Assembly (NCBI GenBank): GCA_020052415.1
Contig: JAGVPB010000040.1
Location: 1 to 64,000, forward strand
Direction of reading: 5' to 3'
From: Bacteroidales bacterium
GTDB lineage: Bacteria; Bacteroidota; Bacteroidia; Bacteroidales; JAADJA01
Length of the DNA stretch: 64,000 nucleotides
Shown: positions 1 through 64,000 of the stretch, piece after piece
How positions within the stretch are numbered: position 1 is the stretch's first letter
Layout: each line of letters opens with the position of its first letter
Notes under the pieces: model-generated
What the model saw: the letters and a program-made list of their open reading frames with translations, nothing else
Told to the model about the DNA's origin: nothing
Database searches by the model: none
Translations under genes and position numbers: made by a program

Positions 1-1170
1 CCTGTTTCTTTAGTCGAAAGATATGATGTTGAAACAGGCACATGGGATACTCCCGGCAATTTGTCTGTTGCACGGCAATGGCCGACCTGTGTGGCCTGCG
101 GCACTAAAATATTTTTTGCAGGAGGATTGGACTATGATGCAAATGTTATCTTTAATACAATTGATATTCTGGATACGGAAACCGGAGAATGGACGGTTGA
201 ACAATTATCCGTTCCAAGGTTCGACTTAGCCGCAGTAAGTTATGGCAGCAAAGTTTTATTCGCAGGGGGATTTCAATTTCCTTACATTACTTTCAGTGTT
301 GTTGATATTTATGATGTCGAAACAGGAGAATGGACGACGGACAATCTTTCACAAAACAGGGGTGGCATTGCCCGTTCAGTGGTGGGCGACCAGGCTATCT
401 TTGCCGGAGGATCAGTGAACTCTTATACCACCTCCGACAGGGTAGATATATACAACTTTACCTCGGGCACCTGGACCACTGCTACGCTTTCACAGGCGAG
501 AATGTATGCCAGCGCTACAACGGTTGGGGATAAAGTACTGATTGCCGGGGGATGCATTGGTATGAATGATCCGTCGGAAATGGTGGATATTTATGATGCA
601 TCAGAAAATTCCTGGACAATCTCTAACCTTTCCATTCCCAGGTCATGGCTTGGGAATGCAGCAACAGTGAATGGTAAAGCCTATTTTGCTGGTGGTGGGA
701 TTTTTAGTTATGGATTTCATTCGCCTACCGACATCATTGATATTTACAACGGATCCAGCGGGACATGGTCATTGGGTTATTTGTTTGAGCCGCTGGTAAA
801 TCATGCGGTTGTAAGTTCCGGAGATTACCTGGTTATTGCCGGAGGTGTAAATGATGGAAATTTAAGGACTGCAATGGTTGAAATATTTTATGATCCTGAA
901 ACAGTAATCCCATCGCAATTAAATGAGGATTCTTTTTTCAACATTTTCCCCAATCCGGCCAAAGACAAAATTACCATTGACTTTCCTGATCAGGAATCTA
1001 TGATCAATGCAGTGTATTCGATCTATGGATCAGCCGGACAGGAAATGATCAGCGGGAAGCTGTTCAATACCAAATCCGACATTGATGTCAGCCATCTTGT
1101 CCCGGGCTTATATTTCCTTAAAGTTGAAAATAACGAAAATATAAGATTCACGAAATTCATTAAAAACTAA
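1..1170 (+). CDS. Kelch-type beta-propeller protein with T9SS sorting domain (5' end outside window)
   Basis: The frame is open from base 1, so the true start and signal peptide lie upstream. At least five kelch-like units of about 55-60 residues follow one another, each with the pattern VDIYD..TG.WT...LS..R followed by a V/VGDK..FAGG strand. The last ~80 residues (after EDSFFNIFPNPAKDKI) form a type IX secretion C-terminal sorting domain with the usual FPNP start, a central YSIYGSAGQE strand and a VPGLYFLKV end. The product is therefore predicted to be exported and attached to, or released from, the cell surface. The next gene encodes a close paralogue, so the pair looks like a tandem duplication. 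The ligand or function of the propeller cannot be told from sequence. Confidence is high for the architecture and low for the role. Confidence 0.9.
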   Translation, partial: PVSLVERYDVETGTWDTPGNLSVARQWPTCVACGTKIFFAGGLDYDANVIFNTIDILDTETGEWTVEQLSVPRFDLAAVSYGSKVLFAGGFQFPYITFSVVDIYDVETGEWTTDNLSQNRGGIARSVVGDQAIFAGGSVNSYTTSDRVDIYNFTSGTWTTATLSQARMYASATTVGDKVLIAGGCIGMNDPSEMVDIYDASENSWTISNLSIPRSWLGNAATVNGKAYFAGGGIFSYGFHSPTDIIDIYNGSSGTWSLGYLFEPLVNHAVVSSGDYLVIAGGVNDGNLRTAMVEIFYDPETVIPSQLNEDSFFNIFPNPAKDKITIDFPDQESMINAVYSIYGSAGQEMISGKLFNTKSDIDVSHLVPGLYFLKVENNENIRFTKFIKN

Positions 1171-1175
1171 AATAC

Positions 1176-1227
1176 TTATTCACGGGGTGACTTTCTGGCA
1201 CCAGCGGCACAGTCACCCCGTGAATAA
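1176..1227. terminator. Perfect 17-bp stem-loop between the two kelch genes
   Basis: The arms 1176-1192 and 1211-1227 (TTATTCACGGGGTGACT and its exact complement) are separated by an 18-nt loop. The hairpin sits six bases after the stop codon of the first kelch gene. It is followed by A-rich rather than T-rich sequence on the + strand, so it is not a textbook rho-independent terminator. It could end or stabilise the upstream transcript, or be a mobile palindrome. Single-arm relatives occur near 10084 and 14433. Confidence 0.5.
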
Positions 1228-1273
1228 AAAACAAGTTTCAGTAAATTCATTAAAAACTAAAAAAATTAATCCT

Positions 1274-4030
1274 ATGAAAAAGTTTACTTTCCTTTCAGCA
1301 ATTCTCCTCTGCACCGTTTGGATGGCTATCGGGCAGTGGACATACACCAATTTATCATCCCCCAAAAAGTTAATGGGTGTAGCAACCTTAGGAACAAAAG
1401 CCTACTTTGCCGGTGGACACAATGGTTCCACAGCATTGGCATTGGTTGAATCCTATGATGTAGAAACCGGCATATGGGCCAATATCGGCAATTTAAGTGT
1501 CGCAAGGCAAGCACCTTCTGGTGTAACATGCGGATCAAAACTCTTTTTTGGCGGTGGAGTCAGCGCTAATTTTAATACGGTTTATTCTACTGTAGATGTT
1601 TATGACACAGTATCAGGAACATGGACTGTCGCACAACTCTCAACTGCGAGATTTGATATTGCAGCTTTAAGCTATGGAAATAAAGTATTTTTTGCAGGTG
1701 GTTGCAATTATAATATTGTGTGTACGGATGTGGTTGATATTTATGATGTTTTAACCGGTACCTGGACCATCTCCAATCTATCTATTGCAAGAGCCGGCAT
1801 GGCTTATGCCGTTGTGGGTGACCTCGCTGTTTTTGCCGGAGGATTTGTTGATGGAGGTGGTATAAGCGATCAGGTGGATATTTACAATTTCACAACCAAT
1901 ACCTGGACAACGGCTACTCTTTCGGAGGCAAGGGTTTGGGCAAGTGCAGTTATCGTCGGGGACAAGGTTATCATCGCTGGCGGGATGAAGTACTTTCCTA
2001 ATGTACCGAGTAACAGGGTTGATATTTTCGATGCCTCAACAGGAACGTGGAGTACAGCTTCCCTTTTTGAACCCAGGTCGTGGCTATCCGCAGGCGCTGT
2101 CAATGGCAATGCCTATTTTGCCGGAGGCTCCAACGTTGCTAATGGTGGTGTACCCTATGACTTTTCAAATATCGTTGACATTTATAATGAAGCCGACAAT
2201 AGCTGGTCGGTTGATGTTCTTGCTACGCCTCGTCAAAGTCAGGGTCTGGCGGTTGGAGATTATTTTCTTGTAGCTGGCGGAAGCTGCGATGCCGGGATGC
2301 TTTCTTCCGTTGAAATACTTTACGCTCCTTACGTGCCGCACATCATCCACGTGCCCGGTGATTATCCAACAATACAGGCGGGTATAAATGCTGCTCATGA
2401 CAATGATACCGTGCTCGTTGCTGATTCCACTTATTACGAGAATATAAATTTCATTGGCAAACCCATACTCGTTGCCAGTGAATTCATTCTGGACGGTGAC
2501 ACTAATCACATTAATAATACAATTATTAACGGTAGCCAAGCGGTCAATCCAGATAAAAGCACGGTGATTACATTCGAAACCGGAGAAGATACTACCTCGG
2601 TTGTTTGTGGCTTTACCATAACACAGGGTAATGGAAACATTATTTCCGGCACTAATTTCAGGGCAGGAGGAGGCGTCTTTGTGGAGGGTTCAGGTTGTAA
2701 GCTTGAAAACAATTACATCGAATACAACCAAATGGTTGACGACAACTACACTTTAGGAGGAGGTATTTGTGCAGGAGGGCCGGTTGAACCTCTTCCGTGG
2801 ATTGTACTCCGAAATAACCGCATCAATCACAACACGGCCATAAGCAACAATGATCAGGGCTCGGGGGGTGGTATGGAGATTTATTATCCTCTGATTATGG
2901 AAGGCAACGAGATAGCTTACAACGAAGCCAAAGGCAGCAGCTTTGCTGTTGGTGGAGGTGCAAGACTGTTATCTAATTTTGGTCCTGTGGAATTAAATGT
3001 CAGAAGCAACTTATTTACAAACAACAAGGCTGAATCAACCGGATTGAATACAATACTAGTGATAAGCGGTGGAATTACCATAAACGGAGATGTCTCGGGA
3101 TATTTTTCAAATAACATTGTTTCGCAAAACATAAATATCACAGAAGGGGAAGTATTAAGTTATGGTCCTGGACTTTGTGTAGATGAGGCTTTTGCCGGCA
3201 ACCTGTATATAGAAAATAATTTTCTGATCAACAACAGCTTTGCCGGTGGAACGTGCATTGGCGGAGGTCTGAGTATTTACAATTCCAAGGGGTTTTTCTA
3301 TAACAATGTGATCATGGGTAATACAGCGACAAGTGGCGGCGGGATTGCCATTGAAGAAAATCTCTCTTTCAAGGTAATCCTGATAAACAACACGGTTTCT
3401 GGAAATGATGCATCCTCTGGTCCCGGATTATGGGCATCATCGGCAAAAGCAGTAGTGGTAAACACGATTATTTACAACAATACACCTACGGGAAGTAATA
3501 CAATATTTGAGGAAAACAGCGACCTTGAGGTGCACTACTCGGATATTGAAGGAGACGAAGTCTGGCCGGGCGAAGGCAACATAAATGAAGAACCACAATT
3601 CCAAAGCGATGGATACCATCTTGATGATCCGGGCTTGCTGTTAAATGCAGGTGTATCCTCAATAACTATTAGTGGTGTAACGTTCGAATGTCCGCCGTAT
3701 GACATTGACGGAGATTTGCGACCCTATTCATATACCCAACCTGAAATGGGAGTGGATGAAGTTCAGATTACGGAAGTTAATGAACCAACTTTAGCTAACA
3801 ACCACCTAATAGAATTATATCCCAATCCTGCAGATCAAATGGTGACAATTTCCATTAGGAATGGAGCAACCGTCAATGAAGTGAGCATCTATAACCAAAC
3901 AGGACAAAATGTTTACAGGGGAATGCCGGACGATAATGCGATTGATGTTTCAGAGCTTCAGCCGGGGGTTTACCTTATTGAAGTTTCTTGCGATCAGCAG
4001 AAGTACAGGGAAAAGTTAATCATTAAATAA
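1274..4030 (+). CDS. Kelch propeller plus right-handed beta-helix surface protein, T9SS sorted
   Basis: A secreted protein of 918 residues. The start at 1274 is chosen because it opens a clear signal peptide (MKKFTFLSAILLCTVWMAIG); the frame is open further upstream but that part runs through the hairpin. Residues ~25-350 are kelch-like units closely resembling the upstream gene (VDIYD..TGTWT, R.....V.GDK..FAGG). Around residue 360 a HVPGDYPTIQAGINAA motif begins a right-handed parallel beta-helix of the kind seen in pectate-lyase-like and PbH1 proteins, with many N-N and GGG turns up to about residue 810. The final ~80 residues are a T9SS type A domain (LYPNPADQMVTI ... LQPGVYLIEV). The fusion suggests duplication of the neighbour's propeller followed by gain of a beta-helix. 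No catalytic residues are evident, so adhesion or glycan binding is as plausible as enzymatic activity. Confidence 0.9.
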   Translation: MKKFTFLSAILLCTVWMAIGQWTYTNLSSPKKLMGVATLGTKAYFAGGHNGSTALALVESYDVETGIWANIGNLSVARQAPSGVTCGSKLFFGGGVSANFNTVYSTVDVYDTVSGTWTVAQLSTARFDIAALSYGNKVFFAGGCNYNIVCTDVVDIYDVLTGTWTISNLSIARAGMAYAVVGDLAVFAGGFVDGGGISDQVDIYNFTTNTWTTATLSEARVWASAVIVGDKVIIAGGMKYFPNVPSNRVDIFDASTGTWSTASLFEPRSWLSAGAVNGNAYFAGGSNVANGGVPYDFSNIVDIYNEADNSWSVDVLATPRQSQGLAVGDYFLVAGGSCDAGMLSSVEILYAPYVPHIIHVPGDYPTIQAGINAAHDNDTVLVADSTYYENINFIGKPILVASEFILDGDTNHINNTIINGSQAVNPDKSTVITFETGEDTTSVVCGFTITQGNGNIISGTNFRAGGGVFVEGSGCKLENNYIEYNQMVDDNYTLGGGICAGGPVEPLPWIVLRNNRINHNTAISNNDQGSGGGMEIYYPLIMEGNEIAYNEAKGSSFAVGGGARLLSNFGPVELNVRSNLFTNNKAESTGLNTILVISGGITINGDVSGYFSNNIVSQNINITEGEVLSYGPGLCVDEAFAGNLYIENNFLINNSFAGGTCIGGGLSIYNSKGFFYNNVIMGNTATSGGGIAIEENLSFKVILINNTVSGNDASSGPGLWASSAKAVVVNTIIYNNTPTGSNTIFEENSDLEVHYSDIEGDEVWPGEGNINEEPQFQSDGYHLDDPGLLLNAGVSSITISGVTFECPPYDIDGDLRPYSYTQPEMGVDEVQITEVNEPTLANNHLIELYPNPADQMVTISIRNGATVNEVSIYNQTGQNVYRGMPDDNAIDVSELQPGVYLIEVSCDQQKYREKLIIK

Positions 4031-4050
4031 ATAAAATTATGAACCCAACC

Positions 4051-4150
4051 TTCATTGCGATCCCGCCCTTTCGGCGGGAGAAGCAATCTGCAAAAGGGAT
4101 GCACTACTCATAAGTTACAGATTGCTTCGTCGTGCCTCCTCGCAATGACG
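4051..4150. repeat. Palindromic repeat, family 1 (ATTGCGA...GCAATCTG), copy a
   Basis: Terminal inverted repeats (TTCATTGCGA and CTCGCAATGACG) enclose a second inverted pair (GAAGCAATCTG and CAGATTGCTTCG). The left part carries an extra small hairpin, CCCGCCCTTTCGGCGGG. It lies 20 bp after the kelch/beta-helix gene. Confidence 0.85.
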
Positions 4151-4160
4151 GAATGGAACA

Positions 4161-4303
4161 CGTCATTGCGAAAAGCAGGAGGGGATGGCATGAAAGGCAG
4201 GACTTTGAGGCAATCTGTTACTAGGACACAGGTGTTATATTTATAAGCAGATTGCTTCAGAACGCCTCCGCACCTATCCGACATTTGGTTCTTCGCAATG
4301 ACC
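4161..4303. repeat. Palindromic repeat, family 1, copy b
   Basis: Has CGTCATTGCG at the left and TTCGCAATGACC at the right, with internal GGCAATCTGTTA and AGCAGATTGCTTC arms. It ends 15 bp before the start codon of the subtilase gene, so the promoter or leader of that gene must lie in or beside the repeat. Confidence 0.8.
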
Positions 4304-4318
4304 GTAATAAATAGAGCA

Positions 4319-7300
4319 ATGAAAACAATAACAAAAGTTTTGATGATCGTTTTAGCCATGACTGCTACTGGTCTGGCTGTACAGGGACAGAGTGCTTCGT
4401 CCAGAACCGACTCAGGTGAAACCTCTGTTTGTGAATATAATAATTCGAAATTTCTGACCTCTGAATGTGTGCAGGGAGTGATCACTGTGAAGCTGAAAAA
4501 AGGAGTCGGTGAATTTGGAAAACAAACAGGAACGGTGCAATTCGAAATTCAATCACTGGATGACAAGGTTGCTGCTTATCAGGTGAACAAGTTGGAAAAA
4601 CGGTTCCCGTACAATCCGGCTAAATTGAGGTCCGATTTGCCAGACCTTTCGCGCATCTATAAAATTTCTTTTCCTGAAAACCATCTGGTGAACGAGGTAG
4701 CAGCAGCATTCTCCTCCGACCCCAATGTGGAATATGCAGAACCTATCACCGTCGGACACTTTGCAGAAATACCGAATGACGTCTTGTATGCGCAGATGCA
4801 ACACCTCCCTCAAATTCATGCTCCGGAGGCCTGGGACATCCATAAAGGTGAAAACGGGACTGAAGAAATCGTGATTGCCATCAATGATACCGGGGTGGAC
4901 TGGGATCATGAAGACTTACAAAGCAACATCTGGCAAAACCTGGCTGAAGATGCCGATGCTGACGGCCATACTATGGAGTTTACCGGAACACAGTGGGTGC
5001 TCGACCCCGGTGATCTTAACGGTGTGGATGATGATGGTAATGGTTTCACCGATGACCTGCTTGGCTGGAATTTTATTACAAATAACGGCGATCCCAATCC
5101 CATCCCGGGTAATTCCTTTTACGATCATGGTACGCACTGTGCCGGCATTGCCGCTGGTGCAACTAACAACGGAACAGGCATTGCCAGTATAAGCTGGAAT
5201 GTGAAAGTCATGGGAATTTGTGCCGATGCGAACAACTCTCTCCCTTACGGATATGATGGGATTGTCTATGCTGCAGAAAACGGAGCGGATATCATTTCCA
5301 ATAGTTGGGGAGGTACCGGTTTTTCCCAGGCCAACCAGGAAGTAGTTAATTATGCGACTGGTTTAGGAAGTATTGTTTTAGGCGCTGCACATAATCAGGA
5401 TAATACATTATTAATTTATCCTGCCTGCTACCAGGAAGTCATCTCCGTTGCCTCCGTCAGTGTTGATGACACAAAAGCTCCCTATTCCAATTACAATATT
5501 GCAGTTGATATTTCGGCACCCGGAGGAGGCATGGATCCCGGTATACTGAGTACTATTCCTAATAACGAATATGCATACTTTCAGGGTACTTCGATGGCAA
5601 CGCCGCTGGTTGCCGGTTGCCTGGGGTTGCTTAAATCGTACCAGCCCGATTGGCCGAACGATCAACTCATCACCCAGGTACTTGGAACGGCAGATAACAT
5701 TGATTCACTCAATCCGAATTACATCAACATGCTGGGAACGGGCAGGGTAAATGCCTACCGTATGCTTGCAGAGGAAGATGTGTTGCCTTTTCTGAAGATG
5801 GAGTTACTTTCAGTTACTCCCGAAGATGCTAACGGAAACGGCATCAACGAGCAAGGTGAAAATGTGATGCTGAGTTTCGAACTAAAAAATTATGCACAGG
5901 GTTTGGGCACTGAAAATGTGAGCGTTTCAATTACGACTGATGATCCTGAAATTAATATCATCAATGGATCGTGCAACGTATACTTTCCGTCTGATTCTTC
6001 ATTTAGCATTGAAGATCAATTTCAGATACAGGTTGGAGCAAATGCAAGCTCTCATCTTGCTTACCTGACACTTCATTTTGAAAGTGATGGTCCAATCCTC
6101 ATGGGTCAGGATATTATTTTCTACGTTTTGGTTGCCCCTTCCGGGATATTTGTTTTTGAAGGCGAAGAAAATGGTCAGGATTACAGCGGCACCTTAATAA
6201 CCGGCTTTCTTGATCATCTCGGTTATAATTACACTTATGCCAATAACTATCCTTCATTGCTCGGATTTGAAACCGTATTCCTTTCTCATGGGAATTTCGG
6301 CCAATATATGGATAAAGGTACAGAGTTTACCAACAGCAATGCACTGGCGGTGCAGGAATACCTTGAAAGCGGAGGGAATCTGTATATCGAGATGGGGGGT
6401 ATGTTTTATAAGATGACCTCTTCCCAATATCCGAATATACCAGCTATGAAGCTATTGTTTGGAGTGAACTCCGCCATGCTGTACAATAATGAAAATCCGA
6501 TTGATACACTGCTGGGAGTTGAAAATGCACCAACCGAAGGAATGCTATTTGCCGGATCGGATCAGCTTTACAACTGGCATATTGACAAGCTGACACCAAA
6601 ACCCGGCGCCGTCATTCCATTTGTTGAACAGGATTACGGCAATGTTGCCATCATGTATGATGGATCATCAGCTTATGGCCAAAAAACTTTTTACATGGGT
6701 TATTCATTGGCCGAACTCCGCGACAGGGATGCAACAAGTTCGAGGATCAATGTGTTGCTGAAAACCATGGAATTATTTGAGTATAATCTGCAGGGCTACA
6801 TTTTATCGAATTTTCTCACGGATAAAATATCTGGCGGATTGCCTCTCGAAGTTCAGTTTACCGATATTTCGCTCAGCGATCCGGCTTACCCCATACTTTC
6901 ATGGCAGTGGGATTTCGACAATGACGGAATAATAGATTCCGAAGAGCAGAATCCGGTTTGGATTTTTAATGAACCGGGTGATTACTCTGTCCGTCTGATT
7001 ACTTCGAACAGTCAACATTCCGACACCCTGGTTTCGGAAAACCTGATCACCGTGAATTCAGGATATCTTGTTTATGAAGGTGTTGAGAACGGTGATGACT
7101 ACAGCGGTTTTTTCATCCGAAATTATCTACAGGAGAATGCTTACACAGTTACTTACCGGAATGAATTTCCACAAAGTCTCGAGGGCTATTGGGCGGTCTT
7201 CCTGTCATTCGGAAACGGAGGTTCAGAAGGTACGGTGCTGAACGATGAAATGGCTGCTGCCCTCACGGATTACCTGGAAGACGGAGGATATGTTTACCTC

Positions 7301-7954
7301 GAAGGCGGAGATGCATTGGGCAACGATCAGGTGAACAATACACAGTTGTTGAATTTGTTTGGGCTTGTTGCATCCACAAATGGAACAGGCTCAAACGCGA
7401 TTGATGAACTGGAAGGAAAACCTACGGCCATCACCCATGATCTGGTCTTTACCGGCAACAACCAGGTTTCCAATGCATCCATTGATAAGTTTGCGCCTTC
7501 GGGCAACAGTACAACTGCATTTACTGAAAACGGATACGGCACTGTGGCTGTCCAGCAGTATAATCCCCTTGGCAGGCGGACATTTTGTTTTTCTTATTCA
7601 CTGGCAAATCTGACTGACGGCGAATATCCGCACACACGTGAGGAATTGCTGCACCGCATCCTTAACTTTTTTGAAATATACACCTCAGAACCTGATATCA
7701 TGCAATTCAATGATGATGAATTGAATATTTATCCAAATCCCTGCAGGCGGACAATTACTCTTATTTTCCCGGGATCAGCGAACAAGGGTGATTATTATAT
7801 ATCGATTATCGGACTGACGGGTCAGGAAATAATTCACAGACAGCTTTCAGTGGCCAAATCTCAAATTGATGTGAGCAATCTTGAGCCGGGATTGTATTTC
7901 ATTAAAGTAAATCAAGGTGATTCGACAAGATTTGCCAAATTCATCAGAAACTAA
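4319..7954 (+). CDS. Secreted subtilisin-like (S8) protease with PKD and duplicated C-terminal domains, T9SS sorted
   Basis: Serine endopeptidase of 1211 residues. The start at 4319 gives a clean signal peptide (MKTITKVLMIVLAMTATGLA); an in-frame ATG 21 bp upstream lies inside the palindromic repeat. Residues ~50-155 resemble an inhibitor I9-like propeptide. The S8 triad is complete: D200 (NDTGVDWDHED), H283 (DHGTHCAGIAAG) and S435 (GTSMATPLVAG), with the oxyanion Asn in SNSWGG. Beyond the protease come a beta-sandwich, a region starting FEGEENGQDYSG, a PKD domain (WQWDFDNDGIIDSE), a second related copy (YEGVENGDDYSG) and a T9SS domain (IYPNPCRRTITL ... LEPGLYFIKV). It probably acts at or outside the outer membrane on protein substrates. 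The repeated C-terminal unit is not assigned to a family here; it may be ThuA- or glutamine-amidotransferase-like. Confidence 0.92.
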   Translation: MKTITKVLMIVLAMTATGLAVQGQSASSRTDSGETSVCEYNNSKFLTSECVQGVITVKLKKGVGEFGKQTGTVQFEIQSLDDKVAAYQVNKLEKRFPYNPAKLRSDLPDLSRIYKISFPENHLVNEVAAAFSSDPNVEYAEPITVGHFAEIPNDVLYAQMQHLPQIHAPEAWDIHKGENGTEEIVIAINDTGVDWDHEDLQSNIWQNLAEDADADGHTMEFTGTQWVLDPGDLNGVDDDGNGFTDDLLGWNFITNNGDPNPIPGNSFYDHGTHCAGIAAGATNNGTGIASISWNVKVMGICADANNSLPYGYDGIVYAAENGADIISNSWGGTGFSQANQEVVNYATGLGSIVLGAAHNQDNTLLIYPACYQEVISVASVSVDDTKAPYSNYNIAVDISAPGGGMDPGILSTIPNNEYAYFQGTSMATPLVAGCLGLLKSYQPDWPNDQLITQVLGTADNIDSLNPNYINMLGTGRVNAYRMLAEEDVLPFLKMELLSVTPEDANGNGINEQGENVMLSFELKNYAQGLGTENVSVSITTDDPEINIINGSCNVYFPSDSSFSIEDQFQIQVGANASSHLAYLTLHFESDGPILMGQDIIFYVLVAPSGIFVFEGEENGQDYSGTLITGFLDHLGYNYTYANNYPSLLGFETVFLSHGNFGQYMDKGTEFTNSNALAVQEYLESGGNLYIEMGGMFYKMTSSQYPNIPAMKLLFGVNSAMLYNNENPIDTLLGVENAPTEGMLFAGSDQLYNWHIDKLTPKPGAVIPFVEQDYGNVAIMYDGSSAYGQKTFYMGYSLAELRDRDATSSRINVLLKTMELFEYNLQGYILSNFLTDKISGGLPLEVQFTDISLSDPAYPILSWQWDFDNDGIIDSEEQNPVWIFNEPGDYSVRLITSNSQHSDTLVSENLITVNSGYLVYEGVENGDDYSGFFIRNYLQENAYTVTYRNEFPQSLEGYWAVFLSFGNGGSEGTVLNDEMAAALTDYLEDGGYVYLEGGDALGNDQVNNTQLLNLFGLVASTNGTGSNAIDELEGKPTAITHDLVFTGNNQVSNASIDKFAPSGNSTTAFTENGYGTVAVQQYNPLGRRTFCFSYSLANLTDGEYPHTREELLHRILNFFEIYTSEPDIMQFNDDELNIYPNPCRRTITLIFPGSANKGDYYISIIGLTGQEIIHRQLSVAKSQIDVSNLEPGLYFIKVNQGDSTRFAKFIRN

Positions 7955-8033
7955 AACTCAAATCTTCGAACATCAAACTTTGAACTTTGAACAACGGACT
8001 TTAAACTTTGAACATCGAACATTGAACTTTCTG
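7955..8033. repeat. Degenerate GAACTTT/GAACATC tandem tract
   Basis: Short units such as CTTTGAACTTTGAAC and CATCGAACATTGAACTTT repeat with variation and fill the whole gap between the subtilase stop and the next ATG. A similar tract occurs at about 47570-47600. It takes the place of a recognisable promoter. Confidence 0.6.
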
Positions 8034-8035
8034 CT

Positions 8036-8452
8036 ATGCTTCGAACTCTGATTATAGATGATGAACCTCATATTCGGGATACGCTCTCAAAGCTGCTGAC
8101 AATGTGCTGTCCGATGGTTGAATTGGTCGGAGAGGCATCAGGTATTGTATCCGGGATAGAAAAAATACTGGAAACAAATCCCGATCTTGTTTTTTTAGAT
8201 ATCAACCTTAAAGACGGAACCGGTTATGATCTTATTCATGCTTTACAGCCCCTTGATTTTAAAATAATCTTCATTTCTTGCTTTGATAGCAAAGCCATTC
8301 AGGCATTCAGGCTCAGCAGTATGGCTTATTTGCAAAAGCCGTTTAATCCGGTTGAGCTTATCGGAGCAATTAAACAGGTGGAGAATATGAAGGTGAAGGA
8401 ATTTGACCTTTGTCTTGAAGCACTGGAGGAAAATATGCGGGATGGCGACTAA
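8036..8452 (+). CDS. Receiver-only response regulator, LytTR domain lost
   Basis: A 138-residue CheY-like receiver with the acidic pair in LIIDDEPH, phospho-acceptor D55 (LVFLDINLKDGTG) and the conserved Lys in LQKPFNP. It is a paralogue of the full-length LytTR regulator at 9325 and aligns with it through the linker (FDLCLEALEENM against FNIQMKALEENL). It then stops at TAA, two bases before a palindromic repeat starts. The DNA-binding half is therefore missing, most simply because the repeat cluster displaced it. The receiver residues are intact, so it could still act as a phosphate sink or partner protein. The switch region reads FISCFD where the paralogue has FVTAYD. Without a LytTR domain it cannot act as a transcription factor in the usual way. 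Confidence 0.85.
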   Translation: MLRTLIIDDEPHIRDTLSKLLTMCCPMVELVGEASGIVSGIEKILETNPDLVFLDINLKDGTGYDLIHALQPLDFKIIFISCFDSKAIQAFRLSSMAYLQKPFNPVELIGAIKQVENMKVKEFDLCLEALEENMRDGD

Positions 8453-8454
8453 AA

Positions 8455-8564
8455 CGTCATTGCGAGTGGAATGAAATGGAGCGAAGCAATCTGTCAGTTG
8501 TAAAAAAGGCAGATTGCTTCGAAATGCCTTCCCACTGCCCTCCTTATGATTTCTCGCAATGACG
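8455..8564. repeat. Palindromic repeat, family 1, copy c
   Basis: Bounded by CGTCATTGCGAG and CTCGCAATGACG, with inner arms GAAGCAATCTG and CAGATTGCTTCG. It starts two bases after the stop codon of the truncated regulator. Its centre (CAGTTGTAAAAAAGGCAG) is the same as in copy f. Confidence 0.9.
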
Positions 8565-8574
8565 TTTGAGCGTC

Positions 8575-8685
8575 CGTCATTGCGAGCGGAATGCAATGGA
8601 GCGAAGCAATCTGTAAAAAGTAACCATAAGCAGATTGCTTCGAAATTCCATCCCACATTCCTTCCCTGTATTTCTCGCAATGACG
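8575..8685. repeat. Palindromic repeat, family 1, copy d
   Basis: Same terminal and internal inverted repeats as copy c, ten bases downstream. Its right half (AATTCCATCCCACATTCC) matches copy f. It lies just upstream of the GIY-YIG gene. Confidence 0.9.
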
Positions 8686-8720
8686 GTTTAATAAATAGAA
8701 ATATATTTGTAAAAAAACTC

Positions 8721-9023
8721 ATGAAAAAGGGAGGTTATATATACATACTAACGAACAAGAATAATACGGTCTTATATACAGGGGTGACGAATAACTTGAA
8801 CAGAAGAATTTATGAGCATAAAGAAAAGTTCATTAAAAATTCCTTTACTGCGAAATACAATGCAAGTAAACTGGTCTATTTTGAAACCTTTCAGGATATC
8901 GAGGTTGCCATTGCCAGGGAGAAACAATTAAAAGGTGGATCACGGGCAAAGAAAGAGGCATTAATTAACAGTATTAATCCAGAGTGGAAGGATTTGTATG
9001 ATGAAATAGATGTATTTATGTAA
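8721..9023 (+). CDS. Small GIY-YIG domain protein
   Basis: A 100-residue single-domain GIY-YIG endonuclease-like protein of the UPF0213/UvrC-N type. The first strand reads GGYIYILTNKNNTVLYTGVTNNLNRR (split as GGYIYIL and TVLYTGVTNNLNRRI), giving the Y-x-Y ... Y-x-G signature, the conserved Arg, and E33-region YEHKEK. The usual YFE and AIAREKQLKGGSR motifs follow. The start at 8721 is chosen because everything upstream in the frame is palindromic repeat. The gene is enclosed by two palindromic repeats on each side, which suggests the nuclease and the repeats travel or evolve together. Its target is unknown, and nicking or processing of the hairpins is only an inference. Confidence 0.88.
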   Translation: MKKGGYIYILTNKNNTVLYTGVTNNLNRRIYEHKEKFIKNSFTAKYNASKLVYFETFQDIEVAIAREKQLKGGSRAKKEALINSINPEWKDLYDEIDVFM

Positions 9024-9024
9024 T

Positions 9025-9120
9025 CGTCATTGCGAGCGAAGCAATCTGTTAAATGAAAGGAAAGGCAGATCGCTTTGAAATGCCTTCCCACTGCCCTCCT
9101 TATGATTTCTCGCAATGACG
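9025..9120. repeat. Palindromic repeat, family 1, copy e
   Basis: Begins two bases after the GIY-YIG stop codon. It is shorter at the left (CGTCATTGCGAGCGAAGCAATCTG runs directly), but its right half matches copy c (AATGCCTTCCCACTGCCC). Confidence 0.88.
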
Positions 9121-9130
9121 GTGTTGTAAT

Positions 9131-9240
9131 CGTCATTGCGAGCGGAATGCAATGGAGCGAAGCAATCTGTCAGTTGTAAAAAAGGCAGATTGCTTCGAAA
9201 TTCCATCCCACATTCCTTCCCTGTATTTCTCGCAATGACG
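9131..9240. repeat. Palindromic repeat, family 1, copy f
   Basis: Full element with both terminal arms. The left and centre match copy c and the right half matches copy d, so the elements have recombined with one another. After it, 9241-9324 is the leader of the LytTR regulator gene. Confidence 0.9.
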
Positions 9241-9324
9241 TTTTGCATTTCAAATTTATTTTATTTCTATCATTCGATTGGTTTGTAGATTTTCGTATCT
9301 TCGGAACCTCAAATAATCAATCCG

Positions 9325-10077
9325 ATGCTTCGAGCCCTGATCATTGATGATGAAGCCCACATGCGCGATACGCTTGTCAAACTGCTGGCATTGCATTGCC
9401 CGGATGTGGAAGTTGTCGGACAGGCCTCAGGAGTCGTAAGCGGCGAAGCAGCTATCAATGAATTTCATCCCGAAGTGGTTTTCCTCGACATCCAGATGAA
9501 GGACGGAACCGGTTTCGACCTGCTGTACAGCCTGTCTTCCATTGACTTCAAGGTCATCTTCGTTACTGCTTATGATCAGTATGCACTTCAGGCCTTCCGG
9601 TTCAGTGCGGTGGATTATTTGCTGAAACCGATCAATCCCGAATATCTTGCCGATGCTGTAAATCGCGCCGGACAAATGATACAGGAGCATTTCAATATCC
9701 AGATGAAAGCCCTCGAAGAAAACCTGAAATCGGTAAGTATGCAACATAAAAAGATCATCATTAAAACAACGGAGAACATCCACCTTCTCGACATGAAAAA
9801 TATCATATCCTGCGAATCAGACAGTTCGTACACAACTGTACATACTTCAGAAGGGGATAAAATCCTGGTTTCAAAAACGCTGAAAGAATATGAAGACCTG
9901 CTCGCAGATTGCGGTTTTTACAGGGTTCACAAATCCTACCTCATCAATTTATTACAGATCAAACGTTTTGAGCGGCAGGACGGAGGCAGCATTGTCATGA
10001 GCAATGAACTCAAAATTCCTGTGGCCTCACGCAAGCGGGATGAGTTGCTGCAATTGATCGAGAAGCTGGCGGAATAA
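9325..10077 (+). CDS. LytTR-family response regulator
   Basis: A 250-residue LytR/AlgR-type regulator. Residues 1-120 are a receiver with the acidic pair in LIIDDEAH, phospho-acceptor D55 (VVFLDIQMKDGTG), the switch Thr in FVTAYDQYA and the Lys in LLKPINP. Residues ~145-248 are a LytTR DNA-binding domain (ENIHLLDMKNIISCESDSSY, FYRVHKSYLINL, PVASRKRDELLQ). It should bind direct-repeat operators as a dimer when phosphorylated. No kinase gene is adjacent; the preceding paralogue (8036) lacks this DNA-binding half. In Bacteroidota such regulators often pair with propeller/Y_Y_Y or His_kinase-type sensors, and propeller sensors occur 9 kb downstream, but a functional link is not shown. Confidence 0.93.
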   Translation: MLRALIIDDEAHMRDTLVKLLALHCPDVEVVGQASGVVSGEAAINEFHPEVVFLDIQMKDGTGFDLLYSLSSIDFKVIFVTAYDQYALQAFRFSAVDYLLKPINPEYLADAVNRAGQMIQEHFNIQMKALEENLKSVSMQHKKIIIKTTENIHLLDMKNIISCESDSSYTTVHTSEGDKILVSKTLKEYEDLLADCGFYRVHKSYLINLLQIKRFERQDGGSIVMSNELKIPVASRKRDELLQLIEKLAE

Positions 10078-10121
10078 CTTGTGATTACTCACGGGGTGAT
10101 TGTTTTCTAAAAGCCTGTTCA

Positions 10122-13040
10122 TTATTGAATGATCAGCCGGGTATGCCATAAAGCAGATTCTCCCTGTAATTCAATGATATAAATTCCCGGAATCATATTA
10201 CCGGGATTCAGATGGATTTGTCCTGAAATGCTTTCAAAGCCGGATGAGTAAACACATTTTCCATGAATGTCTGACAATTTTAATTCAAACCAGGAATTTG
10301 TTTCAGGAACTGAAATGGTAAATTCACCCCGACCGGGATTGGGATATACTCTGATTTCATTACTCAGGACATTTTTTTGTGCGGGAACAGAAGTAAATGG
10401 AAACAGGTTTATATTGTCAATAAACAGGTTGTTCCCAACCAGCCTCACCGATTCAAACATCAGCCTTGTATCAGTATATCCTGCCCAGTTTGAAATATCA
10501 ATAGTATTGCATGAAGCCCCAAAGCCTCCGTCGCACCAGTCAACCGGTGATTCCGGGAAAAAATTATAACCAAAAGGTTCGTGGGTTGCAAAGTTATAGC
10601 TGCCGTCTTCGGCAAGTTCAAGTATCCTTGTCCAGATATCACCGCAATCGGTTGAGATTAGCACAATCAAAGAATCGGAATACAGGGTGTTTAATGACTG
10701 TGCATAAGCATGCTCAAATGACAGCGCTACCTGACCCTGGCCTGATAAATCAATCGGCGGACTGATCAACTGATCGCGTTTGAGAATGTTGTAGTATTCG
10801 AAAAGATTGATCCCGGCGGCTTTATCACCTCCGTTTCCTGCAACACTGAAAAGTTCCCAGGTTACATTATTATCGGGATTTACAACCGTCCATCCTTTGG
10901 ATTCGAGGTCACCGTTTTCAAAGTCTTCGGCAAAAGGAATCAGTACTCCGCCTGCTTTGAGATAGTCATCCTTGGTTAGCGAAGCCGAACCGTTTGCATT
11001 TGATACAGTCAGGCTAACTGTGTAATTAACCGGTTCATTAAGAATGATCTCAATATTTTGAGAATTTGGACCGGTTCCATTGACAAACTCAAAAGAAACG
11101 GGTGAAATTTCCCAGGACCATGAAACCGGACAAACACCTGAAAAATCGTTGATGGTAATTGCTCCGCCTGTACAGGTAACAGAATCAACAGCAAAGAATT
11201 CAACATCGGGCAGGGCATCGTCATTCACTGTAATATAACCTGCTTTGGTTTCAGTATCCGATCCCCAACTATTTATAACAGTTAGTGTAACCGAATAGGT
11301 TCCCGGATTGCTCCAACTAATACCCTGTGGATTCTGGTCGGTAGAAGATGCCGGTGTTCCGCCTTCAAATGTCCATTGCCACGAATTCACATCACAAACC
11401 GATTCATCGGTAAAATTTACTATACAACCCGGAGTGATCACTGTTTCAGAAACAGTAAAATCTGCAACAGGTACTTTTTCGAAGTAAACATCAAATGAAA
11501 TGGTTTCACCTGTGAAACCGATATTGGCAATAATCAATCCTCCGGGTTGTCCGTTTTGAAGAAATGGCGAAGGATTGGTGCTATTATTGATCTCTGTACG
11601 TCCATAATCAGCCGCATAGTGCGCCTGGTCGAGGTTTCCGTTTGCTGAGATGGTTCCGTTGGGTCGGTAAACATAAACCTCATCCGGTGGCCCTTGCGAA
11701 TTGCCGTTTCCGTTTTGATCGTTGTCAATTCTGTAAACAAGAAGGCCGCTTCCTGGCAGGCCACCTTCAAACGTGCCTGTTTTGAACCGGTATTCAACAA
11801 CATAATACTGGCTGGAACTGTTGGGTGACGCAATTTTAAAGCAATTATTCGCGGTTTCCGACAATGGATTAATAGTGTAAGTACCACATTCGATGATTTC
11901 AGGAATTTGGTCAATCCAGCCACCGTAGCGGTATTTCATATAGGCACCCATGGATTGTGGCGGATTATCCGACGCATCCATCAAATCCCACGGCCCAACA
12001 GAGGTATAAGGCGCTGAATTGTAATGATAAAGATCAGGCGCACTCAGCGAATGGAACATTTCATGGCAAAGTACACCTGCACCGGAACCATTCAGGTGTT
12101 CTTCCACCTGCAGGTTATAATCCCAAACACGTTTGCCGTTGATATAAACCACTTCGTTATACAGTACCCATCTGTGAGGCCAGAGGAGGGTTGACCATGC
12201 AGTAGTTGCTCCCCTGACGATAAACACCATGTTATCCACATAGCCATCCAGATTTTTATCAATATCGAGATAGTCCGGCACTTCGTCTTCAATATACTGG
12301 CAAGCCCTTTCCAACAGGGCATGTTCACGCTGACCACCTTCGTTTCCCTGGTATCCGTTGGGATTGGTTACCGGATCATAAGGCATGAAGTAATTCCGGG
12401 GATATATATCCTGGTAAGAGATCACAGTTTCTGAAGGTGGAACAGGATAAAACCATGATGGAATAGCGATCATATCATACGATACCGTTTTAAAATAATT
12501 CTGCATCGAATTATATCCTGTAATTGTATTGTTGAAGATGTTGAAGTATTGAAGTGTATCTTCCGTAAATTCAGACTGGTCGCTGAAACGTATGTAAACC
12601 ACGAGGTTATTTAGAACACCTTCGTTCTTGACATCATAAGGGGAAGAATAGCCTGGTATCTGGGGTTTGGGTGGCATGTGGTTTTTAATAAAGTCAGTCC
12701 GCAGGGACTTCATTGCCTCGCCGGGTATATTAGTCCAGGGAAGCAAGCCAACCGAAGCAGGGTCTGTTGTGCCGGCTTTATAAGAGGATGCAACCAGCTT
12801 TTCAACATCAAGTATGGCATAATAATAGAATCCGTCAAGGTGATTCTGGATGATGGTAAATCCTTCATCATCGTGGAGCCAGTTATAAAATTCATCACCG
12901 GTAGCAAAACAATGGATGACGGTACCATCGGGCTGGGTTATGGTTTGAGGCTCGAAATTGATCCAGGCCGGGAATCCATTCAGATAGGCAAGACTGATGC
13001 AAATGAGGATACCGGCGCGAAGTGTATTTTTAATTTTCAT
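10122..13040 (-). CDS. Secreted M6-family metalloprotease with PKD domains, T9SS sorted
   Basis: A 972-residue zinc endopeptidase of the immune-inhibitor-A-like M6 family. It begins with a signal peptide (MKIKNTLRAGILICISLAYL), followed by a short M6 prodomain-like segment (FEPQTITQPDGTVIHCFATG). The catalytic region carries the zinc motif HEMFHSLSAPDLYHY, with the aromatic/Met-turn region after it (SVGPWDLMD). Two PKD domains follow (WQWTFEGGTPASSTDQNP and WSWEISPVSFEFVNG), then a cleaved-adhesin-like jelly roll (FAEDFENGDLESKGWTVVNP). The C-terminus is a T9SS domain (VYPNPGRGEFTISVPE ... MIPGIYIIELQG). The gene converges with the LytTR regulator. Its role is probably extracellular protein degradation. 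Confidence 0.93.
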   Translation of the reverse strand: MKIKNTLRAGILICISLAYLNGFPAWINFEPQTITQPDGTVIHCFATGDEFYNWLHDDEGFTIIQNHLDGFYYYAILDVEKLVASSYKAGTTDPASVGLLPWTNIPGEAMKSLRTDFIKNHMPPKPQIPGYSSPYDVKNEGVLNNLVVYIRFSDQSEFTEDTLQYFNIFNNTITGYNSMQNYFKTVSYDMIAIPSWFYPVPPSETVISYQDIYPRNYFMPYDPVTNPNGYQGNEGGQREHALLERACQYIEDEVPDYLDIDKNLDGYVDNMVFIVRGATTAWSTLLWPHRWVLYNEVVYINGKRVWDYNLQVEEHLNGSGAGVLCHEMFHSLSAPDLYHYNSAPYTSVGPWDLMDASDNPPQSMGAYMKYRYGGWIDQIPEIIECGTYTINPLSETANNCFKIASPNSSSQYYVVEYRFKTGTFEGGLPGSGLLVYRIDNDQNGNGNSQGPPDEVYVYRPNGTISANGNLDQAHYAADYGRTEINNSTNPSPFLQNGQPGGLIIANIGFTGETISFDVYFEKVPVADFTVSETVITPGCIVNFTDESVCDVNSWQWTFEGGTPASSTDQNPQGISWSNPGTYSVTLTVINSWGSDTETKAGYITVNDDALPDVEFFAVDSVTCTGGAITINDFSGVCPVSWSWEISPVSFEFVNGTGPNSQNIEIILNEPVNYTVSLTVSNANGSASLTKDDYLKAGGVLIPFAEDFENGDLESKGWTVVNPDNNVTWELFSVAGNGGDKAAGINLFEYYNILKRDQLISPPIDLSGQGQVALSFEHAYAQSLNTLYSDSLIVLISTDCGDIWTRILELAEDGSYNFATHEPFGYNFFPESPVDWCDGGFGASCNTIDISNWAGYTDTRLMFESVRLVGNNLFIDNINLFPFTSVPAQKNVLSNEIRVYPNPGRGEFTISVPETNSWFELKLSDIHGKCVYSSGFESISGQIHLNPGNMIPGIYIIELQGESALWHTRLIIQ

Positions 13041-13063
13041 GATCTCTTGTATTAATGAATTTC

Positions 13064-13071
13064 CAAAGATA
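13064..13071 (-). promoter_or_regulatory. Bacteroidetes -7 box for the M6 protease gene
   Basis: Read on the minus strand, TATCTTTG (TAnnTTTG consensus) lies 23 bp upstream of the start codon. A convincing -33 TTTG is not apparent at the expected distance. Confidence 0.5.
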
Positions 13072-13127
13072 TAAACAATCGTAATACCGTGATGAAAGCT
13101 TATCGAAGATTGATGTTCAGATTTTGA

Positions 13128-14257
13128 TCAGGAAATGAAGTCCCAGTAATTTTTATTTGAAACTGTCATAAATGTGCTTCCCGGGTAAGTGTCCTGAAAT
13201 TCTTTTATCACCCTTTTTTTTCCTGCATTTTTATCCCGGAATTTAAATTCAACGGCGGTCAACTTTCCTCCTTCCTCCTCAATTAAATCAACTTCTTTCT
13301 GGTCATAAGTTCTCCAGAACCAGCTATTGACAAAACGGCGCCGGTTCATATTGAATTTCATCCGTTCGACGATACAGAAATTCTCCCATAAGCCGCCAGT
13401 ATCATTTCGGAGATTGAGGGGATTAAAATTCCGGATGAGTGCGTTTCTTATTCCCAAATCATAGAAATATATCTTCTGTCCTTTGGCAATTTCCTTTCTG
13501 AGATTACGGCTGAATGACCTAAGCCTGAAAATGACATAGGTTTTTTCAAGCAGATCGAGATAACGCTGAATGGTTGGAATAGTTTCAGCCAGCATTCTCG
13601 ATAATTCATTGAGCGAAACCTCGTTCCCAAGCTGTAACGCCAGTGCGTTCAATAGATTCAAAAGCAGGCCCGGACGCTTGATCGTTTCAAACTGAAGAAT
13701 GTCTTTATAAAGATAATTACTTGAAATCTGGTTCAGTTCTTCTATGGCTTCATTCTCCGGTTTATCGTAAACCTCAGGATAAAGGCCGAACCGTAAAATC
13801 CTCTCAAGATCAGCATTAATTTCGATCCTGTCCTTGATGGTCAAAAGTTCTGTTAGTGAAAAAGGATAAAGAAGATACTCTCTTGACCGGCCCGTAAGTG
13901 GTTCAGAGATTCTGTTACCCAGCTCAAAACTTGATGAACCGTTAGCAATCAATTGTATTTCCGGGAAAGTATCGGAAACAAATTTCAGAATTCGGCCAAT
14001 ATCCGGAATATACTGTGCTTCATCCAATACTATCAATTGATAATTTCCAAGAAAACCTTTTAAATCGCTGCTATTGGTTGTTTGCAGAGCAGTTTTGTTC
14101 TCTATCAATTCACAATTGATGTAACGGCTTTTTCCTGGTTTGCAAGTATATTCCTGGATAGTGTAGTCTTCCCAACTCTTCTTGGCCCATAGATTATAAT
14201 AACCTTACCCTTGTTAAGTTGATTTTCTATAATACTTTGAATATCACGATGGATCAT
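13128..14257 (-). pseudogene. AAA ATPase with DUF4143, interrupted by a one-base frameshift
   Basis: Starting at ATG 14257 (MIHRDIQSIIENQLNKGK) the frame carries the P-loop YGPRRVGKTTLSRN, then runs off-frame just after a run of five A (T on the + strand, 14129-14133) and stops. The downstream frame continues the same protein (RYINCELIENKTAL, Walker B LIVLDEAQYI, DUF4143 nuclease-like C-terminus ending near TVSNKNYWDFIS). It aligns end to end with the intact paralogue at 39957. One A is missing, or a -1 slip on GAAAAAG would restore the frame. It could be a true pseudogene, a sequencing error or, less likely, programmed frameshifting. Family members are DNA/ATP-binding proteins of unsettled function. 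The rest of the reading frame shows no other damage. Confidence 0.8.
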
Positions 14258-14270
14258 TGAGTTTTTATAT

Positions 14271-14321
14271 TAATGACTTTACAAATTTAAACTAATTTAT
14301 AAAGTTATGTTTACAAATTTA
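14271..14321 (-). promoter_or_regulatory. Two direct-repeat -7-like boxes upstream of the DUF4143 gene
   Basis: On the minus strand TAAATTTGTAAACATAACT (from 14321) and TAAATTTGTAAAGTCATTA (from 14289) begin exactly 32 bp apart. The intact paralogue has the same arrangement with the same spacing. Each box contains a TAnnTTTG promoter element. Confidence 0.6.
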
Positions 14322-14432
14322 TCATATTATTCGATTTTAAATAAAAAGTCGGATAACCGTTTGGATGATATCACACCTCGACTAAATTAATAAGTTTTGT
14401 CCTGAGGCAGAACTGAATGTCACTTTCGAAAA

Positions 14433-15224
14433 TTACCCACGGAGTGATTTCAAATGGAAAACTGTCTGAAAATCAACTATTCCGAAAAGATGTAAAACAG
14501 TAAATGTAATTATGCCAATCATCACCCACCTTACAAAGTTAGCTCCCCAGGTTAGTGCAAAGCGGGAGGCGATGTAAGCTCCGATGATGTTTCCGATGGA
14601 ATGAACCAAACCAAAGTCCCATCTTACCTGGTCGTTCAGGATAAAGACGAGCAATGCCATGGGAGTATAAAGCAACACAATCCATACTTTGATGGCATTG
14701 GCTCTGACAAGATCGAATCCGGCGCCAAGAACGACTCCAGCAAGGATAAAATATCCGACACCGACCTGAACAAATCCGCCATAAACGCCGATGAGAAAAA
14801 AGATAAGGATTTGCAGCCAATCCACTTTTTTATCCATAAGGTTCTGTTGTCCCTTTAGCCATTTGGAAGGTTTTACAACAATAAAATAAACCATGACGAT
14901 CATGACAATAGCCAGGGCTTTTTCGAAGATTTCTTCATTGATGTCGGTAGCAATCTGCGCTCCGACTATTGCACCCAATACCGTTGGTATGGCCAGAGCA
15001 GTACCTTTCTTAAAGTCAAGCATCTTTTTTCTTCCGAATTCACTCACTGATGTGATATTTTGAAGAATGACGGCGATCCTGTTCGTGCCATTCGCAATAT
15101 TGGCAGGCAGTCCCATGAACATAAAAAGCGAAAGGGAGATGATGGTGCCGCCGCCGGCAAGGGTATTGATGAAACCAACCAATACTCCTGACACAATAAG
15201 AAGTACAATTTCGAACAAGGACAT
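14433..15224 (-). CDS. TSUP (TauE/SafE) family membrane transporter
   Basis: A 263-residue polytopic inner-membrane protein with about eight hydrophobic helices. It has the family's typical N-terminal half: a first helix (FEIVLLIVSGVLVGFINTLA), a glycine-rich GGGTIISLSLF, then ANIANGTNRIAVILQN. The second half repeats the pattern (GVYGGFVQVGVGYFILAGVV ... ANAIKVWIVLLYTP). The family exports or imports small sulfur- or carbon-containing anions such as sulfite, sulfoacetate or taurine; the substrate cannot be told here. The last codons (SLRG-stop) overlap a short sequence related to the CACGGGGTGA hairpin arm at 1176. The gene stands alone between the DUF4143 pseudogene and the divergent signalling operon. 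Confidence 0.9.
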   Translation of the reverse strand: MSLFEIVLLIVSGVLVGFINTLAGGGTIISLSLFMFMGLPANIANGTNRIAVILQNITSVSEFGRKKMLDFKKGTALAIPTVLGAIVGAQIATDINEEIFEKALAIVMIVMVYFIVVKPSKWLKGQQNLMDKKVDWLQILIFFLIGVYGGFVQVGVGYFILAGVVLGAGFDLVRANAIKVWIVLLYTPMALLVFILNDQVRWDFGLVHSIGNIIGAYIASRFALTWGANFVRWVMIGIITFTVLHLFGIVDFQTVFHLKSLRG

Positions 15225-15518
15225 ATCTGAGATAAATTAAGGAGTAAAAATAGAAATATTAGTTCTTTCAGGTTTTGTCGAAAACATCATAAAACTGGCG
15301 GATTAGTTTCGCTTTAATCATTTTTTAACAGTTTCCGATAGTAAAGTCATGGTTTGAACACTTGATCAATATCCCTGTTAATTAGTCCAGTGATATTGAA
15401 TTTAAACAATTCTGATACTTAATCTTACGGTGAAAATTTTCCGGAGTATTATTTATATTGAAAAAGACAAAATGATACTTTAAAGCAGATTTCACACATA
15501 AGTCAAATTTAATCCAAA
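15225..15518. other. Divergent intergenic region before the signalling operon
   Basis: 294 bp, AT-rich, with no supported gene. It must hold the promoters of both the TSUP gene (minus) and the signalling operon (plus). No full TAnnTTTG box was found on the + strand; TTGAAAAAGACAAAATGATACTTT near 15457-15480 (written in two parts, TTGAAAAAGAC and TGATACTTT) is a weak candidate. Confidence 0.4.
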
Positions 15519-16682
15519 ATGATCATGAAAGCAAAATCTATTAAAGGAAAATCGCCCAAAGAAATTAAAACCGCTCTTTCTGAAAGTAAGGCCGACGGTT
15601 TCAAACCAACACTTGCTATCGTATTTATTTCCATTAAGCAGGACAGACAAGCGGTTTGTGAAATCCTGAATAAAGAGAATCTTGATATATTTGGCGCAAC
15701 CTCATCAGGCGAATTTATTGACAGGCACCAGAGTGAAGGTGAAATTGTGATACTTCTTTTGGATTTAAAAAGAAGTGATTATTCTATTTTGTTTGAAGAC
15801 ATTGGCGACAGGAGCATGGAAGATGCCACCGGTCAGTTGGTTCATAATGCCTTTCAAAAGTTTGAAAAACCTGCCTTTATTCTCCTCACAACATTATTAA
15901 CATCAGATGGCAGATTACTGGATGGAGAAGGGATGGTGAAGCACATCGAAAAACTCGCCGGTCCTGACATCAACATGTTTGGTGGCATGGCTGGTGATGA
16001 TATAACTTTTACAGGCACCTGGATTTTCACACATAGCAAATCGACCGATTACGGAATGGCTGCAATTGTGCTGGATGAATCAAAAATAGAGTTGCATGGC
16101 CTGGCATTCTCAGGCTGGAAGCCAATGGGTGTATTTCGTATTGCAACGAAAAGTGATGGCAATCTTATCTACACCATTGATAACCGTCCGGCCCTTGAAA
16201 TGTATTTGCATTATTTAGGTTCTGAAATTTCTTCTACCGATCATCAAACCGATTTTTTTGACAAGATTGGTGTTCATTATCCTTTTCAGATCGAACGGGA
16301 AAACAGGGAGCCGAAGATGTGCAATCCCATCGGGTACGACAGGGAAAAGCAAGCTTTGATCTGCGAATCGGATGTGCCGCAGGGTTCACGTCTCCGCTTT
16401 TCAACGCCGCCGGATTTTGATATTATTGATACTGTCATCAGCAAAGCGGGTGAATTGAAAAACGAAGTTCAGGCGGAGGTCGATGCCATTTTGATATTCT
16501 CCTGTGCCGGAAGATTAAGTGCGTTAGGCCCGATGGCACAACAGGAAAATGAAGGATTGCAAAAAGTATGGAATGCCCCGATGGCTGGTTTTTATACTTA
16601 CGGCGAATTCGGAAAAGGCATAAACGGCAAACATGAGTTTCATTCAACCACCAACAGTTGGGTAACATTAAAAGAAAAATAA
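15519..16682 (+). CDS. FIST-domain sensor protein 1
   Basis: A 387-residue soluble protein made of FIST N (about 30-215) and FIST C (about 220-370) domains, a sensory module predicted to bind small ligands such as amino acids. Typical segments are FGATSSGEFID, NMFGGMAGDDITFTGTWIF, LIYTIDNRPALEMYLHYLG and LIFSCAGRLSALG. There is no signal peptide or membrane helix, so it acts in the cytoplasm. ATG at 15525 is an equally good start, because the paralogue begins MKAKSIKGKSP. It is the first gene of a nine-gene operon and lies 8 bp from a second FIST gene, followed directly by a soluble histidine kinase. FIST proteins usually feed kinases or cyclases, which fits the downstream genes. Confidence 0.9.
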   Translation: MIMKAKSIKGKSPKEIKTALSESKADGFKPTLAIVFISIKQDRQAVCEILNKENLDIFGATSSGEFIDRHQSEGEIVILLLDLKRSDYSILFEDIGDRSMEDATGQLVHNAFQKFEKPAFILLTTLLTSDGRLLDGEGMVKHIEKLAGPDINMFGGMAGDDITFTGTWIFTHSKSTDYGMAAIVLDESKIELHGLAFSGWKPMGVFRIATKSDGNLIYTIDNRPALEMYLHYLGSEISSTDHQTDFFDKIGVHYPFQIERENREPKMCNPIGYDREKQALICESDVPQGSRLRFSTPPDFDIIDTVISKAGELKNEVQAEVDAILIFSCAGRLSALGPMAQQENEGLQKVWNAPMAGFYTYGEFGKGINGKHEFHSTTNSWVTLKEK

Positions 16683-16690
16683 ATTACAAT

Positions 16691-17830
16691 ATGAAAGCAA
16701 AATCAATCAAAGGAAAATCTCCTGAAGAAATTAAATCGGAGATGGAACAAAGCATGGCTGACGGGTTCAAACCGACACTTGCCATCGTATTCCTGTCGGT
16801 AAGCCAGGACAGGAAAACAATCTGTAAAATTCTTGATGCTCATGGCATTGCCATTTTTGGCGCCACCACAAGCGGGGAGTTCATCGATGAGGTGACGGAA
16901 AAAGGGACAGTAGTGATGTTGTTATTGGATATGAAAAAGGATCATTTCCAAATCTACCTGGAGGATTTTCCTGAAAAAAATTACCGGGAAACTGCTTCGG
17001 GAATTGCTAAAAGAGCGAAGGCGAAATTCACAAAACCGGCCTTCCTTATTTCCGGCTCTCATATGGAAACGGATGCGGAGCAATTGCTTTTCGGATTTGA
17101 AGACGTGGTGGGCAAAGAGGTAAATGTTTATGGCGGTATGGCATCCGATGACTATACATTCACTGAACAATTTGTATTTACCAACGGGATGGAAAGTAAG
17201 CAGGGCATCGTTGCATTAGCGCTGGATGAAAATAAAATTCTTATCAGAGGAAGGGCCACCTGCGGGTGGAATGCAGTTGGCACTGAAAAAACAGTTACTA
17301 AAAGCGAAGGCAACCATGTATTTACAGTTGATGATGTTCCAGTACTTGACCTTACGACCAAATATGGAGGTTTAGAAAATGTATCACCGGATAACCAGGG
17401 ACTATTACTGGAAATTGCTGCAAGTCTTCCGTTGCAACTTCAACGGGAAAAAGGTGATCCTGTTATGCGTCCGGGATTGGTAGTGGATTGGAGCGACAGG
17501 TCATTCTATTGCAGCGGATCAGTCCCACAGGGTTCTAAAGTAAGGTTCTCAATACCTCCTGATTTTGATGTGATGGAAAAGGTTATTAAAGGTGTTGAAG
17601 AATTGAAAGCGTCCGAAATGCCGGAAGCCGACGCATTGATAGTTTTCAGTTGTGCCGGCAGAATTCTCTCTTTTGGTCCGATGATGAATATGGAAATTGA
17701 AGGGGTAAAAAACGTCTGGTGTGTCCCAATGGCAGGCATGTTCAGTAATGCAGAGCTTGGAAGGGCTACGGGTGGAAACCTCGAAATGCATAACCTCACC
17801 ACCTGCTGTATAGCATTAAAAGAACGATAA
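16691..17830 (+). CDS. FIST-domain sensor protein 2
   Basis: 379 residues, a paralogue of the preceding gene (both begin MKAKSIKGKSPEEIK-like), with FIST N and FIST C domains. Matching landmarks are IFGATTSGEFID, VYGGMASDDYTFTEQFVF, HVFTVDDVPVLDLTTKYGG and IVFSCAGRILSFGPMM. The start at 16691 is chosen by homology to the paralogue and because the upstream in-frame ATG overlaps the previous gene. The two copies are strongly diverged in the ligand-binding N-domain, so they may sense different molecules. The stop codon abuts the ATG of the histidine kinase gene (TAA-ATG), which implies translational coupling and a physical FIST-kinase partnership. Confidence 0.9.
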   Translation: MKAKSIKGKSPEEIKSEMEQSMADGFKPTLAIVFLSVSQDRKTICKILDAHGIAIFGATTSGEFIDEVTEKGTVVMLLLDMKKDHFQIYLEDFPEKNYRETASGIAKRAKAKFTKPAFLISGSHMETDAEQLLFGFEDVVGKEVNVYGGMASDDYTFTEQFVFTNGMESKQGIVALALDENKILIRGRATCGWNAVGTEKTVTKSEGNHVFTVDDVPVLDLTTKYGGLENVSPDNQGLLLEIAASLPLQLQREKGDPVMRPGLVVDWSDRSFYCSGSVPQGSKVRFSIPPDFDVMEKVIKGVEELKASEMPEADALIVFSCAGRILSFGPMMNMEIEGVKNVWCVPMAGMFSNAELGRATGGNLEMHNLTTCCIALKER

Positions 17831-18952
17831 ATGAACCAGCAACTTCAAACTATCCTAGACTTTATTCAGCGATCAGAAACGCTGAGTTCTGAAGAAAAGG
17901 ACATTTTTATAAAGTCCCTGAAAGCCGTTGATAAGGAATTGGAAATAACTGCATTCAAGCTCGACCGTACTGAAAAAGTAAAACGCACCACTTCCATTTT
18001 ACTGGAAGAAACCATCGAAGAACTGGAACTTAAAAGAAAAGCAATTGAAGAAACGAATGCGGCATTAACAAAATCGATTGATGATCTTAAAGCGGCACAG
18101 GCCCAGTTGATTCAATCCGAAAAGATGGCTTCCCTCGGAGAACTTACAGCCGGGATTGCCCATGAAATCCAGAATCCGCTGAACTTTGTAAACAACTTTA
18201 GTGAAGTGAGTAAAGAGCTAATGGATGAAATGAAGCAGGAGTTGGCAGTTGGTACCGAAGCTTCGGTACAGTTAGCAAATGAGATTGCAGATGATATCAA
18301 ACAAAATCTCGAAAAAATAAATCACCATGGTAAACGAGCGGCTGACATCGTAAAAGGCATGCTCCAGCATAGCCGAACCAGCAGCGGCCAAAAGGAGCCC
18401 ATTGACATCAATGTGCTTGCAGATGAATATTTACGTCTGGCTTATCATGGTTTAAGGGCAAAGGACAAAAACTTTAACGTTGATTTTAAAACCGAACTGG
18501 ATGAAACCTTGCCTAAAATTAATGTTATTCCCCAGGACATCGGGCGTGTTTTACTCAATCTGATCAACAATGCTTTTTATACCTGTGCTGAGCGAACCCG
18601 AAGTACAGTTTCCGAAAAGAAAAAGCATTCTTCTGATGAATATAAACCCATTGTGCAATTAACAACTAAGAAATCTGGAGATCAGATAGAAATAAAAGTA
18701 ACAGACAATGGCAATGGCATACCAGCAGATATTCTGGGAAAAGTATTCCAGCCATTTTTTACCACCAAGCCCACCGGGCAAGGAACAGGTCTGGGATTGA
18801 GTCTGAGTTATGATATTGTCAAAGCGCATGGCGGAGAATTGAAGGTAGAAACCCGGCCTCCCGATCAGGCAGGTAAGGAAAGTGTAGAATTGTCTGCAGA
18901 AGCTGCAAGACAGGCGGGAACAACTTTTATTATTCAATTACCCTTATCTTAA
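17831..18952 (+). CDS. Soluble histidine kinase (HK1)
   Basis: A 373-residue cytoplasmic kinase without signal peptide or membrane helix. Residues ~1-90 are a helical, coiled-coil input region. The H-box contains H111 in [14 protein letters not shown], then [19 protein letters not shown], the N-box [12 protein letters not shown]1 DNGNGIP, F/G2 [16 protein letters not shown] and a C-terminal HATPase strand. It begins immediately after the second FIST gene, so the FIST proteins are the natural input. Two in-frame palindromic insertions are visible: an 18-bp perfect palindrome GTACCGAAGCTTCGGTAC at 18252 and a GCTGAGCGAACCCGAAG element at 18588 encoding AERTRS in the loop after the N-box. The same kinase core recurs in the next four genes. 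Confidence 0.92.
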
Positions 18953-18972
18953 TGTTCTAAAAAGAAAGTGAA

Positions 18973-21900
18973 ATGAGAAATGGAAAACAGATAAATCTCA
19001 ATATGAAAATAGAAATGGTTATTAATAATTTTAATAGGTCACTGATTTATAATTTAATGTTGGTCACAACCTTTTTCACATTTTCCCCTTCCATTTTTGG
19101 ACAAGAAAATTTTGTGTTTGAAAATTTCTCAATTCCACAAGGGCTTTCTAATCCAACAATAAATTGTATCTGTGAAGATAAGTACGGTTTTCTTTGGATT
19201 GGGACGAATGATGGTTTGAGCCGATACAACGGATACGAGTTTAAAGTTTATAAAAATAATCCATCGGACAGTACCAGTCTGCCTGGTAATACAATAAATA
19301 CAATATGCGAAGACAATAATGGTAATCTTTGGATTGGTGGCAGTAATGTATTGGCGAAATATGACAGCAAAAACGATAATTTTATCAGCGTAAAATTCGA
19401 TCGAGGAAAAAATTATAATCAACCAATCATTTATAAAATCTTCATTGATGAAAAAAATAGAATCTGGATAGGGACCAATGAATATGGTGTTCATTTGCTT
19501 AATCCGGAGAAAATGAATACAAAAGGAATAAAATTTATATTTAATGATGAGGAACTGCGCAATGCTAATAATTTATCCATCATTGAAACTTCAAATCACG
19601 AAATATTAGCAACTGATTATGGGTCTGGGATATTTTATTATAATGATGGTTCTGATGAATTCCAATTATATGATGATTTGGGTGCAGATAAGTTAAATTA
19701 TTCATTGATACTTCATGAAGATGAATTTAAAAGATTATGGATTGGAGGAGAAAATTCATTAATAATATACAATAGGGATAATAAAAAACTGGAGAAAGTT
19801 GAAATATTTTCAACGCCTTCTGGTCCCTTCTTATCCAGAGGGACAATGAATATTTTAAAGGATAAAGCAGGATTTATTTGGCTGGGAACATTAGACGACG
19901 GATTATACAGATATAATCCCGTTGATAATAAATTCTTTCATTTTACAGGAAGCAGCAATAGTAAAAACAGCATTAAATCCGCAGCAATACTTTCATTATT
20001 TCAGGATAGTTTCGGAAACATTTGGATAGGAACCAGACTGGATGGATTATATAAAGTTGATCCCAACAAACAGCCAATGAATATTCTTCAGATTCCTGAA
20101 AACTTTAAAACAAATTCTTCGGTAGATAAAATAACTGCGATCACTAAAAGTGAAAAAAGTAATGTAGTAGCGATAGGAACAGCGGGACTGGGAGTGTTTT
20201 GGGAAAACGTTGAAACAGGTCAATATAAAAATTATAGATTCACAGAAAATTTAACTGGTATTTCAAGCGATAATATTTTCTCTTTAACCATTGATGCAGA
20301 GAATAATCTTTGGGTTGGAAGTAATGCCGGATTAGATAAAGTAAGTACAGTTACCGGGAATGTTATAAAGTATCTTGGCGATCAAATCCCGCTTTACAAT
20401 GGCTTTTCTATTAATGATTTAAAATTTGACAAGGCAGGAAGATTATTTATTGCACGCAGGGGTGGAGTAGATATCTTATATCCAAATCAAAATATTATTA
20501 AGAAAATACCCTCTGTAACTAATCGAGAGTTAAAGCCTGAATTACAAACAAATATAATAAATCTAATAAATTCTTCTCAGCCAATTGCATCAATACTTAA
20601 AGTAGGCGAACAAAAATTATTAGAAAGTGAATTTGAAATATCTGACAGTTCCAAAGTTTTGATTGTTGGGGTCGGTGAAGGACAATATGATTTAGATAGA
20701 TTGTTTGATTTTGGTTGGCTTGAAGATGTTGATGAGAATATAATCTGGGGTATGCAAAATTTTGGTAATTCATTTCATTTCCAGGGCGGGATGAAGAATA
20801 GAATAATGACTCAAACATTACTATTAAAGAAAGGCAAATATAAACTGAAGTTCCAATCTGATGTCGGGCATTCTTATGGAAATTTTAATGTTCTGGCTCC
20901 TAAGGATTCCGCATTATGGGGAATTCAGGTTATCAGGATTAATGATAACCAGTTTAGGGACTTTTCAAAAAGAATTGATGAAGAAAAAAAAGCCAGTAAT
21001 TATATGTTATTGGAGATTGCTACCTCAGTAAGTATTAGTAAGTCGTATGAAAATATTTTATGGATTGGAACATTAAACCAGGGTCTTTTTAAATACAATT
21101 TAAATACCGGTGAATTTAGACAGTATAATAAAAATGCAGAAGCAGTATCTGACATTGTAACCAGTTACGATGTGTACTATGTGTTTGAGGATAGTAAGGG
21201 TATTGTTTGGTTTTCTACTCCAAATGGTTTGGGAAAATTAGATCCGAAAACAGAGAAGATAAAATTTTTTACCGAGGACGATGGTCTTCCTACAAATTTA
21301 GTTGGGGCTATTCAAGAGGACATTTATGGCAATTTATGGATTAGCAGTGCAGCAGGTTTAACAACACTAGTTCGAAATGAAACCGATGAAAAAGAAACAT
21401 TTATAAATATTGATATTAAGGATGGATTACAGGGTTACTCATTTTCACTGGCATCATGGAAAGCTAATAATGGAGAATTATTTTTCGGCGGAGACAATGG
21501 AGTAAATTATTTTATTCCCGGAAGAACAAATCAAACAAAACCTAAAATTGTACTTACCGATTTAAAAATTTCCGATGTGTCCGTCTATGACGATATTACA
21601 ACCACACCGTTAAAAAAAGATTTAAATGATACAGATGAATTAACATTAGACTATTCACAAAATGACATATCTTTTCAATTTGCACCCATCCATTACTCAA
21701 GACCGGAGAGAAATTTAATTGCCTACAAATTGGAAGGATTTAATAAAGATTGGGTTTATAGTAAACTTCATTTTGCTTCATTTACAAATCTTGATCCCGG
21801 CGAATACACCTTTAGATTAAAAGCAGCAAACGGCGATGGAATTTGGAGTGATAAGGAAAAAGTAATACATATCGAGATACTTCCCCCTTTCTGGCGAACA

Positions 21901-22860
21901 ACGTTTGCATATATCTGGTACGGAATCTTTTTCGTACTAATAATTTTTGGCATTGATCGCATTCAACGTAGACGTGTTGTAAAAAAGGAAAGAGCGCTGG
22001 CTAAAGACAAAGAACTGGTTCAGGCTAAGGAAATTGAAAAAGCATATCTTGAACTTGGTAAAGCCCACGAAACACTCAAATCCACCCAATCCCAGCTCAT
22101 CCAATCCGAAAAAATGGCTTCGCTGGGTGAACTCACCGCAGGCATTGCCCATGAAATTCAAAATCCGTTGAACTTCGTTAATAATTTTTCGGAAGTGAAT
22201 TCTGAGTTAATTGATGAATTGAGCGAAGAAGTTGACAAAGGAAATCTGGAAGAAGTAAAAGCAATTGCCAAAGATATCAAAGACAACGAACAAAAAATTA
22301 ACCACCACGGCAAACGCGCTGATGCCATTGTGAAAGGAATGTTGCAACATTCGCGAATCAGCTCAGGACAAAAAGAACTCACCGATATCAATGCCCTTGC
22401 CGAAGAATACCTGCGCCTGTCTTATCATGGATTAAGAGCAAAAGACAAATCATTTAATGCCGATTTTAAAACGGAGTTGGATGAAAATCTTCCTAAATTA
22501 AATGTCATCCCGCAGGATATTGGCCGGGTTTTGCTGAATTTGATTAACAATGCATTTTATGCTGTTTCAGCACGTTCCAGCCAAAATGAAGACGGATACA
22601 AACCTTTGGTTATCGTAAGCACAAAAAACCTGGATTATAAAATCGAAATAAGGGTGAAGGATAATGGCAATGGAATTCCCTACGAAATCAGGGAGAAGAT
22701 TTTCCAGCCCTTTTTCACCACAAAACCCACCGGCCAGGGAACCGGCCTGGGATTGAGTATGAGCTACGATATTATTACCAAGGGGCATGGGGGCGAGTTG
22801 AACGTGAACAGTCATGAAAATGAGGGTGCAGAATTTATTATACGATTACCTGTCAGTTAA
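18973..22860 (+). CDS. Two-component-regulator-propeller sensor histidine kinase (HK2)
   Basis: A 1295-residue membrane sensor kinase. An N-terminal signal sequence ends near FGQ; ATG at 19003 is an alternative start. A periplasmic double propeller carries many Reg_prop repeats (GFLWIGTNDGLSRYNG, GNLWIGG, RIWIGTNEYG). It is interrupted at about residues 535-690 by an extra domain (PIASILKVGEQKL ... DVGHSYGNFNVLAPKDSALWG split here) that is shared with HK3 only. Next come a Y_Y_Y domain (LDYSQNDISFQFAPIHY ... YKLEGFNKDW), one membrane helix (WYGIFFVLIIFGIDRI), a coiled coil and the kinase core with H1060 ([11 protein letters not shown]), the N-box [16 protein letters not shown] and [13 protein letters not shown]. 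There is no receiver or AraC domain, so it must signal to a separate receiver such as those at the operon end. Confidence 0.92.
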   Translation: MRNGKQINLNMKIEMVINNFNRSLIYNLMLVTTFFTFSPSIFGQENFVFENFSIPQGLSNPTINCICEDKYGFLWIGTNDGLSRYNGYEFKVYKNNPSDSTSLPGNTINTICEDNNGNLWIGGSNVLAKYDSKNDNFISVKFDRGKNYNQPIIYKIFIDEKNRIWIGTNEYGVHLLNPEKMNTKGIKFIFNDEELRNANNLSIIETSNHEILATDYGSGIFYYNDGSDEFQLYDDLGADKLNYSLILHEDEFKRLWIGGENSLIIYNRDNKKLEKVEIFSTPSGPFLSRGTMNILKDKAGFIWLGTLDDGLYRYNPVDNKFFHFTGSSNSKNSIKSAAILSLFQDSFGNIWIGTRLDGLYKVDPNKQPMNILQIPENFKTNSSVDKITAITKSEKSNVVAIGTAGLGVFWENVETGQYKNYRFTENLTGISSDNIFSLTIDAENNLWVGSNAGLDKVSTVTGNVIKYLGDQIPLYNGFSINDLKFDKAGRLFIARRGGVDILYPNQNIIKKIPSVTNRELKPELQTNIINLINSSQPIASILKVGEQKLLESEFEISDSSKVLIVGVGEGQYDLDRLFDFGWLEDVDENIIWGMQNFGNSFHFQGGMKNRIMTQTLLLKKGKYKLKFQSDVGHSYGNFNVLAPKDSALWGIQVIRINDNQFRDFSKRIDEEKKASNYMLLEIATSVSISKSYENILWIGTLNQGLFKYNLNTGEFRQYNKNAEAVSDIVTSYDVYYVFEDSKGIVWFSTPNGLGKLDPKTEKIKFFTEDDGLPTNLVGAIQEDIYGNLWISSAAGLTTLVRNETDEKETFINIDIKDGLQGYSFSLASWKANNGELFFGGDNGVNYFIPGRTNQTKPKIVLTDLKISDVSVYDDITTTPLKKDLNDTDELTLDYSQNDISFQFAPIHYSRPERNLIAYKLEGFNKDWVYSKLHFASFTNLDPGEYTFRLKAANGDGIWSDKEKVIHIEILPPFWRTTFAYIWYGIFFVLIIFGIDRIQRRRVVKKERALAKDKELVQAKEIEKAYLELGKAHETLKSTQSQLIQSEKMASLGELTAGIAHEIQNPLNFVNNFSEVNSELIDELSEEVDKGNLEEVKAIAKDIKDNEQKINHHGKRADAIVKGMLQHSRISSGQKELTDINALAEEYLRLSYHGLRAKDKSFNADFKTELDENLPKLNVIPQDIGRVLLNLINNAFYAVSARSSQNEDGYKPLVIVSTKNLDYKIEIRVKDNGNGIPYEIREKIFQPFFTTKPTGQGTGLGLSMSYDIITKGHGGELNVNSHENEGAEFIIRLPVS

Positions 22861-22900
22861 TAGAACAATAGAAATTTTAAAACAATTAAAAAGGATTTCA

Positions 22901-25900
22901 ATGTCAGTAAATAAATTTTTATCGCTATTGTTGATCAGCATAGTTTGCTGTGTATTATTCTGCGTGAGTATTGCATCTGACGGTTATGGACAGCGTAATT
23001 ACCTTTTCGAGAATATCTCTGCTGCTGAAGGTCTGTCGAACCTCGAAGTACATGCAATCTTTCAGGATAAAAACGGATTTCTTTGGATCTCAACAGCTAA
23101 CGGGCTTAACAGGTACGACGGTGTAAATATGGTTGTTTTTAAAAATGATCCGGGCGATATAACTTCGCTACCCAATAATAATTGCTATGCCATAACAGAA
23201 GATTCAGAAGGATTTCTATGGATTGGCGTATCAGGGAATGCCATTGCAAAATACAATCCTGTGAATGAAAAATTTTCGAAATATCCTATTGAGGCGGGAA
23301 ATGTCATTATGACTTCTACTTTTTTTACTGCTATCACCGACCAGCATAGAGATGTATGGTTCGGCTCTTCCAATCACGGGATACAAAAGTTTAACAGGTC
23401 GGAAAACAAATTTGAAAAGATAGACCTGGATTCAACGAATAGCAGTACTCAGTGGGGCGAAATCCTTGGCCTTACACAATTAAGGAATGGTAGCATCATA
23501 GCTGCCGATTATGGAAACGGGATCAAAATATATAATGAAAAGCTAAATTCCTTTCAACCCTTTTACCTGAAAGAAAATTACTGCCCGGTTTCAATTATTG
23601 CTATTTATGAAGACCCGGCAGGCCATATTTGGTTGGGAGGTCTCAGTAAAATCATTAAATATTCTCCTTCTAATGATTCCATTGAAGATTACAATATTGC
23701 CGGCTTGTTTAAAACTCCAACAACATATGATAATACATTGGGAATCGTGGAAGATAAAGAAGGGTATATCTGGGCCGGAGTTTATTCGCAGGGACTCTAC
23801 CGGATTGATCCTGAGAATAAAAATATCCAGCGGTTTGATTACGCTGAAGATTATGGTGAGCTTGATGCAAATCCAATCGTTCAGCAAATCTACAAGGATA
23901 AACACAACGTAATATGGATTGGCACTTTGATGCAGGGTTTGTACAAATTTGATCCGCTGAGAGAACCCTTCACATTCTCAAAAATTAAATCCGACAGGTT
24001 GGTAAATTCGGATGTAAACCGGGTAAATGTAATTGTCGGATCGCCTCATGCAAAGAAAATCTTAGTGGGTTCATCCAATGATGGCTTGTTTGAATATGAC
24101 CTTGAAAGTAAAAAGTCTATCCCGCTGAACATTAGATTTGACCCATTGACCATACCGGACGGGAGAATAAATATAAAGTGCCTGGTTGTTGATAATGAAG
24201 GAAACAAATGGTTTACTTATAACAACCTTGGCCTGCATAAAATTGATAAGAACAATAGCTTAAGTGTTTTTAATTCACCTTTTTTTAAAACGACCACCAC
24301 CTACACGTCCAATACTTTGAAAATTGATTATTCAGGAAATATCTGGATTGCCTCGAGGTATGGTTTTGAAAAATACGATCCGGCAAAAAAGCAATTTACA
24401 ATGTTGCCAACACTAATGAACAAGCAGATGAGCAAAAATTTGAAGGAGCAAATAGATCAAATCCCTCAAACACGCGAACCAATCGCTTCAATTTTAAAGG
24501 CAGGGGAGGCAGTAAGCCTGGAGAAAAAGTTTTCCCTGAGTCACGATCAGAAAGTGCTTATTATTGGCATTGGTGAAGGTCAGATGAGTGGCCAGGGTAT
24601 TGATGATCTTACGGATAGAGGCTCTCTCATGACAGGGGATGGAAAACTCATCTGGGCGATGAATGATTTATCCAAAACATTTAATGACGGCGGCGGATTT
24701 AAAAACCGGATTGCCATAAAGTGTTTGGATTTGACAAAAGGCGATTATAAAATCACGTATGTTACCGATGTCGGTCACTCCTATAGAACATGGAATGTCG
24801 CTCCTCCACCCGACTCCTTGTGGTATGGAATCCAGGTTTTAGACATAAATGAATCAGAATTTAAATATATCAGTGAATTGAGCGAAAAGGAAATCAATTC
24901 CGATAAGTATATGCCATCGGAAATTGGAACCAGCATTGAATTCAGTAAAAAAAATCGCGAAATCGTTTGGCTGGGCACCACAATGAGCAGTTTTTTTAAA
25001 TATGATTTAACTTCCGGGAATTTTAAGCAATATAATCTCGATACAAATAATAAATTTTCCCCCAATAATACCATTGCCTGCATGATGGAAGATATGGAGG
25101 GTGTTGTCTGGATTGCAACCCTCGGTGGTTTATTGCGGTTTGATCCTTCAACTGAAAAAGTTGAAAAAATTGATCAAAGAGAAGGGCTTCCTTCAAACCA
25201 GGTAAACTCTATTATTGAAGATATTGAGGGAAATCTATGGGTCAACACCTCAGGAGGTATGGCCAAATTAAATAAAAATGCACCAAGAGATGAGTGGAAT
25301 GTTATTGGTTTTGATGCAAAGGATGGCCTGCAGGGATCAAATTCCAGTTCTGCAAGCTGGACAGGTAGTGATGGGATTATCGTTGTCGGAGGAAGCGATG
25401 GGATCACTTCGTTTTATCCCGGGAAAATAAATGAAGTAAAACCCGATATTGTTCTGATAGATATTAAAGTTTCGGATGTGTCGTTGAAATCTGATTCGGC
25501 AGTTGTGAAACTTGAAAAAAGCATCATGGAAACCGAAGAACTTCGCTTTTCCTATTTCGAAAATAACTTATCATTTGAGTTTGCTTCAATTCATTTCTCC
25601 AGGCCAGGGAAAAATAAACTTTTATATAAGCTGGATGGTTTCAATGATCGTTGGATAGTTGCGGATAGAAATTTTGCCACTTTCACTAACCTTGCACCCG
25701 GAGAATATAAATTCAGTGTTAAGGGTTCGAGCGGCGATGGGATTTGGAACGACGTGGGAAAGAGCATCCGGATAATAATTTCACCCCCATGGTGGAAAAC
25801 ATGGTGGGCCTATGGCTTTTACGTTTTTCTTTTAGCCGCCGGCATATTCGGTATAGATCGTTTTATGCGCAACCGACTGATTCAAAGAGAAAGAGAACGC

Positions 25901-26809
25901 AGCCGTACCGTTGAACTGGAGCAGGCCAAAAAAATTGAAAAAGCCTATCATAAGCTAAAAGACACCCAAGCCCAGCTCATCCAATCCGAAAAAATGGCCA
26001 GCCTTGGTGAACTCACAGCCGGAATTGCGCATGAAATTCAAAACCCATTGAATTTTGTAAATAATTTTTCTGAGGTTAATACAGAATTACTGGCGGAAAT
26101 GAAAGAGGAGATTGAAAAAGGGAATATGGAAGAAGTAAAAGCCAAAGCAGATGATGTTATCGAAAATGAACAAAAGATCAATCACCATGGCAAACGTGCC
26201 GATGCCATTGTTAAAGGTATGTTGCAGCATAGCCGCAGTAGTAGCGGTGTTAAAGAACTTACAGATATCAATGCATTGGCGGATGAATACCTGCGCCTGT
26301 CGTACCATGGATTAAGAGCCAAAGACAAATCGTTTAATGCTGATTTTAAAACCGATTTTGATCCTGATCTTCCAAAAATCAATGTCATCCCACAGGATAT
26401 TGGCAGGGTTCTGCTCAATCTCATCAACAACGCATTCTATGCGGTTAATGAAAGAAGCAAAAAAGGCGATGCCGATTATAAAGCAATCGTTTCGGTGAGC
26501 ACGAAGCGGGTGGGCTCCCCTTCAGGGACCAGGGGTAGCGCGGATGAATACGTAAAAATCACAGTAGCTGACAACGGCAACGGAATTCCGGATGAAATCA
26601 GGGAGAAGATATTCCAGCCCTTCTTCACCACCAAACCAACAGGTCAGGGAACAGGATTAGGTTTGAGCATGAGTTATGATATTGTTACCAAAGGACATGG
26701 CGGAACACTCACCGTGGAATCCCTGCCTGCCGGGGAGGCTGGAATTGAAGGTGGCGGAACCGAATTCATTGTGACTTTACCATTAATTTCAACAAATCAG
26801 AAATCATGA
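22901..26809 (+). CDS. Two-component-regulator-propeller sensor histidine kinase (HK3)
   Basis: 1302 residues, with the same layout as HK2: signal peptide (MSVNKFLSLLLISIVCCVLF), Reg_prop double propeller (GFLWISTANGLNRYDG, GNLWVNTSGGMAKLN), the inserted domain near residues 525-680 (PIASILKAGEAVSLEKKF ... TDVGHSYRTWNVAPPPDS), Y_Y_Y domain, membrane helix (WAYGFYVFLLAAGIFGIDRF), coiled coil and kinase core with H1044. The start at 22901 is preferred over an upstream ATG that overlaps HK2. The loop before G1 carries an in-frame palindromic insertion near 26512-26540 (encoding VGSPSGTRGS), and the C-terminus another (LPAGEAGIEGG). Its last four bases overlap the next gene (ATGA). A 67-bp tract (26223-26289) is identical to HK4. 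Confidence 0.92.
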   Translation: MSVNKFLSLLLISIVCCVLFCVSIASDGYGQRNYLFENISAAEGLSNLEVHAIFQDKNGFLWISTANGLNRYDGVNMVVFKNDPGDITSLPNNNCYAITEDSEGFLWIGVSGNAIAKYNPVNEKFSKYPIEAGNVIMTSTFFTAITDQHRDVWFGSSNHGIQKFNRSENKFEKIDLDSTNSSTQWGEILGLTQLRNGSIIAADYGNGIKIYNEKLNSFQPFYLKENYCPVSIIAIYEDPAGHIWLGGLSKIIKYSPSNDSIEDYNIAGLFKTPTTYDNTLGIVEDKEGYIWAGVYSQGLYRIDPENKNIQRFDYAEDYGELDANPIVQQIYKDKHNVIWIGTLMQGLYKFDPLREPFTFSKIKSDRLVNSDVNRVNVIVGSPHAKKILVGSSNDGLFEYDLESKKSIPLNIRFDPLTIPDGRINIKCLVVDNEGNKWFTYNNLGLHKIDKNNSLSVFNSPFFKTTTTYTSNTLKIDYSGNIWIASRYGFEKYDPAKKQFTMLPTLMNKQMSKNLKEQIDQIPQTREPIASILKAGEAVSLEKKFSLSHDQKVLIIGIGEGQMSGQGIDDLTDRGSLMTGDGKLIWAMNDLSKTFNDGGGFKNRIAIKCLDLTKGDYKITYVTDVGHSYRTWNVAPPPDSLWYGIQVLDINESEFKYISELSEKEINSDKYMPSEIGTSIEFSKKNREIVWLGTTMSSFFKYDLTSGNFKQYNLDTNNKFSPNNTIACMMEDMEGVVWIATLGGLLRFDPSTEKVEKIDQREGLPSNQVNSIIEDIEGNLWVNTSGGMAKLNKNAPRDEWNVIGFDAKDGLQGSNSSSASWTGSDGIIVVGGSDGITSFYPGKINEVKPDIVLIDIKVSDVSLKSDSAVVKLEKSIMETEELRFSYFENNLSFEFASIHFSRPGKNKLLYKLDGFNDRWIVADRNFATFTNLAPGEYKFSVKGSSGDGIWNDVGKSIRIIISPPWWKTWWAYGFYVFLLAAGIFGIDRFMRNRLIQRERERSRTVELEQAKKIEKAYHKLKDTQAQLIQSEKMASLGELTAGIAHEIQNPLNFVNNFSEVNTELLAEMKEEIEKGNMEEVKAKADDVIENEQKINHHGKRADAIVKGMLQHSRSSSGVKELTDINALADEYLRLSYHGLRAKDKSFNADFKTDFDPDLPKINVIPQDIGRVLLNLINNAFYAVNERSKKGDADYKAIVSVSTKRVGSPSGTRGSADEYVKITVADNGNGIPDEIREKIFQPFFTTKPTGQGTGLGLSMSYDIVTKGHGGTLTVESLPAGEAGIEGGGTEFIVTLPLISTNQKS

Positions 26810-29800
26810 GACTTTTCACGATATTCATATTAACCTTGATTTTTATCTCATTTTGTTTTCCTGTGAAGGCACAACTTGATGCGGATAAACTCATGCAGTT
26901 TGATGAATTGAAAGGAACACCGATACGTGATATACAGCCCGATAGCGAGGGAAATATCTGGATCGCTACTCCAAGTGGGCTGATCAAATTCGACGGCTAC
27001 AAGTACACCCGTTTTCATCCCGATATATCCGATTCTACCACCATGGGAGAATTGCTTATCTACGCGCTATACCCCGATCAGCAGGGGTATCTCTGGATCG
27101 GAGCTCAGGAGGCAGTTTACAGGTATAATCCCGAATACAGGTCATTTACCCGGTTTCCTTTCCAGGATCTCACCGGAGTTAAAGCCGGCAATACATCCAA
27201 TATCACCGATATTGCGGATAATAATCGTGGTCGCATCTATTTTAGCGCTTATATTTTGTTTGGAGGAGAAGGCATACATGGTCTTTTTTATTACGATGAG
27301 AAAAAGAAAGCAATGATTCCTTATGAATTGCCCGAAGGGATTAACATTACAAGTGTTTATTACATGACCCCTGACCCTTTTGGCAATATCTGGATGGTTA
27401 CCGATGTGGGATTTTTTAAGATGGATCCCCTGAATCAACTCCATGAAATCATTCCCTGTCCGGATAATAATTGCCTTGAACCCAATGAAGGCATTATGAA
27501 CATGGCATCCGATTCAACAGGAAAACTCTGGTTGGTTTCAACGCATAACAATTTCTACACTTATGAGCCGGCGACAAACGAACTCAGGAGAAAAAAAATG
27601 GACTTGCCATTGGCGGGGGATATTTTTAATTTGTATGCGGATATACTGATTGATGAAAAGCAGGACATCTGGTTAACCTCCACTCAGGGACTGGTCCGTT
27701 ACAACCTCAAAAAATCAGTGTATGAAGTTTTCGATCCCGCTTCCACCGACAGGCTGTTGCGCGACCAGGCCAATTCGCTGGCCTTTGATGACTTCGGCAA
27801 CCTGTGGATCGGCACCGAATCGGTGGGATTGCTCAAATACAATCCCCGATCGCTTTTGGGTTCTTTTGTGTGGGATGACAATGATCCGAAAAGCATCACC
27901 TCGGGCTGGGTGAAAAAAATGATAGAGGACGACAACGGCGACATTTGGGTAGCAACATCAGCACCGCAACATGCAGGGATCAGCAGGTTGGATCTTAAAA
28001 CTAAAAAAGTGTACCCGACACCTTATACCGATATTTCCACCAGTTTCAACTGGGATAATGTGTACGCAGCCATGTCGAAAGGGAAAATGTTGATCAGCGC
28101 CTTTTTCAGTGGCTATCATATTTTAGATTACAGGGATATGTCGGTAAAAGACACCACTTTGTCTGGCTTACATGATTCGCTTTATCTGGCAAATATCATT
28201 CGGGACAGCAGGAGTAATATTTGGTTTTGTACTTATTCAGGGCTTTTTAAACAATCACCGGATTCTGATAAAAAAATCCACCTCGATTTGACAACGATTC
28301 CCGGAACAAATGCCACCTCCGATAACGTGACAAATCTTTTTGAAAGCCCCGGATACGGACTTTGGATTATGACTGACAACGGCCTTTTCCTGTATGATTA
28401 CGATTCAGGAGAGATCAGCAGGCATGGCGGCGACCGGGAAAGTGGGCAGGTTTTTCCTTCGCAGGACATCAATTCATTTTACCAGGGACCGGATGGGATC
28501 TGCTGGGTCGGAACCTGGCAGGGCGGCCTTTGCCGTTATAACCCGAAAACCGGTGAAATTAAAACCTACACGACCAACGAAGGACTTCCATCCATGAGCA
28601 TTCAGGGAATCCTGGGCGATGAAAAGCACCAGGCGCTCTGGATCAGCACCTTTGCCGGCATCAGTCGCTTTTCGATCGAAGAAGAGCAGTTCAACAATTT
28701 TTCACTGAAAGACGGGATACAGGGTTTATTGTATGCCGATGGTCAGTCTTTGAAAACATCCATAGGCTACTTCCTGTTTGGGGGCAATAACGGGGTCACG
28801 TATTTCAATCCGGATGATATTGCAGAAAATACAATGCCGCCAATCACATCCATCACGGATTTCAAAGTGGATGATCATGCTTATTCAATCCATCCGGGGG
28901 AAGCGAATGAAAATAGCCCGTTCGATCTCTCATATTCGCAAAACAACATTTCCATCGAATACACCGGAGTTCAGTATGATGATCCCGTAAAAAACAAATT
29001 TGCCTTTATGCTTGAAAACTACGACAAATCCTGGCGGGAAGTGGGCAATCAACGGTCGGCTTATTATTACAACCTGCCCCCCGGAAGTTATACGTTTAAA
29101 GTGAAGACGGCGAACAGCCACGGAGTCTGGAATAAAGAGCCAGTAACTTTAAGTTTCACGATCAATCCTCCCTGGTGGAGAACCTGGTGGGCATATATTA
29201 TTTATGGCATCGTATTAATTGCAACGATAATGATTTTCGACCGTTTCCGCAAACGACGATTGCTGGAAAAAGAGCGCCAACTGGCAAAAGAAAAAGAACT
29301 GGCCCAGGCCAAAGAAATTGAAAAAGCCTATGTTGAACTGAAGAACACCCAAAAGCAACTTATTCAGTCAGAGAAAATGGCCTCGCTGGGAGAGCTCACT
29401 GCTGGAATTGCCCATGAGATTCAGAACCCGTTGAATTTTATCAATAATTTCTCGGAGGTCAATTCAGAATTGATTGCCGAGTTGAATGAAGAAATCGAAA
29501 AGGGTGATATGGCTGAGGTTAAAGCTATTGCCAATGACATAGCACAAAATGAGCAAAAAATCAGTCATCATGGGAAACGGGCCGACAGCATTGTGAAAGG
29601 GATGCTGCAGCATAGCCGCAGTAGTAGCGGTGTTAAAGAACTTACAGATATCAATGCATTGGCGGATGAATATCTGCGTCTGGCTTATCATGGGTTGAGG
29701 GCCAAGGACAAATCTTTCAATGCAACCATGAAAACAGACTTCGATGAAACCATCGGAAAAATCAATGTCATTCCGCAGGATATCGGCAGGGTCATTCTCA

Positions 29801-30138
29801 ATTTGATTACCAACGCATTTTATGCTGTCAGCGAAAAAAAGCAGCAGTTACCTGTTGGATACGAACCAACTGTTACAGTTAGCACAAGAATATCTCCCAC
29901 TGGCGGGGGTAAGGGTGTGGAAATTTCTGTAAAAGACAACGGCAACGGCATCCCCGAACAAATTAAAGAAAAAATCTTTCAGCCATTTTTCACCACAAAA
30001 CCCACAGGACAAGGAACAGGATTGGGGCTAAGCATGAGCTACGATATCATCAAAGCACATGGCGGAGAAATAAAAGTGGAAACACAACCGGATATGGGGA
30101 CAGAATTTATAATTCAATTGCCAATAGATCAATTATGA
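26806..30138 (+). CDS. Two-component-regulator-propeller sensor histidine kinase (HK4)
   Basis: A 1110-residue sensor kinase translationally coupled to HK3 (4-bp ATGA overlap). It has a signal peptide (MRLFTIFILTLIFISFCFPVKA), propeller repeats (GNIWIATPSGLIKFDGYKY, GYLWIGAQEAVYRYN, GICWVGTWQGGLCRYN), Y_Y_Y (LSYSQNNISIEYTGVQY), a membrane helix (WAYIIYGIVLIATIMIFDRF), a coiled coil and the kinase core with H870. Unlike HK2 and HK3 it lacks the extra domain inside the propeller, which explains its shorter length. The loop before G1 holds a repeat-like CTCCCACTGGCGGGGG stretch at about 29893. Conservation of all catalytic boxes suggests activity. The ligand is unknown; related propeller sensors in Bacteroidota detect oligosaccharides, but no polysaccharide-utilisation genes adjoin it. 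Confidence 0.92.
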   Translation: MRLFTIFILTLIFISFCFPVKAQLDADKLMQFDELKGTPIRDIQPDSEGNIWIATPSGLIKFDGYKYTRFHPDISDSTTMGELLIYALYPDQQGYLWIGAQEAVYRYNPEYRSFTRFPFQDLTGVKAGNTSNITDIADNNRGRIYFSAYILFGGEGIHGLFYYDEKKKAMIPYELPEGINITSVYYMTPDPFGNIWMVTDVGFFKMDPLNQLHEIIPCPDNNCLEPNEGIMNMASDSTGKLWLVSTHNNFYTYEPATNELRRKKMDLPLAGDIFNLYADILIDEKQDIWLTSTQGLVRYNLKKSVYEVFDPASTDRLLRDQANSLAFDDFGNLWIGTESVGLLKYNPRSLLGSFVWDDNDPKSITSGWVKKMIEDDNGDIWVATSAPQHAGISRLDLKTKKVYPTPYTDISTSFNWDNVYAAMSKGKMLISAFFSGYHILDYRDMSVKDTTLSGLHDSLYLANIIRDSRSNIWFCTYSGLFKQSPDSDKKIHLDLTTIPGTNATSDNVTNLFESPGYGLWIMTDNGLFLYDYDSGEISRHGGDRESGQVFPSQDINSFYQGPDGICWVGTWQGGLCRYNPKTGEIKTYTTNEGLPSMSIQGILGDEKHQALWISTFAGISRFSIEEEQFNNFSLKDGIQGLLYADGQSLKTSIGYFLFGGNNGVTYFNPDDIAENTMPPITSITDFKVDDHAYSIHPGEANENSPFDLSYSQNNISIEYTGVQYDDPVKNKFAFMLENYDKSWREVGNQRSAYYYNLPPGSYTFKVKTANSHGVWNKEPVTLSFTINPPWWRTWWAYIIYGIVLIATIMIFDRFRKRRLLEKERQLAKEKELAQAKEIEKAYVELKNTQKQLIQSEKMASLGELTAGIAHEIQNPLNFINNFSEVNSELIAELNEEIEKGDMAEVKAIANDIAQNEQKISHHGKRADSIVKGMLQHSRSSSGVKELTDINALADEYLRLAYHGLRAKDKSFNATMKTDFDETIGKINVIPQDIGRVILNLITNAFYAVSEKKQQLPVGYEPTVTVSTRISPTGGGKGVEISVKDNGNGIPEQIKEKIFQPFFTTKPTGQGTGLGLSMSYDIIKAHGGEIKVETQPDMGTEFIIQLPIDQL

Positions 30139-32537
30139 AAATGAAACCATTCATCATATTTATTTTTGTATTAGCAGGAATATTCTTCCGGCAGGAAGGA
30201 TTGATTGCCGGCTTTCCTGATACGATTACCAGCGATACCTGTAAAATTAATTTGTTAAACGACCTGGCATACGAACAGTTTTACAACTCAAACCTGGATA
30301 GTTGTCTTTATTTTGCCACCCGGGCGCTGACTATATCTGACAGTCTGCTGAAGAGTGAACAGGAGAAATCCAACAAACAATATTTGAACCGGTGTCGCAT
30401 TCTAAAAGCCAGAAGTTTGACCAATATTGGCAGGGCAATCGTTAACCGGAACCTGGAGATGGCACTGGATACCATGCAGGTAGCCCTCCGGATCATCAGG
30501 GAGACAGGCAATAAATATGAAGAGGCAAGCATTTATACCGCCATTGGAAATATATATGATTTCAATGGTCGCCATCAGCTTGCCAGGGAGTACACCCTGA
30601 AAGCCCTTGATCTGTTTCGTGAAGTGGGCGACAGCGCAAGCTATGCAATGCAACTGACAAATGTGGCCATCACTGAACGGAACCTGGGAAATTACGGGGA
30701 TGCCCTGGCAAAACTGATGGAAGCCTTAAAAATCAGTGAGGAACTCAAAGATACGGCCAACATCATCGAAATTCATCTGGCTATGGGTTTTGTGTATGCC
30801 TTCATTGAACAATGGGAAAACGCGTTGAACAGCCAGGGTAAGGCCCTTGAAATCTTTACACAGTTAGATGATTCGCTTGGTATAGCTAGAATATATAATG
30901 ATATGGGTGTTTCCAATACGTCGGCAGGGAAGCTGGATGATGCTTTAAAATTTCACCAGGAAGCATTGAAGATCCGTTTAAATTCAACCGATAATTACAG
31001 CACATTTGCAAGCTATGCTTATATAGGGAATATACTGGCAAATAAGGGTAACTATGCGGAGGCAGTTTATAATTTTGAAAAAGGATTGCACTATGCACAA
31101 CTGTCGGGATACAAGATCATCATCCTGGATGCACATATGATTTTGGGGGAATGTTACCTCAACCTTCCGGATACGAACAAAGCGATGGATCAATTTCTAA
31201 CTGTGATTGAACTGAGTCGTGAAACAGGGGATGACACCGGAGAGTTAAGAGCAGCGATAAACATTGCCTCCATCTATCTGAACAGGAACGAACACCGGCA
31301 GGCATTGAAATGGTTGCAACAGGCCGAAAAAGCTGCATCCAGGGCGCCGATGATTTATATTAAAGAGGTTTACGACAAAATAGCCGAATCCTATTTTAAG
31401 CTCGGAGACTACGAAAATGCCTACCTGAACCGTTTGAAATTCGACGAAGTTAAAGACTCTTTGGCAATTTCCGAAAACCTTGAGAAGATCACCCGGCTGA
31501 CCAACAAACTGGAGTTTGAAAACAAAATGGCGCTCCAGAAAGAAAGCAATGAAAAAATGATGGCGATCAAACAAGCCCAGATAAACCGGGAACGATTGAC
31601 CCGCAACATTTTTATGTCTGGGATGGTGCTGGCTCTTGTGCTGGGGATCATAACCTTTGTCCGTTTCCTTGAAAAGAAGAAGTTAAACAATAAACTTAAT
31701 GTAACACTTACCAATCTCCGTAATACGCAAACACAGCTCGTTCACGCCGAGAAGATGGCCTCTTTGGGTGAACTCACTGCCGGCATTGCGCATGAAATTC
31801 AAAATCCGCTGAACTTCATCAACAACTTCAGCGAGGTGAGCAATGAACTGATGGATGAAATGAATGAAGAATTGGCAGCTGGTAATCAGCAGTTGGCAAT
31901 GGAGATCGCAAATGATATCAAACAAAATCTCGAAAAAATCAACCACCACGGAAAACGTGCCGATGCCATTGTTAAAGGTATGTTGCAGCATAGCAGGACT
32001 AGCACTGGAACAAAAGAACCCACCGATATTAATGCTTTGGCTGATGAATATTTGCGTTTGGCATATCATGGGTCGAGGGCAAAAGACAAAAATTTTAACG
32101 CCATAATGAAAACCGATTTTGATGAAACAATAGGAAACATCAATATTATTCCGCAGGATATCGGAAGAGTAATACTCAATTTAATCACCAATGCTTTTTA
32201 TGCTTGTGCTGAGCGAAGCCGAAGTGCAGATAATGAAAAGAACAATTCGACTAACTCAATACTCCATGAACAGAAATACAGACCAACTGTTACATTAAAA
32301 ACTAAAAAGATAAATAACAAGGTTGAAATAAGTGTAAGGGATAATGGCAATGGTATTCCTCAAAAAGTATTGGATAAAATTTTTCAACCCTTCTTTACCA
32401 CAAAACCCACTGGACAGGGAACAGGGTTGGGGTTGAGCATGAGTTATGATATTGTTACCAAAGGTCATGGCGGTGAGTTGAAAGTAAATACCCGCGAAGG
32501 TGAATATGCTGAATTTATTATCATTTTAAATGCTTAA
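30135..32537 (+). CDS. TPR-containing sensor histidine kinase (HK5)
   Basis: 800 residues, overlapping HK4 by 4 bp. After a signal peptide (MKMKPFIIFIFVLAGIFF), about ten tetratricopeptide repeats fill residues 30-440 (YEEASIYTAIGNIYDFNGRH, GIARIYNDMGVSNTSAGKLD, ASYAYIGNILANKGNYAEAV). A coiled coil and membrane helix (FMSGMVLALVLGIITFVRFL) lead to a kinase core with H553 ([11 protein letters not shown]), N-box NLITNAFYA, DNGNGIP and [13 protein letters not shown]. The TPR region is probably periplasmic and binds a partner protein or peptide. The post-N-box loop contains an in-frame GCTGAGCGAAGCCGAAG repeat at 32209 (AERSRS), the same kind of element as in HK1. The gene ends 16 bp before the stand-alone receiver gene. 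Confidence 0.92.
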   Translation: MKMKPFIIFIFVLAGIFFRQEGLIAGFPDTITSDTCKINLLNDLAYEQFYNSNLDSCLYFATRALTISDSLLKSEQEKSNKQYLNRCRILKARSLTNIGRAIVNRNLEMALDTMQVALRIIRETGNKYEEASIYTAIGNIYDFNGRHQLAREYTLKALDLFREVGDSASYAMQLTNVAITERNLGNYGDALAKLMEALKISEELKDTANIIEIHLAMGFVYAFIEQWENALNSQGKALEIFTQLDDSLGIARIYNDMGVSNTSAGKLDDALKFHQEALKIRLNSTDNYSTFASYAYIGNILANKGNYAEAVYNFEKGLHYAQLSGYKIIILDAHMILGECYLNLPDTNKAMDQFLTVIELSRETGDDTGELRAAINIASIYLNRNEHRQALKWLQQAEKAASRAPMIYIKEVYDKIAESYFKLGDYENAYLNRLKFDEVKDSLAISENLEKITRLTNKLEFENKMALQKESNEKMMAIKQAQINRERLTRNIFMSGMVLALVLGIITFVRFLEKKKLNNKLNVTLTNLRNTQTQLVHAEKMASLGELTAGIAHEIQNPLNFINNFSEVSNELMDEMNEELAAGNQQLAMEIANDIKQNLEKINHHGKRADAIVKGMLQHSRTSTGTKEPTDINALADEYLRLAYHGSRAKDKNFNAIMKTDFDETIGNINIIPQDIGRVILNLITNAFYACAERSRSADNEKNNSTNSILHEQKYRPTVTLKTKKINNKVEISVRDNGNGIPQKVLDKIFQPFFTTKPTGQGTGLGLSMSYDIVTKGHGGELKVNTREGEYAEFIIILNA

Positions 32538-32553
32538 ATTAAATAATTATTGT

Positions 32554-32928
32554 ATGAAAATATTAGTCGTTGACGATGAAAAGGATGTTCAGGTTCTTTT
32601 TGAACAACGTTTCAGGAAAGATATCCGTGAAAAGCGGTTCGAATTTGTTTTTGCTTTCTCGGGAGAGGAAGCGCTGGACTACCTCAATCAAAATCAGCAG
32701 GAGGCGGTTTTGATTTTATCCGACATCAACATGCCCGGGATGAGCGGCCTGGAATTATTGGGGAAAATAAAGCAAAAGTATCTTAAGCCTCCTCCGGTAG
32801 TGATGATGATAACCGCTTACCGGGATGATGAGAATTACAATATGGCTAAAAAATTGGGAGCCGATGATTTTCTCACCAAGCCGCTTGATTTTAACTTATT
32901 GAAAGAAAAATTAAACCACCGAACCTAA
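32554..32928 (+). CDS. Stand-alone receiver (CheY-like response regulator)
   Basis: A 124-residue single receiver domain. It shows the acidic pair in ILVVDDEKD, phospho-acceptor D57 ([12 protein letters not shown]), the switch Thr in MITAYRDDE and the Lys in FLTKPLDF. The start at 32554 is favoured over an upstream in-frame ATG that overlaps HK5, because it places the first strand MKILVVDDE correctly. It has no output domain, so it may be a phosphate shuttle or sink between the five kinases and the cyclase-linked receiver encoded next. The two receivers are paralogues, sharing a long insertion-free start ([20 protein letters not shown] against [20 protein letters not shown]). The stop codon overlaps the next start codon by one base (TAATG). 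Confidence 0.92.
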
Positions 32929-33968
32929 TGGCAAAGATTTTAGTAGTGGATGATGAGACCGATCTCGAGATCCTCATCAAACAAAAGTTTCGCAGGCAAA
33001 TCAGGGAAAACCTGTATCAATTTGTATTTGCTATAAATGGCAACGATGCTCTTGATAAATTACAGGAACATTCGGATATTGATTTGGTGTTGAGCGATAT
33101 CAATATGCCTGGAATGGACGGTTTGACACTGCTTGTTAAACTGAAAGAACTTAGCCCATTGATAAAAACAGTGATTATTTCGGCTTATGGCGACATGGAT
33201 AACATCCGCACCGCCATGAACAGGGGCGCTTTTGATTTCCTGACAAAACCTGTGAATTTTGAAGACCTTGAACTCACGGTTGAGAAAACATTGCAGCATG
33301 TTTATCAGCTTGCCGAAACACTAAAGGCCATTAAAGAAAACAATATCCTGCGGATGTATGTAGATGAAACTGTGCTAAATTTCATGAACAGCCGGGAGTT
33401 TGAATCCACGTTGCTTGCCAATGAAACTGTGGAAGCCACCGTCGCTTTTATTGATATTTGCAGCTTTACGGCGCTCACAGAGACAGAGCCGGCAGATAAA
33501 GTAGTCGCCCTTCTGAACCGGTATTTTGATGTCATGGTAAAAGAGATCATAGGCCAGGGTGGATATGTAGATAAATTTATAGGAGATGCAATTATGGCTG
33601 TATTCCGGGGCGATTTCCATCTCGACAGGGCAGTGGAGGCCTGCCTTGCAGTTATTAAGCAAATTGAGCAACTCCCGAATATTTCCGAAGAGCTGCATTT
33701 TCAACCCAAAGTATCCATTGGCATCAACAGCGGTGAGGTTATTTCGGGAAACATCGGTTCTGCCAGCCTGCGCCGATTGGATTATACTGTAATCGGCGAC
33801 GTTGTTAATACCTCACAACGATTGCAATCAGCAGCGCATGCAGGCCAGATCATCATCGGTGAAAACACCTATGAACAAATTAAAGAATCCTTCACCTGCC
33901 GGAAAGTGGGCGAAGTAATTTTGAAAAATAAGCAGAAGCCTGTTACAGTTTATGAGGTGCTGAATTAA
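32928..33968 (+). CDS. Response regulator with class III adenylate/guanylate cyclase output
   Basis: 346 residues. Residues 1-120 are a receiver with D57 ([12 protein letters not shown]), switch Ser (IISAYGDMD) and Lys (FLTKPVNF), followed by a short coiled coil. Residues ~165-345 are a class III cyclase catalytic domain. The first metal Asp is in FIDICSF, the second in [12 protein letters not shown], whose Lys is the purine-selecting residue, and the transition-state Asn/Arg are in [11 protein letters not shown]. The purine-contact position reads Thr in DYTVIGD, a pattern common in bacterial adenylyl cyclases, so cAMP is the likelier product. It is the last gene of the operon and the only recognisable output, so phosphorylation by one or more of the five kinases probably controls cyclic nucleotide synthesis. 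Confidence 0.93.
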
Positions 33969-34064
33969 AGTAAATAATTTCAATATTAATGACAATGAAT
34001 GAAAATGATTCGGGCTCTACGGTCTTACCACAAAATGAAATGGAGCACCTTCAACGAATAACAA

Positions 34065-37037
34065 TTATTGTGGTATTTGACTACCCGCACCGAGGTTAGG
34101 TAGCCAAAATTCATTTTTATCAAGATTACTGGATTGTATATCCAGGTTAAGATCGGAATGTAAATAACCCGAGACGCCGGTTTCCAAATCCCAAATAAAA
34201 GATTTATCCGAATCGTCAATTGTACCGGAAGCGTCACTGTCGCCACTGATCATGCCCCAGAATCCATTATCCATTTGCTTTTGAGCCAGAATACCTCCAT
34301 AAGCTTTATCTCCTCCATTTGAAAAATCATATACATAAACCCCTTCAGCTTCAGTCAATGGATAGTTTGAAATAACCGGCAGATGATTACGATGATAAAT
34401 TAAAGCGAACAACTGGTGGTTAACTGAAGCGTTGAATTGAAGGTTACTCATTCCATCCAAAGCTTTCACCGAACCATCGCTCATTAAAAAGGCGGCTTGT
34501 AATGCCAGCCTTGACGACAGACTGGCAGACATAATATCCGGAGCATCCCGTAATTCAATTAAAATCCAGTCCACCACATTTGATGGTGTTGTACTTACAT
34601 TTTCGTTACCGGAATATAGCCAGGGGTCCTCATTATAAGGCTGACTTAATGGGAAATAGGGCGAACCTGACAAACCGGTATTAAGGCTAAGACCATTGTA
34701 TGCTCCTTCCAACAATACTTTTAAGGATACTTCGAGTGGTTTTGGTGACAATCGAAGAAGCCACGTTTCGCGATATGCTAAAAAATTTTCCGGCGATTGC
34801 CAGCTTGTAAATCCCCCATTGCTGTTTATAGTCAGTGTCCCCATAGCTGCGTCGCTGATTAGTTCGGTAACATTGTAGTTGCCGGGCGGCAAGGATGAAA
34901 CCTCCATTGAAACCGGATCATTTGATGACTGTGTCCCGAAGTTTGATAATACGATGACAGCCTCATTTTCAAATATCCGTGCATAGCTCAGAACATTGGC
35001 ATTTCCATTTGTAAGTTGTAATAAATACCCTTTTCGCAAAGCCGCCTGTGCGTTACGGATATGAATAATTTTTTTATAATGCTGTAAAAGAGATTCAGGA
35101 TTAGCCTCCATTACAGCCACATTGTTGGTTTGCCAGTTTTCGCCTAAACTGTGCCATGGAGTTACATTGCTGAATCCTGCGTTGGTTCCGCCGTTCCATT
35201 GCATGGGACGACGCTTGTTTTCATCAGCACCTGTCCCGGTCATCCCCAGTTCTTCGCCATAATAGATAAATGGAACTCCGGGCAATGTCAGGTAAATGGA
35301 AGCCGCCAGCTTCATCTTTTCTGTATCGGTTCCGAATTGACTGAATATACGGTCCATATCGTGATTTGTCAGAAAAGTAGCATGTTGCAAACGCGGATAA
35401 GACTGCCAGATTGTGCTGAGCTGACTCCTGATATAGCCGGGGTTATTGTCGTTAACCGCTCCGGCGATGGAATATGCCAAATCAAAATCAAAACAAACAT
35501 CCAGCCGATCATTCTGCACATAAGGAATGACAGAAGCTGTATTCGACCATACTTCACCTACCGTGAAAGCATCCGGATTATTGGTTTTATAAACACTATT
35601 AAATTCCTCAAGGACCGTAAATGTTCCCCGTGTATTTTCCAGAATTGTGCCATCTTCCACAAGGAATTTAATGGCATCCAAACGGAAGCCATCAACACCT
35701 TTATTCAGCCAGAAGTCGGTGATGCTGAACATCTCTTCCTTCAGGGCCGGATAGTTGTAATTCAGATCGGGCATGCCGCTCCAGAACAAACCATAGTAAT
35801 ATGCGCCATTTTTGTAGTGCCATACGGTTTGTCCCCAGGGACCGTTGAATCCGGGATTTGTAGCAGACCAAACATACCAGTTGCGGTAACTGTTCTGATT
35901 ATTGGCTGATTGTATGAACCAGGGATGCTGATCGGAGGAATGATTCAACTCGAAGTCAATGATCACTTTAATTCCCCGTTGATGTGCTTCAGCCAGCAAT
36001 TCTTCGAAGTCGGCCATTGTACCGTAGTCGGGCTCGGTTGCGTAATAATCAGTCGCATCATAGCCATGATAACTGGGAGATTTCATCATTGGCATTAGCC
36101 AGATTCCCGTTATACCCAGGTCAGTGTCAGTTTGGGGATTGCCATCATTAAGGTAATCAAGTTTTTGGATAATTCCCTGGAAGTCTCCAATGCCATCATT
36201 ATTACTGTCGTAAAAGCTGCGGACGAATATTTCATAAAAAACAGCATCGTTCCACCAAAAGGTATTGTAATTCGTAGAGATAGCCGGATTGCTCAGTTCA
36301 CAACTGTCGAATATATATGCAGGCAACTCATTGGTTCCGGGCAATATGGTTACCGGACGCACCCGATTTCCATTTCCATCATCTATTGTGCAATCTAAAG
36401 ATGGGTTTTCTGCACCCAAAATATTGTTGCCGTTCACAATGAGATACTGATAATCACCGGGAATCACGGTAAGGTTTACCTCGTATATTCCATCGGCATT
36501 GATATCCTTCATTTCAACAGAACCCGGATCCCAGTTGGTTTCGAATCCCGCAGCTTCCTGAAAGTTACCCATTACATGCACTCCGTTTGGTGAAATAGTT
36601 TGACCGGTCAAATCAGCAGAAAAAACAACCACTGGATTACAGCTATTAAAGAGTACCGGTGGAATATTCAGGTTATCGGTAAGAACGACCTGCCGGTTAT
36701 GTGTTGTACCGACCGTACATTCGGCAGGAGGTGATTCATCTTGTCCCCATTGGTTGCCGTTTATGAATTTGTACTCATACGTTCCTGCAGGCAGGTAAAC
36801 GGTTTTTTGATATATTTCATCACCGTCAGTGTCCGTCATTGCGCACGATCCCGGATTCCAGTTGCTGCCACAACCGGCTGCAGACTGGAAATTACCGGAT
36901 ACATGAATACCGTCCGGAGAAATGGATTCATTGCTCATGTCAACATTAAAGGTAAGGGAAACATTTTGAGCCGGCACAATGGCTGAAAGACAGGATACAC
37001 AAAGAATAAGTATGATATGTTGTACAAGTTTAAGCAT
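34065..37037 (-). CDS. Secreted GH13 alpha-amylase with two N-terminal E-set domains and a C-terminal dockerin-like module
   Basis: A 990-residue glycoside hydrolase acting on alpha-glucans outside the cytoplasm. The start at 37037 gives a good signal peptide (MLKLVQHIILILCVSCLSAI). Two tandem CBM48/AMPK-like domains follow (VSGNFQSAAGCGSNWNPG and VMGNFQEAAGFETNWDPG). The GH13 barrel has region I DFELNH, the nucleophile Asp in DGFRLDAIKFL, the acid/base Glu in FTVGEVW and the third Asp in FLTNHDMDR. The last ~215 residues (from LKVLLEGAYNG) are a module also found in the protein at 42258, including VDWILIELRDAP and an EF-hand-like GDSDASGTIDDSDKS. No T9SS type A domain is present, so secretion or anchoring must be by another route. 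It converges with the cyclase gene. Confidence 0.93.
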   Translation of the reverse strand: MLKLVQHIILILCVSCLSAIVPAQNVSLTFNVDMSNESISPDGIHVSGNFQSAAGCGSNWNPGSCAMTDTDGDEIYQKTVYLPAGTYEYKFINGNQWGQDESPPAECTVGTTHNRQVVLTDNLNIPPVLFNSCNPVVVFSADLTGQTISPNGVHVMGNFQEAAGFETNWDPGSVEMKDINADGIYEVNLTVIPGDYQYLIVNGNNILGAENPSLDCTIDDGNGNRVRPVTILPGTNELPAYIFDSCELSNPAISTNYNTFWWNDAVFYEIFVRSFYDSNNDGIGDFQGIIQKLDYLNDGNPQTDTDLGITGIWLMPMMKSPSYHGYDATDYYATEPDYGTMADFEELLAEAHQRGIKVIIDFELNHSSDQHPWFIQSANNQNSYRNWYVWSATNPGFNGPWGQTVWHYKNGAYYYGLFWSGMPDLNYNYPALKEEMFSITDFWLNKGVDGFRLDAIKFLVEDGTILENTRGTFTVLEEFNSVYKTNNPDAFTVGEVWSNTASVIPYVQNDRLDVCFDFDLAYSIAGAVNDNNPGYIRSQLSTIWQSYPRLQHATFLTNHDMDRIFSQFGTDTEKMKLAASIYLTLPGVPFIYYGEELGMTGTGADENKRRPMQWNGGTNAGFSNVTPWHSLGENWQTNNVAVMEANPESLLQHYKKIIHIRNAQAALRKGYLLQLTNGNANVLSYARIFENEAVIVLSNFGTQSSNDPVSMEVSSLPPGNYNVTELISDAAMGTLTINSNGGFTSWQSPENFLAYRETWLLRLSPKPLEVSLKVLLEGAYNGLSLNTGLSGSPYFPLSQPYNEDPWLYSGNENVSTTPSNVVDWILIELRDAPDIMSASLSSRLALQAAFLMSDGSVKALDGMSNLQFNASVNHQLFALIYHRNHLPVISNYPLTEAEGVYVYDFSNGGDKAYGGILAQKQMDNGFWGMISGDSDASGTIDDSDKSFIWDLETGVSGYLHSDLNLDIQSSNLDKNEFWLPNLGAGSQIPQ

Positions 37038-37066
37038 AGAGTATAATGAAAGTGAAACGTAGAGGT

Positions 37067-37074
37067 CAAAAGTA
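37067..37074 (-). promoter_or_regulatory. Bacteroidetes -7 box for the amylase gene
   Basis: TACTTTTG on the minus strand (TAnnTTTG), 29 bp upstream of the chosen start codon. Its position supports that start over an in-frame ATG further upstream, which would lie beyond the promoter. Confidence 0.5.
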
Positions 37075-37228
37075 CTGAAAATAAAGAAATGTCCTATTTT
37101 CACGAAGGGTTCAGGTCTAAATTATACTTTGATGTGCCAGATGGAAAGTAAGCCTGAAAACTTATATCAATAAAGTTCAAAGGAAATAAATCCTTATTTT
37201 CATACGATGTAAGAACCTTGATATTGAT

Positions 37229-37480
37229 TAGCCCGTAGGGCTTCAATATCAATAGAAATAGTTAGTCCAAGAGACTCTTTTGTCCGTAGGACATTAACAA
37301 ATACAATAAACATGGCTAATACCTACACCCAATTGTTCGTATATTATGCCTTTGCTGTGCAGAACCGGTTCTGTATGATCAATGACAACGTTAAAAATGG
37401 TCTGTACAAGATGTTAATTCCCTACGGGAAATTCTTTGCATATATCCTTCTTTTCTATTAATATAAATGCCCTACGGGCA
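37229..37480. repeat. REP-like palindrome cluster A
   Basis: Four short near-palindromes, GCCCGTAGGGC (37231), GTCCGTAGGAC (37282), TCCCTACGGGA (37419) and GCCCTACGGGC (37469), flank a truncated transposase start. The arrangement resembles the REP/BIME elements that border REP-associated tyrosine transposases. The rest of 37104-37624 is AT-rich and shows no other gene. Confidence 0.75.
37312..37461 (+). pseudogene. N-terminal remnant of a REP-associated tyrosine transposase (IS200-like)
   Basis: A 49-codon reading frame begins MANTYTQLFVYYAFAVQNRF, the characteristic start of REP-associated tyrosine transposases (RAYT/TnpA-REP). The resemblance continues for ~36 residues (to NGLYKML) and then runs into the palindrome TCCCTACGGGA. 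The catalytic HUH and Tyr segments are missing. It sits between two pairs of REP-like palindromes, as RAYT genes usually do, so it is a deletion derivative of such an element. Confidence 0.7.
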
Positions 37481-37590
37481 ATTGTCTTGGTTTATCTTTA
37501 TTTTAGAAGAAAGCATAAACTACCATTAAATAAATGCCAGCACATCAAAATAAAATATAGCTATTATTTAGCCCAATTAATCTATAATGT

Positions 37591-37598
37591 TACTTTTG
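37591..37598 (+). promoter_or_regulatory. Bacteroidetes -7 box for the LVIVD protein gene
   Basis: TACTTTTG (TAnnTTTG), 26 bp upstream of the ATG at 37625. No clear -33 element is apparent. Confidence 0.5.
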
Positions 37599-37624
37599 CT
37601 GTTACATAGATAAAACCTTAAAAA

Positions 37625-39733
37625 ATGAAAAAACTATTTATCCTTTATTGGTTCATCATCCAAATTTGTTTGTTATCAGGGCAAGAAGCCAAATCTTACC
37701 TCAATCTCATCGGAGGCTGGAATAATGGTCCGTGTAATGCTGTGTGCAGGGCTGAAAACATTTTATATATTGGTAACGGATGCAATCTGGACATAGTTGA
37801 TATTACAGAACCAACTGCTCCTGTATTTGTTTCGCATTTCAATTGTAAATTCTACATTCAGTTCATGCAAATTGATGATAACTATCTTTTTGTTGAATCC
37901 AATTGCGAATTAGATGTTTTCGATATATCAAACATTCAATCTCCGGTTCTGATAAATGGGCTGGATTTCCAAGACATTATTGATATTGAAATTAAAAATG
38001 ATTACCTGTACCTGATAAACGCTTATCAATGGTTAAGAATATACAACATATCTGATCCCTTTAACATAACCTTGATTAATAACATCTTCATTGGAGAAAT
38101 TAATTATGCACTCTACGCGGAGGATAATTATTTATATTTTGCAACGGCGATCGGGTGCTTAAGGATAATTGATGTTTCCGATCCTTTAAATCCTGATTTT
38201 TTAGGTGTGGCAAATTTTGAATGTTATGCTGATGATGTTGCGGTTTCAAATCAAATTGCTTGTATAGCAAACGAGGAATGCGGATTGAGAATATTCGATG
38301 TTTCCAATCCTCTCAATCCTGTTCAACTATCTTGTTTTCAAAACATCTTTGGAGCGGAAAAGGTAACCATAAAGGATAACCTTGCATTTGTTGTTCATGG
38401 CTCTTCGATCAAGATCATTGATATTAATGATCCTGAGAATCCTTTTACAATTAGCTCGGTTTATCTTGATGGTTCGGTAAATTCGATTCTACCGATCGGC
38501 AATTACCTGTATTTGGCCAACAGTGATGGCATGAACATAGTCGATATTCAGAATCCAGCAAGTCCGGTTGTTCTTTCATTTTATAATACACCATATTATG
38601 CAACGGATATTGAGCTCGATGATAATATTGCTTATGTAGCAGAATCGCTAGATGGAATCTATATTCTAGATGTGACTGATCCCGATAATATTTCTGTTAT
38701 CAATCAATATAAACCGGAAGAAAATGTTTATAATATTGCCTGTGCCAATCAGAAAATTTATATCAGCCTGGATGATTGGAGCGAGGATGATATTTTAGAA
38801 ATTCTAGATGTAAGTAATCCCATGCAGCCTGTAGTAATCGGTTCTTATGATGATGTAGTTTATATCAATGATTTTACTGTCTCGGATACGTTAACTTACA
38901 TGATAGGATATGAGTATGAATATTTCTTTAGAGTTTTAAATACGGTTGATCCCTCAAACATCACAGAAATCTATTCTAATACAAGTTTTGATGATTATTT
39001 GATATGCCTCTGCGTAAAAGGAAATTATGCCTTAGTCGGAAAACACTATGAAGGTTTCAGTTTATTTAATATCAGTGACCCATATAATGTTCTATACCTC
39101 TCGGAAGTTGAAATTGCAGATCCCGATTTTTATTTAAATGCATTAAACTGTAACGATAACCACGTTTTTCTTGGGCATGGATATGGTTTGATGATCTATA
39201 ATATAGAAGACCCGGAAAATCCCTATCTTGAAGGAGAATATAATTCGGGAACTGCGGTATGGAGTATAGAAATCATGGACGATCATTTAGTTTGCGGTAC
39301 ATCTGATGGAATTTTTCTTCTCGATATATCGGATTTTTCAAACCCTGTATTTGCCGAGGAAATGAATTTTCCTTACTATGTTGATAGAATGTGTTATACT
39401 GACAGTATTTTATATTTGACCGCAGGTCCTGCAGGTATCTATTTACTTAATAATGACTCTACAGGCGGAACTACAAGCATACATGCCGAATCTAATCCTA
39501 CTGAAGGTTTGCCTTATTACGTCACAGCCACCGGAAACACTATAATAATTAGGTCTCAGGATATGATGCAAGAAGTATCTTTATTTAGCATCACCGGTGA
39601 AAAAATCGCACAGGTAAATCAAATTGAGTCATCTACCGCAGAAATTAATGTTACCGGTTTCACTGGAGGTTCCTACATAATTCGGATAAGATTTGCCAGT
39701 GGAATAGTCAAGGCAAAAAAAATAATCTTTTAA
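37625..39733 (+). CDS. LVIVD-repeat beta-propeller protein, T9SS sorted
   Basis: A 702-residue secreted protein. The signal peptide (MKKLFILYWFIIQICLLSG) is followed by about a dozen LVIVD-type repeats of ~42 residues, each built as YLYLA....G..IVDISDPxNPV (for example LRIFDVSNPLNPVQL, IKIIDINDPENPF, MNIVDIQNPASPVVL). The last ~75 residues are a T9SS-type domain (MQEVSLFSITGEKIAQV ... FTGGSYIIRIRF). The repeats form a propeller commonly found in large surface proteins of Bacteroidota; no catalytic site is seen. It is a single gene with its own promoter box, downstream of the REP cluster and on the opposite strand from the amylase. Its role, perhaps adhesion or polymer binding, is unknown. Confidence 0.9.
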   Translation: MKKLFILYWFIIQICLLSGQEAKSYLNLIGGWNNGPCNAVCRAENILYIGNGCNLDIVDITEPTAPVFVSHFNCKFYIQFMQIDDNYLFVESNCELDVFDISNIQSPVLINGLDFQDIIDIEIKNDYLYLINAYQWLRIYNISDPFNITLINNIFIGEINYALYAEDNYLYFATAIGCLRIIDVSDPLNPDFLGVANFECYADDVAVSNQIACIANEECGLRIFDVSNPLNPVQLSCFQNIFGAEKVTIKDNLAFVVHGSSIKIIDINDPENPFTISSVYLDGSVNSILPIGNYLYLANSDGMNIVDIQNPASPVVLSFYNTPYYATDIELDDNIAYVAESLDGIYILDVTDPDNISVINQYKPEENVYNIACANQKIYISLDDWSEDDILEILDVSNPMQPVVIGSYDDVVYINDFTVSDTLTYMIGYEYEYFFRVLNTVDPSNITEIYSNTSFDDYLICLCVKGNYALVGKHYEGFSLFNISDPYNVLYLSEVEIADPDFYLNALNCNDNHVFLGHGYGLMIYNIEDPENPYLEGEYNSGTAVWSIEIMDDHLVCGTSDGIFLLDISDFSNPVFAEEMNFPYYVDRMCYTDSILYLTAGPAGIYLLNNDSTGGTTSIHAESNPTEGLPYYVTATGNTIIIRSQDMMQEVSLFSITGEKIAQVNQIESSTAEINVTGFTGGSYIIRIRFASGIVKAKKIIF

Positions 39734-39781
39734 GAAGTATCAATAGATTGCCCATCTGCCAGTCCGGCTAATCTGCAGTGA

Positions 39782-39876
39782 CGGTTACTTGCTCCGTCCA
39801 TGGCTTTCACGGAGCCATCGCATATAAAAATGCAGCATGCACCGCCCGCTTATCTTCGGTCAAATCCGAAAGAGCA
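39782..39876 (-). pseudogene. Decayed fragment of the amylase-type C-terminal module
   Basis: Translated on the minus strand in two frames, the segment gives LTEDKRAVHAAFL and then, after a frameshift, CDGSVKAMDGASN. The amylase at 34065 has SSRLALQAAFL followed by SDGSVKALDGMSN in the same order. It is therefore a short relic of a third gene carrying this module, destroyed by frameshift and truncation. It lies between the LVIVD gene and the DUF4143 gene. Confidence 0.55.
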
Positions 39877-39896
39877 GAAGAAAAAAATATTTTATT

Positions 39897-39947
39897 TAAA
39901 TTTATACAGTTAACTGAATGTATTTTTATAAATTTGTGCAGTTAACT
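39897..39947 (+). promoter_or_regulatory. 19-bp direct repeat with promoter box upstream of the DUF4143 gene
   Basis: TAAATTTATACAGTTAACT (39897) and TAAATTTGTGCAGTTAACT (39929) differ at two positions and start 32 bp apart. The second contains a TAnnTTTG -7 box 20 bp before the start codon. The frameshifted paralogue at 13128 has the same 32-bp spacing, which points to an operator or paired promoter. Confidence 0.65.
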
Positions 39948-39956
39948 AATTAGATT

Positions 39957-41084
39957 ATGATATTTCAGCGAACTATTAAGCAAAAAATTGAAACGTTTCT
40001 GTTTCAGGGTAAAGTAATCATTATTTATGGTGCACGGCGTGTGGGTAAAACAACCCTTTCGAAACAATTGCTCGAATCGTACCCTGAATCGAAATATATC
40101 AATTGTGAATTGCTGCAAAACAAAACCGCTCTGGAAACAACCAACAGCGAATTGCTGAAAAATTTTTTAGGGGCTTACAAACTTTTGGTACTTGATGAGG
40201 CTCAAAACATTTCGGGTATCGGGTCAATTTTAAAGATCATTACCGATACATTTCCCGACATACAGATCATTGCGACCGGCTCTTCAAGTTTTGAACTGGG
40301 TAACAAAGTCATGGAACCTTTGACTGGTCGGTCAAGGGTATTTCATCTTTACCCCTTTTCGCTGGCTGAGATAAAAGAAACGCACGATTTCAACGAGATT
40401 CGCGCCAACCTAAACAATATTCTCCGGTATGGTATGTACCCCGAAGTGTTTCTAAAATCGGAAAACGATGCAATCGAAGAGTTAAACAATATTGCCGGAA
40501 ATTATCTCTATAAGGATATACTGCAATACGAGAACCTCAAGCGTTCCGACTTACTGATAAATTTGCTCAGAGCCCTCGCTCTTCAGGTTGGCAATGAAAT
40601 TTCTCTGAATGAGTTGTCAAGACTGCTTGGTGAAAACATGAATACTATTAAACGATACATCGAACTGCTTGAAAAATCGTTTGTCATTTGCCGCCTTCAT
40701 TCTTTCAGCAGGAATTTACGAAAAGAAATCGCCAAAGGCCAGAAAATATATTTCATTGATCCTGGTATCAGGAATGCATTGATCCAGAATTTTAATCCTT
40801 TGGCATTGCGTAATGATATAGGCGCTTTGTGGGAAAACTTTTGCATCATTGAAAGGATGAAGCACAATCAAAATACCCGAAAATTTGTCAACACTTATTT
40901 CTGGAGAACTTATGATCAGAAGGAAATTGACTATATTGAGGAATCAGGTGGTAACTTACAGGCTTTTGAATTCAAATTCAATGAAAAAGTCAAAACCAAA
41001 CCACCTGCTGAGTTTCTTGAAAGCTATTCCGGCAGCAGTTTTCAGGTAATTCATCAGGAGAATTTTTTACAATTCTTTTTATAG
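39957..41084 (+). CDS. AAA ATPase with DUF4143
   Basis: A 375-residue protein of the ATP-binding DUF4143 family. Residues 1-150 are a P-loop ATPase: Walker A YGARRVGKTTLSKQ, Walker B LLVLDEAQNI, sensor IATGSSSFELG. The middle is a winged-helix segment (LSRLLGENMNTIKRYIELLE), and the C-terminal ~150 residues are DUF4143, ending in a PD-(D/E)xK-like fold (WRTYDQKEIDYIEE ... FEFKF). It is full length, unlike its frameshifted paralogue at 13128, with which it shares sequence from start to end. Such genes are numerous in Bacteroidota genomes and scattered as single units; a substrate is not established. The conserved upstream direct repeats may let the family regulate itself. Confidence 0.92.
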   Translation: MIFQRTIKQKIETFLFQGKVIIIYGARRVGKTTLSKQLLESYPESKYINCELLQNKTALETTNSELLKNFLGAYKLLVLDEAQNISGIGSILKIITDTFPDIQIIATGSSSFELGNKVMEPLTGRSRVFHLYPFSLAEIKETHDFNEIRANLNNILRYGMYPEVFLKSENDAIEELNNIAGNYLYKDILQYENLKRSDLLINLLRALALQVGNEISLNELSRLLGENMNTIKRYIELLEKSFVICRLHSFSRNLRKEIAKGQKIYFIDPGIRNALIQNFNPLALRNDIGALWENFCIIERMKHNQNTRKFVNTYFWRTYDQKEIDYIEESGGNLQAFEFKFNEKVKTKPPAEFLESYSGSSFQVIHQENFLQFFL

Positions 41085-41105
41085 TATGTTGTAATTGATA
41101 ATTTT

Positions 41106-41113
41106 TATATTTG
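41106..41113 (+). promoter_or_regulatory. -7 box for the membrane LytTR gene
   Basis: TATATTTG (TAnnTTTG) continues as TATATTTGTAAAGTTTTAA, similar to the boxes in front of the two DUF4143 genes. It lies 33 bp upstream of the ATG at 41146. Confidence 0.5.
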
Positions 41114-41145
41114 TAAAGTTTTAAAGGTATTTCCCTTGCTGGGTA

Positions 41146-42015
41146 ATGATCATTGGCAATCATGAAAATTCAGTCGTGAAAGAAAAGCTTAACAATATGC
41201 TTTGCCTGCTGAACAAGCAACTTGGGCTGTTTCTCAGCATCAGTTTCGGACTGTTTTTGTTTGTTTATATTTTCAAGCCATTTCCTCTCGACCACATTAG
41301 TTTTGATAACCGGAAATTATTTGTTTTCGGGTTGGGCATCATTGCGTTAGCTGTCATGTTACTTGTCAGGATAGTTTTCTTAGGTTTGAAAAGAAATAAT
41401 ACTGACAACACAAAAACAACATTATCATCCTACTTAAATGGATTCATTATCTGGTTATTAAGTTCCATTGCATTTATTTTATGTCTGAGTTTTGTAGGGT
41501 CTGTTCATCTTTCATCGTATGTGGTTTTTAATGCAGTTATAATTTGCCTTTTCCCACCGCTGATTTTAAATTTTCATGATCGCATTGACGAATTAAAGAG
41601 ACAAATTGAATCACTCATCCTTGAAAGTAAAATCATGCAAAAAAAAACAGAAGAAAATGAAGAAGGCAGTTCAAATCCAAACATAGATTTATTTTCCGAA
41701 AACAGATCCGAGAAATTTACCCTGCCGGTTCAGGATATCCTTTTTATCCGGTCGGCTGATAATTATACGGAGATCAATTACCTGAACGGAGGCCATCGTA
41801 AAAAAACACTCCTGCGAAATACGCTCAGGGATATTGAATTACAATTGAAGCCATACCCTTATTTTATCCGCTGCCACCGGATGTGTATTATAAATACCAA
41901 TCACATCGAAAAGCTTGCCGGCAACTGCAACCATCACACCCTGATGATGAAGGGCTCTGACAAAGAAATATCAGTTTCACGCCAGCATTTTTTAAAGATC
42001 AAAGAAGCGATTTAA
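41146..42015 (+). CDS. Membrane-anchored LytTR transcription regulator
   Basis: 289 residues. Four hydrophobic helices occupy residues ~25-150 (LGLFLSISFGLFLFVYIF, LFVFGLGIIALAVMLLV, FIIWLLSSIAFILCLSFV, YVVFNAVIICLFPPLIL). A short coiled coil (RIDELKRQIESLILESKIM) and a linker lead to a LytTR DNA-binding domain at ~190-285 (DILFIRSADNYTEINYL, PYFIRCHRMCIINTNHI, ISVSRQHFLKIKEA). There is no receiver domain, so regulation must come through the membrane part or a partner. This architecture is common in Bacteroidota as a one-component regulator. A candidate direct-repeat site lies just downstream (42048), between this gene and the large metallophosphoesterase gene, which could be a target. Confidence 0.92.
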   Translation: MIIGNHENSVVKEKLNNMLCLLNKQLGLFLSISFGLFLFVYIFKPFPLDHISFDNRKLFVFGLGIIALAVMLLVRIVFLGLKRNNTDNTKTTLSSYLNGFIIWLLSSIAFILCLSFVGSVHLSSYVVFNAVIICLFPPLILNFHDRIDELKRQIESLILESKIMQKKTEENEEGSSNPNIDLFSENRSEKFTLPVQDILFIRSADNYTEINYLNGGHRKKTLLRNTLRDIELQLKPYPYFIRCHRMCIINTNHIEKLAGNCNHHTLMMKGSDKEISVSRQHFLKIKEAI

Positions 42016-42047
42016 CCTATCTCAGATAGTGCCGTTCGCCCCATAAA

Positions 42048-42082
42048 TTTGGCAACCAACCTACTTATTTGGCACTTGCCAA
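42048..42082. promoter_or_regulatory. TTTGGCA direct repeat, possible LytTR site
   Basis: TTTGGCA occurs at 42048 and 42068, 20 bp apart start to start, and the second copy begins an inverted pair TTGGCA-ct-TGCCAA. Direct repeats about two helical turns apart are typical of LytTR operators, and a LytTR gene ends 33 bp upstream. This is inference from position and spacing only. Confidence 0.3.
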
Positions 42083-42257
42083 TATTCCAGTACTATTCAT
42101 CCCATTTTTTCCAGATAACTATTTATTTATATTATTTTTCATTCCGGAAATTTATTTGAAAGTTCCTTCATGAGGTTTCGTTTATTACATAATGGCAATT
42201 GTTGAAATAATAAATATATCACCTTATATTATTTACTTCAAATAAAACGATATTAAC

Positions 42258-45200
42258 ATGAAAACAAAAAAAGTATTTATTGCCTTAGCTGTGGGCTTTT
42301 TGGTTCTTTTTACTTCCGGTAAAGAAAAAGATCCGCCCGAGAAGTTTACCATTGTGGTATTGCCCGATACGCAATATTATACTGACCATTTTATTCGAGA
42401 TTTAGATTGGCCTCCCTGTATCCTTAATTGTTGGCATTATTGTGACGATGCTGATTGTAATGTCTATGAAAATCAAACAGCCTGGATAGCTGGTCACAAA
42501 GATGAATACAATATCAAATTAGCACTCCATATGGGAGATATTGTGAACGACGGTGATGAAGAAAAAAAAGTAGGGGGGGTTACTGTATGGACGGGTCAAT
42601 GGTGGAGTGATGCAGTCACAGCACATAACTTACTTACTAATGCCGGCATACCCTTTTGTGTAGTACCTGGCAACCATGATTATGAAGATGGGCAGGCTTT
42701 TGACCATACAGACCTATATAGCAGGGACCTTGATAAATATGATTCGCATTTTGGAAATATTGCCGCCTGGAGCGGGAAAATGGATGGTACGATTGCTAAC
42801 ACATATTATGAATTTGATGTTGATGAATTCAATTTACAATTCCTGGTGCTAAATCTGGAGCAAGCTCCACGAAAGGATGTACTATGTTGGGCAAACTCAG
42901 TAATTCAGGATCACCCATATCACCGGGTTATCGTTGTAACTCATTGCTATCAAACAAGTGGTGCAGTGCGCTGCGATTGCACTAGTGAAGCTGAAGGCCC
43001 TCCTGTGGGCAGCGATGGTTGGCACTTGTGGGATGAATTGATCCAACGGAATAGCAATATATTTATGGTACTGTCTGGTCATAAAAATGACTCCGAATAC
43101 AGACAAAGATTGGGACTTACTGGAAATCCCGTACATGAAATACTGACGGATTATCAATACGAATCTGCACAAGGTAGTGGTCATGATTGTGGAAACGGTT
43201 GGCTTCGCTTACTTGAGTTTCACCCTATTGAAAACATAATCTATGTTATTACAAAAACAGTTAAAGAAGGGAGTACACATTATTTTGACAATGGTGCTCC
43301 TGAGTTTTTTAGGAACGATTACAATTCCGATCCTGATCATGCGGATCACAAATATTCGTTTTCTTATGATATGACTTCGTCCATGGTTGCTAATGTGCAT
43401 ACTCCCTTGACAGATCATTTTAACGACCGGACAGTAAATGAAGTAGGAGAGAATGACCAACAAGATCCTGCAATTGCCTCTGATCAAAATGGTAATTTCG
43501 TTGTTGTCTGGATGGATAACAATGGCGAGGACGAAGATATTGAATTCCGTCGCTTCGATGCGGGCGGAAAAGCTCTGAGTTCAGATGCACTTGTGAACAG
43601 CATTACTACGGGTGAACATAACAATCCAGCCGTTGCCATGAATCCTGATGGAAATTTTGTTGTGGTGTGGCAATATGACGGTAATAATGATGATGATTGG
43701 GGAGTATGGTATCGGTTGTTTAACTCTGCCGGAACTCCTATAGGCCCAATGGTAGAAGTGCAACCCCCAGGCTCTGGAACCGCGGAAAACCCTCAGGTTT
43801 CGATGAACACCTTAGGTGATTTTGTTGTCGTTTGGCAAGACGACACCGATGGAAACAATCACTACGAAATCTATGGGTCAGGATATAGTCATGAGGGAAG
43901 CCTGCAATTTGGTCCCATCGTAATAAACAGTGATCCACAAGATAGTCAAAAGAATCCTGATATAGCTATGGATGTAAATGGCAATTTTGTTGTCGTCTGG
44001 ATGGATGATAATGGTATTAATGACAGAGATATTGAATATCGTCGATTTGATGCGGGTGGAAATCCTTTGAGTTCAGATGCACTGGTTAATGGTCCAATTA
44101 CTTCTGATGAACATGTAAGCCCTTCAGTTGCTATGACTCCCAGCGGGGAATTCATTGTAACGTGGCAATATGATAGCAACGAAAATAATATTTGGGGTAT
44201 ATGGGCACGGAGATTCAGTTCAAACGGAACTCCGATTGGTAACATGTTTCCCTTAAATCCAACAAGTTCACATGATCAACAAAATGCTAAAGTTTCGGTA
44301 AATTCAGGGGGTGATTTTATAATTGTATGGGCGGATGAAGGGATTGAGGTAAATGGTTATTATGAAATTTATGGGTCAAAATATAGCCCAACCGGAGTAC
44401 TTCTATATGGTCCATTTTCGATAAATAAAGAGGATGCAGGTCAGCAAATAGATCCAGATATTGTATTGAATAGCAATGGAACCTTTGTGACTGTTTGGGA
44501 AGATGATATGGATAAGAATGGACATACTGAAATTCTGGCACGCGGCTTACAAATGTATAATTTAACTGTTGAATGTACTGTAGGCGGCACAGTTAATCCA
44601 GTAAGCTCCGTTGGAATATCCGGATCCTACATTAATGTTGTAGCAACTCCGTTCTCAAATATGAATTTTTCTCATTGGACCGGTGCAGTCGAAGATCCGA
44701 ACAATATAAACACAAAAGTATTTATGGATCGCGATCATACTGTAAAAGCGTGGTTTGATGGACCGGGAATTGATGGTTTTCCGGGCACAGCACTTGATTT
44801 TGACGGTACGAATGATTATGTCGAATGCGGTACCAGTGGCAGTATAGGTATCGGCAACGAATTGACCATTGAAGCTTGGATCAAAGTACCGGCTTCATTT
44901 CCTGCTACCTCCAGGGTTGGGAATATTATCGGCAATTATGACCATTCTCCGAATTTCAATTTTGAAGGCCATACGGATGGAAGGCTGAGATTTTATTGGA
45001 ATGGCGGTCAACCGAATATTTATGCTGATAATTTCGATATGAGAGACGATACATGGCACCATGTTGCTGTAACAAGGAACTTTACTTCAAATCAAATAAT
45101 ACTTTATGTTGATGGAGTCGTTCATGGCACCACTACGGCAGGAAGTAATACAAATTGCCAGTGGCCATTGCGTATCGGTAAAGATTTTAGAGCAGATCCT

Positions 45201-47165
45201 GGTATTCCTTTTAACGGAAAGATAGAAGAAGTGCGTTTATGGAATGTAGCTCTTAATGAAGAACAGATCAGGGAAAACATGAACCTACCCCTTGTCGGAA
45301 CTGAATCCGGCCTGATCAGCACCTGGCAGTTCAATGAAGGAACCGGGACAACGGCGAATGAAATCATATCCGGAAATAACGGCACACTTGTAAATATGAA
45401 TAATGCCGATTGGATAACTTCGACTATTCCTTACGGATATGGATTTGCCGATTCACAAACGGAAACAAACGGGATGGTGGAATTTGCAGGGACAGGACTT
45501 ACCATGGATTTTATATCCCAGAGCGGTGCTGAGATTACGGTTGCCAGGATTGATTTAGCTCCCAACTTGTCACCCACCGGATTGGCAATTGTTTTTGATG
45601 ACCAATACTGGGTTGTAAACCGTTACGGTTCCGGTTCATTCGATGCAGACCTTACTTTTACCCTCGCTGAAGACCTCACACCTGTGGATGAAAATTATCC
45701 TGCCAATATAAGGTTATATGGTCGTCCATCCACTTCCGATACAGACTGGGAATTCGCTGCTAATGCTGCTTCGGTGAATGCAGCCAATAATCAGGTAAGT
45801 TTTGAGGGAATTACCGGTTTCAGCCAGTTCATTATTGGAAAGCTCCATAATAATTTTGAACTATATTTAAATGTCAATCTTGAGGGGCCTTTTAATGGCA
45901 TAGACATGAATGCTGATTTGAATAGTACTTCGGTACTGCCCTTGAATCAGCCTTTTAACAACATGCCCTGGAATTACCCGGGAACAGAATCTGTAATCGC
46001 CATACCGAATGCAGATATTGTCGACTGGATACTTGTTGAAATTAGGGATGCACCCTTCGCCCTTGCTGCTGATACCGCATCCGTTGTTGCCCGAAAAGCG
46101 ACATTTCTTTTAAAAGATGGATCAGTAGTCGCAACAGACGGATCAGCAAATCCCGCATTTGATAATTCAATTAATGAACAATTATTTGTAGTTATTTGGC
46201 ACAGGAACCATCTCGGGGTTATGTCAGCTTTTCCATTGGTAGAATCAGAAGGTATTTATTCCTATGAATTTTCCATTGACGGCGACCAGGCTTACGGAAC
46301 AGGATCACTGAAATATATAGGTGGAGGAGTATTTGGTATGTTTGCAGGTGATGCTAATGCCGACGGGATTGTAAACGAAATAGATAAAGATCCGGTTTGG
46401 GAAACACAGGCCGGAATTGCAGGTTACCTTTCTGCCGATTTGAATATGGATGGACAGTGCGATAACCGGGAAAAAGATGATCTTTGGATTCCGAACCAGG
46501 GGATTGGGTCACAAGTTCCCTTTACGGCATATAGCTGTCCCGGAATTCCTATGGTAAACTACGAAGGTCAAACGTACTATACTATTCAAATCGGGGACCA
46601 GTGCTGGCTAAAGGAGAACCTGAATGTAGGTACGATGATCAGTGGAGCAACAGCCCAATCTAACAATAGTCAGATAGAAAAATATTGCTATGACGATGAT
46701 CCGGCAAACTGCGCAACATATGGCGGACTTTACCAATGGGACGAGATGATGCAATACTCGACTCAGCAGGGTGCCCAGGGCATTTGCCCGGTAGGATGGC
46801 ACCTTCCGATGGATGCAGAGTGGTGTACCTTAACTCAATTTATTGATCCAACTGTAAATTGCAATTTTATTGGCTGGAGTGGAACAGATGGAGGAACCAA
46901 ATTGAAATCCATATCTGGATGGATTTCAAGTGGTAATGGAACTGATACCTTCGGATTTTCGGCGGTGCCAGGAGGCGGCATTGATAGTGGTGGAAACTTT
47001 GGCGGTATTGGATACACTACTTCCTTTTGGACCTCGACACAAAAATCTTATATTAATCCGGAAAGTGCCTGGTTTCGATCATTGGATTATAACCAGAATG
47101 GTATAAATAGGGGTGATCCATGGATTGTAGATGGACGTAGTGTTCGTTGCCTAAAAGATAACTAA
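42258..47165 (+). CDS. Giant mosaic metallophosphoesterase with repeat propeller, LamG, amylase-type module and FISUMP domain
   Basis: 1635 residues. After a signal peptide (MKTKKVFIALAVGFLVLFTS), residues ~30-320 form a calcineurin-like phosphoesterase with D37 (VVLPDTQYY), HMGDIVNDGD, G-N-H-D at 138-141, VVTHCYQ and LSGHKND. Residues ~390-770 hold seven ~55-residue repeats (GNFVVVWMDDNG..DIE.RRFD), arranged as a duplicated three-repeat block plus one. Then come an InlB-like B-repeat (VECTVGGTVNPVSS), a LamG domain (LDFDGTNDYVECG), a linker domain, the ~220-residue module shared with the amylase (VDWILVEIRDAP, GDANADGIVNEIDKD) and a C-terminal FISUMP domain (IGDQCWLKENLNVG ... SVRCLKDN). There is no T9SS type A domain. 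The substrate may be a phosphodiester outside the cell, but this is not known. Confidence 0.9.
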   Translation: MKTKKVFIALAVGFLVLFTSGKEKDPPEKFTIVVLPDTQYYTDHFIRDLDWPPCILNCWHYCDDADCNVYENQTAWIAGHKDEYNIKLALHMGDIVNDGDEEKKVGGVTVWTGQWWSDAVTAHNLLTNAGIPFCVVPGNHDYEDGQAFDHTDLYSRDLDKYDSHFGNIAAWSGKMDGTIANTYYEFDVDEFNLQFLVLNLEQAPRKDVLCWANSVIQDHPYHRVIVVTHCYQTSGAVRCDCTSEAEGPPVGSDGWHLWDELIQRNSNIFMVLSGHKNDSEYRQRLGLTGNPVHEILTDYQYESAQGSGHDCGNGWLRLLEFHPIENIIYVITKTVKEGSTHYFDNGAPEFFRNDYNSDPDHADHKYSFSYDMTSSMVANVHTPLTDHFNDRTVNEVGENDQQDPAIASDQNGNFVVVWMDNNGEDEDIEFRRFDAGGKALSSDALVNSITTGEHNNPAVAMNPDGNFVVVWQYDGNNDDDWGVWYRLFNSAGTPIGPMVEVQPPGSGTAENPQVSMNTLGDFVVVWQDDTDGNNHYEIYGSGYSHEGSLQFGPIVINSDPQDSQKNPDIAMDVNGNFVVVWMDDNGINDRDIEYRRFDAGGNPLSSDALVNGPITSDEHVSPSVAMTPSGEFIVTWQYDSNENNIWGIWARRFSSNGTPIGNMFPLNPTSSHDQQNAKVSVNSGGDFIIVWADEGIEVNGYYEIYGSKYSPTGVLLYGPFSINKEDAGQQIDPDIVLNSNGTFVTVWEDDMDKNGHTEILARGLQMYNLTVECTVGGTVNPVSSVGISGSYINVVATPFSNMNFSHWTGAVEDPNNINTKVFMDRDHTVKAWFDGPGIDGFPGTALDFDGTNDYVECGTSGSIGIGNELTIEAWIKVPASFPATSRVGNIIGNYDHSPNFNFEGHTDGRLRFYWNGGQPNIYADNFDMRDDTWHHVAVTRNFTSNQIILYVDGVVHGTTTAGSNTNCQWPLRIGKDFRADPGIPFNGKIEEVRLWNVALNEEQIRENMNLPLVGTESGLISTWQFNEGTGTTANEIISGNNGTLVNMNNADWITSTIPYGYGFADSQTETNGMVEFAGTGLTMDFISQSGAEITVARIDLAPNLSPTGLAIVFDDQYWVVNRYGSGSFDADLTFTLAEDLTPVDENYPANIRLYGRPSTSDTDWEFAANAASVNAANNQVSFEGITGFSQFIIGKLHNNFELYLNVNLEGPFNGIDMNADLNSTSVLPLNQPFNNMPWNYPGTESVIAIPNADIVDWILVEIRDAPFALAADTASVVARKATFLLKDGSVVATDGSANPAFDNSINEQLFVVIWHRNHLGVMSAFPLVESEGIYSYEFSIDGDQAYGTGSLKYIGGGVFGMFAGDANADGIVNEIDKDPVWETQAGIAGYLSADLNMDGQCDNREKDDLWIPNQGIGSQVPFTAYSCPGIPMVNYEGQTYYTIQIGDQCWLKENLNVGTMISGATAQSNNSQIEKYCYDDDPANCATYGGLYQWDEMMQYSTQQGAQGICPVGWHLPMDAEWCTLTQFIDPTVNCNFIGWSGTDGGTKLKSISGWISSGNGTDTFGFSAVPGGGIDSGGNFGGIGYTTSFWTSTQKSYINPESAWFRSLDYNQNGINRGDPWIVDGRSVRCLKDN

Positions 47166-47601
47166 TTCGATCAACGAAATAGAAAAGAGGCAAAGCTACG
47201 GGCAGGCAAAAAGGAACTAATACTGCAAAACACCTTCGCAAAAAATATCCAAATGATCCCCCGCCGGTATGGCTTCCGGCAGGGGAAAGGTGTTTTTAAG
47301 TACAAAGTTAGCATGCTCAGCCTACTAAGGTCATCCTGAGCCTGTCGAAGGAGACCGGTTTTTGAAAAATTAACTATTCTAAAATGCCCAATGCCCCTCC
47401 TCGTTCGGATTTGTGAACAGGCATATGTGTGGAATAATCCGGACACTGATTCATTAAGGATTTGAAATCCAATTAAAATGATTGAAGGGATTATAAATCC
47501 ATTTTTATTTGCTTTCGGTTTAGCCGGTGCACAGGCTTTCCCGCAAATCCGAAAGAGCAGGATTTCAACCTTGAACTTTGAACCTGAAACTTTGAACAAA
47601 T
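47166..47601. other. Intergenic region with nested palindrome and repeat fragments
   Basis: No gene is supported. At 47227-47296 outer arms AAAACACCTT/AAGGTGTTTT enclose inner arms CCCCGCCGG/CCGGCAGGGG, a nested hairpin that could stop transcripts from the + strand. At ~47328 GTCATCCTGAGCCTGTCGAAGGA (quoted in part: CTGAGCCTGTCGAAGG) is a dispersed repeat related to elements inside HK1 and HK5. A TTGAACTTTGAACC tract lies at ~47570-47600, next to the GH127 stop codon. Confidence 0.6.
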
Positions 47602-50007
47602 TTATTTCACCACCCACTCATGCACTCCACCCGAAAACTCTTTCTGTAACTGAACTTCAAGCCTCAAAGCTGAAGTTCTTACCGATTCAAATTTCACCTT
47701 GTCGTAAGTGTCTTTAGTAGTCGTATAATCCAAAAGCTCTTTAACCGGCTTCCAATCCGATCCTTGTTTGTAAAGCACTCTCCATCCTGCCGGAATCCTG
47801 CAACCTCCGTCCGGCCCGTCATCAAACCAGTAAACCGAACATTCCGAAACGGTTTCCGGTTTCTGAAAATCGTATTGAATCCAGACCGTTGTGTCTTTTT
47901 GTGGCCACCAGTGGATGTATCCTCCCGAATGGTCATTGGAATTCTTCGGATCGTACTGATCGGAAATAAGATTCAAATCCTCTTTGGCGCCGGAAGATGA
48001 TTTTCTGCTCAGATAAGCAATCGTCGGGGCAGGGAAAGGGATCGCCGCTTCTTTTACAAAAGGTATCCACATGATCATCTCTCCCGGTCCTCGGTTTGCC
48101 CAGAGATGGTAGGGTATGGCAATAATTTCACGGCTTTTATCGGCAATTGTCAGGCTACCGTCAATATTTCGCAGGATGTCGGTTGCCGTAAATCCAATGA
48201 CCGGCAATCCCCGGCTGATATCAGTTACCGGCCCGGTTTTAAATTCCTGTGTTTGATCAGCAATAAAATGAAGAACGGACTTTTCTTCCTGGTCCTTATC
48301 CTCCGCACAATAAACTGCAGGCCCGCGCTGAAGAATAAATTTATTGCGGTCTTCTGCAACCTTTTCATTCGCAATCACCTTTCGTACGGGTATAGGAAGC
48401 GAAACCTCAATGCTGTCACCCCTCTCCCACTTCCTGTTGAGAACTGCAAATCCTTTTTGAGTATCAAAATTAATTTCTTCTCCGTTTATCCGGATCCTTG
48501 CAAGTGCAACCGAAGTGTCAACAAATCTGTAAAGATCACCTGGAACAGCTTCATTTCTTGCCCAGCCCGGAATACGAACGAAAATTTTCCTCAAACCTGC
48601 ATTCTCTGGTGTTACATGAATACTGATTTCCCCGCTGACAGGATAATTGCTTTTTTGGGTAATTGTGATCTTGCCTGCCGGGGTTTCAAAGGAAGCTTCG
48701 CTTTCCACAAAGAGGTTTACATAAATATCATTATCCCTGTGGGCATAAACATATCCCGGAAAGGATGGTAAAAACCGGCTGATATTCGAGGGACAGCACG
48801 CGCAACCGAACCATTTTTGCCTTTCATGCTGACCATTCGACTCCAGCGGGTTGTCATAAAAGAAAAGATCACCCGATAATGAAACACCTGAAAGCAAAGC
48901 GTTGAAAAGCACCCGTTCCATGATGTCAATATATTTTGAATCCCCATGAAGCAAGAACAACCTTTGATTCAATAAAACCTCAGCAATAGATGCGCAGGTT
49001 TCACAATAAGCCGACATATTCGGGAGGTCATATTCGGAACCAAAGCCCTCGTTTCCACCTGTCTGCCCAATCCCGCCGGTGATGTACATTTTCTTAGTCA
49101 CCACATTTTCCCAGATATGGTCTATCGCCTTAAGATAAGCTGTATCGCCCGTCAAAGCTGCTACATCAGCCATTCCTGAAAACATATACATAGCCCGGAC
49201 AGCATGTCCGACAGGATCAGCCTGGTCGGTTACTTTCAAATGAGCCTGGTTGTATTCCCAGCCGCCGGGGCCACGCACATCGAGAAAGAATTTAGCCAGG
49301 TCAAGATACTTCTGTTCACCTGTGACCCGGTAAAGCTTCACCAGCCCGATCTCTATTTCCTGGTGTCCCGGATATTTCCCGATCTTTCCCCAGCCGAATT
49401 CCTTATCAATCAAATTTGCATTTTTGATTGCGACATCCAGTAAGGTTCGCTTTCCGGTCGCCTGGAAATGAGCCACTGCCGCTTCGTACAGGTGACCTGC
49501 ATTATACAGCTCGTGGCTGTGCTCGCTTTCGTTTTCCCAGCGTTTTTTCCCGGCCATCGGAAGGGCGCTATCGCCCATGATAGTGCGATTCGTGTATAAA
49601 TATCCATCATCCTCCTGCGCTAGCGAGATTTTGTAAATCAGCGAATCGAGATAGGCCTCCAGTTCAGGATCGGGTTTGATCATCAGGGAGTACGAAGCGC
49701 CTTCGATGATCTTAAACACATCCGAATCATCAAAAGCATATTTCGAGCAGAAGCTTCCTTTCTTCAAGCCTCCTGCGATTTCGAAATTTTTAATCCTGCC
49801 GGTTTCCTCGCTTTGCTGAAAAGCAATGGGAATAGTAACTTCGGTGTTTTTCAGGATACGCGGCAGCCAGAAATTGTCGTGGAGATGGACTTTAGTGAAA
49901 GGAATTGGTGTTATAGGATAATCAACAATTTGCTTTTTGTTGTATTCACACGAAGTCAATACCAATAGGATACTAACAGGAATTAATAATTTTTTTAAAT
50001 TTACCAT
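47602..50007 (-). CDS. GH127-family glycoside hydrolase lipoprotein (beta-L-arabinofuranosidase type)
   Basis: 801 residues. A lipoprotein signal with lipobox LTSC places the mature N-terminus at C20, so the enzyme is membrane-anchored, probably outside the cytoplasm. The (alpha/alpha)6 barrel has the GH127/DUF1680 hallmarks: the ETC motif in YCETCASI and the Cys pair in FGCACCPSN, which together match the Glu and Cys residues that bind zinc and perform catalysis in characterised beta-L-arabinofuranosidases. A beta-sandwich follows, and the last ~120 residues (QYDFQKPETVSECSVYWFDD) look like an F5/8-type discoidin domain. The likely substrate is arabinose-containing plant or algal glycans. 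No other arabinan genes or SusCD pair adjoin it. Substrate specificity within the family varies. Confidence 0.9.
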   Translation of the reverse strand: MVNLKKLLIPVSILLVLTSCEYNKKQIVDYPITPIPFTKVHLHDNFWLPRILKNTEVTIPIAFQQSEETGRIKNFEIAGGLKKGSFCSKYAFDDSDVFKIIEGASYSLMIKPDPELEAYLDSLIYKISLAQEDDGYLYTNRTIMGDSALPMAGKKRWENESEHSHELYNAGHLYEAAVAHFQATGKRTLLDVAIKNANLIDKEFGWGKIGKYPGHQEIEIGLVKLYRVTGEQKYLDLAKFFLDVRGPGGWEYNQAHLKVTDQADPVGHAVRAMYMFSGMADVAALTGDTAYLKAIDHIWENVVTKKMYITGGIGQTGGNEGFGSEYDLPNMSAYCETCASIAEVLLNQRLFLLHGDSKYIDIMERVLFNALLSGVSLSGDLFFYDNPLESNGQHERQKWFGCACCPSNISRFLPSFPGYVYAHRDNDIYVNLFVESEASFETPAGKITITQKSNYPVSGEISIHVTPENAGLRKIFVRIPGWARNEAVPGDLYRFVDTSVALARIRINGEEINFDTQKGFAVLNRKWERGDSIEVSLPIPVRKVIANEKVAEDRNKFILQRGPAVYCAEDKDQEEKSVLHFIADQTQEFKTGPVTDISRGLPVIGFTATDILRNIDGSLTIADKSREIIAIPYHLWANRGPGEMIMWIPFVKEAAIPFPAPTIAYLSRKSSSGAKEDLNLISDQYDPKNSNDHSGGYIHWWPQKDTTVWIQYDFQKPETVSECSVYWFDDGPDGGCRIPAGWRVLYKQGSDWKPVKELLDYTTTKDTYDKVKFESVRTSALRLEVQLQKEFSGGVHEWVVK

Positions 50008-50098
50008 CTTTATAGAAAATTAAAATTGATTTTGTGAAATTAACGATTTCGCAGAAATCAAAGCAGATATAAAATTTATTTTTACACTAAATATTTTC

Positions 50099-50977
50099 AT
50101 GGATATTTTTAATTATTTTGATAGTGACTTTAAGTTTGATGACGTTTCATTCGATCTTGAAAATAATATTCCTGTCGATGATTTTGAAGGATATACAAGG
50201 AATGAAATTGACAGAGTCCTCTATAATATTTTTGAAGAAATAAGCCCTGTAAGGATTCGAAAAGAAATACCGGATCAAATTCTTGACCGGATACCATTTT
50301 TAAAATTGTGCGAGTATCTGTTTCATTTCGTTGAAAAATCAGGAGAAGTAAAATTAACCAGATGGGGTAATCTGCCGGTGAAGCTTGTAAAGCTTCTTTA
50401 TGAGCAAAAATTCATTGCTGAACCGTTTGTTGAACAAGGCTTGCGAAAGCTATATAAAGAAGATGATTCAATGGCGATATTACTCTGTCACAAAATCTTG
50501 GACTTTTCAGGGATTCTTAAAAAGCGCAAAAATATACTGAGTGTAAACAGGAATAAAACAAAGTCAATATCAAATCGCTCTGATTTTCTTAGGATCATCA
50601 TACAAGCCTTTGCACTGCGGTTCAACTGGGCAAGTCTTGATGGATATGGCGATAGCCGGACTGGTCAGTTTGGTTTTGGTTACACGCTGCTTTTATTGAA
50701 TAAATACGGGAATATCTTCCGAAGCTCTCAGTTTTATTCTGATAAGTACCGGTACGCGTTTCCTCTGCTATTACATGATTTTGCATATCATCAGATTTAT
50801 GAATCAAGAAACATTGAGCATGATTTTACCAGATGTTATACCATACGGTCTTTTGACAGATTTTTTGAATTGTTTAATCTGGTAGAAGAGACTTTCACCG
50901 GCGATTACTTTCTTAAGCAAACCATCAATATCAGATACTCAGCGATATTTCATGATGTGCTGGAGTTCGACATTTAA
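50099..50977 (+). CDS. Hypothetical protein with winged-helix-like segment
   Basis: A 292-residue soluble protein I do not recognise. The N-terminal ~60 residues are acidic and rich in Asp and Phe (IFNYFDSDFKFDDVSFDLEN). Around residue 85 KLTRWGNLPVKLVKLLYEQK looks like a winged-helix or SEC-C-associated motif of the type K-L-T-x-x-G-N-L-P-x-K. After it comes a basic stretch (KILDFSGILKKRKNILSVNR), then an all-helical C-terminal half rich in aromatic residues (FALRFNWASLDGYGDSR, FGFGYTLLLLNKYGN). It has no signal peptide, membrane helix or catalytic motif. It is divergent from the GH127 gene and stands alone. Similar proteins of unknown function occur near mobile or plasmid-derived genes, but this is only a weak impression. 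Confidence 0.75.
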   Translation: MDIFNYFDSDFKFDDVSFDLENNIPVDDFEGYTRNEIDRVLYNIFEEISPVRIRKEIPDQILDRIPFLKLCEYLFHFVEKSGEVKLTRWGNLPVKLVKLLYEQKFIAEPFVEQGLRKLYKEDDSMAILLCHKILDFSGILKKRKNILSVNRNKTKSISNRSDFLRIIIQAFALRFNWASLDGYGDSRTGQFGFGYTLLLLNKYGNIFRSSQFYSDKYRYAFPLLLHDFAYHQIYESRNIEHDFTRCYTIRSFDRFFELFNLVEETFTGDYFLKQTINIRYSAIFHDVLEFDI

Positions 50978-51015
50978 ATACAGGTTAGTTAAAAACCAGA
51001 TTTAGCATATATATT

Positions 51016-51366
51016 TCATTCTTTAATCTTTAGAAAATCTCCATCAATTATTAACAGCTTAACTCCATTTTTGGAAGTTGAACGATGTGAGCTTAATTCA
51101 TCGGAAACAATATATGTCATTCCTTTAATCATTTCAAATTGCTCATTATTCTGAAGTTCGCTGATGAATTCACCTTCCAGGCAATGTACAATATGTCCTT
51201 TTCTGCACCAATGATCAGCAACATAGCCTTTGGTGTACTCAACAATTCTAATCCTAAGTCCATTAAACCGGATTGTCTGCCAGTAAGCTGTACCTGTCTC
51301 ACCTTTAAATTCTTCCTTAGGTACAATGCTCCAATCAATTGTCTGAAATGGTATTTTATAATTCAT
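51016..51366 (-). CDS. DHCW-motif cupin fold protein
   Basis: 116 residues, a complete small cupin. The family's defining segment appears as VADHWCRKGHIVHCLEGEF, with the N-terminal IPFQTIDWSIVPKEEFKGE, GTAYWQTIRFNGLRIRIVEY and the C-terminal MTYIVSDELSSHRS and KLLIIDGDFL. Cupins of this type keep His residues on the barrel that could bind a metal, but no enzyme activity is established. It is a cytoplasmic single gene, convergent with the hypothetical gene at 50099. Confidence 0.88.
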   Translation of the reverse strand: MNYKIPFQTIDWSIVPKEEFKGETGTAYWQTIRFNGLRIRIVEYTKGYVADHWCRKGHIVHCLEGEFISELQNNEQFEMIKGMTYIVSDELSSHRSTSKNGVKLLIIDGDFLKIKE

Positions 51367-51447
51367 TGTATTTTGTTGCTTTCATATTTATCAAAATTAG
51401 CTACTTCTCAGGATTTTTAACTACTAATATTTCATAGTGATGAACGA

Positions 51448-51455
51448 CAAAAATA
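51448..51455 (-). promoter_or_regulatory. -7 box for the cupin gene
   Basis: TATTTTTG on the minus strand (TAnnTTTG), about 80 bp upstream of the cupin start. The long leader makes this tentative. Confidence 0.35.
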
Positions 51456-51580
51456 TAAATACATTAACACTTAATTAACAATAAGGAATGAACAGAACCA
51501 TAAGGGTTGCGTTTCAAATGAATCAGTCAGTGGAAAGTTACTGTCAGGACAGATAATCTTAAAAAAACAATTAATCAACC

Positions 51581-52672
51581 ATGCTTATGAACGGAAAATT
51601 ACTATTACTCACTGGAATTTTAGTTTGTGGTGTCAGTATATACAGTACAGCTCAGATAACATTACTTGATTCTTTCAATCCCTCAGATGCCGGTTCCCTT
51701 TGTGGAATAGGCTATCACGGTGATTCAGCTCATATCTGGATTTATGGCTGCAATGATGATGTAATTCAGTGTTATAGCCCTGCAGAAAACTTTATTAAGG
51801 AGTTATCTGCTCCCGGCGGAGCAGCCAATGATGTTGATCTTGAAATTGCTCCTGAAGAAATACTCTTCGACGAAAGCATTATTCCGCAAGGACAATTGCT
51901 CTTTATTAACGGTGAAGATGGGGCAGCTGAAATTTATGCGATTGATAATTCCACAGGAAATGTTATTGATACGCTTCCTGCCCAGTTCGGAACCGGCCAT
52001 ATAGTCGGTGGCGCCTATCATCCGGAGCGAAACACGTTTTTCCTGGTTCAGGACAATGTTCCGGGTGTAGCTATGGAAAACCTGATTGCCGAAATTGATC
52101 CAACCACCGGCGATACGTTGAATGTCTTCCAGATAACCGAATACTTTAGTGTTTCTTATGGCGACCTGGAGGTAGGTTCCAATGGGAATTTGTTTGTGGT
52201 CAGCAGTGTCGAAACCAGCATTGCAGAGTTTTCTCCCGACGGAAACTTTATTCAAAGCCATGAACTGCCACCGGGTGTTGCTACATTAAGCGGAATTGCA
52301 CTGGATTGTTCAGCGGGAGAAGCATGGGTTTCGAGTACAGGGGGATCTGTTTTCCGGTTAGGACAATTTCCTTGCAGTAGCGCAACCGGCATCATGGAAA
52401 ACACGATGCAAAGTTTTACGATAGGCGATATCATTCCAAATCCTGTTCATTCGGTATTCAGTTTTTCAGTGGAAACGAAAGAATCCGTCCAATTGAAACT
52501 CACACTTTTTGATATGATGGGAAAAGAAGTAAAGCTTATTCATGATGGAATTACAGAAACCGGGAAAATGGAATTTTCAGTTTTCGGATCCCCGATGCAA
52601 AATGGTGTTTACATATTAATGGCTGAAAGTAACACCTGCAGCGTTACAAAGCGGATAATCTGTATTAAATAG
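51581..52672 (+). CDS. Secreted T9SS protein with propeller-like domain
   Basis: 363 residues. A signal peptide (MLMNGKLLLLTGILVCGVSI) is followed by ~250 residues of repeated beta strands that resemble a six-bladed propeller (HIWIYGCNDDVIQCYSPAE, AEIYAIDNSTGNVIDTLP, VSYGDLEVGSNGNLFVVSS, ALDCSAGEAWVSSTGGSVFR). The last ~85 residues are a T9SS type A sorting domain (IGDIIPNPVHSVFSFSVE ... MQNGVYILMAES). It is probably a surface or released protein. No active-site motif is evident; a lactonase-like or NHL-like fold is possible. A second ATG two codons in is an alternative start. Confidence 0.88.
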   Translation: MLMNGKLLLLTGILVCGVSIYSTAQITLLDSFNPSDAGSLCGIGYHGDSAHIWIYGCNDDVIQCYSPAENFIKELSAPGGAANDVDLEIAPEEILFDESIIPQGQLLFINGEDGAAEIYAIDNSTGNVIDTLPAQFGTGHIVGGAYHPERNTFFLVQDNVPGVAMENLIAEIDPTTGDTLNVFQITEYFSVSYGDLEVGSNGNLFVVSSVETSIAEFSPDGNFIQSHELPPGVATLSGIALDCSAGEAWVSSTGGSVFRLGQFPCSSATGIMENTMQSFTIGDIIPNPVHSVFSFSVETKESVQLKLTLFDMMGKEVKLIHDGITETGKMEFSVFGSPMQNGVYILMAESNTCSVTKRIICIK

Positions 52673-53369
52673 TAAATTCTTCAGAGAGAAATTTGCCTGC
52701 ATCTACTATAGTTAACCAAAGTCTTTTCTTTAGTATGATTGATTAACGGGTGATAATAATTTATGTCATCGGCATAGCTTCGGCTTTCCAGTGGCTGGTG
52801 GGTTTCAATCCACGAATGATTCTGCGGAGCACCCCCTTGTGCCGAAGAATCCATTAGCCCGTAGGGCTTCAATATCAATAGAATAAATAAATAAATGATT
52901 TATATTGTCCGTAGGACATCAACAAATACGGGAAACAGATGGCATCAACGTTTATTCCCTACGGGAAATCATTCTCAGGAAAATATAATCTGCTATGGAT
53001 ATATATGCCCTCCGGGCAAGGGAATCATATAAAGCCTCATGTATTGCAGTCCGCCTTTACTTATGCTTGATCAAAATGGAATTTGTTAAGTTCCTGACGA
53101 CAACTTTGCTTACCCGACCTGCTCTGCTAAAGCAGATGGTCGCAGTCGAATTTAATTCCACGAGTGATCCTGCGGAACGATTACAGGAGGATTAGTCCAA
53201 GACTAATTATTTTGTATAACGTAGTCAGAAATTATTCCGAACCATGTGTAAGTTTATGGAAATTAAATGATGACCTATTAGCTTAAATAAATTTATTCAT
53301 ACATTTGTTGACGCGAATTACTAAATATTTTGGTTCTTCATTTTCAAGTATATAAGAAATTTTAAACAA
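52673..53369. other. Gene-free accessory region with repeats
   Basis: About 700 bp without a supported gene apart from the repeat element annotated separately. Other repeat-like pieces are CCACGAATGATTCTGCGGAGC at ~52810 (partly echoed as CCACGAGTGATCCTGCGGAAC near 53158) and the small stem ATTAGTC-caa-GACTAAT at ~53193. The last 100 bp lead into the small lipoprotein gene. Confidence 0.5.
52857..53047. repeat. REP-like palindrome cluster B
   Basis: Contains GCCCGTAGGGC (52857), GTCCGTAGGAC (52907), TCCCTACGGGA (52956) and GCCCTCCGGGC (53007) in the same order as cluster A. The transposase start is reduced to an ATGGCATCAACGTTT remnant between the second and third palindromes. Its right two thirds recur in inverted orientation at 56714-56845. 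Confidence 0.75.
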
Positions 53370-53537
53370 ATGAAAAGAATTATTTTATTAACATTGGTAT
53401 TGGCATATCTGGCTGTTTCCTGCAGCGTAATTAAGGACAATAATATTTATGTAGATCATAGCAAGGAAAAGGACAAATATAAAATATCCAAAAAAAACTA
53501 TAACCCCGGAAAAAATTGTAAGAATAGCTGGAGGTAA
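53370..53537 (+). CDS. Small lipoprotein
   Basis: A 55-residue reading frame with a lipoprotein signal (MKRIILLTLVLAYLAVSC; lipobox LAVSC) and a short, Lys- and Asn-rich mature part (DNNIYVDHSKEKDKYKIS, then KKNYNPGKNCKNSWR) containing one further Cys. A TTTG ... TATTTTG pair lies 50-70 bp upstream and could serve as promoter. Tiny lipoproteins like this are common in Bacteroidota and generally lack an assigned function. It could equally be a relic of a longer gene, but the signal sequence is convincing. Confidence 0.6.
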   Translation: MKRIILLTLVLAYLAVSCSVIKDNNIYVDHSKEKDKYKISKKNYNPGKNCKNSWR

Positions 53538-53793
53538 ATCTTTTTGGTAAGAACACCAATAAGGGGTAGGGAGAATATGATCGAATCTTAAAAGCAGCCT
53601 GCACATTTACCGTACCGGACCCTATCCATCCGGGTCTTCCTGTCCTGCTTCAGTAGCCGGAACGAGTTGTAGTTTGGTTTTTTTACTTTTATCTCACAAT
53701 ACAAGTATGCAGGCAAAGGTATATAAATAAACTATTTTGCTTACCATCCCACCTTTCGGTTTCTTCTAACAAAGACAATTCTAAATATTTTTG

Positions 53794-55163
<1,370 letters not shown>

Positions 55164-55215
55164 TTAGTCACCGGTTGAATCTTACGTAACGAATGGCAGG
55201 GAAAATAGTAAAAGA

Positions 55216-55950
55216 TTAAAATATATTCGAACGGATTTCGGAGTTATAATCCACGGTCATATCCATCCACTCATCAATCATGGTTTGCCATGATCCTTCT
55301 CCATACATTTTTTCATATGCGTCTTTTGGCCCGTAATCTTTAAACCATTCACCGTACGAATTAAAGCTCCAGATGATCGCAACATCAGTACCGTTCGGAG
55401 AATGCAATGCATTTTTGAGTACAATGAAAGAAGTTGTGTTTATTTGCTCATATACTTTTTTCAGTTTCTCACAAATTGCCTTGAACCGGTAATATTGCCC
55501 GTCCTTAAGATCCACCATCCATAGTTCATAATGTATTGATTTTTTAAAGAGGTCGAGTCCATACGACAAGTCAACCTCATAAGTTAACAGGTTCGACTGC
55601 CCGTACTCCTGCACAAGCGGTTCGATGGTTTTGCTCCAATCTTCATCATGGCCGTTCTCTTTTTCGGGACGTGTATCCAGCGATCCGCAGGCAGTCGGTC
55701 CCATGACCCAAACATACCATCCTGATTGAGGACCATACTCGACTTTTCGTAATGCTGCCACGTAAGGCCCTTCAGGGTGAAACTTCGTATTATGCGCTTT
55801 GATGGCTGCTTCAAATTTATCCTCCATCCCCATTTTTGGCAGGATCATCAGGCTTTCGATCACCATGGGGTCAGCATCTGGCTTTGATTGTGAAAAAGCA
55901 TTGAAAGCTAACAATAGCATTGACAATGCCAGAAAAATATTTCTCTTCAT
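55216..55950 (-). CDS. Exported protein with possible dimeric alpha/beta-barrel fold
   Basis: 244 residues with a signal peptide (MKRNIFLALSMLLLAFNAFSQ). The mature part appears to be two similar halves: MVIESLMILPKMGMEDKFEA, VAALRKVEYGPQSGWYVWVM, then IHYELWMVDLKDGQYYRFKA, TSFIVLKNALHSPNGTDVAI. Each half has a beta strand, a helix with E/K-rich pattern and a second strand ending in a Trp-rich edge, similar to antibiotic-biosynthesis-monooxygenase (ABM) or ferredoxin-like folds. No catalytic residue can be named. A small ABM-like gene follows upstream on the same strand. The function is unknown, and the fold assignment is inference. Confidence 0.75.
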   Translation of the reverse strand: MKRNIFLALSMLLLAFNAFSQSKPDADPMVIESLMILPKMGMEDKFEAAIKAHNTKFHPEGPYVAALRKVEYGPQSGWYVWVMGPTACGSLDTRPEKENGHDEDWSKTIEPLVQEYGQSNLLTYEVDLSYGLDLFKKSIHYELWMVDLKDGQYYRFKAICEKLKKVYEQINTTSFIVLKNALHSPNGTDVAIIWSFNSYGEWFKDYGPKDAYEKMYGEGSWQTMIDEWMDMTVDYNSEIRSNIF

Positions 55951-56056
55951 TAATTTAATTTTTAAATGATAAGTGTTGACATTACAATTTAATTTAAAAT
56001 TATGATTATTGATTTATTAATTGGTTGTTTTTGATCGTTCCATAACCCGGTGTGGA

Positions 56057-56091
56057 ATAAAAAAAATTAAGGACAGCTTTTTTCTGTCCTC
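56057..56091 (-). terminator. Rho-independent terminator of the small ABM-like gene
   Basis: On the minus strand GAGGACAG-loop-CTGTCCTT (56069-56091) is followed by AATTTTTTTT (56057-56068). It lies 20 bp after the stop codon of the 87-residue gene, separating it from the exported protein gene. Confidence 0.8.
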
Positions 56092-56111
56092 AAAAAAAAA
56101 CCAGGCAACCT

Positions 56112-56375
56112 TTATTCAGCGAAGGACATTTCAGGTTTGCCTATTACTCCTCCACGCTCCATGGCTTTCTTCAGTTCGGCTGATTGTCCGAATTTATTAG
56201 CCTGTTCCTTACTGTTCCATTCGGTGATGACTAACACTTCATTCGGATTGTCATAATTGCGGAACACGTGAACGCCTGTTGAACCGGCTTCTTTCCGCAT
56301 ATGTTCTACTTCATCAAAAACAACCTTCCATTTGTTGAAATCGGCAACCGTGTGCCTAACATTCATTTTAATCAT
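56112..56375 (-). CDS. Small ABM-like / dimeric alpha-beta barrel protein
   Basis: 87 residues, a single compact domain: MIKMNVRHTVADFNKWKVVF, EAGSTGVHVFRNYDNPNEVL and VITEWNSKEQANKFGQSAEL follow the strand-helix-strand-strand-helix order of ABM/EthD-like proteins. The Trp in EWNS and the His-containing first strand are typical. The ending VIGKPEMSFAE is the usual C-terminal strand. It is cytoplasmic and monocistronic, with its own terminator. Such proteins are often stress-related or heme- or quinone-linked oxygenases, but there are too few specific residues to assign a reaction here. Confidence 0.8.
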   Translation of the reverse strand: MIKMNVRHTVADFNKWKVVFDEVEHMRKEAGSTGVHVFRNYDNPNEVLVITEWNSKEQANKFGQSAELKKAMERGGVIGKPEMSFAE

Positions 56376-56713
56376 TTGATCTATAAATTAATTTTCTTAC
56401 TCGTTTGGCTTTTCAGTTTCGCCCCCGCTTGATAATCTGTGCGGGTCAGTTCCTTTTTTAAAGCGGCTTACGCTGTTCGGATTTGTTCCCTGCAATTGTA
56501 AATGACAGTATATAAAAGTCAGAGTTAAACAATTTTGAATGTCATTTCATTGGGTCAAGTCATTGTATTATTAAAACTAAATCGAACTGACAAATAACAA
56601 TTCAAAAAGGCAAAGTGATTTAATATTTGACCAGTTTAATGTTAATGAAATGTTATATCTTGCTATCACCGGATAAATTCCATTTTGCATCAGGCATAAG
56701 CAATGGAGGATAT

Positions 56714-56845
56714 GAATACATGAGGCTTTAAACTATTCCCTTGCCCGGAGGGCATAAATATCCATAGAAGATTTAATTGTCCTGAGATTGATTTCCCGCA
56801 GGGAATAAACATTGATACAATCTTTTTCCCGACATTGTTGATGTC
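56714..56845. repeat. REP-like palindrome cluster C, inverted copy of part of B
   Basis: Holds GCCCGGAGGGC (56743) and TCCCGCAGGGA (56794). Reading its complement reproduces cluster B from GACATCAACA to CATGTATT with scattered changes over about 130 bp. B and C therefore form a 3.7-kb pair of inverted repeats around the degraded methylase region. Confidence 0.75.
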
Positions 56846-56863
56846 AATTTCAAAAACCTGCAA

Positions 56864-56896
56864 CAAAAAAAGCCTCCGAATTTATGGGAAGCTTTT
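56864..56896 (-). terminator. Rho-independent terminator of ahcY
   Basis: On the minus strand AAGCTTCC-loop-GGAGGCTT (one G-T pair) is followed by seven T. It lies about 35 bp after the ahcY stop codon. Confidence 0.8.
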
Positions 56897-56929
56897 TACT
56901 TTGAACTTTTTACTTTTATCTTTTTCCTT

Positions 56930-58369
56930 CTAATACCTGTAATGCTCTGCCTTATAGGGCCCTTCGACAGGAATGCCCAGGTATTTTGCCTGGTCATCCG
57001 TGAGCTTTGTCAGTTTAACACCAATGTATTCGAGGTGCAGACGCGCCACTTCTTCATCGAGTTTCTTTGGCAGGCGATAAACCCCAACCTTGAAGTCATT
57101 CTTCCAGAGTTCAAGCTGGGCAAGGGTCTGGTTCGAAAAAGAATTGCTCATTACAAATGATGGATGGCCGGTTGCACAACCAAGATTGACAAGCCTTCCT
57201 TCGGCAAGCATAAAAATTTCATGGCTTTCAGACCTGTCTGCCGTGGCGGGGAAAATATATTTATCAACCTGCGGCTTGATGTTTATCTTCTTTACGCCGG
57301 GTGCATCATTCAATGGTTCAACCTGTATCTCGTTATCGAAATGGCCGATGTTGCAGACAATTGCCTGGTCCTTCATGGCTTTCATGTGATCGAGGGTGAT
57401 GATATCCTTATTGCCGGTAGCAGTAACAAAAATATTACCTTCCTTCACAGCTTCTTCCATGGTAGTAACTTCGAATCCTTCCATTGCAGCCTGAAGCGCA
57501 TTAATGGGATCTATTTCAGTGATGATGATCCGTGCTCCGTACCCTTTTAAGGACTTAGCGCTTCCTTTTCCGACATCACCGTAACCGGCAACTACCACCA
57601 CTTTACCGGCAACCATAACATCAGTCGCTCTTTTAATGCCATCGGCTAACGATTCACGGCATCCATAAAGATTATCAAATTTCGATTTGGTTACAGAGTC
57701 ATTCACATTGATGGCCGGAGCATGCAATTTCCCTTGTTCCATCATCTGATAAAGCCTGTGAACACCTGTTGTTGTTTCTTCTGAAATACCTTTTAATTTT
57801 TTAGCTGCTCTTTGCCATTTGGTGCTGTCTTCTACAAATGTTGCCTGAAGTTGGCGCAGTACCGAAGCTTCCTCAGTATTTTCAGGCTTCACTTTCAGCA
57901 ATTCCGGATTTTTTTCAATGTCATATCCCTTATGGATCAGCAGTGTGGCATCGCCCCCATCATCAACTATCAAATCAGGTCCGTCACCATCGGGGAAAGT
58001 TAGTGCCTGGTTTGTACACCACCAGTATTCATCCAGTGATTCCCCTTTCCATGCAAAAACAGGGATTCCACTTTTGGCTATTGCTGCCGCTGCGTGGTCC
58101 TGGGTCGAAAATATATTGCAGCTAGCCCATCTTACATCGGCACCGAGCTCAGCAAGTGTCTCTATTAATACAGCGGTTTGAATGGTCATGTGAAGAGAAC
58201 CGGTTATCCTTGCGCCTTTCAATGGTTTTTCAGCCGCATATTTTTTCCGGATCGTCATCAACCCGGGCATTTCTTTTTCAGCGATTTCTATTTCTTTCCG
58301 GCCCCATTCTGCCAGGCCGATGTCAGCGACTTTATAAGCCAGCTTTTTGTCAACAGTTAAAATTTCCAT
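56930..58369 (-). CDS. ahcY: Adenosylhomocysteinase
   Basis: 479 residues, the long bacterial form. It reversibly splits S-adenosylhomocysteine into adenosine and homocysteine with tightly bound NAD, in the cytoplasm. Family landmarks are all present: [19 protein letters not shown], the substrate region [36 protein letters not shown], the NAD-binding glycine motif [22 protein letters not shown] and the C-terminal YKAEHYRY. The reaction removes the inhibitory product of SAM-dependent methylation and delivers homocysteine to the methionine synthase encoded 1.5 kb away. It has a good promoter and its own terminator, so it is monocistronic. No truncation or unusual residue is seen. Confidence 0.98.
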
Positions 58370-58413
58370 ATTGTTGTGTTATCTGAACTAACGATGATTA
58401 TTAAAAAAGTTTG

Positions 58414-58445
58414 CAAATTTATTATTTAAATGATTCACAACCAAA
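58414..58445 (-). promoter_or_regulatory. Bacteroidetes promoter of ahcY
   Basis: On the minus strand TTTG (58442-58445), a 20-bp spacer and TAAATTTG (58414-58421) match the -33/-7 consensus of Bacteroidota. The -7 box lies 44 bp upstream of the start codon. No riboswitch-like fold is evident in the short leader. Confidence 0.75.
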
Positions 58446-58567
58446 TTCAAGTTTCAGGTTTTCAATACGGGAGAATTACAATTTGGTTATACTTCAAAAT
58501 CACATACCCATTAACAACTATTAAAGAGATTTGTTATTGTGGAACATTACCAAAATTAAAAACTTTC

Positions 58568-59689
58568 CTACGCAGATAGTTCTTTAACAAAACACCTTCT
58601 CCGCTTGTGCTGGATATGATCGTAGTTTTTCCAGTTACTGATGGCTGTCAGGTTGGTTTCAAACATACCGGTCGTCTCCATTTGAGTGATGCCATGCTTT
58701 TGCATTTCCTTCTGGAGTTCGGCAAAAAGAATTACCGCTGCCCCTGTAGTATGATAATCAGGATCAACACCGGTAAGGAGTAAATCAATGACGGAAGGAT
58801 TTTTTAAAGCTTTAATAATGTGCAGGAATCCGAAAGGATAAATTTTTCCGCCCGCCTTTTGCATGGCTGCTGATAGAGTAGGTAATCCAATTATAAATGC
58901 AATTACCCTACCTTCTTTTTTAATAATCTTGACAAATTTTGGATTTAATACCCTGAAGTACTTGTCTCCAATGGTTTTAATTTGCCGGTCATTAAACTTT
59001 GTAACATAAGGCAGGTCACAAAATGCCTCGTTCAATATTTTAAAAACAGGCTGAATATATTTCTTCAGTTCCTCTTTCGAATCAAAATTAACGACTTCGA
59101 ATCCATACCGCTTTTTTATCAGTTCGGCACCGCGTGAGGCCTTTTCCAACGCTTTATCCCCTAGTGTAAGTCTGAATTCCACCCAGTCATTTTCCTTGGT
59201 GTAATCGGCTTGCTCAAAATGTTTAAGGTAATAGGATTTATGATAAACCGAAGCTATGGATGGCAAATGCTCAAATCCTTCGATGAGCAATCCTTGTGTA
59301 TCCAGGTTGTTAAAACCGAGAGGGCCGTGCACGAAAGCCATTCCTTTTTCATTCAGCCAGCTTTCAGCGGTTTTAAATAAACCGGATGAAACCAACAGAT
59401 CATCTACGAATTCTATTTTCGAAATCCTTCCTTTTTTTTCACCGGTCTTTTTATTGTATTCATGGTTTATGATCGCTCCTATCCTTCCCAGACACCTGCC
59501 GTTATCAACCGCAATCCAGAATTTTGCTTCGCAGTTTTCGAAGGAAGGATTGGTTGAAGGCTGAAGTTGCTTTATTTCATCTTTTTTTATAGGTGGCACC
59601 CAATAATGATCATTTCTGTACAAATCGAAAGGAAATCCCACGAATTGCATTCTTTGCTCTTTTGAAATAACCTCTTTAATTTCAAACAT
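58568..59689 (-). CDS. GNAT-like acyltransferase family protein
   Basis: A 373-residue soluble protein of a widespread Bacteroidota family usually described as GNAT-like or hypothetical. The N-terminal segment FVGFPFDLYRNDHYWVPPIK and the strand KFWIAVDNGRCLGRIGAII match the first half of a GNAT fold. FVHGPLGFNNLDTQGLLIEG and the later GRVIAFIIGLPTLSAAMQ and YHTTGAAVILFAELQKEMQK resemble an acetyl-CoA-binding half; FETNLTAISNWKNYDHIQHK is the family's conserved end. This suggests an N-acyltransferase acting on an unknown amine, in the cytoplasm. It is transcribed divergently from metH over a 129-bp region; neighbours give no substrate clue. Confidence 0.82.
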   Translation of the reverse strand: MFEIKEVISKEQRMQFVGFPFDLYRNDHYWVPPIKKDEIKQLQPSTNPSFENCEAKFWIAVDNGRCLGRIGAIINHEYNKKTGEKKGRISKIEFVDDLLVSSGLFKTAESWLNEKGMAFVHGPLGFNNLDTQGLLIEGFEHLPSIASVYHKSYYLKHFEQADYTKENDWVEFRLTLGDKALEKASRGAELIKKRYGFEVVNFDSKEELKKYIQPVFKILNEAFCDLPYVTKFNDRQIKTIGDKYFRVLNPKFVKIIKKEGRVIAFIIGLPTLSAAMQKAGGKIYPFGFLHIIKALKNPSVIDLLLTGVDPDYHTTGAAVILFAELQKEMQKHGITQMETTGMFETNLTAISNWKNYDHIQHKRRRCFVKELSA

Positions 59690-59719
59690 TACCGTTAAAA
59701 ATCTGTTTAATTAGGTTGG

Positions 59720-59758
59720 CAAAATTAATGATTGTAATACATAAAAAGGATATTTTTG
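59720..59758. promoter_or_regulatory. Divergent promoter region of metH and the GNAT-like gene
   Basis: TATTTTTG on the + strand (59751-59758) is a -7 box for metH. TAATTTTG on the minus strand (59720-59727) is one for the GNAT-like gene. They are about 30 bp apart and could compete. The -33 elements are weak. Confidence 0.5.
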
Positions 59759-59818
59759 CCGAAACATTATATAATAGTTTTTTTGAGTTAATTTTCCAAA
59801 AATTCCATGAACAGGTAA

Positions 59819-62800
59819 ATGAAAATGGATATCTATTCAGAAATATCAAAAAGAATTCTGGTCCTTGATGGCGCGATGGGAACAATGATCCAGCTTTACC
59901 GGCTGAACGAGAAGGATTACCGGGGTGAGCGTTTTGCAGATTATGCTTCCGACCTAAAAGGAAATAATGACCTGCTTTCCCTTACTCAACCTGACATCAT
60001 CCGTGAAATCCACAAAAAATATCTTGAAGCGGGTGCTGATATCATCGAAACAAATACTTTTAACAGTAACCCTATTTCGCTTGCTGATTACCACATGGAA
60101 GCGCTTGCCTACGAATTGAATGTTGCATCAGCCCGGCTGGCGAAGCAAGCAGCAAATGAATTCACCAGACAGAATCCGTCGAAGCCGCGGTTTGTCGCCG
60201 GATCAATGGGTCCCACTAATAAAACGGCATCTTTGTCTCCGGATGTCAATAATCCGGGTTATCGTGCCGTTCATTTTGACGACCTGTACAACGCCTACAA
60301 AGAACAGGCTAACGGACTGATTGACGGGGGAGCGGATGTTTTGCTTATTGAAACGATATTCGATACACTCAATGCCAAGGCCGCTATGATGGCTGTTGCC
60401 GATGCACAAAAAGAAAAGGGGATTAAAATTCCGGTCATGGTTTCAGGTACGATCACCGATGCAAGCGGTCGAACGTTATCGGGTCAAACGACAGAAGCCT
60501 TTCTCAATTCCGTTTCTCACCTTGAGCTTCTCACGGTGGGATTGAACTGTGCTTTAGGAGCCAAAGATTTGCGTCCGTATCTTGAGGAACTGTCAAACAA
60601 AGCTCCTTTTTATGTCAGTGTTTATCCCAACGCCGGCCTCCCGAATCAGTTCGGGGAATATGACGAATCACCGGAAATGATGGCGGAACAGCTGAAGGAC
60701 TTCGTTGGAAATGGTTTTGCAAATATAATTGGCGGTTGTTGTGGTACAACACCCGATCATATCAGGGAATTTGTAAAAGTCGCAGAAAATGCATCTCCCC
60801 GAAGAGTGCCTGAGAATGATCATCACATGAAACTCAGCGGGCTCGAGCCACTGATCGTTTTCCCGGGAAGTAATTTTATTAATATCGGTGAAAGAACCAA
60901 TGTAAGCGGATCAATAAAATTTGCCAGGCTGATCAGGGAAGCCAGATATGAAGAAGCCCTGACCGTTGCACGGCAACAGGTTGAAAACGGCGCCCAGATC
61001 ATTGACATCAATATGGATGATGCCATGCTGGATGCTGAAAAAGCGATGACGGAGTTCCTGAATATGATCGGAGCCGAACCGGATATATCACGGGTACCGG
61101 TGATGATTGATTCCTCAAAATGGACCGTTCTGGAAGCCGGATTAAAATGTGTTCAGGGAAAGGCGATTGTTAACTCCATCAGCTTAAAGGAAGGGGAAGA
61201 AGATTTTAAGAAAAAGGCCATCAAAATCAGAAATTACGGAGCTGCACTTATCGTTATGGCTTTTGATGAAGAGGGCCAGGCGTCATCGTACGAGCGAAAA
61301 ATACAAATTTGTAAACGGGCTTATGATATTTTGACCAAAGAAGTAAATTTTCCACCTGAGGATATTATTTTCGATCCCAATATTTTAACCGTAGGAACCG
61401 GTATTGATGAGCATAACAATTATGCCGTTGACTATATTAATGCTGCAAAGTGGATCAAAGAAAACCTTCCCTTTGCTAAAGTCAGCGGAGGAATAAGCAA
61501 CCTTTCTTTTTCCTTCAGGGGAAATGATATAGTGCGTGAGGCTATGCATTCCGCATTTCTTTATCACGCCATCAAAGCGGGACTCGACATGGGAATCGTG
61601 AATGCCGGTATGCTCCAGGTGTATGATGAAATTCCGGGAGATTTGCTCGAACTGGTAGAGGATGTTATTTTAAACCGCAGGAAAGATGCCACCGAAAGGC
61701 TGATTGCTTTTGCTGAAAAAGTAAAAGATAAAGATGAGGCTGTTGTAAAGGTAGATGAATGGAGGAGTGAAAATGTCCAGACGCGGTTAAAACACGCTCT
61801 TGTTAAAGGAATCGTGGAATTTATTGAGGCTGACCTTGAGGAAGCCAGACCGCAATACACAAGAACACTGGACATTATCGAAGGTCCGCTGATGGATGGG
61901 ATGAATGTGGTTGGCGACTTGTTTGGTTCGGGGAAAATGTTCCTTCCCCAGGTGGTTAAAAGTGCACGCGTGATGAAACGGGCAGTGGCTAATCTTCTCC
62001 CTTATATCGAAGCAGAGCAGGCATCAGGAGGCAAAATGCAATCGGCAGGGAAAATTGTAATGGCAACTGTGAAGGGTGATGTGCATGATATCGGAAAAAA
62101 TATTGTCGGTGTTGTTTTGGCTTGCAACAACTTTGAAGTCATTGATTTGGGAGTCATGGTTCCTTCCGATAAAATTCTTAAGGCTGTGGTCGAAGAAAAA
62201 GCAGACTTGCTTGGATTAAGCGGGCTCATCACACCTTCATTGGAGGAAATGACCCATGTAGCAAAAGAACTTGAACGTGCCGGCTTGAAAATTCCATTAC
62301 TTATTGGCGGGGCTACGACTTCCGAAATTCATACCGCTGTAAAAATTGCTCCGCATTATCAAGCACCCGTCATTCATGTGCGGGATGCATCCAGGGGTGT
62401 GGGTGTAGCTGCCAAACTTATTTCTAAAGATCAGAAACAAGTCTTTGCGGATTCGGTAAAGGAAAGTTACAGGAAAATCAAGGAGCAGCATGATTCCAGA
62501 AAAAATGAAGGAAACTACATTTCCTATAAGGATGCTATTAAGAATAAGCTTAATATAACCTGGAAAAAAACTGATATAGTCAGGCCGTCTTTCCTGGGAA
62601 ATAAATTATTTATTAACTATCCGCTCGATGAAATAAGGCAATATATTGACTGGACTTTCTTTTTCCATTCCTGGAAAATCAATGGGAAGTATCCGAAGAT
62701 TTTTGAAGACCCATTAAAAGGTGAGGAAGCGAAAAAGTTGTTCGATGATGCCAATCAGTTGCTCGACAGGATTGTTGCTGAAAAAATGATCAGCGCAAAT

Positions 62801-63493
62801 GGAGTGATCGGCTTTTATCCTGCAAATTCAACAGGTGAGGATGTTGAATTATATTCGGATGAAACGAGATCTAACCTTGTTGCTACATTCAGGTTCCTGC
62901 GCAACCAGCAGCAAAAAGAAAAAGGTGTACCTAATTTGTCGCTGGCTGATTTTATAGCTCCCAGGGAATCGGGATTGATGGATTATATAGGAGGATTTGC
63001 AGTTACTGCCGGGATAGGACTGGAAAAATGGACGGCGATGTTCGAAAAAGAGCTGGACGATTATAGCAGCATCATGATGAAAGTCCTTTCTGATCGCTTT
63101 GCAGAGGCGTTTGCAGAAATGATGCACGAAAAAGTCAGAAAAGAATTCTGGGGTTATGCACCTTCTGAAAACATTGATGTGGAAAATATGCTGAAGGAAG
63201 AATATCAGGGCATCAGGCCGGCCCCCGGTTATCCGGCATGTCCCGAACATTCTGAAAAGAGGATACTTTTCGATTTGATAGATCCTTCAAAAAAGACGGG
63301 TATTACTCTGACTGAGAATTTTGCCATGTACCCGGCAGCGTCGGTGAGCGGATATTATTTTGCCCATCCGGTATCACAATATTTCAACGTCGGTAAAATT
63401 GGCTCTGATCAGATTAAATATTATGCTGATCGTAAAAAGGAAAGCATTGAACAAATTGAAAAATGGCTTAATTCCAATCTTAACTATAAATAA
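59819..63493 (+). CDS. metH: Cobalamin-dependent methionine synthase
   Basis: 1224 residues, full length. It transfers the methyl group of 5-methyltetrahydrofolate to homocysteine through bound cobalamin. Domains in order: homocysteine-binding barrel with zinc ligands C244 ([10 protein letters not shown]), C307 and C308 ([10 protein letters not shown]); pterin-binding barrel ([26 protein letters not shown]); B12-binding cap and Rossmann domain with D754-V-H756-D-I-G759 ([10 protein letters not shown]); and activation domain with the SAM-binding [15 protein letters not shown]. All four modules are present, so reactivation by SAM and a reductase is expected. The start at 59819 directly follows the stop of a three-codon ATG-AAC-AGG-TAA frame. 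It is first in a probable operon with the next gene, 20 bp downstream. Confidence 0.98.
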
Positions 63494-63513
63494 TTTTATT
63501 CAAAATTATAGCC

Positions 63514-64000
63514 ATGCGGGTTCCATTTAAAGAATTTCTCAAAAAAAATCTTGTCCTTTTCGATGGGGCAATGGGTACGGAATTGTACAACCGGGGGATT
63601 TTTATCAATACCTGTTATGACGAACTAAATCTTACCCGTCCAAAGCTTATTATGGAAATTCACCTTGCCTATATTACTGCCGGAGCTGATGTAATTGAGA
63701 CAAATACCTTTGGTGCAAACCGCCTCAAGCTCCAGAAGTATGGCCTGGAAGATAAAACTTATGATATCAATTTCAGGGGTGCGGTAATTGCAAGGGAAGC
63801 AGCCGGCGACGAATTTTATGTTGCAGGTTCAATCGGACCTTTGAATTTAAGACTTGAACCGTGGGGGCCTCTGTCAGAGAAAGAAGCGCAGGAAATATTT
63901 TTGGAACAGGCAAAAGGATTGATTGACGGCGGAGTTGATATGATCATCCTTGAAACTTTTTCCGATCTGCATGTGATTCAACAGGCATTACAGGCCATAA
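63514..64000 (+). CDS. Homocysteine S-methyltransferase domain protein, probably bifunctional with methylenetetrahydrofolate reductase (3' end outside window)
   Basis: The window ends 162 codons into this gene. The visible part is the start of a homocysteine-binding barrel (LVLFDGAMGTELYNRGI, AGADVIETNTFGANRLKLQK, VAGSIGPLNLRLEPWG, GGVDMIILETFSD), clearly distinct from but related to the metH N-terminus. Stand-alone or MTHFR-fused proteins of this type (YitJ-like) supply 5-methyltetrahydrofolate or methylate homocysteine. The PLNLRLEPWGPLS wording is typical of the bifunctional form, but the reductase part lies outside the window. It is 20 bp after metH and probably co-transcribed, which supports a role in the methionine/one-carbon cycle. 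Confidence 0.85.
   Translation, partial: MRVPFKEFLKKNLVLFDGAMGTELYNRGIFINTCYDELNLTRPKLIMEIHLAYITAGADVIETNTFGANRLKLQKYGLEDKTYDINFRGAVIAREAAGDEFYVAGSIGPLNLRLEPWGPLSEKEAQEIFLEQAKGLIDGGVDMIILETFSDLHVIQQALQAI

Follow-up and report, generated by a model that had tools for sequence, protein, structure and literature searches.

In REP/RAYT systems, as at the locus described here, an enzyme gene is bracketed by repeats, gene-less repeat dimers lie elsewhere, and the clade of the enzyme goes with the type of repeat. The enzyme there is an HUH (Y1) protein and the repeats are tagged GTAG, whereas the present locus combines a GIY-YIG nuclease with a CGTC tag. A second related system is that of Ssn, reportedly a GIY-YIG family of site-specific single-strand nucleases that was the subject of a 2025 Nat Commun study. 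Ssn, with N. meningitidis as the source of the named protein, is said to cut single-stranded repeats (NTS) in Neisseria, and the family is said to have thousands of homologues. The closest repeats are the CGTC-tagged REPs, defined by Di Nocera et al. in 2013 (PMC3733652). The sections of that paper considered here give stems of 8-9 bp, loops of 4-5 nucleotides and mostly CCA tails, name the Neisseriae (dRS3), A. lipoferum, S. meliloti and N. aromaticivorans as carriers, and state that these repeats apparently lack a dedicated transposase, with no transposase association beyond a few fortuitous cases.

Among the matches listed in our literature searches, no title linked GIY-YIG genes to these repeats, and no paper was found using both GIY-YIG and "extragenic palindromic". 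The terms GIY, RAYT and transposase are all absent from the available main text of a 2025 REP survey (PMC12306157), as are GIY from the accessible part of a 2018 HuH survey (PMC6006769) and "palindrom" from that of a 2006 GIY-YIG survey (PMC1564403).

We analyzed a window of 64,000 nucleotides from a Bacteroidales bacterium, in which a small GIY-YIG gene stands between inverted dimers of a CGTC-tagged unit. Our preferred reading, to which we assign a probability of roughly 0.6, is that the GIY-YIG endonuclease recognises the flanking REP-like unit and forms a selfish cassette with it.

Anatomy of the locus and its repeats

The gene is intact in the window sequence, with an ATG at 8721 and a stop codon at 9021-9023 (Table 1). 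Its product carries a GIY-YIG domain (Pfam PF01541, E 2.4e-17), and in an alignment of 29 sequences Y8, Y19, G21, R29, H33, E67 and N86 are invariant. The protein thereby has the active-site set Tyr, Tyr/Gly, Arg, Glu and Asn of the GIY-YIG nuclease superfamily among its conserved residues. The structure model reached a pLDDT of 92.6, and the best PDB match was 1zg2 (UPF0213; E 2.9e-4, 31% identity), a UPF0213-like protein that shares its fold with the window protein, as does the UvrC N-domain. A PADLOC search for a defence role gave no match for the gene, and at E 1e-8 the phage collection contained no match that would point to phage carriage.

Table 1 Features of the GIY-YIG locus and related repeats in the window
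Feature	Position	Strand	Basis or comparison
Diverged repeat dimer a	4051..4150	.	sequence, shuffles, folding
Diverged repeat dimer b	4161..4303	.	sequence, shuffles, folding
Response-regulator gene, 138 aa, left of cassette	8036..8452	+	counterpart at matching place in G199
Repeat dimer c: two inverted REP-like units CGTCATTGCGAG...CGAAGCAATCTG	8455..8564	.	sequence, shuffles, folding
Repeat dimer d	8575..8685	.	sequence, shuffles, folding
GIY-YIG nuclease gene, 100 aa; residues 72-74 (GGS) track repeat type	8721..9023	+	
Repeat dimer e: left unit short, right arm shared with c	9025..9120	.	sequence, folding
Repeat dimer f: both arms shared with d, loop with c	9131..9240	.	sequence, folding
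Response-regulator gene, 250 aa, right of cassette	9325..10077	+	83% identical gene at nuclease-free G199 site

The sequence bears out the original observation that four palindromes (96-111 bp), two per side, bracket the 100-residue gene, and the two further, diverged copies noted in 4051-4303 were located there (elements a and b). The spacing beside the gene is short, as had been noted, although the values of 2-36 bp have to be corrected to 35 bp between element d and the gene and 1 bp between the gene and element e. Between element d and the start codon, TATATTTG (8702-8709) resembles the consensus of the Bacteroidota -7 promoter element.

Elements c, d, e and f all begin with CGTCATTGCGAG and end with CTCGCAATGACG, and each is built of two inverted REP-like units that run from CGTCATTGCGAG through a variable middle to CGAAGCAATCTG. 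With up to two mismatches allowed, the repeat 12-mer had 14 matches in the window compared to 3.42 expected (sd 2.01), a number reached in none of 100 shuffles. Folding as single-stranded DNA gave z values of -6.6 (c), -7.2 (d), -4.4 (e) and -7.3 (f), and none of 200 shuffles folded as well; a lone unit of e forms a weak hairpin (-2.6 kcal/mol, z -0.4). The proposed shuffling of halves between copies is real in the window and was also seen elsewhere in the genome. Element f was wrongly described as the left of c joined to the right of d; it consists of the left of d, the loop of c and the right of d, and it is element e that has the right arm of c.

The genome is a 4.67 Mb draft of 94 contigs, in which we found 21 exact copies of CGTCATTGCGAG and none of the reversed control. 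Gene-less dimers on contigs C9 and C24 have halves or whole elements in common: the elements at C9:757 and C9:4633 have the same right half, and the element on C24 closely resembles the one at C9:3213 in inverted form.

The repeat unit follows the scheme GTC-ATTxy...y'x'AAT-CT, with xy = GC in the window. We examined the xy positions wherever GTCATTxy is followed by y'x'AATC[TC] within 60 nt, omitting the window itself (L018). Near genes, xy was complementary in 215 of 260 cases (109 loci; shuffles: mean 104, maximum 120), among them 147 of type GC, 23 CC, 23 TC and 19 CT. Far copies were complementary in 40 of 74 cases (shuffles: mean 15, maximum 24). This covariation suggests that each unit contains a hairpin or an inverted recognition site, besides the large hairpin of the dimer.

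The window repeats share with CGTC-tagged REPs the CGTC/TGTC tag, complementary AT bases first in the stem, the arrangement in inverted dimers and the possibility of a large hairpin; their units, CGTC-ATTGC...GCAAT-CTG, occur in inverted pairs. They differ in having a stem of 5 bp (ATTGC/GCAAT), a long variable middle and a CT(G) tail, and the window unit does not show the 8-9 bp stem, 4-5 nt loop and CCA tail of the 2013 definition. Because of this short stem, the variable middle, the CTG tail and the weak lone-unit hairpin, we regard the window repeat as CGTC-REP-like and did not place it in families 1-4. An Rfam identity for the repeat was rejected: the only match, to BTnc231, was sub-threshold (22.3 bits compared to a gathering score of 80.4, E 0.26) and was taken as chance.

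Association of the repeats with GIY-YIG genes in other genomes

We analyzed 80 loci from named genomes that had been chosen by protein alone. TCATTGCGA was found 171 times in the 62,226 bp closest to the genes (up to 400 bp) compared to 36 times in the 544,004 bp lying beyond 1 kb, which corresponds to a 41-fold higher density. It was near the gene in 52 of the 80 loci and on both sides in 40, while only 27 of 803 control windows contained it. It was present at loci of Bacteroidota, Chloroflexi, cyanobacteria, Elusimicrobia, Clostridia, candidate phyla and further groups, many of them represented by MAGs. Complete units with any xy were near the gene in 62/80, 20/41, 23/50 and 62/89 loci of four overlapping sets, at 1.7-2.8 units per kb compared to 0.06-0.11 in far regions; the set of 41 includes the window, and genes of the set of 80 recur in that of 50, for which the genomes of 16 of these loci were searched.

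Extra loci were hand-picked from match lists, 60 in one round and 4 in another, the latter for their several near-identical matches. The full collection comprised 260 loci, L181 having given no match; removal of 18 loci with duplicate proteins left 242. An exact word of at least 14 bp was common to both flanks in 160 of 233 loci, those with short flanks being left out, compared to 4 of 206 control pairs taken 1.0-1.4 kb out. By the definition used here, 93 of the 260 loci are without a complete unit near the gene, and 48 of 85 loci without a repeat label still have some other common flank word of at least 14 bp. Such words were also present in 8 of 10 named loci hand-picked among 25 of 32 records of a plasmid collection, and in 0 of 10 control pairs. 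Three of the plasmid-labelled records, L332 (2.2 Mb, N. gonorrhoeae), L338 (4.9 Mb, Aeromonas caviae) and L345 (4.6 Mb, Shinella), are probably chromosomes. A Planktothrix plasmid (L336) has TGTCATTCTGAG repeats at a GIY-YIG gene whose neighbours are an MmeI-type restriction gene on one side and drmA of a DISARM system on the other.

The predicted association with GIY-YIG genes elsewhere was thus strongly confirmed, by the local density as well as by the flank words, and the opposite outcome, repeats not tied to such genes in other genomes, was checked for and not obtained. In contrast to the family of the window gene, more distant GIY-YIG loci of other subfamilies were flanked by GTCATTGCGA in 0 of 20 cases in repeat-rich genomes, 6 of the 20 having less than 400 bp on one side. 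Chance, or a general abundance of repeats, was rejected on the strength of the controls from far regions and from other subfamilies. It is also highly improbable that the repeats are only terminators or RNA-stability hairpins which lie near the gene by chance or through their abundance. The stability of the hairpins would suit such a function, but the 41-fold local enrichment, the clade-specific repeat type described below and the lack of the window's repeat at the 20 loci of other GIY-YIG subfamilies do not, and the association data speak against it as the sole explanation.

The link was also visible at the level of whole genomes. In a sample of 198 genomes, taken at order level, a close homologue (E 1e-15 or better) was present in 13 of the 25 genomes with at least four copies of GTCATTGCGAG compared to 16 of the 173 others (OR 10.6, Fisher p 1.6e-6), the cut-off of four having been picked after the counts were seen. 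At the best locus, 8 of the 13 genomes with both have TCATTGCGA within 400 bp, and the other 5 have another repeat or none. Fewer than four copies of the window's repeat were found in 16 of the 29 gene-bearing genomes. A close homologue is absent from 12 repeat-rich genomes: 8 of them have distant GIY-YIG relatives only, and 4, all drafts and one of them with 109 copies, gave no GIY-YIG match at E 1e-3. There seem to be orphan repeats, provided that the drafts do not simply lack the gene.

Within the window's own genome, the repeat accompanies one of ten GIY-YIG loci, that of the window (1.7-3.2 kb searched per locus). The nearest paralogue (71% identical, on C11) is without such a repeat, on a contig that ends 184 bp downstream. 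By hand reading, five of the ten genes lie less than 400 bp from a contig end (L301 on C34, L302 on C22, L305 on C16, L306 on C12 and L300 on C11), as expected if flanking repeats break the assembly. Direct repeats of unrelated sequence bracket two other GIY-YIG genes of this genome (L302, 1558/1919; L304, 1585/2004).

In the records considered for A. lipoferum, S. meliloti, N. aromaticivorans and N. gonorrhoeae, all from groups named in 2013 as carriers, CGTC-tagged repeats bracket the GIY-YIG homologue. A regular GIY-YIG gene partner is found here, in contrast to the lack of a transposase partner in the 2013 paper. The N. gonorrhoeae homologue is 45.6% identical to the window protein over 90% of the query (E 3e-17) and has CGTCATTCCCGC repeats on both sides of its gene; we take it to be Ssn. 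Window protein and Ssn have in common that they consist of a GIY-YIG domain only, in about 100 residues, and that the Neisseria homologue is bracketed by repeats of the CGTCATT type. The window locus differs in its ATTGC/GCAAT repeat type and in its best named protein matches, which are mainly from Bacteroidota, and its family adds comparative evidence of cassette insertion. It is probably a new Ssn-like member.

Repeat type and protein clade

In order to compare repeat type with protein phylogeny, we built trees of 146 distinct proteins of the 242, without the three motif columns described below; 89 unlabelled proteins, 4 with rare labels and 3 that were short or broken were left out. With four repeat classes (CC and TC joined), repeat type required 22-23 changes on the trees compared to a shuffle mean of 57 (minimum 48-50), and with five classes 29 changes compared to a mean of 59 (minimum 54). 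Repeat type follows the protein tree, and protein clade and repeat type have evidently co-diversified. We regard both the association with GIY-YIG genes and the type-by-type pairing as firm at the level of sequence comparison.

The three columns that carry most information on repeat type are neighbours (residues 72-74 in the window protein), located where the helix with the conserved E67 ends. Glycine at residue 73 was present in 77 of 82 GC-type proteins compared to 5 of 64 others. A rule relating these residues to the repeat gave 127 correct predictions out of 141, with no prediction for 12 of 153 labelled loci, and was derived from the same data. Of 10 hand-picked named loci outside the rule-making, the 4 with GTCATT units fit the rule and 6 have no such units. 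Phylogenetically independent pairs numbered 2-4 on supported branches, which is not significant; in 200 random pairings an average of 0.8-3.0 pairs went the same way as repeat type and 0.0 the opposite way, so that a difference in the residue was matched by one in repeat type in almost all pairings. In view of the rule's origin in the same data and the few independent pairs, we rejected an established residue-to-repeat code in spite of the strong correlation. Of 26 hand-listed genomes that contain at least two loci, five (G226, G221, G705, G819 and G782) have different repeat types beside paralogues that differ in motif class. In G891, paralogues with the same motif carry different labels, GC and AT, the AT label stemming from one unit.

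The pairing also bears on the question of whether the GIY-YIG gene is passive cargo, carried along while another enzyme, for example a RAYT/Y1 transposase, moves the repeats. This is very unlikely. The genome does contain 7 Y1_Tnp matches, but none is near an exact repeat copy: two are on copy-bearing contigs at a distance of more than 100 kb, and five are on copy-free contigs. Protein clade moreover predicts repeat type, and the considered sections of Di Nocera et al. (PMC3733652) likewise speak against a transposase that accompanies CGTC repeats. The GTAG tag and adjacent Y1 HUH transposase of REP/RAYT systems are not found here, as the units begin with CGTC. Mobilisation by a RAYT was rejected on the same Y1_Tnp distances in this genome.

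As the simplest reading of these comparisons, the protein very probably recognises its own repeat; binding and cleavage of the repeat by the window protein are what we infer. A wider proposal, to which we give slightly less than even odds, is that the GIY-YIG family might be the general enzyme partner that had been missing for the CGTC/TGTC-tagged REP superfamily as a whole, a REP/RAYT-like replicator whose turn at residues 72-74, beside the catalytic glutamate, would read the xy bases of the stem. Repeats described in 2013 as apparently without a dedicated mobilising enzyme are now paired type by type with one GIY-YIG family in many phyla, and the origin of CGTC-tagged repeats becomes testable in the laboratory. 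The many natural pairs of enzyme and target are in addition a source for reading the specificity of single-strand cutting.

Presence, absence and duplication of the cassette

In A. lipoferum 4B, a repeat dimer, a GIY-YIG gene and a second repeat dimer lie between sufB and sufC. The cassette is absent from A. ramasamyi, A. oryzae and Azospirillum sp. B510, the flanks of which are 95-98% identical, and the sufB-sufC junction of A. argentinense is without it as well; in A. ramasamyi and A. oryzae the junction also lacks the repeat. The remaining Azospirillum matches listed extend over the flanks only. Between the same two genes, a Shinella record carries another GIY-YIG gene, with one inverted unit per side and a different repeat type. 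The gltA-lpxB junction that contains the gene in S. meliloti has a counterpart about 700 bp shorter in three Sinorhizobium records, judging from the spans in the match table.

A genome of the same genus as the window's (G199) has a matching response-regulator pair, between which lie two repeat elements but not the nuclease gene. The intervening stretch is 289 bp in G199 compared to 872 bp in the window, which is compatible with both gain and loss. At L308, a 722-bp stretch of gene plus repeats is duplicated, and both copies start at a repeat unit. L311 contains three copies that are 79-94% alike, and at L309 and L310 the genes lie inside repeat arrays. Gene and repeats evidently behave as a cassette that is present in one genome, with the gene absent from a relative. 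The analogy to REP/RAYT gains from these insertions and duplications. With regard to classical IS elements or transposons, inverted repeats are present (one unit per side in Shinella), the cassette contains no recognised transposase, and no target-site duplication was noted in the comparisons made here.

These data also bear on an Ssn-type role without transposition, in which the nuclease would recognise repeats in incoming single-stranded DNA and modulate natural transformation or genome exchange, and the cassettes would spread by homologous recombination through the repeats. The N. gonorrhoeae homologue among its CGTCATTCCCGC repeats, the reported 2025 work on Ssn and NTS in Neisseria, and the shuffled halves, which fit recombination, would agree with such a role. 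We consider it rather unlikely, since the family is present in many lineages and since the A. lipoferum insertion is at a junction that is repeat-free in A. ramasamyi and A. oryzae, where repeat exchange alone would be insufficient.

According to our preferred reading of a selfish cassette, the small GIY-YIG endonuclease would recognise a CGTC/TGTC-tagged REP-like unit of the form GTC-ATTxy-loop-y'x'AAT-CT, here with xy = GC, most likely while the unit is single-stranded and folded. The cassette would consist of repeat dimers, gene and repeat dimers, and dimers without the gene would be non-autonomous copies of it, in the relation that REPs have to RAYTs. If the units were cut or nicked and then repaired or copied, shuffled halves, gene-less copies and spread of the cassette would result. 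Whether the nuclease itself drives this movement is, judged from the sequences, a plausible proposition with about even chances.

In four loci of the same genus (L129, L132, L133 and L145), repeat elements or single ends of them lie directly upstream of one group of response-regulator paralogues. In L310, an array of TGTCATTCAGAG-type units, many of them about 120 bp apart, extends beside the GIY-YIG gene (10900-13000).
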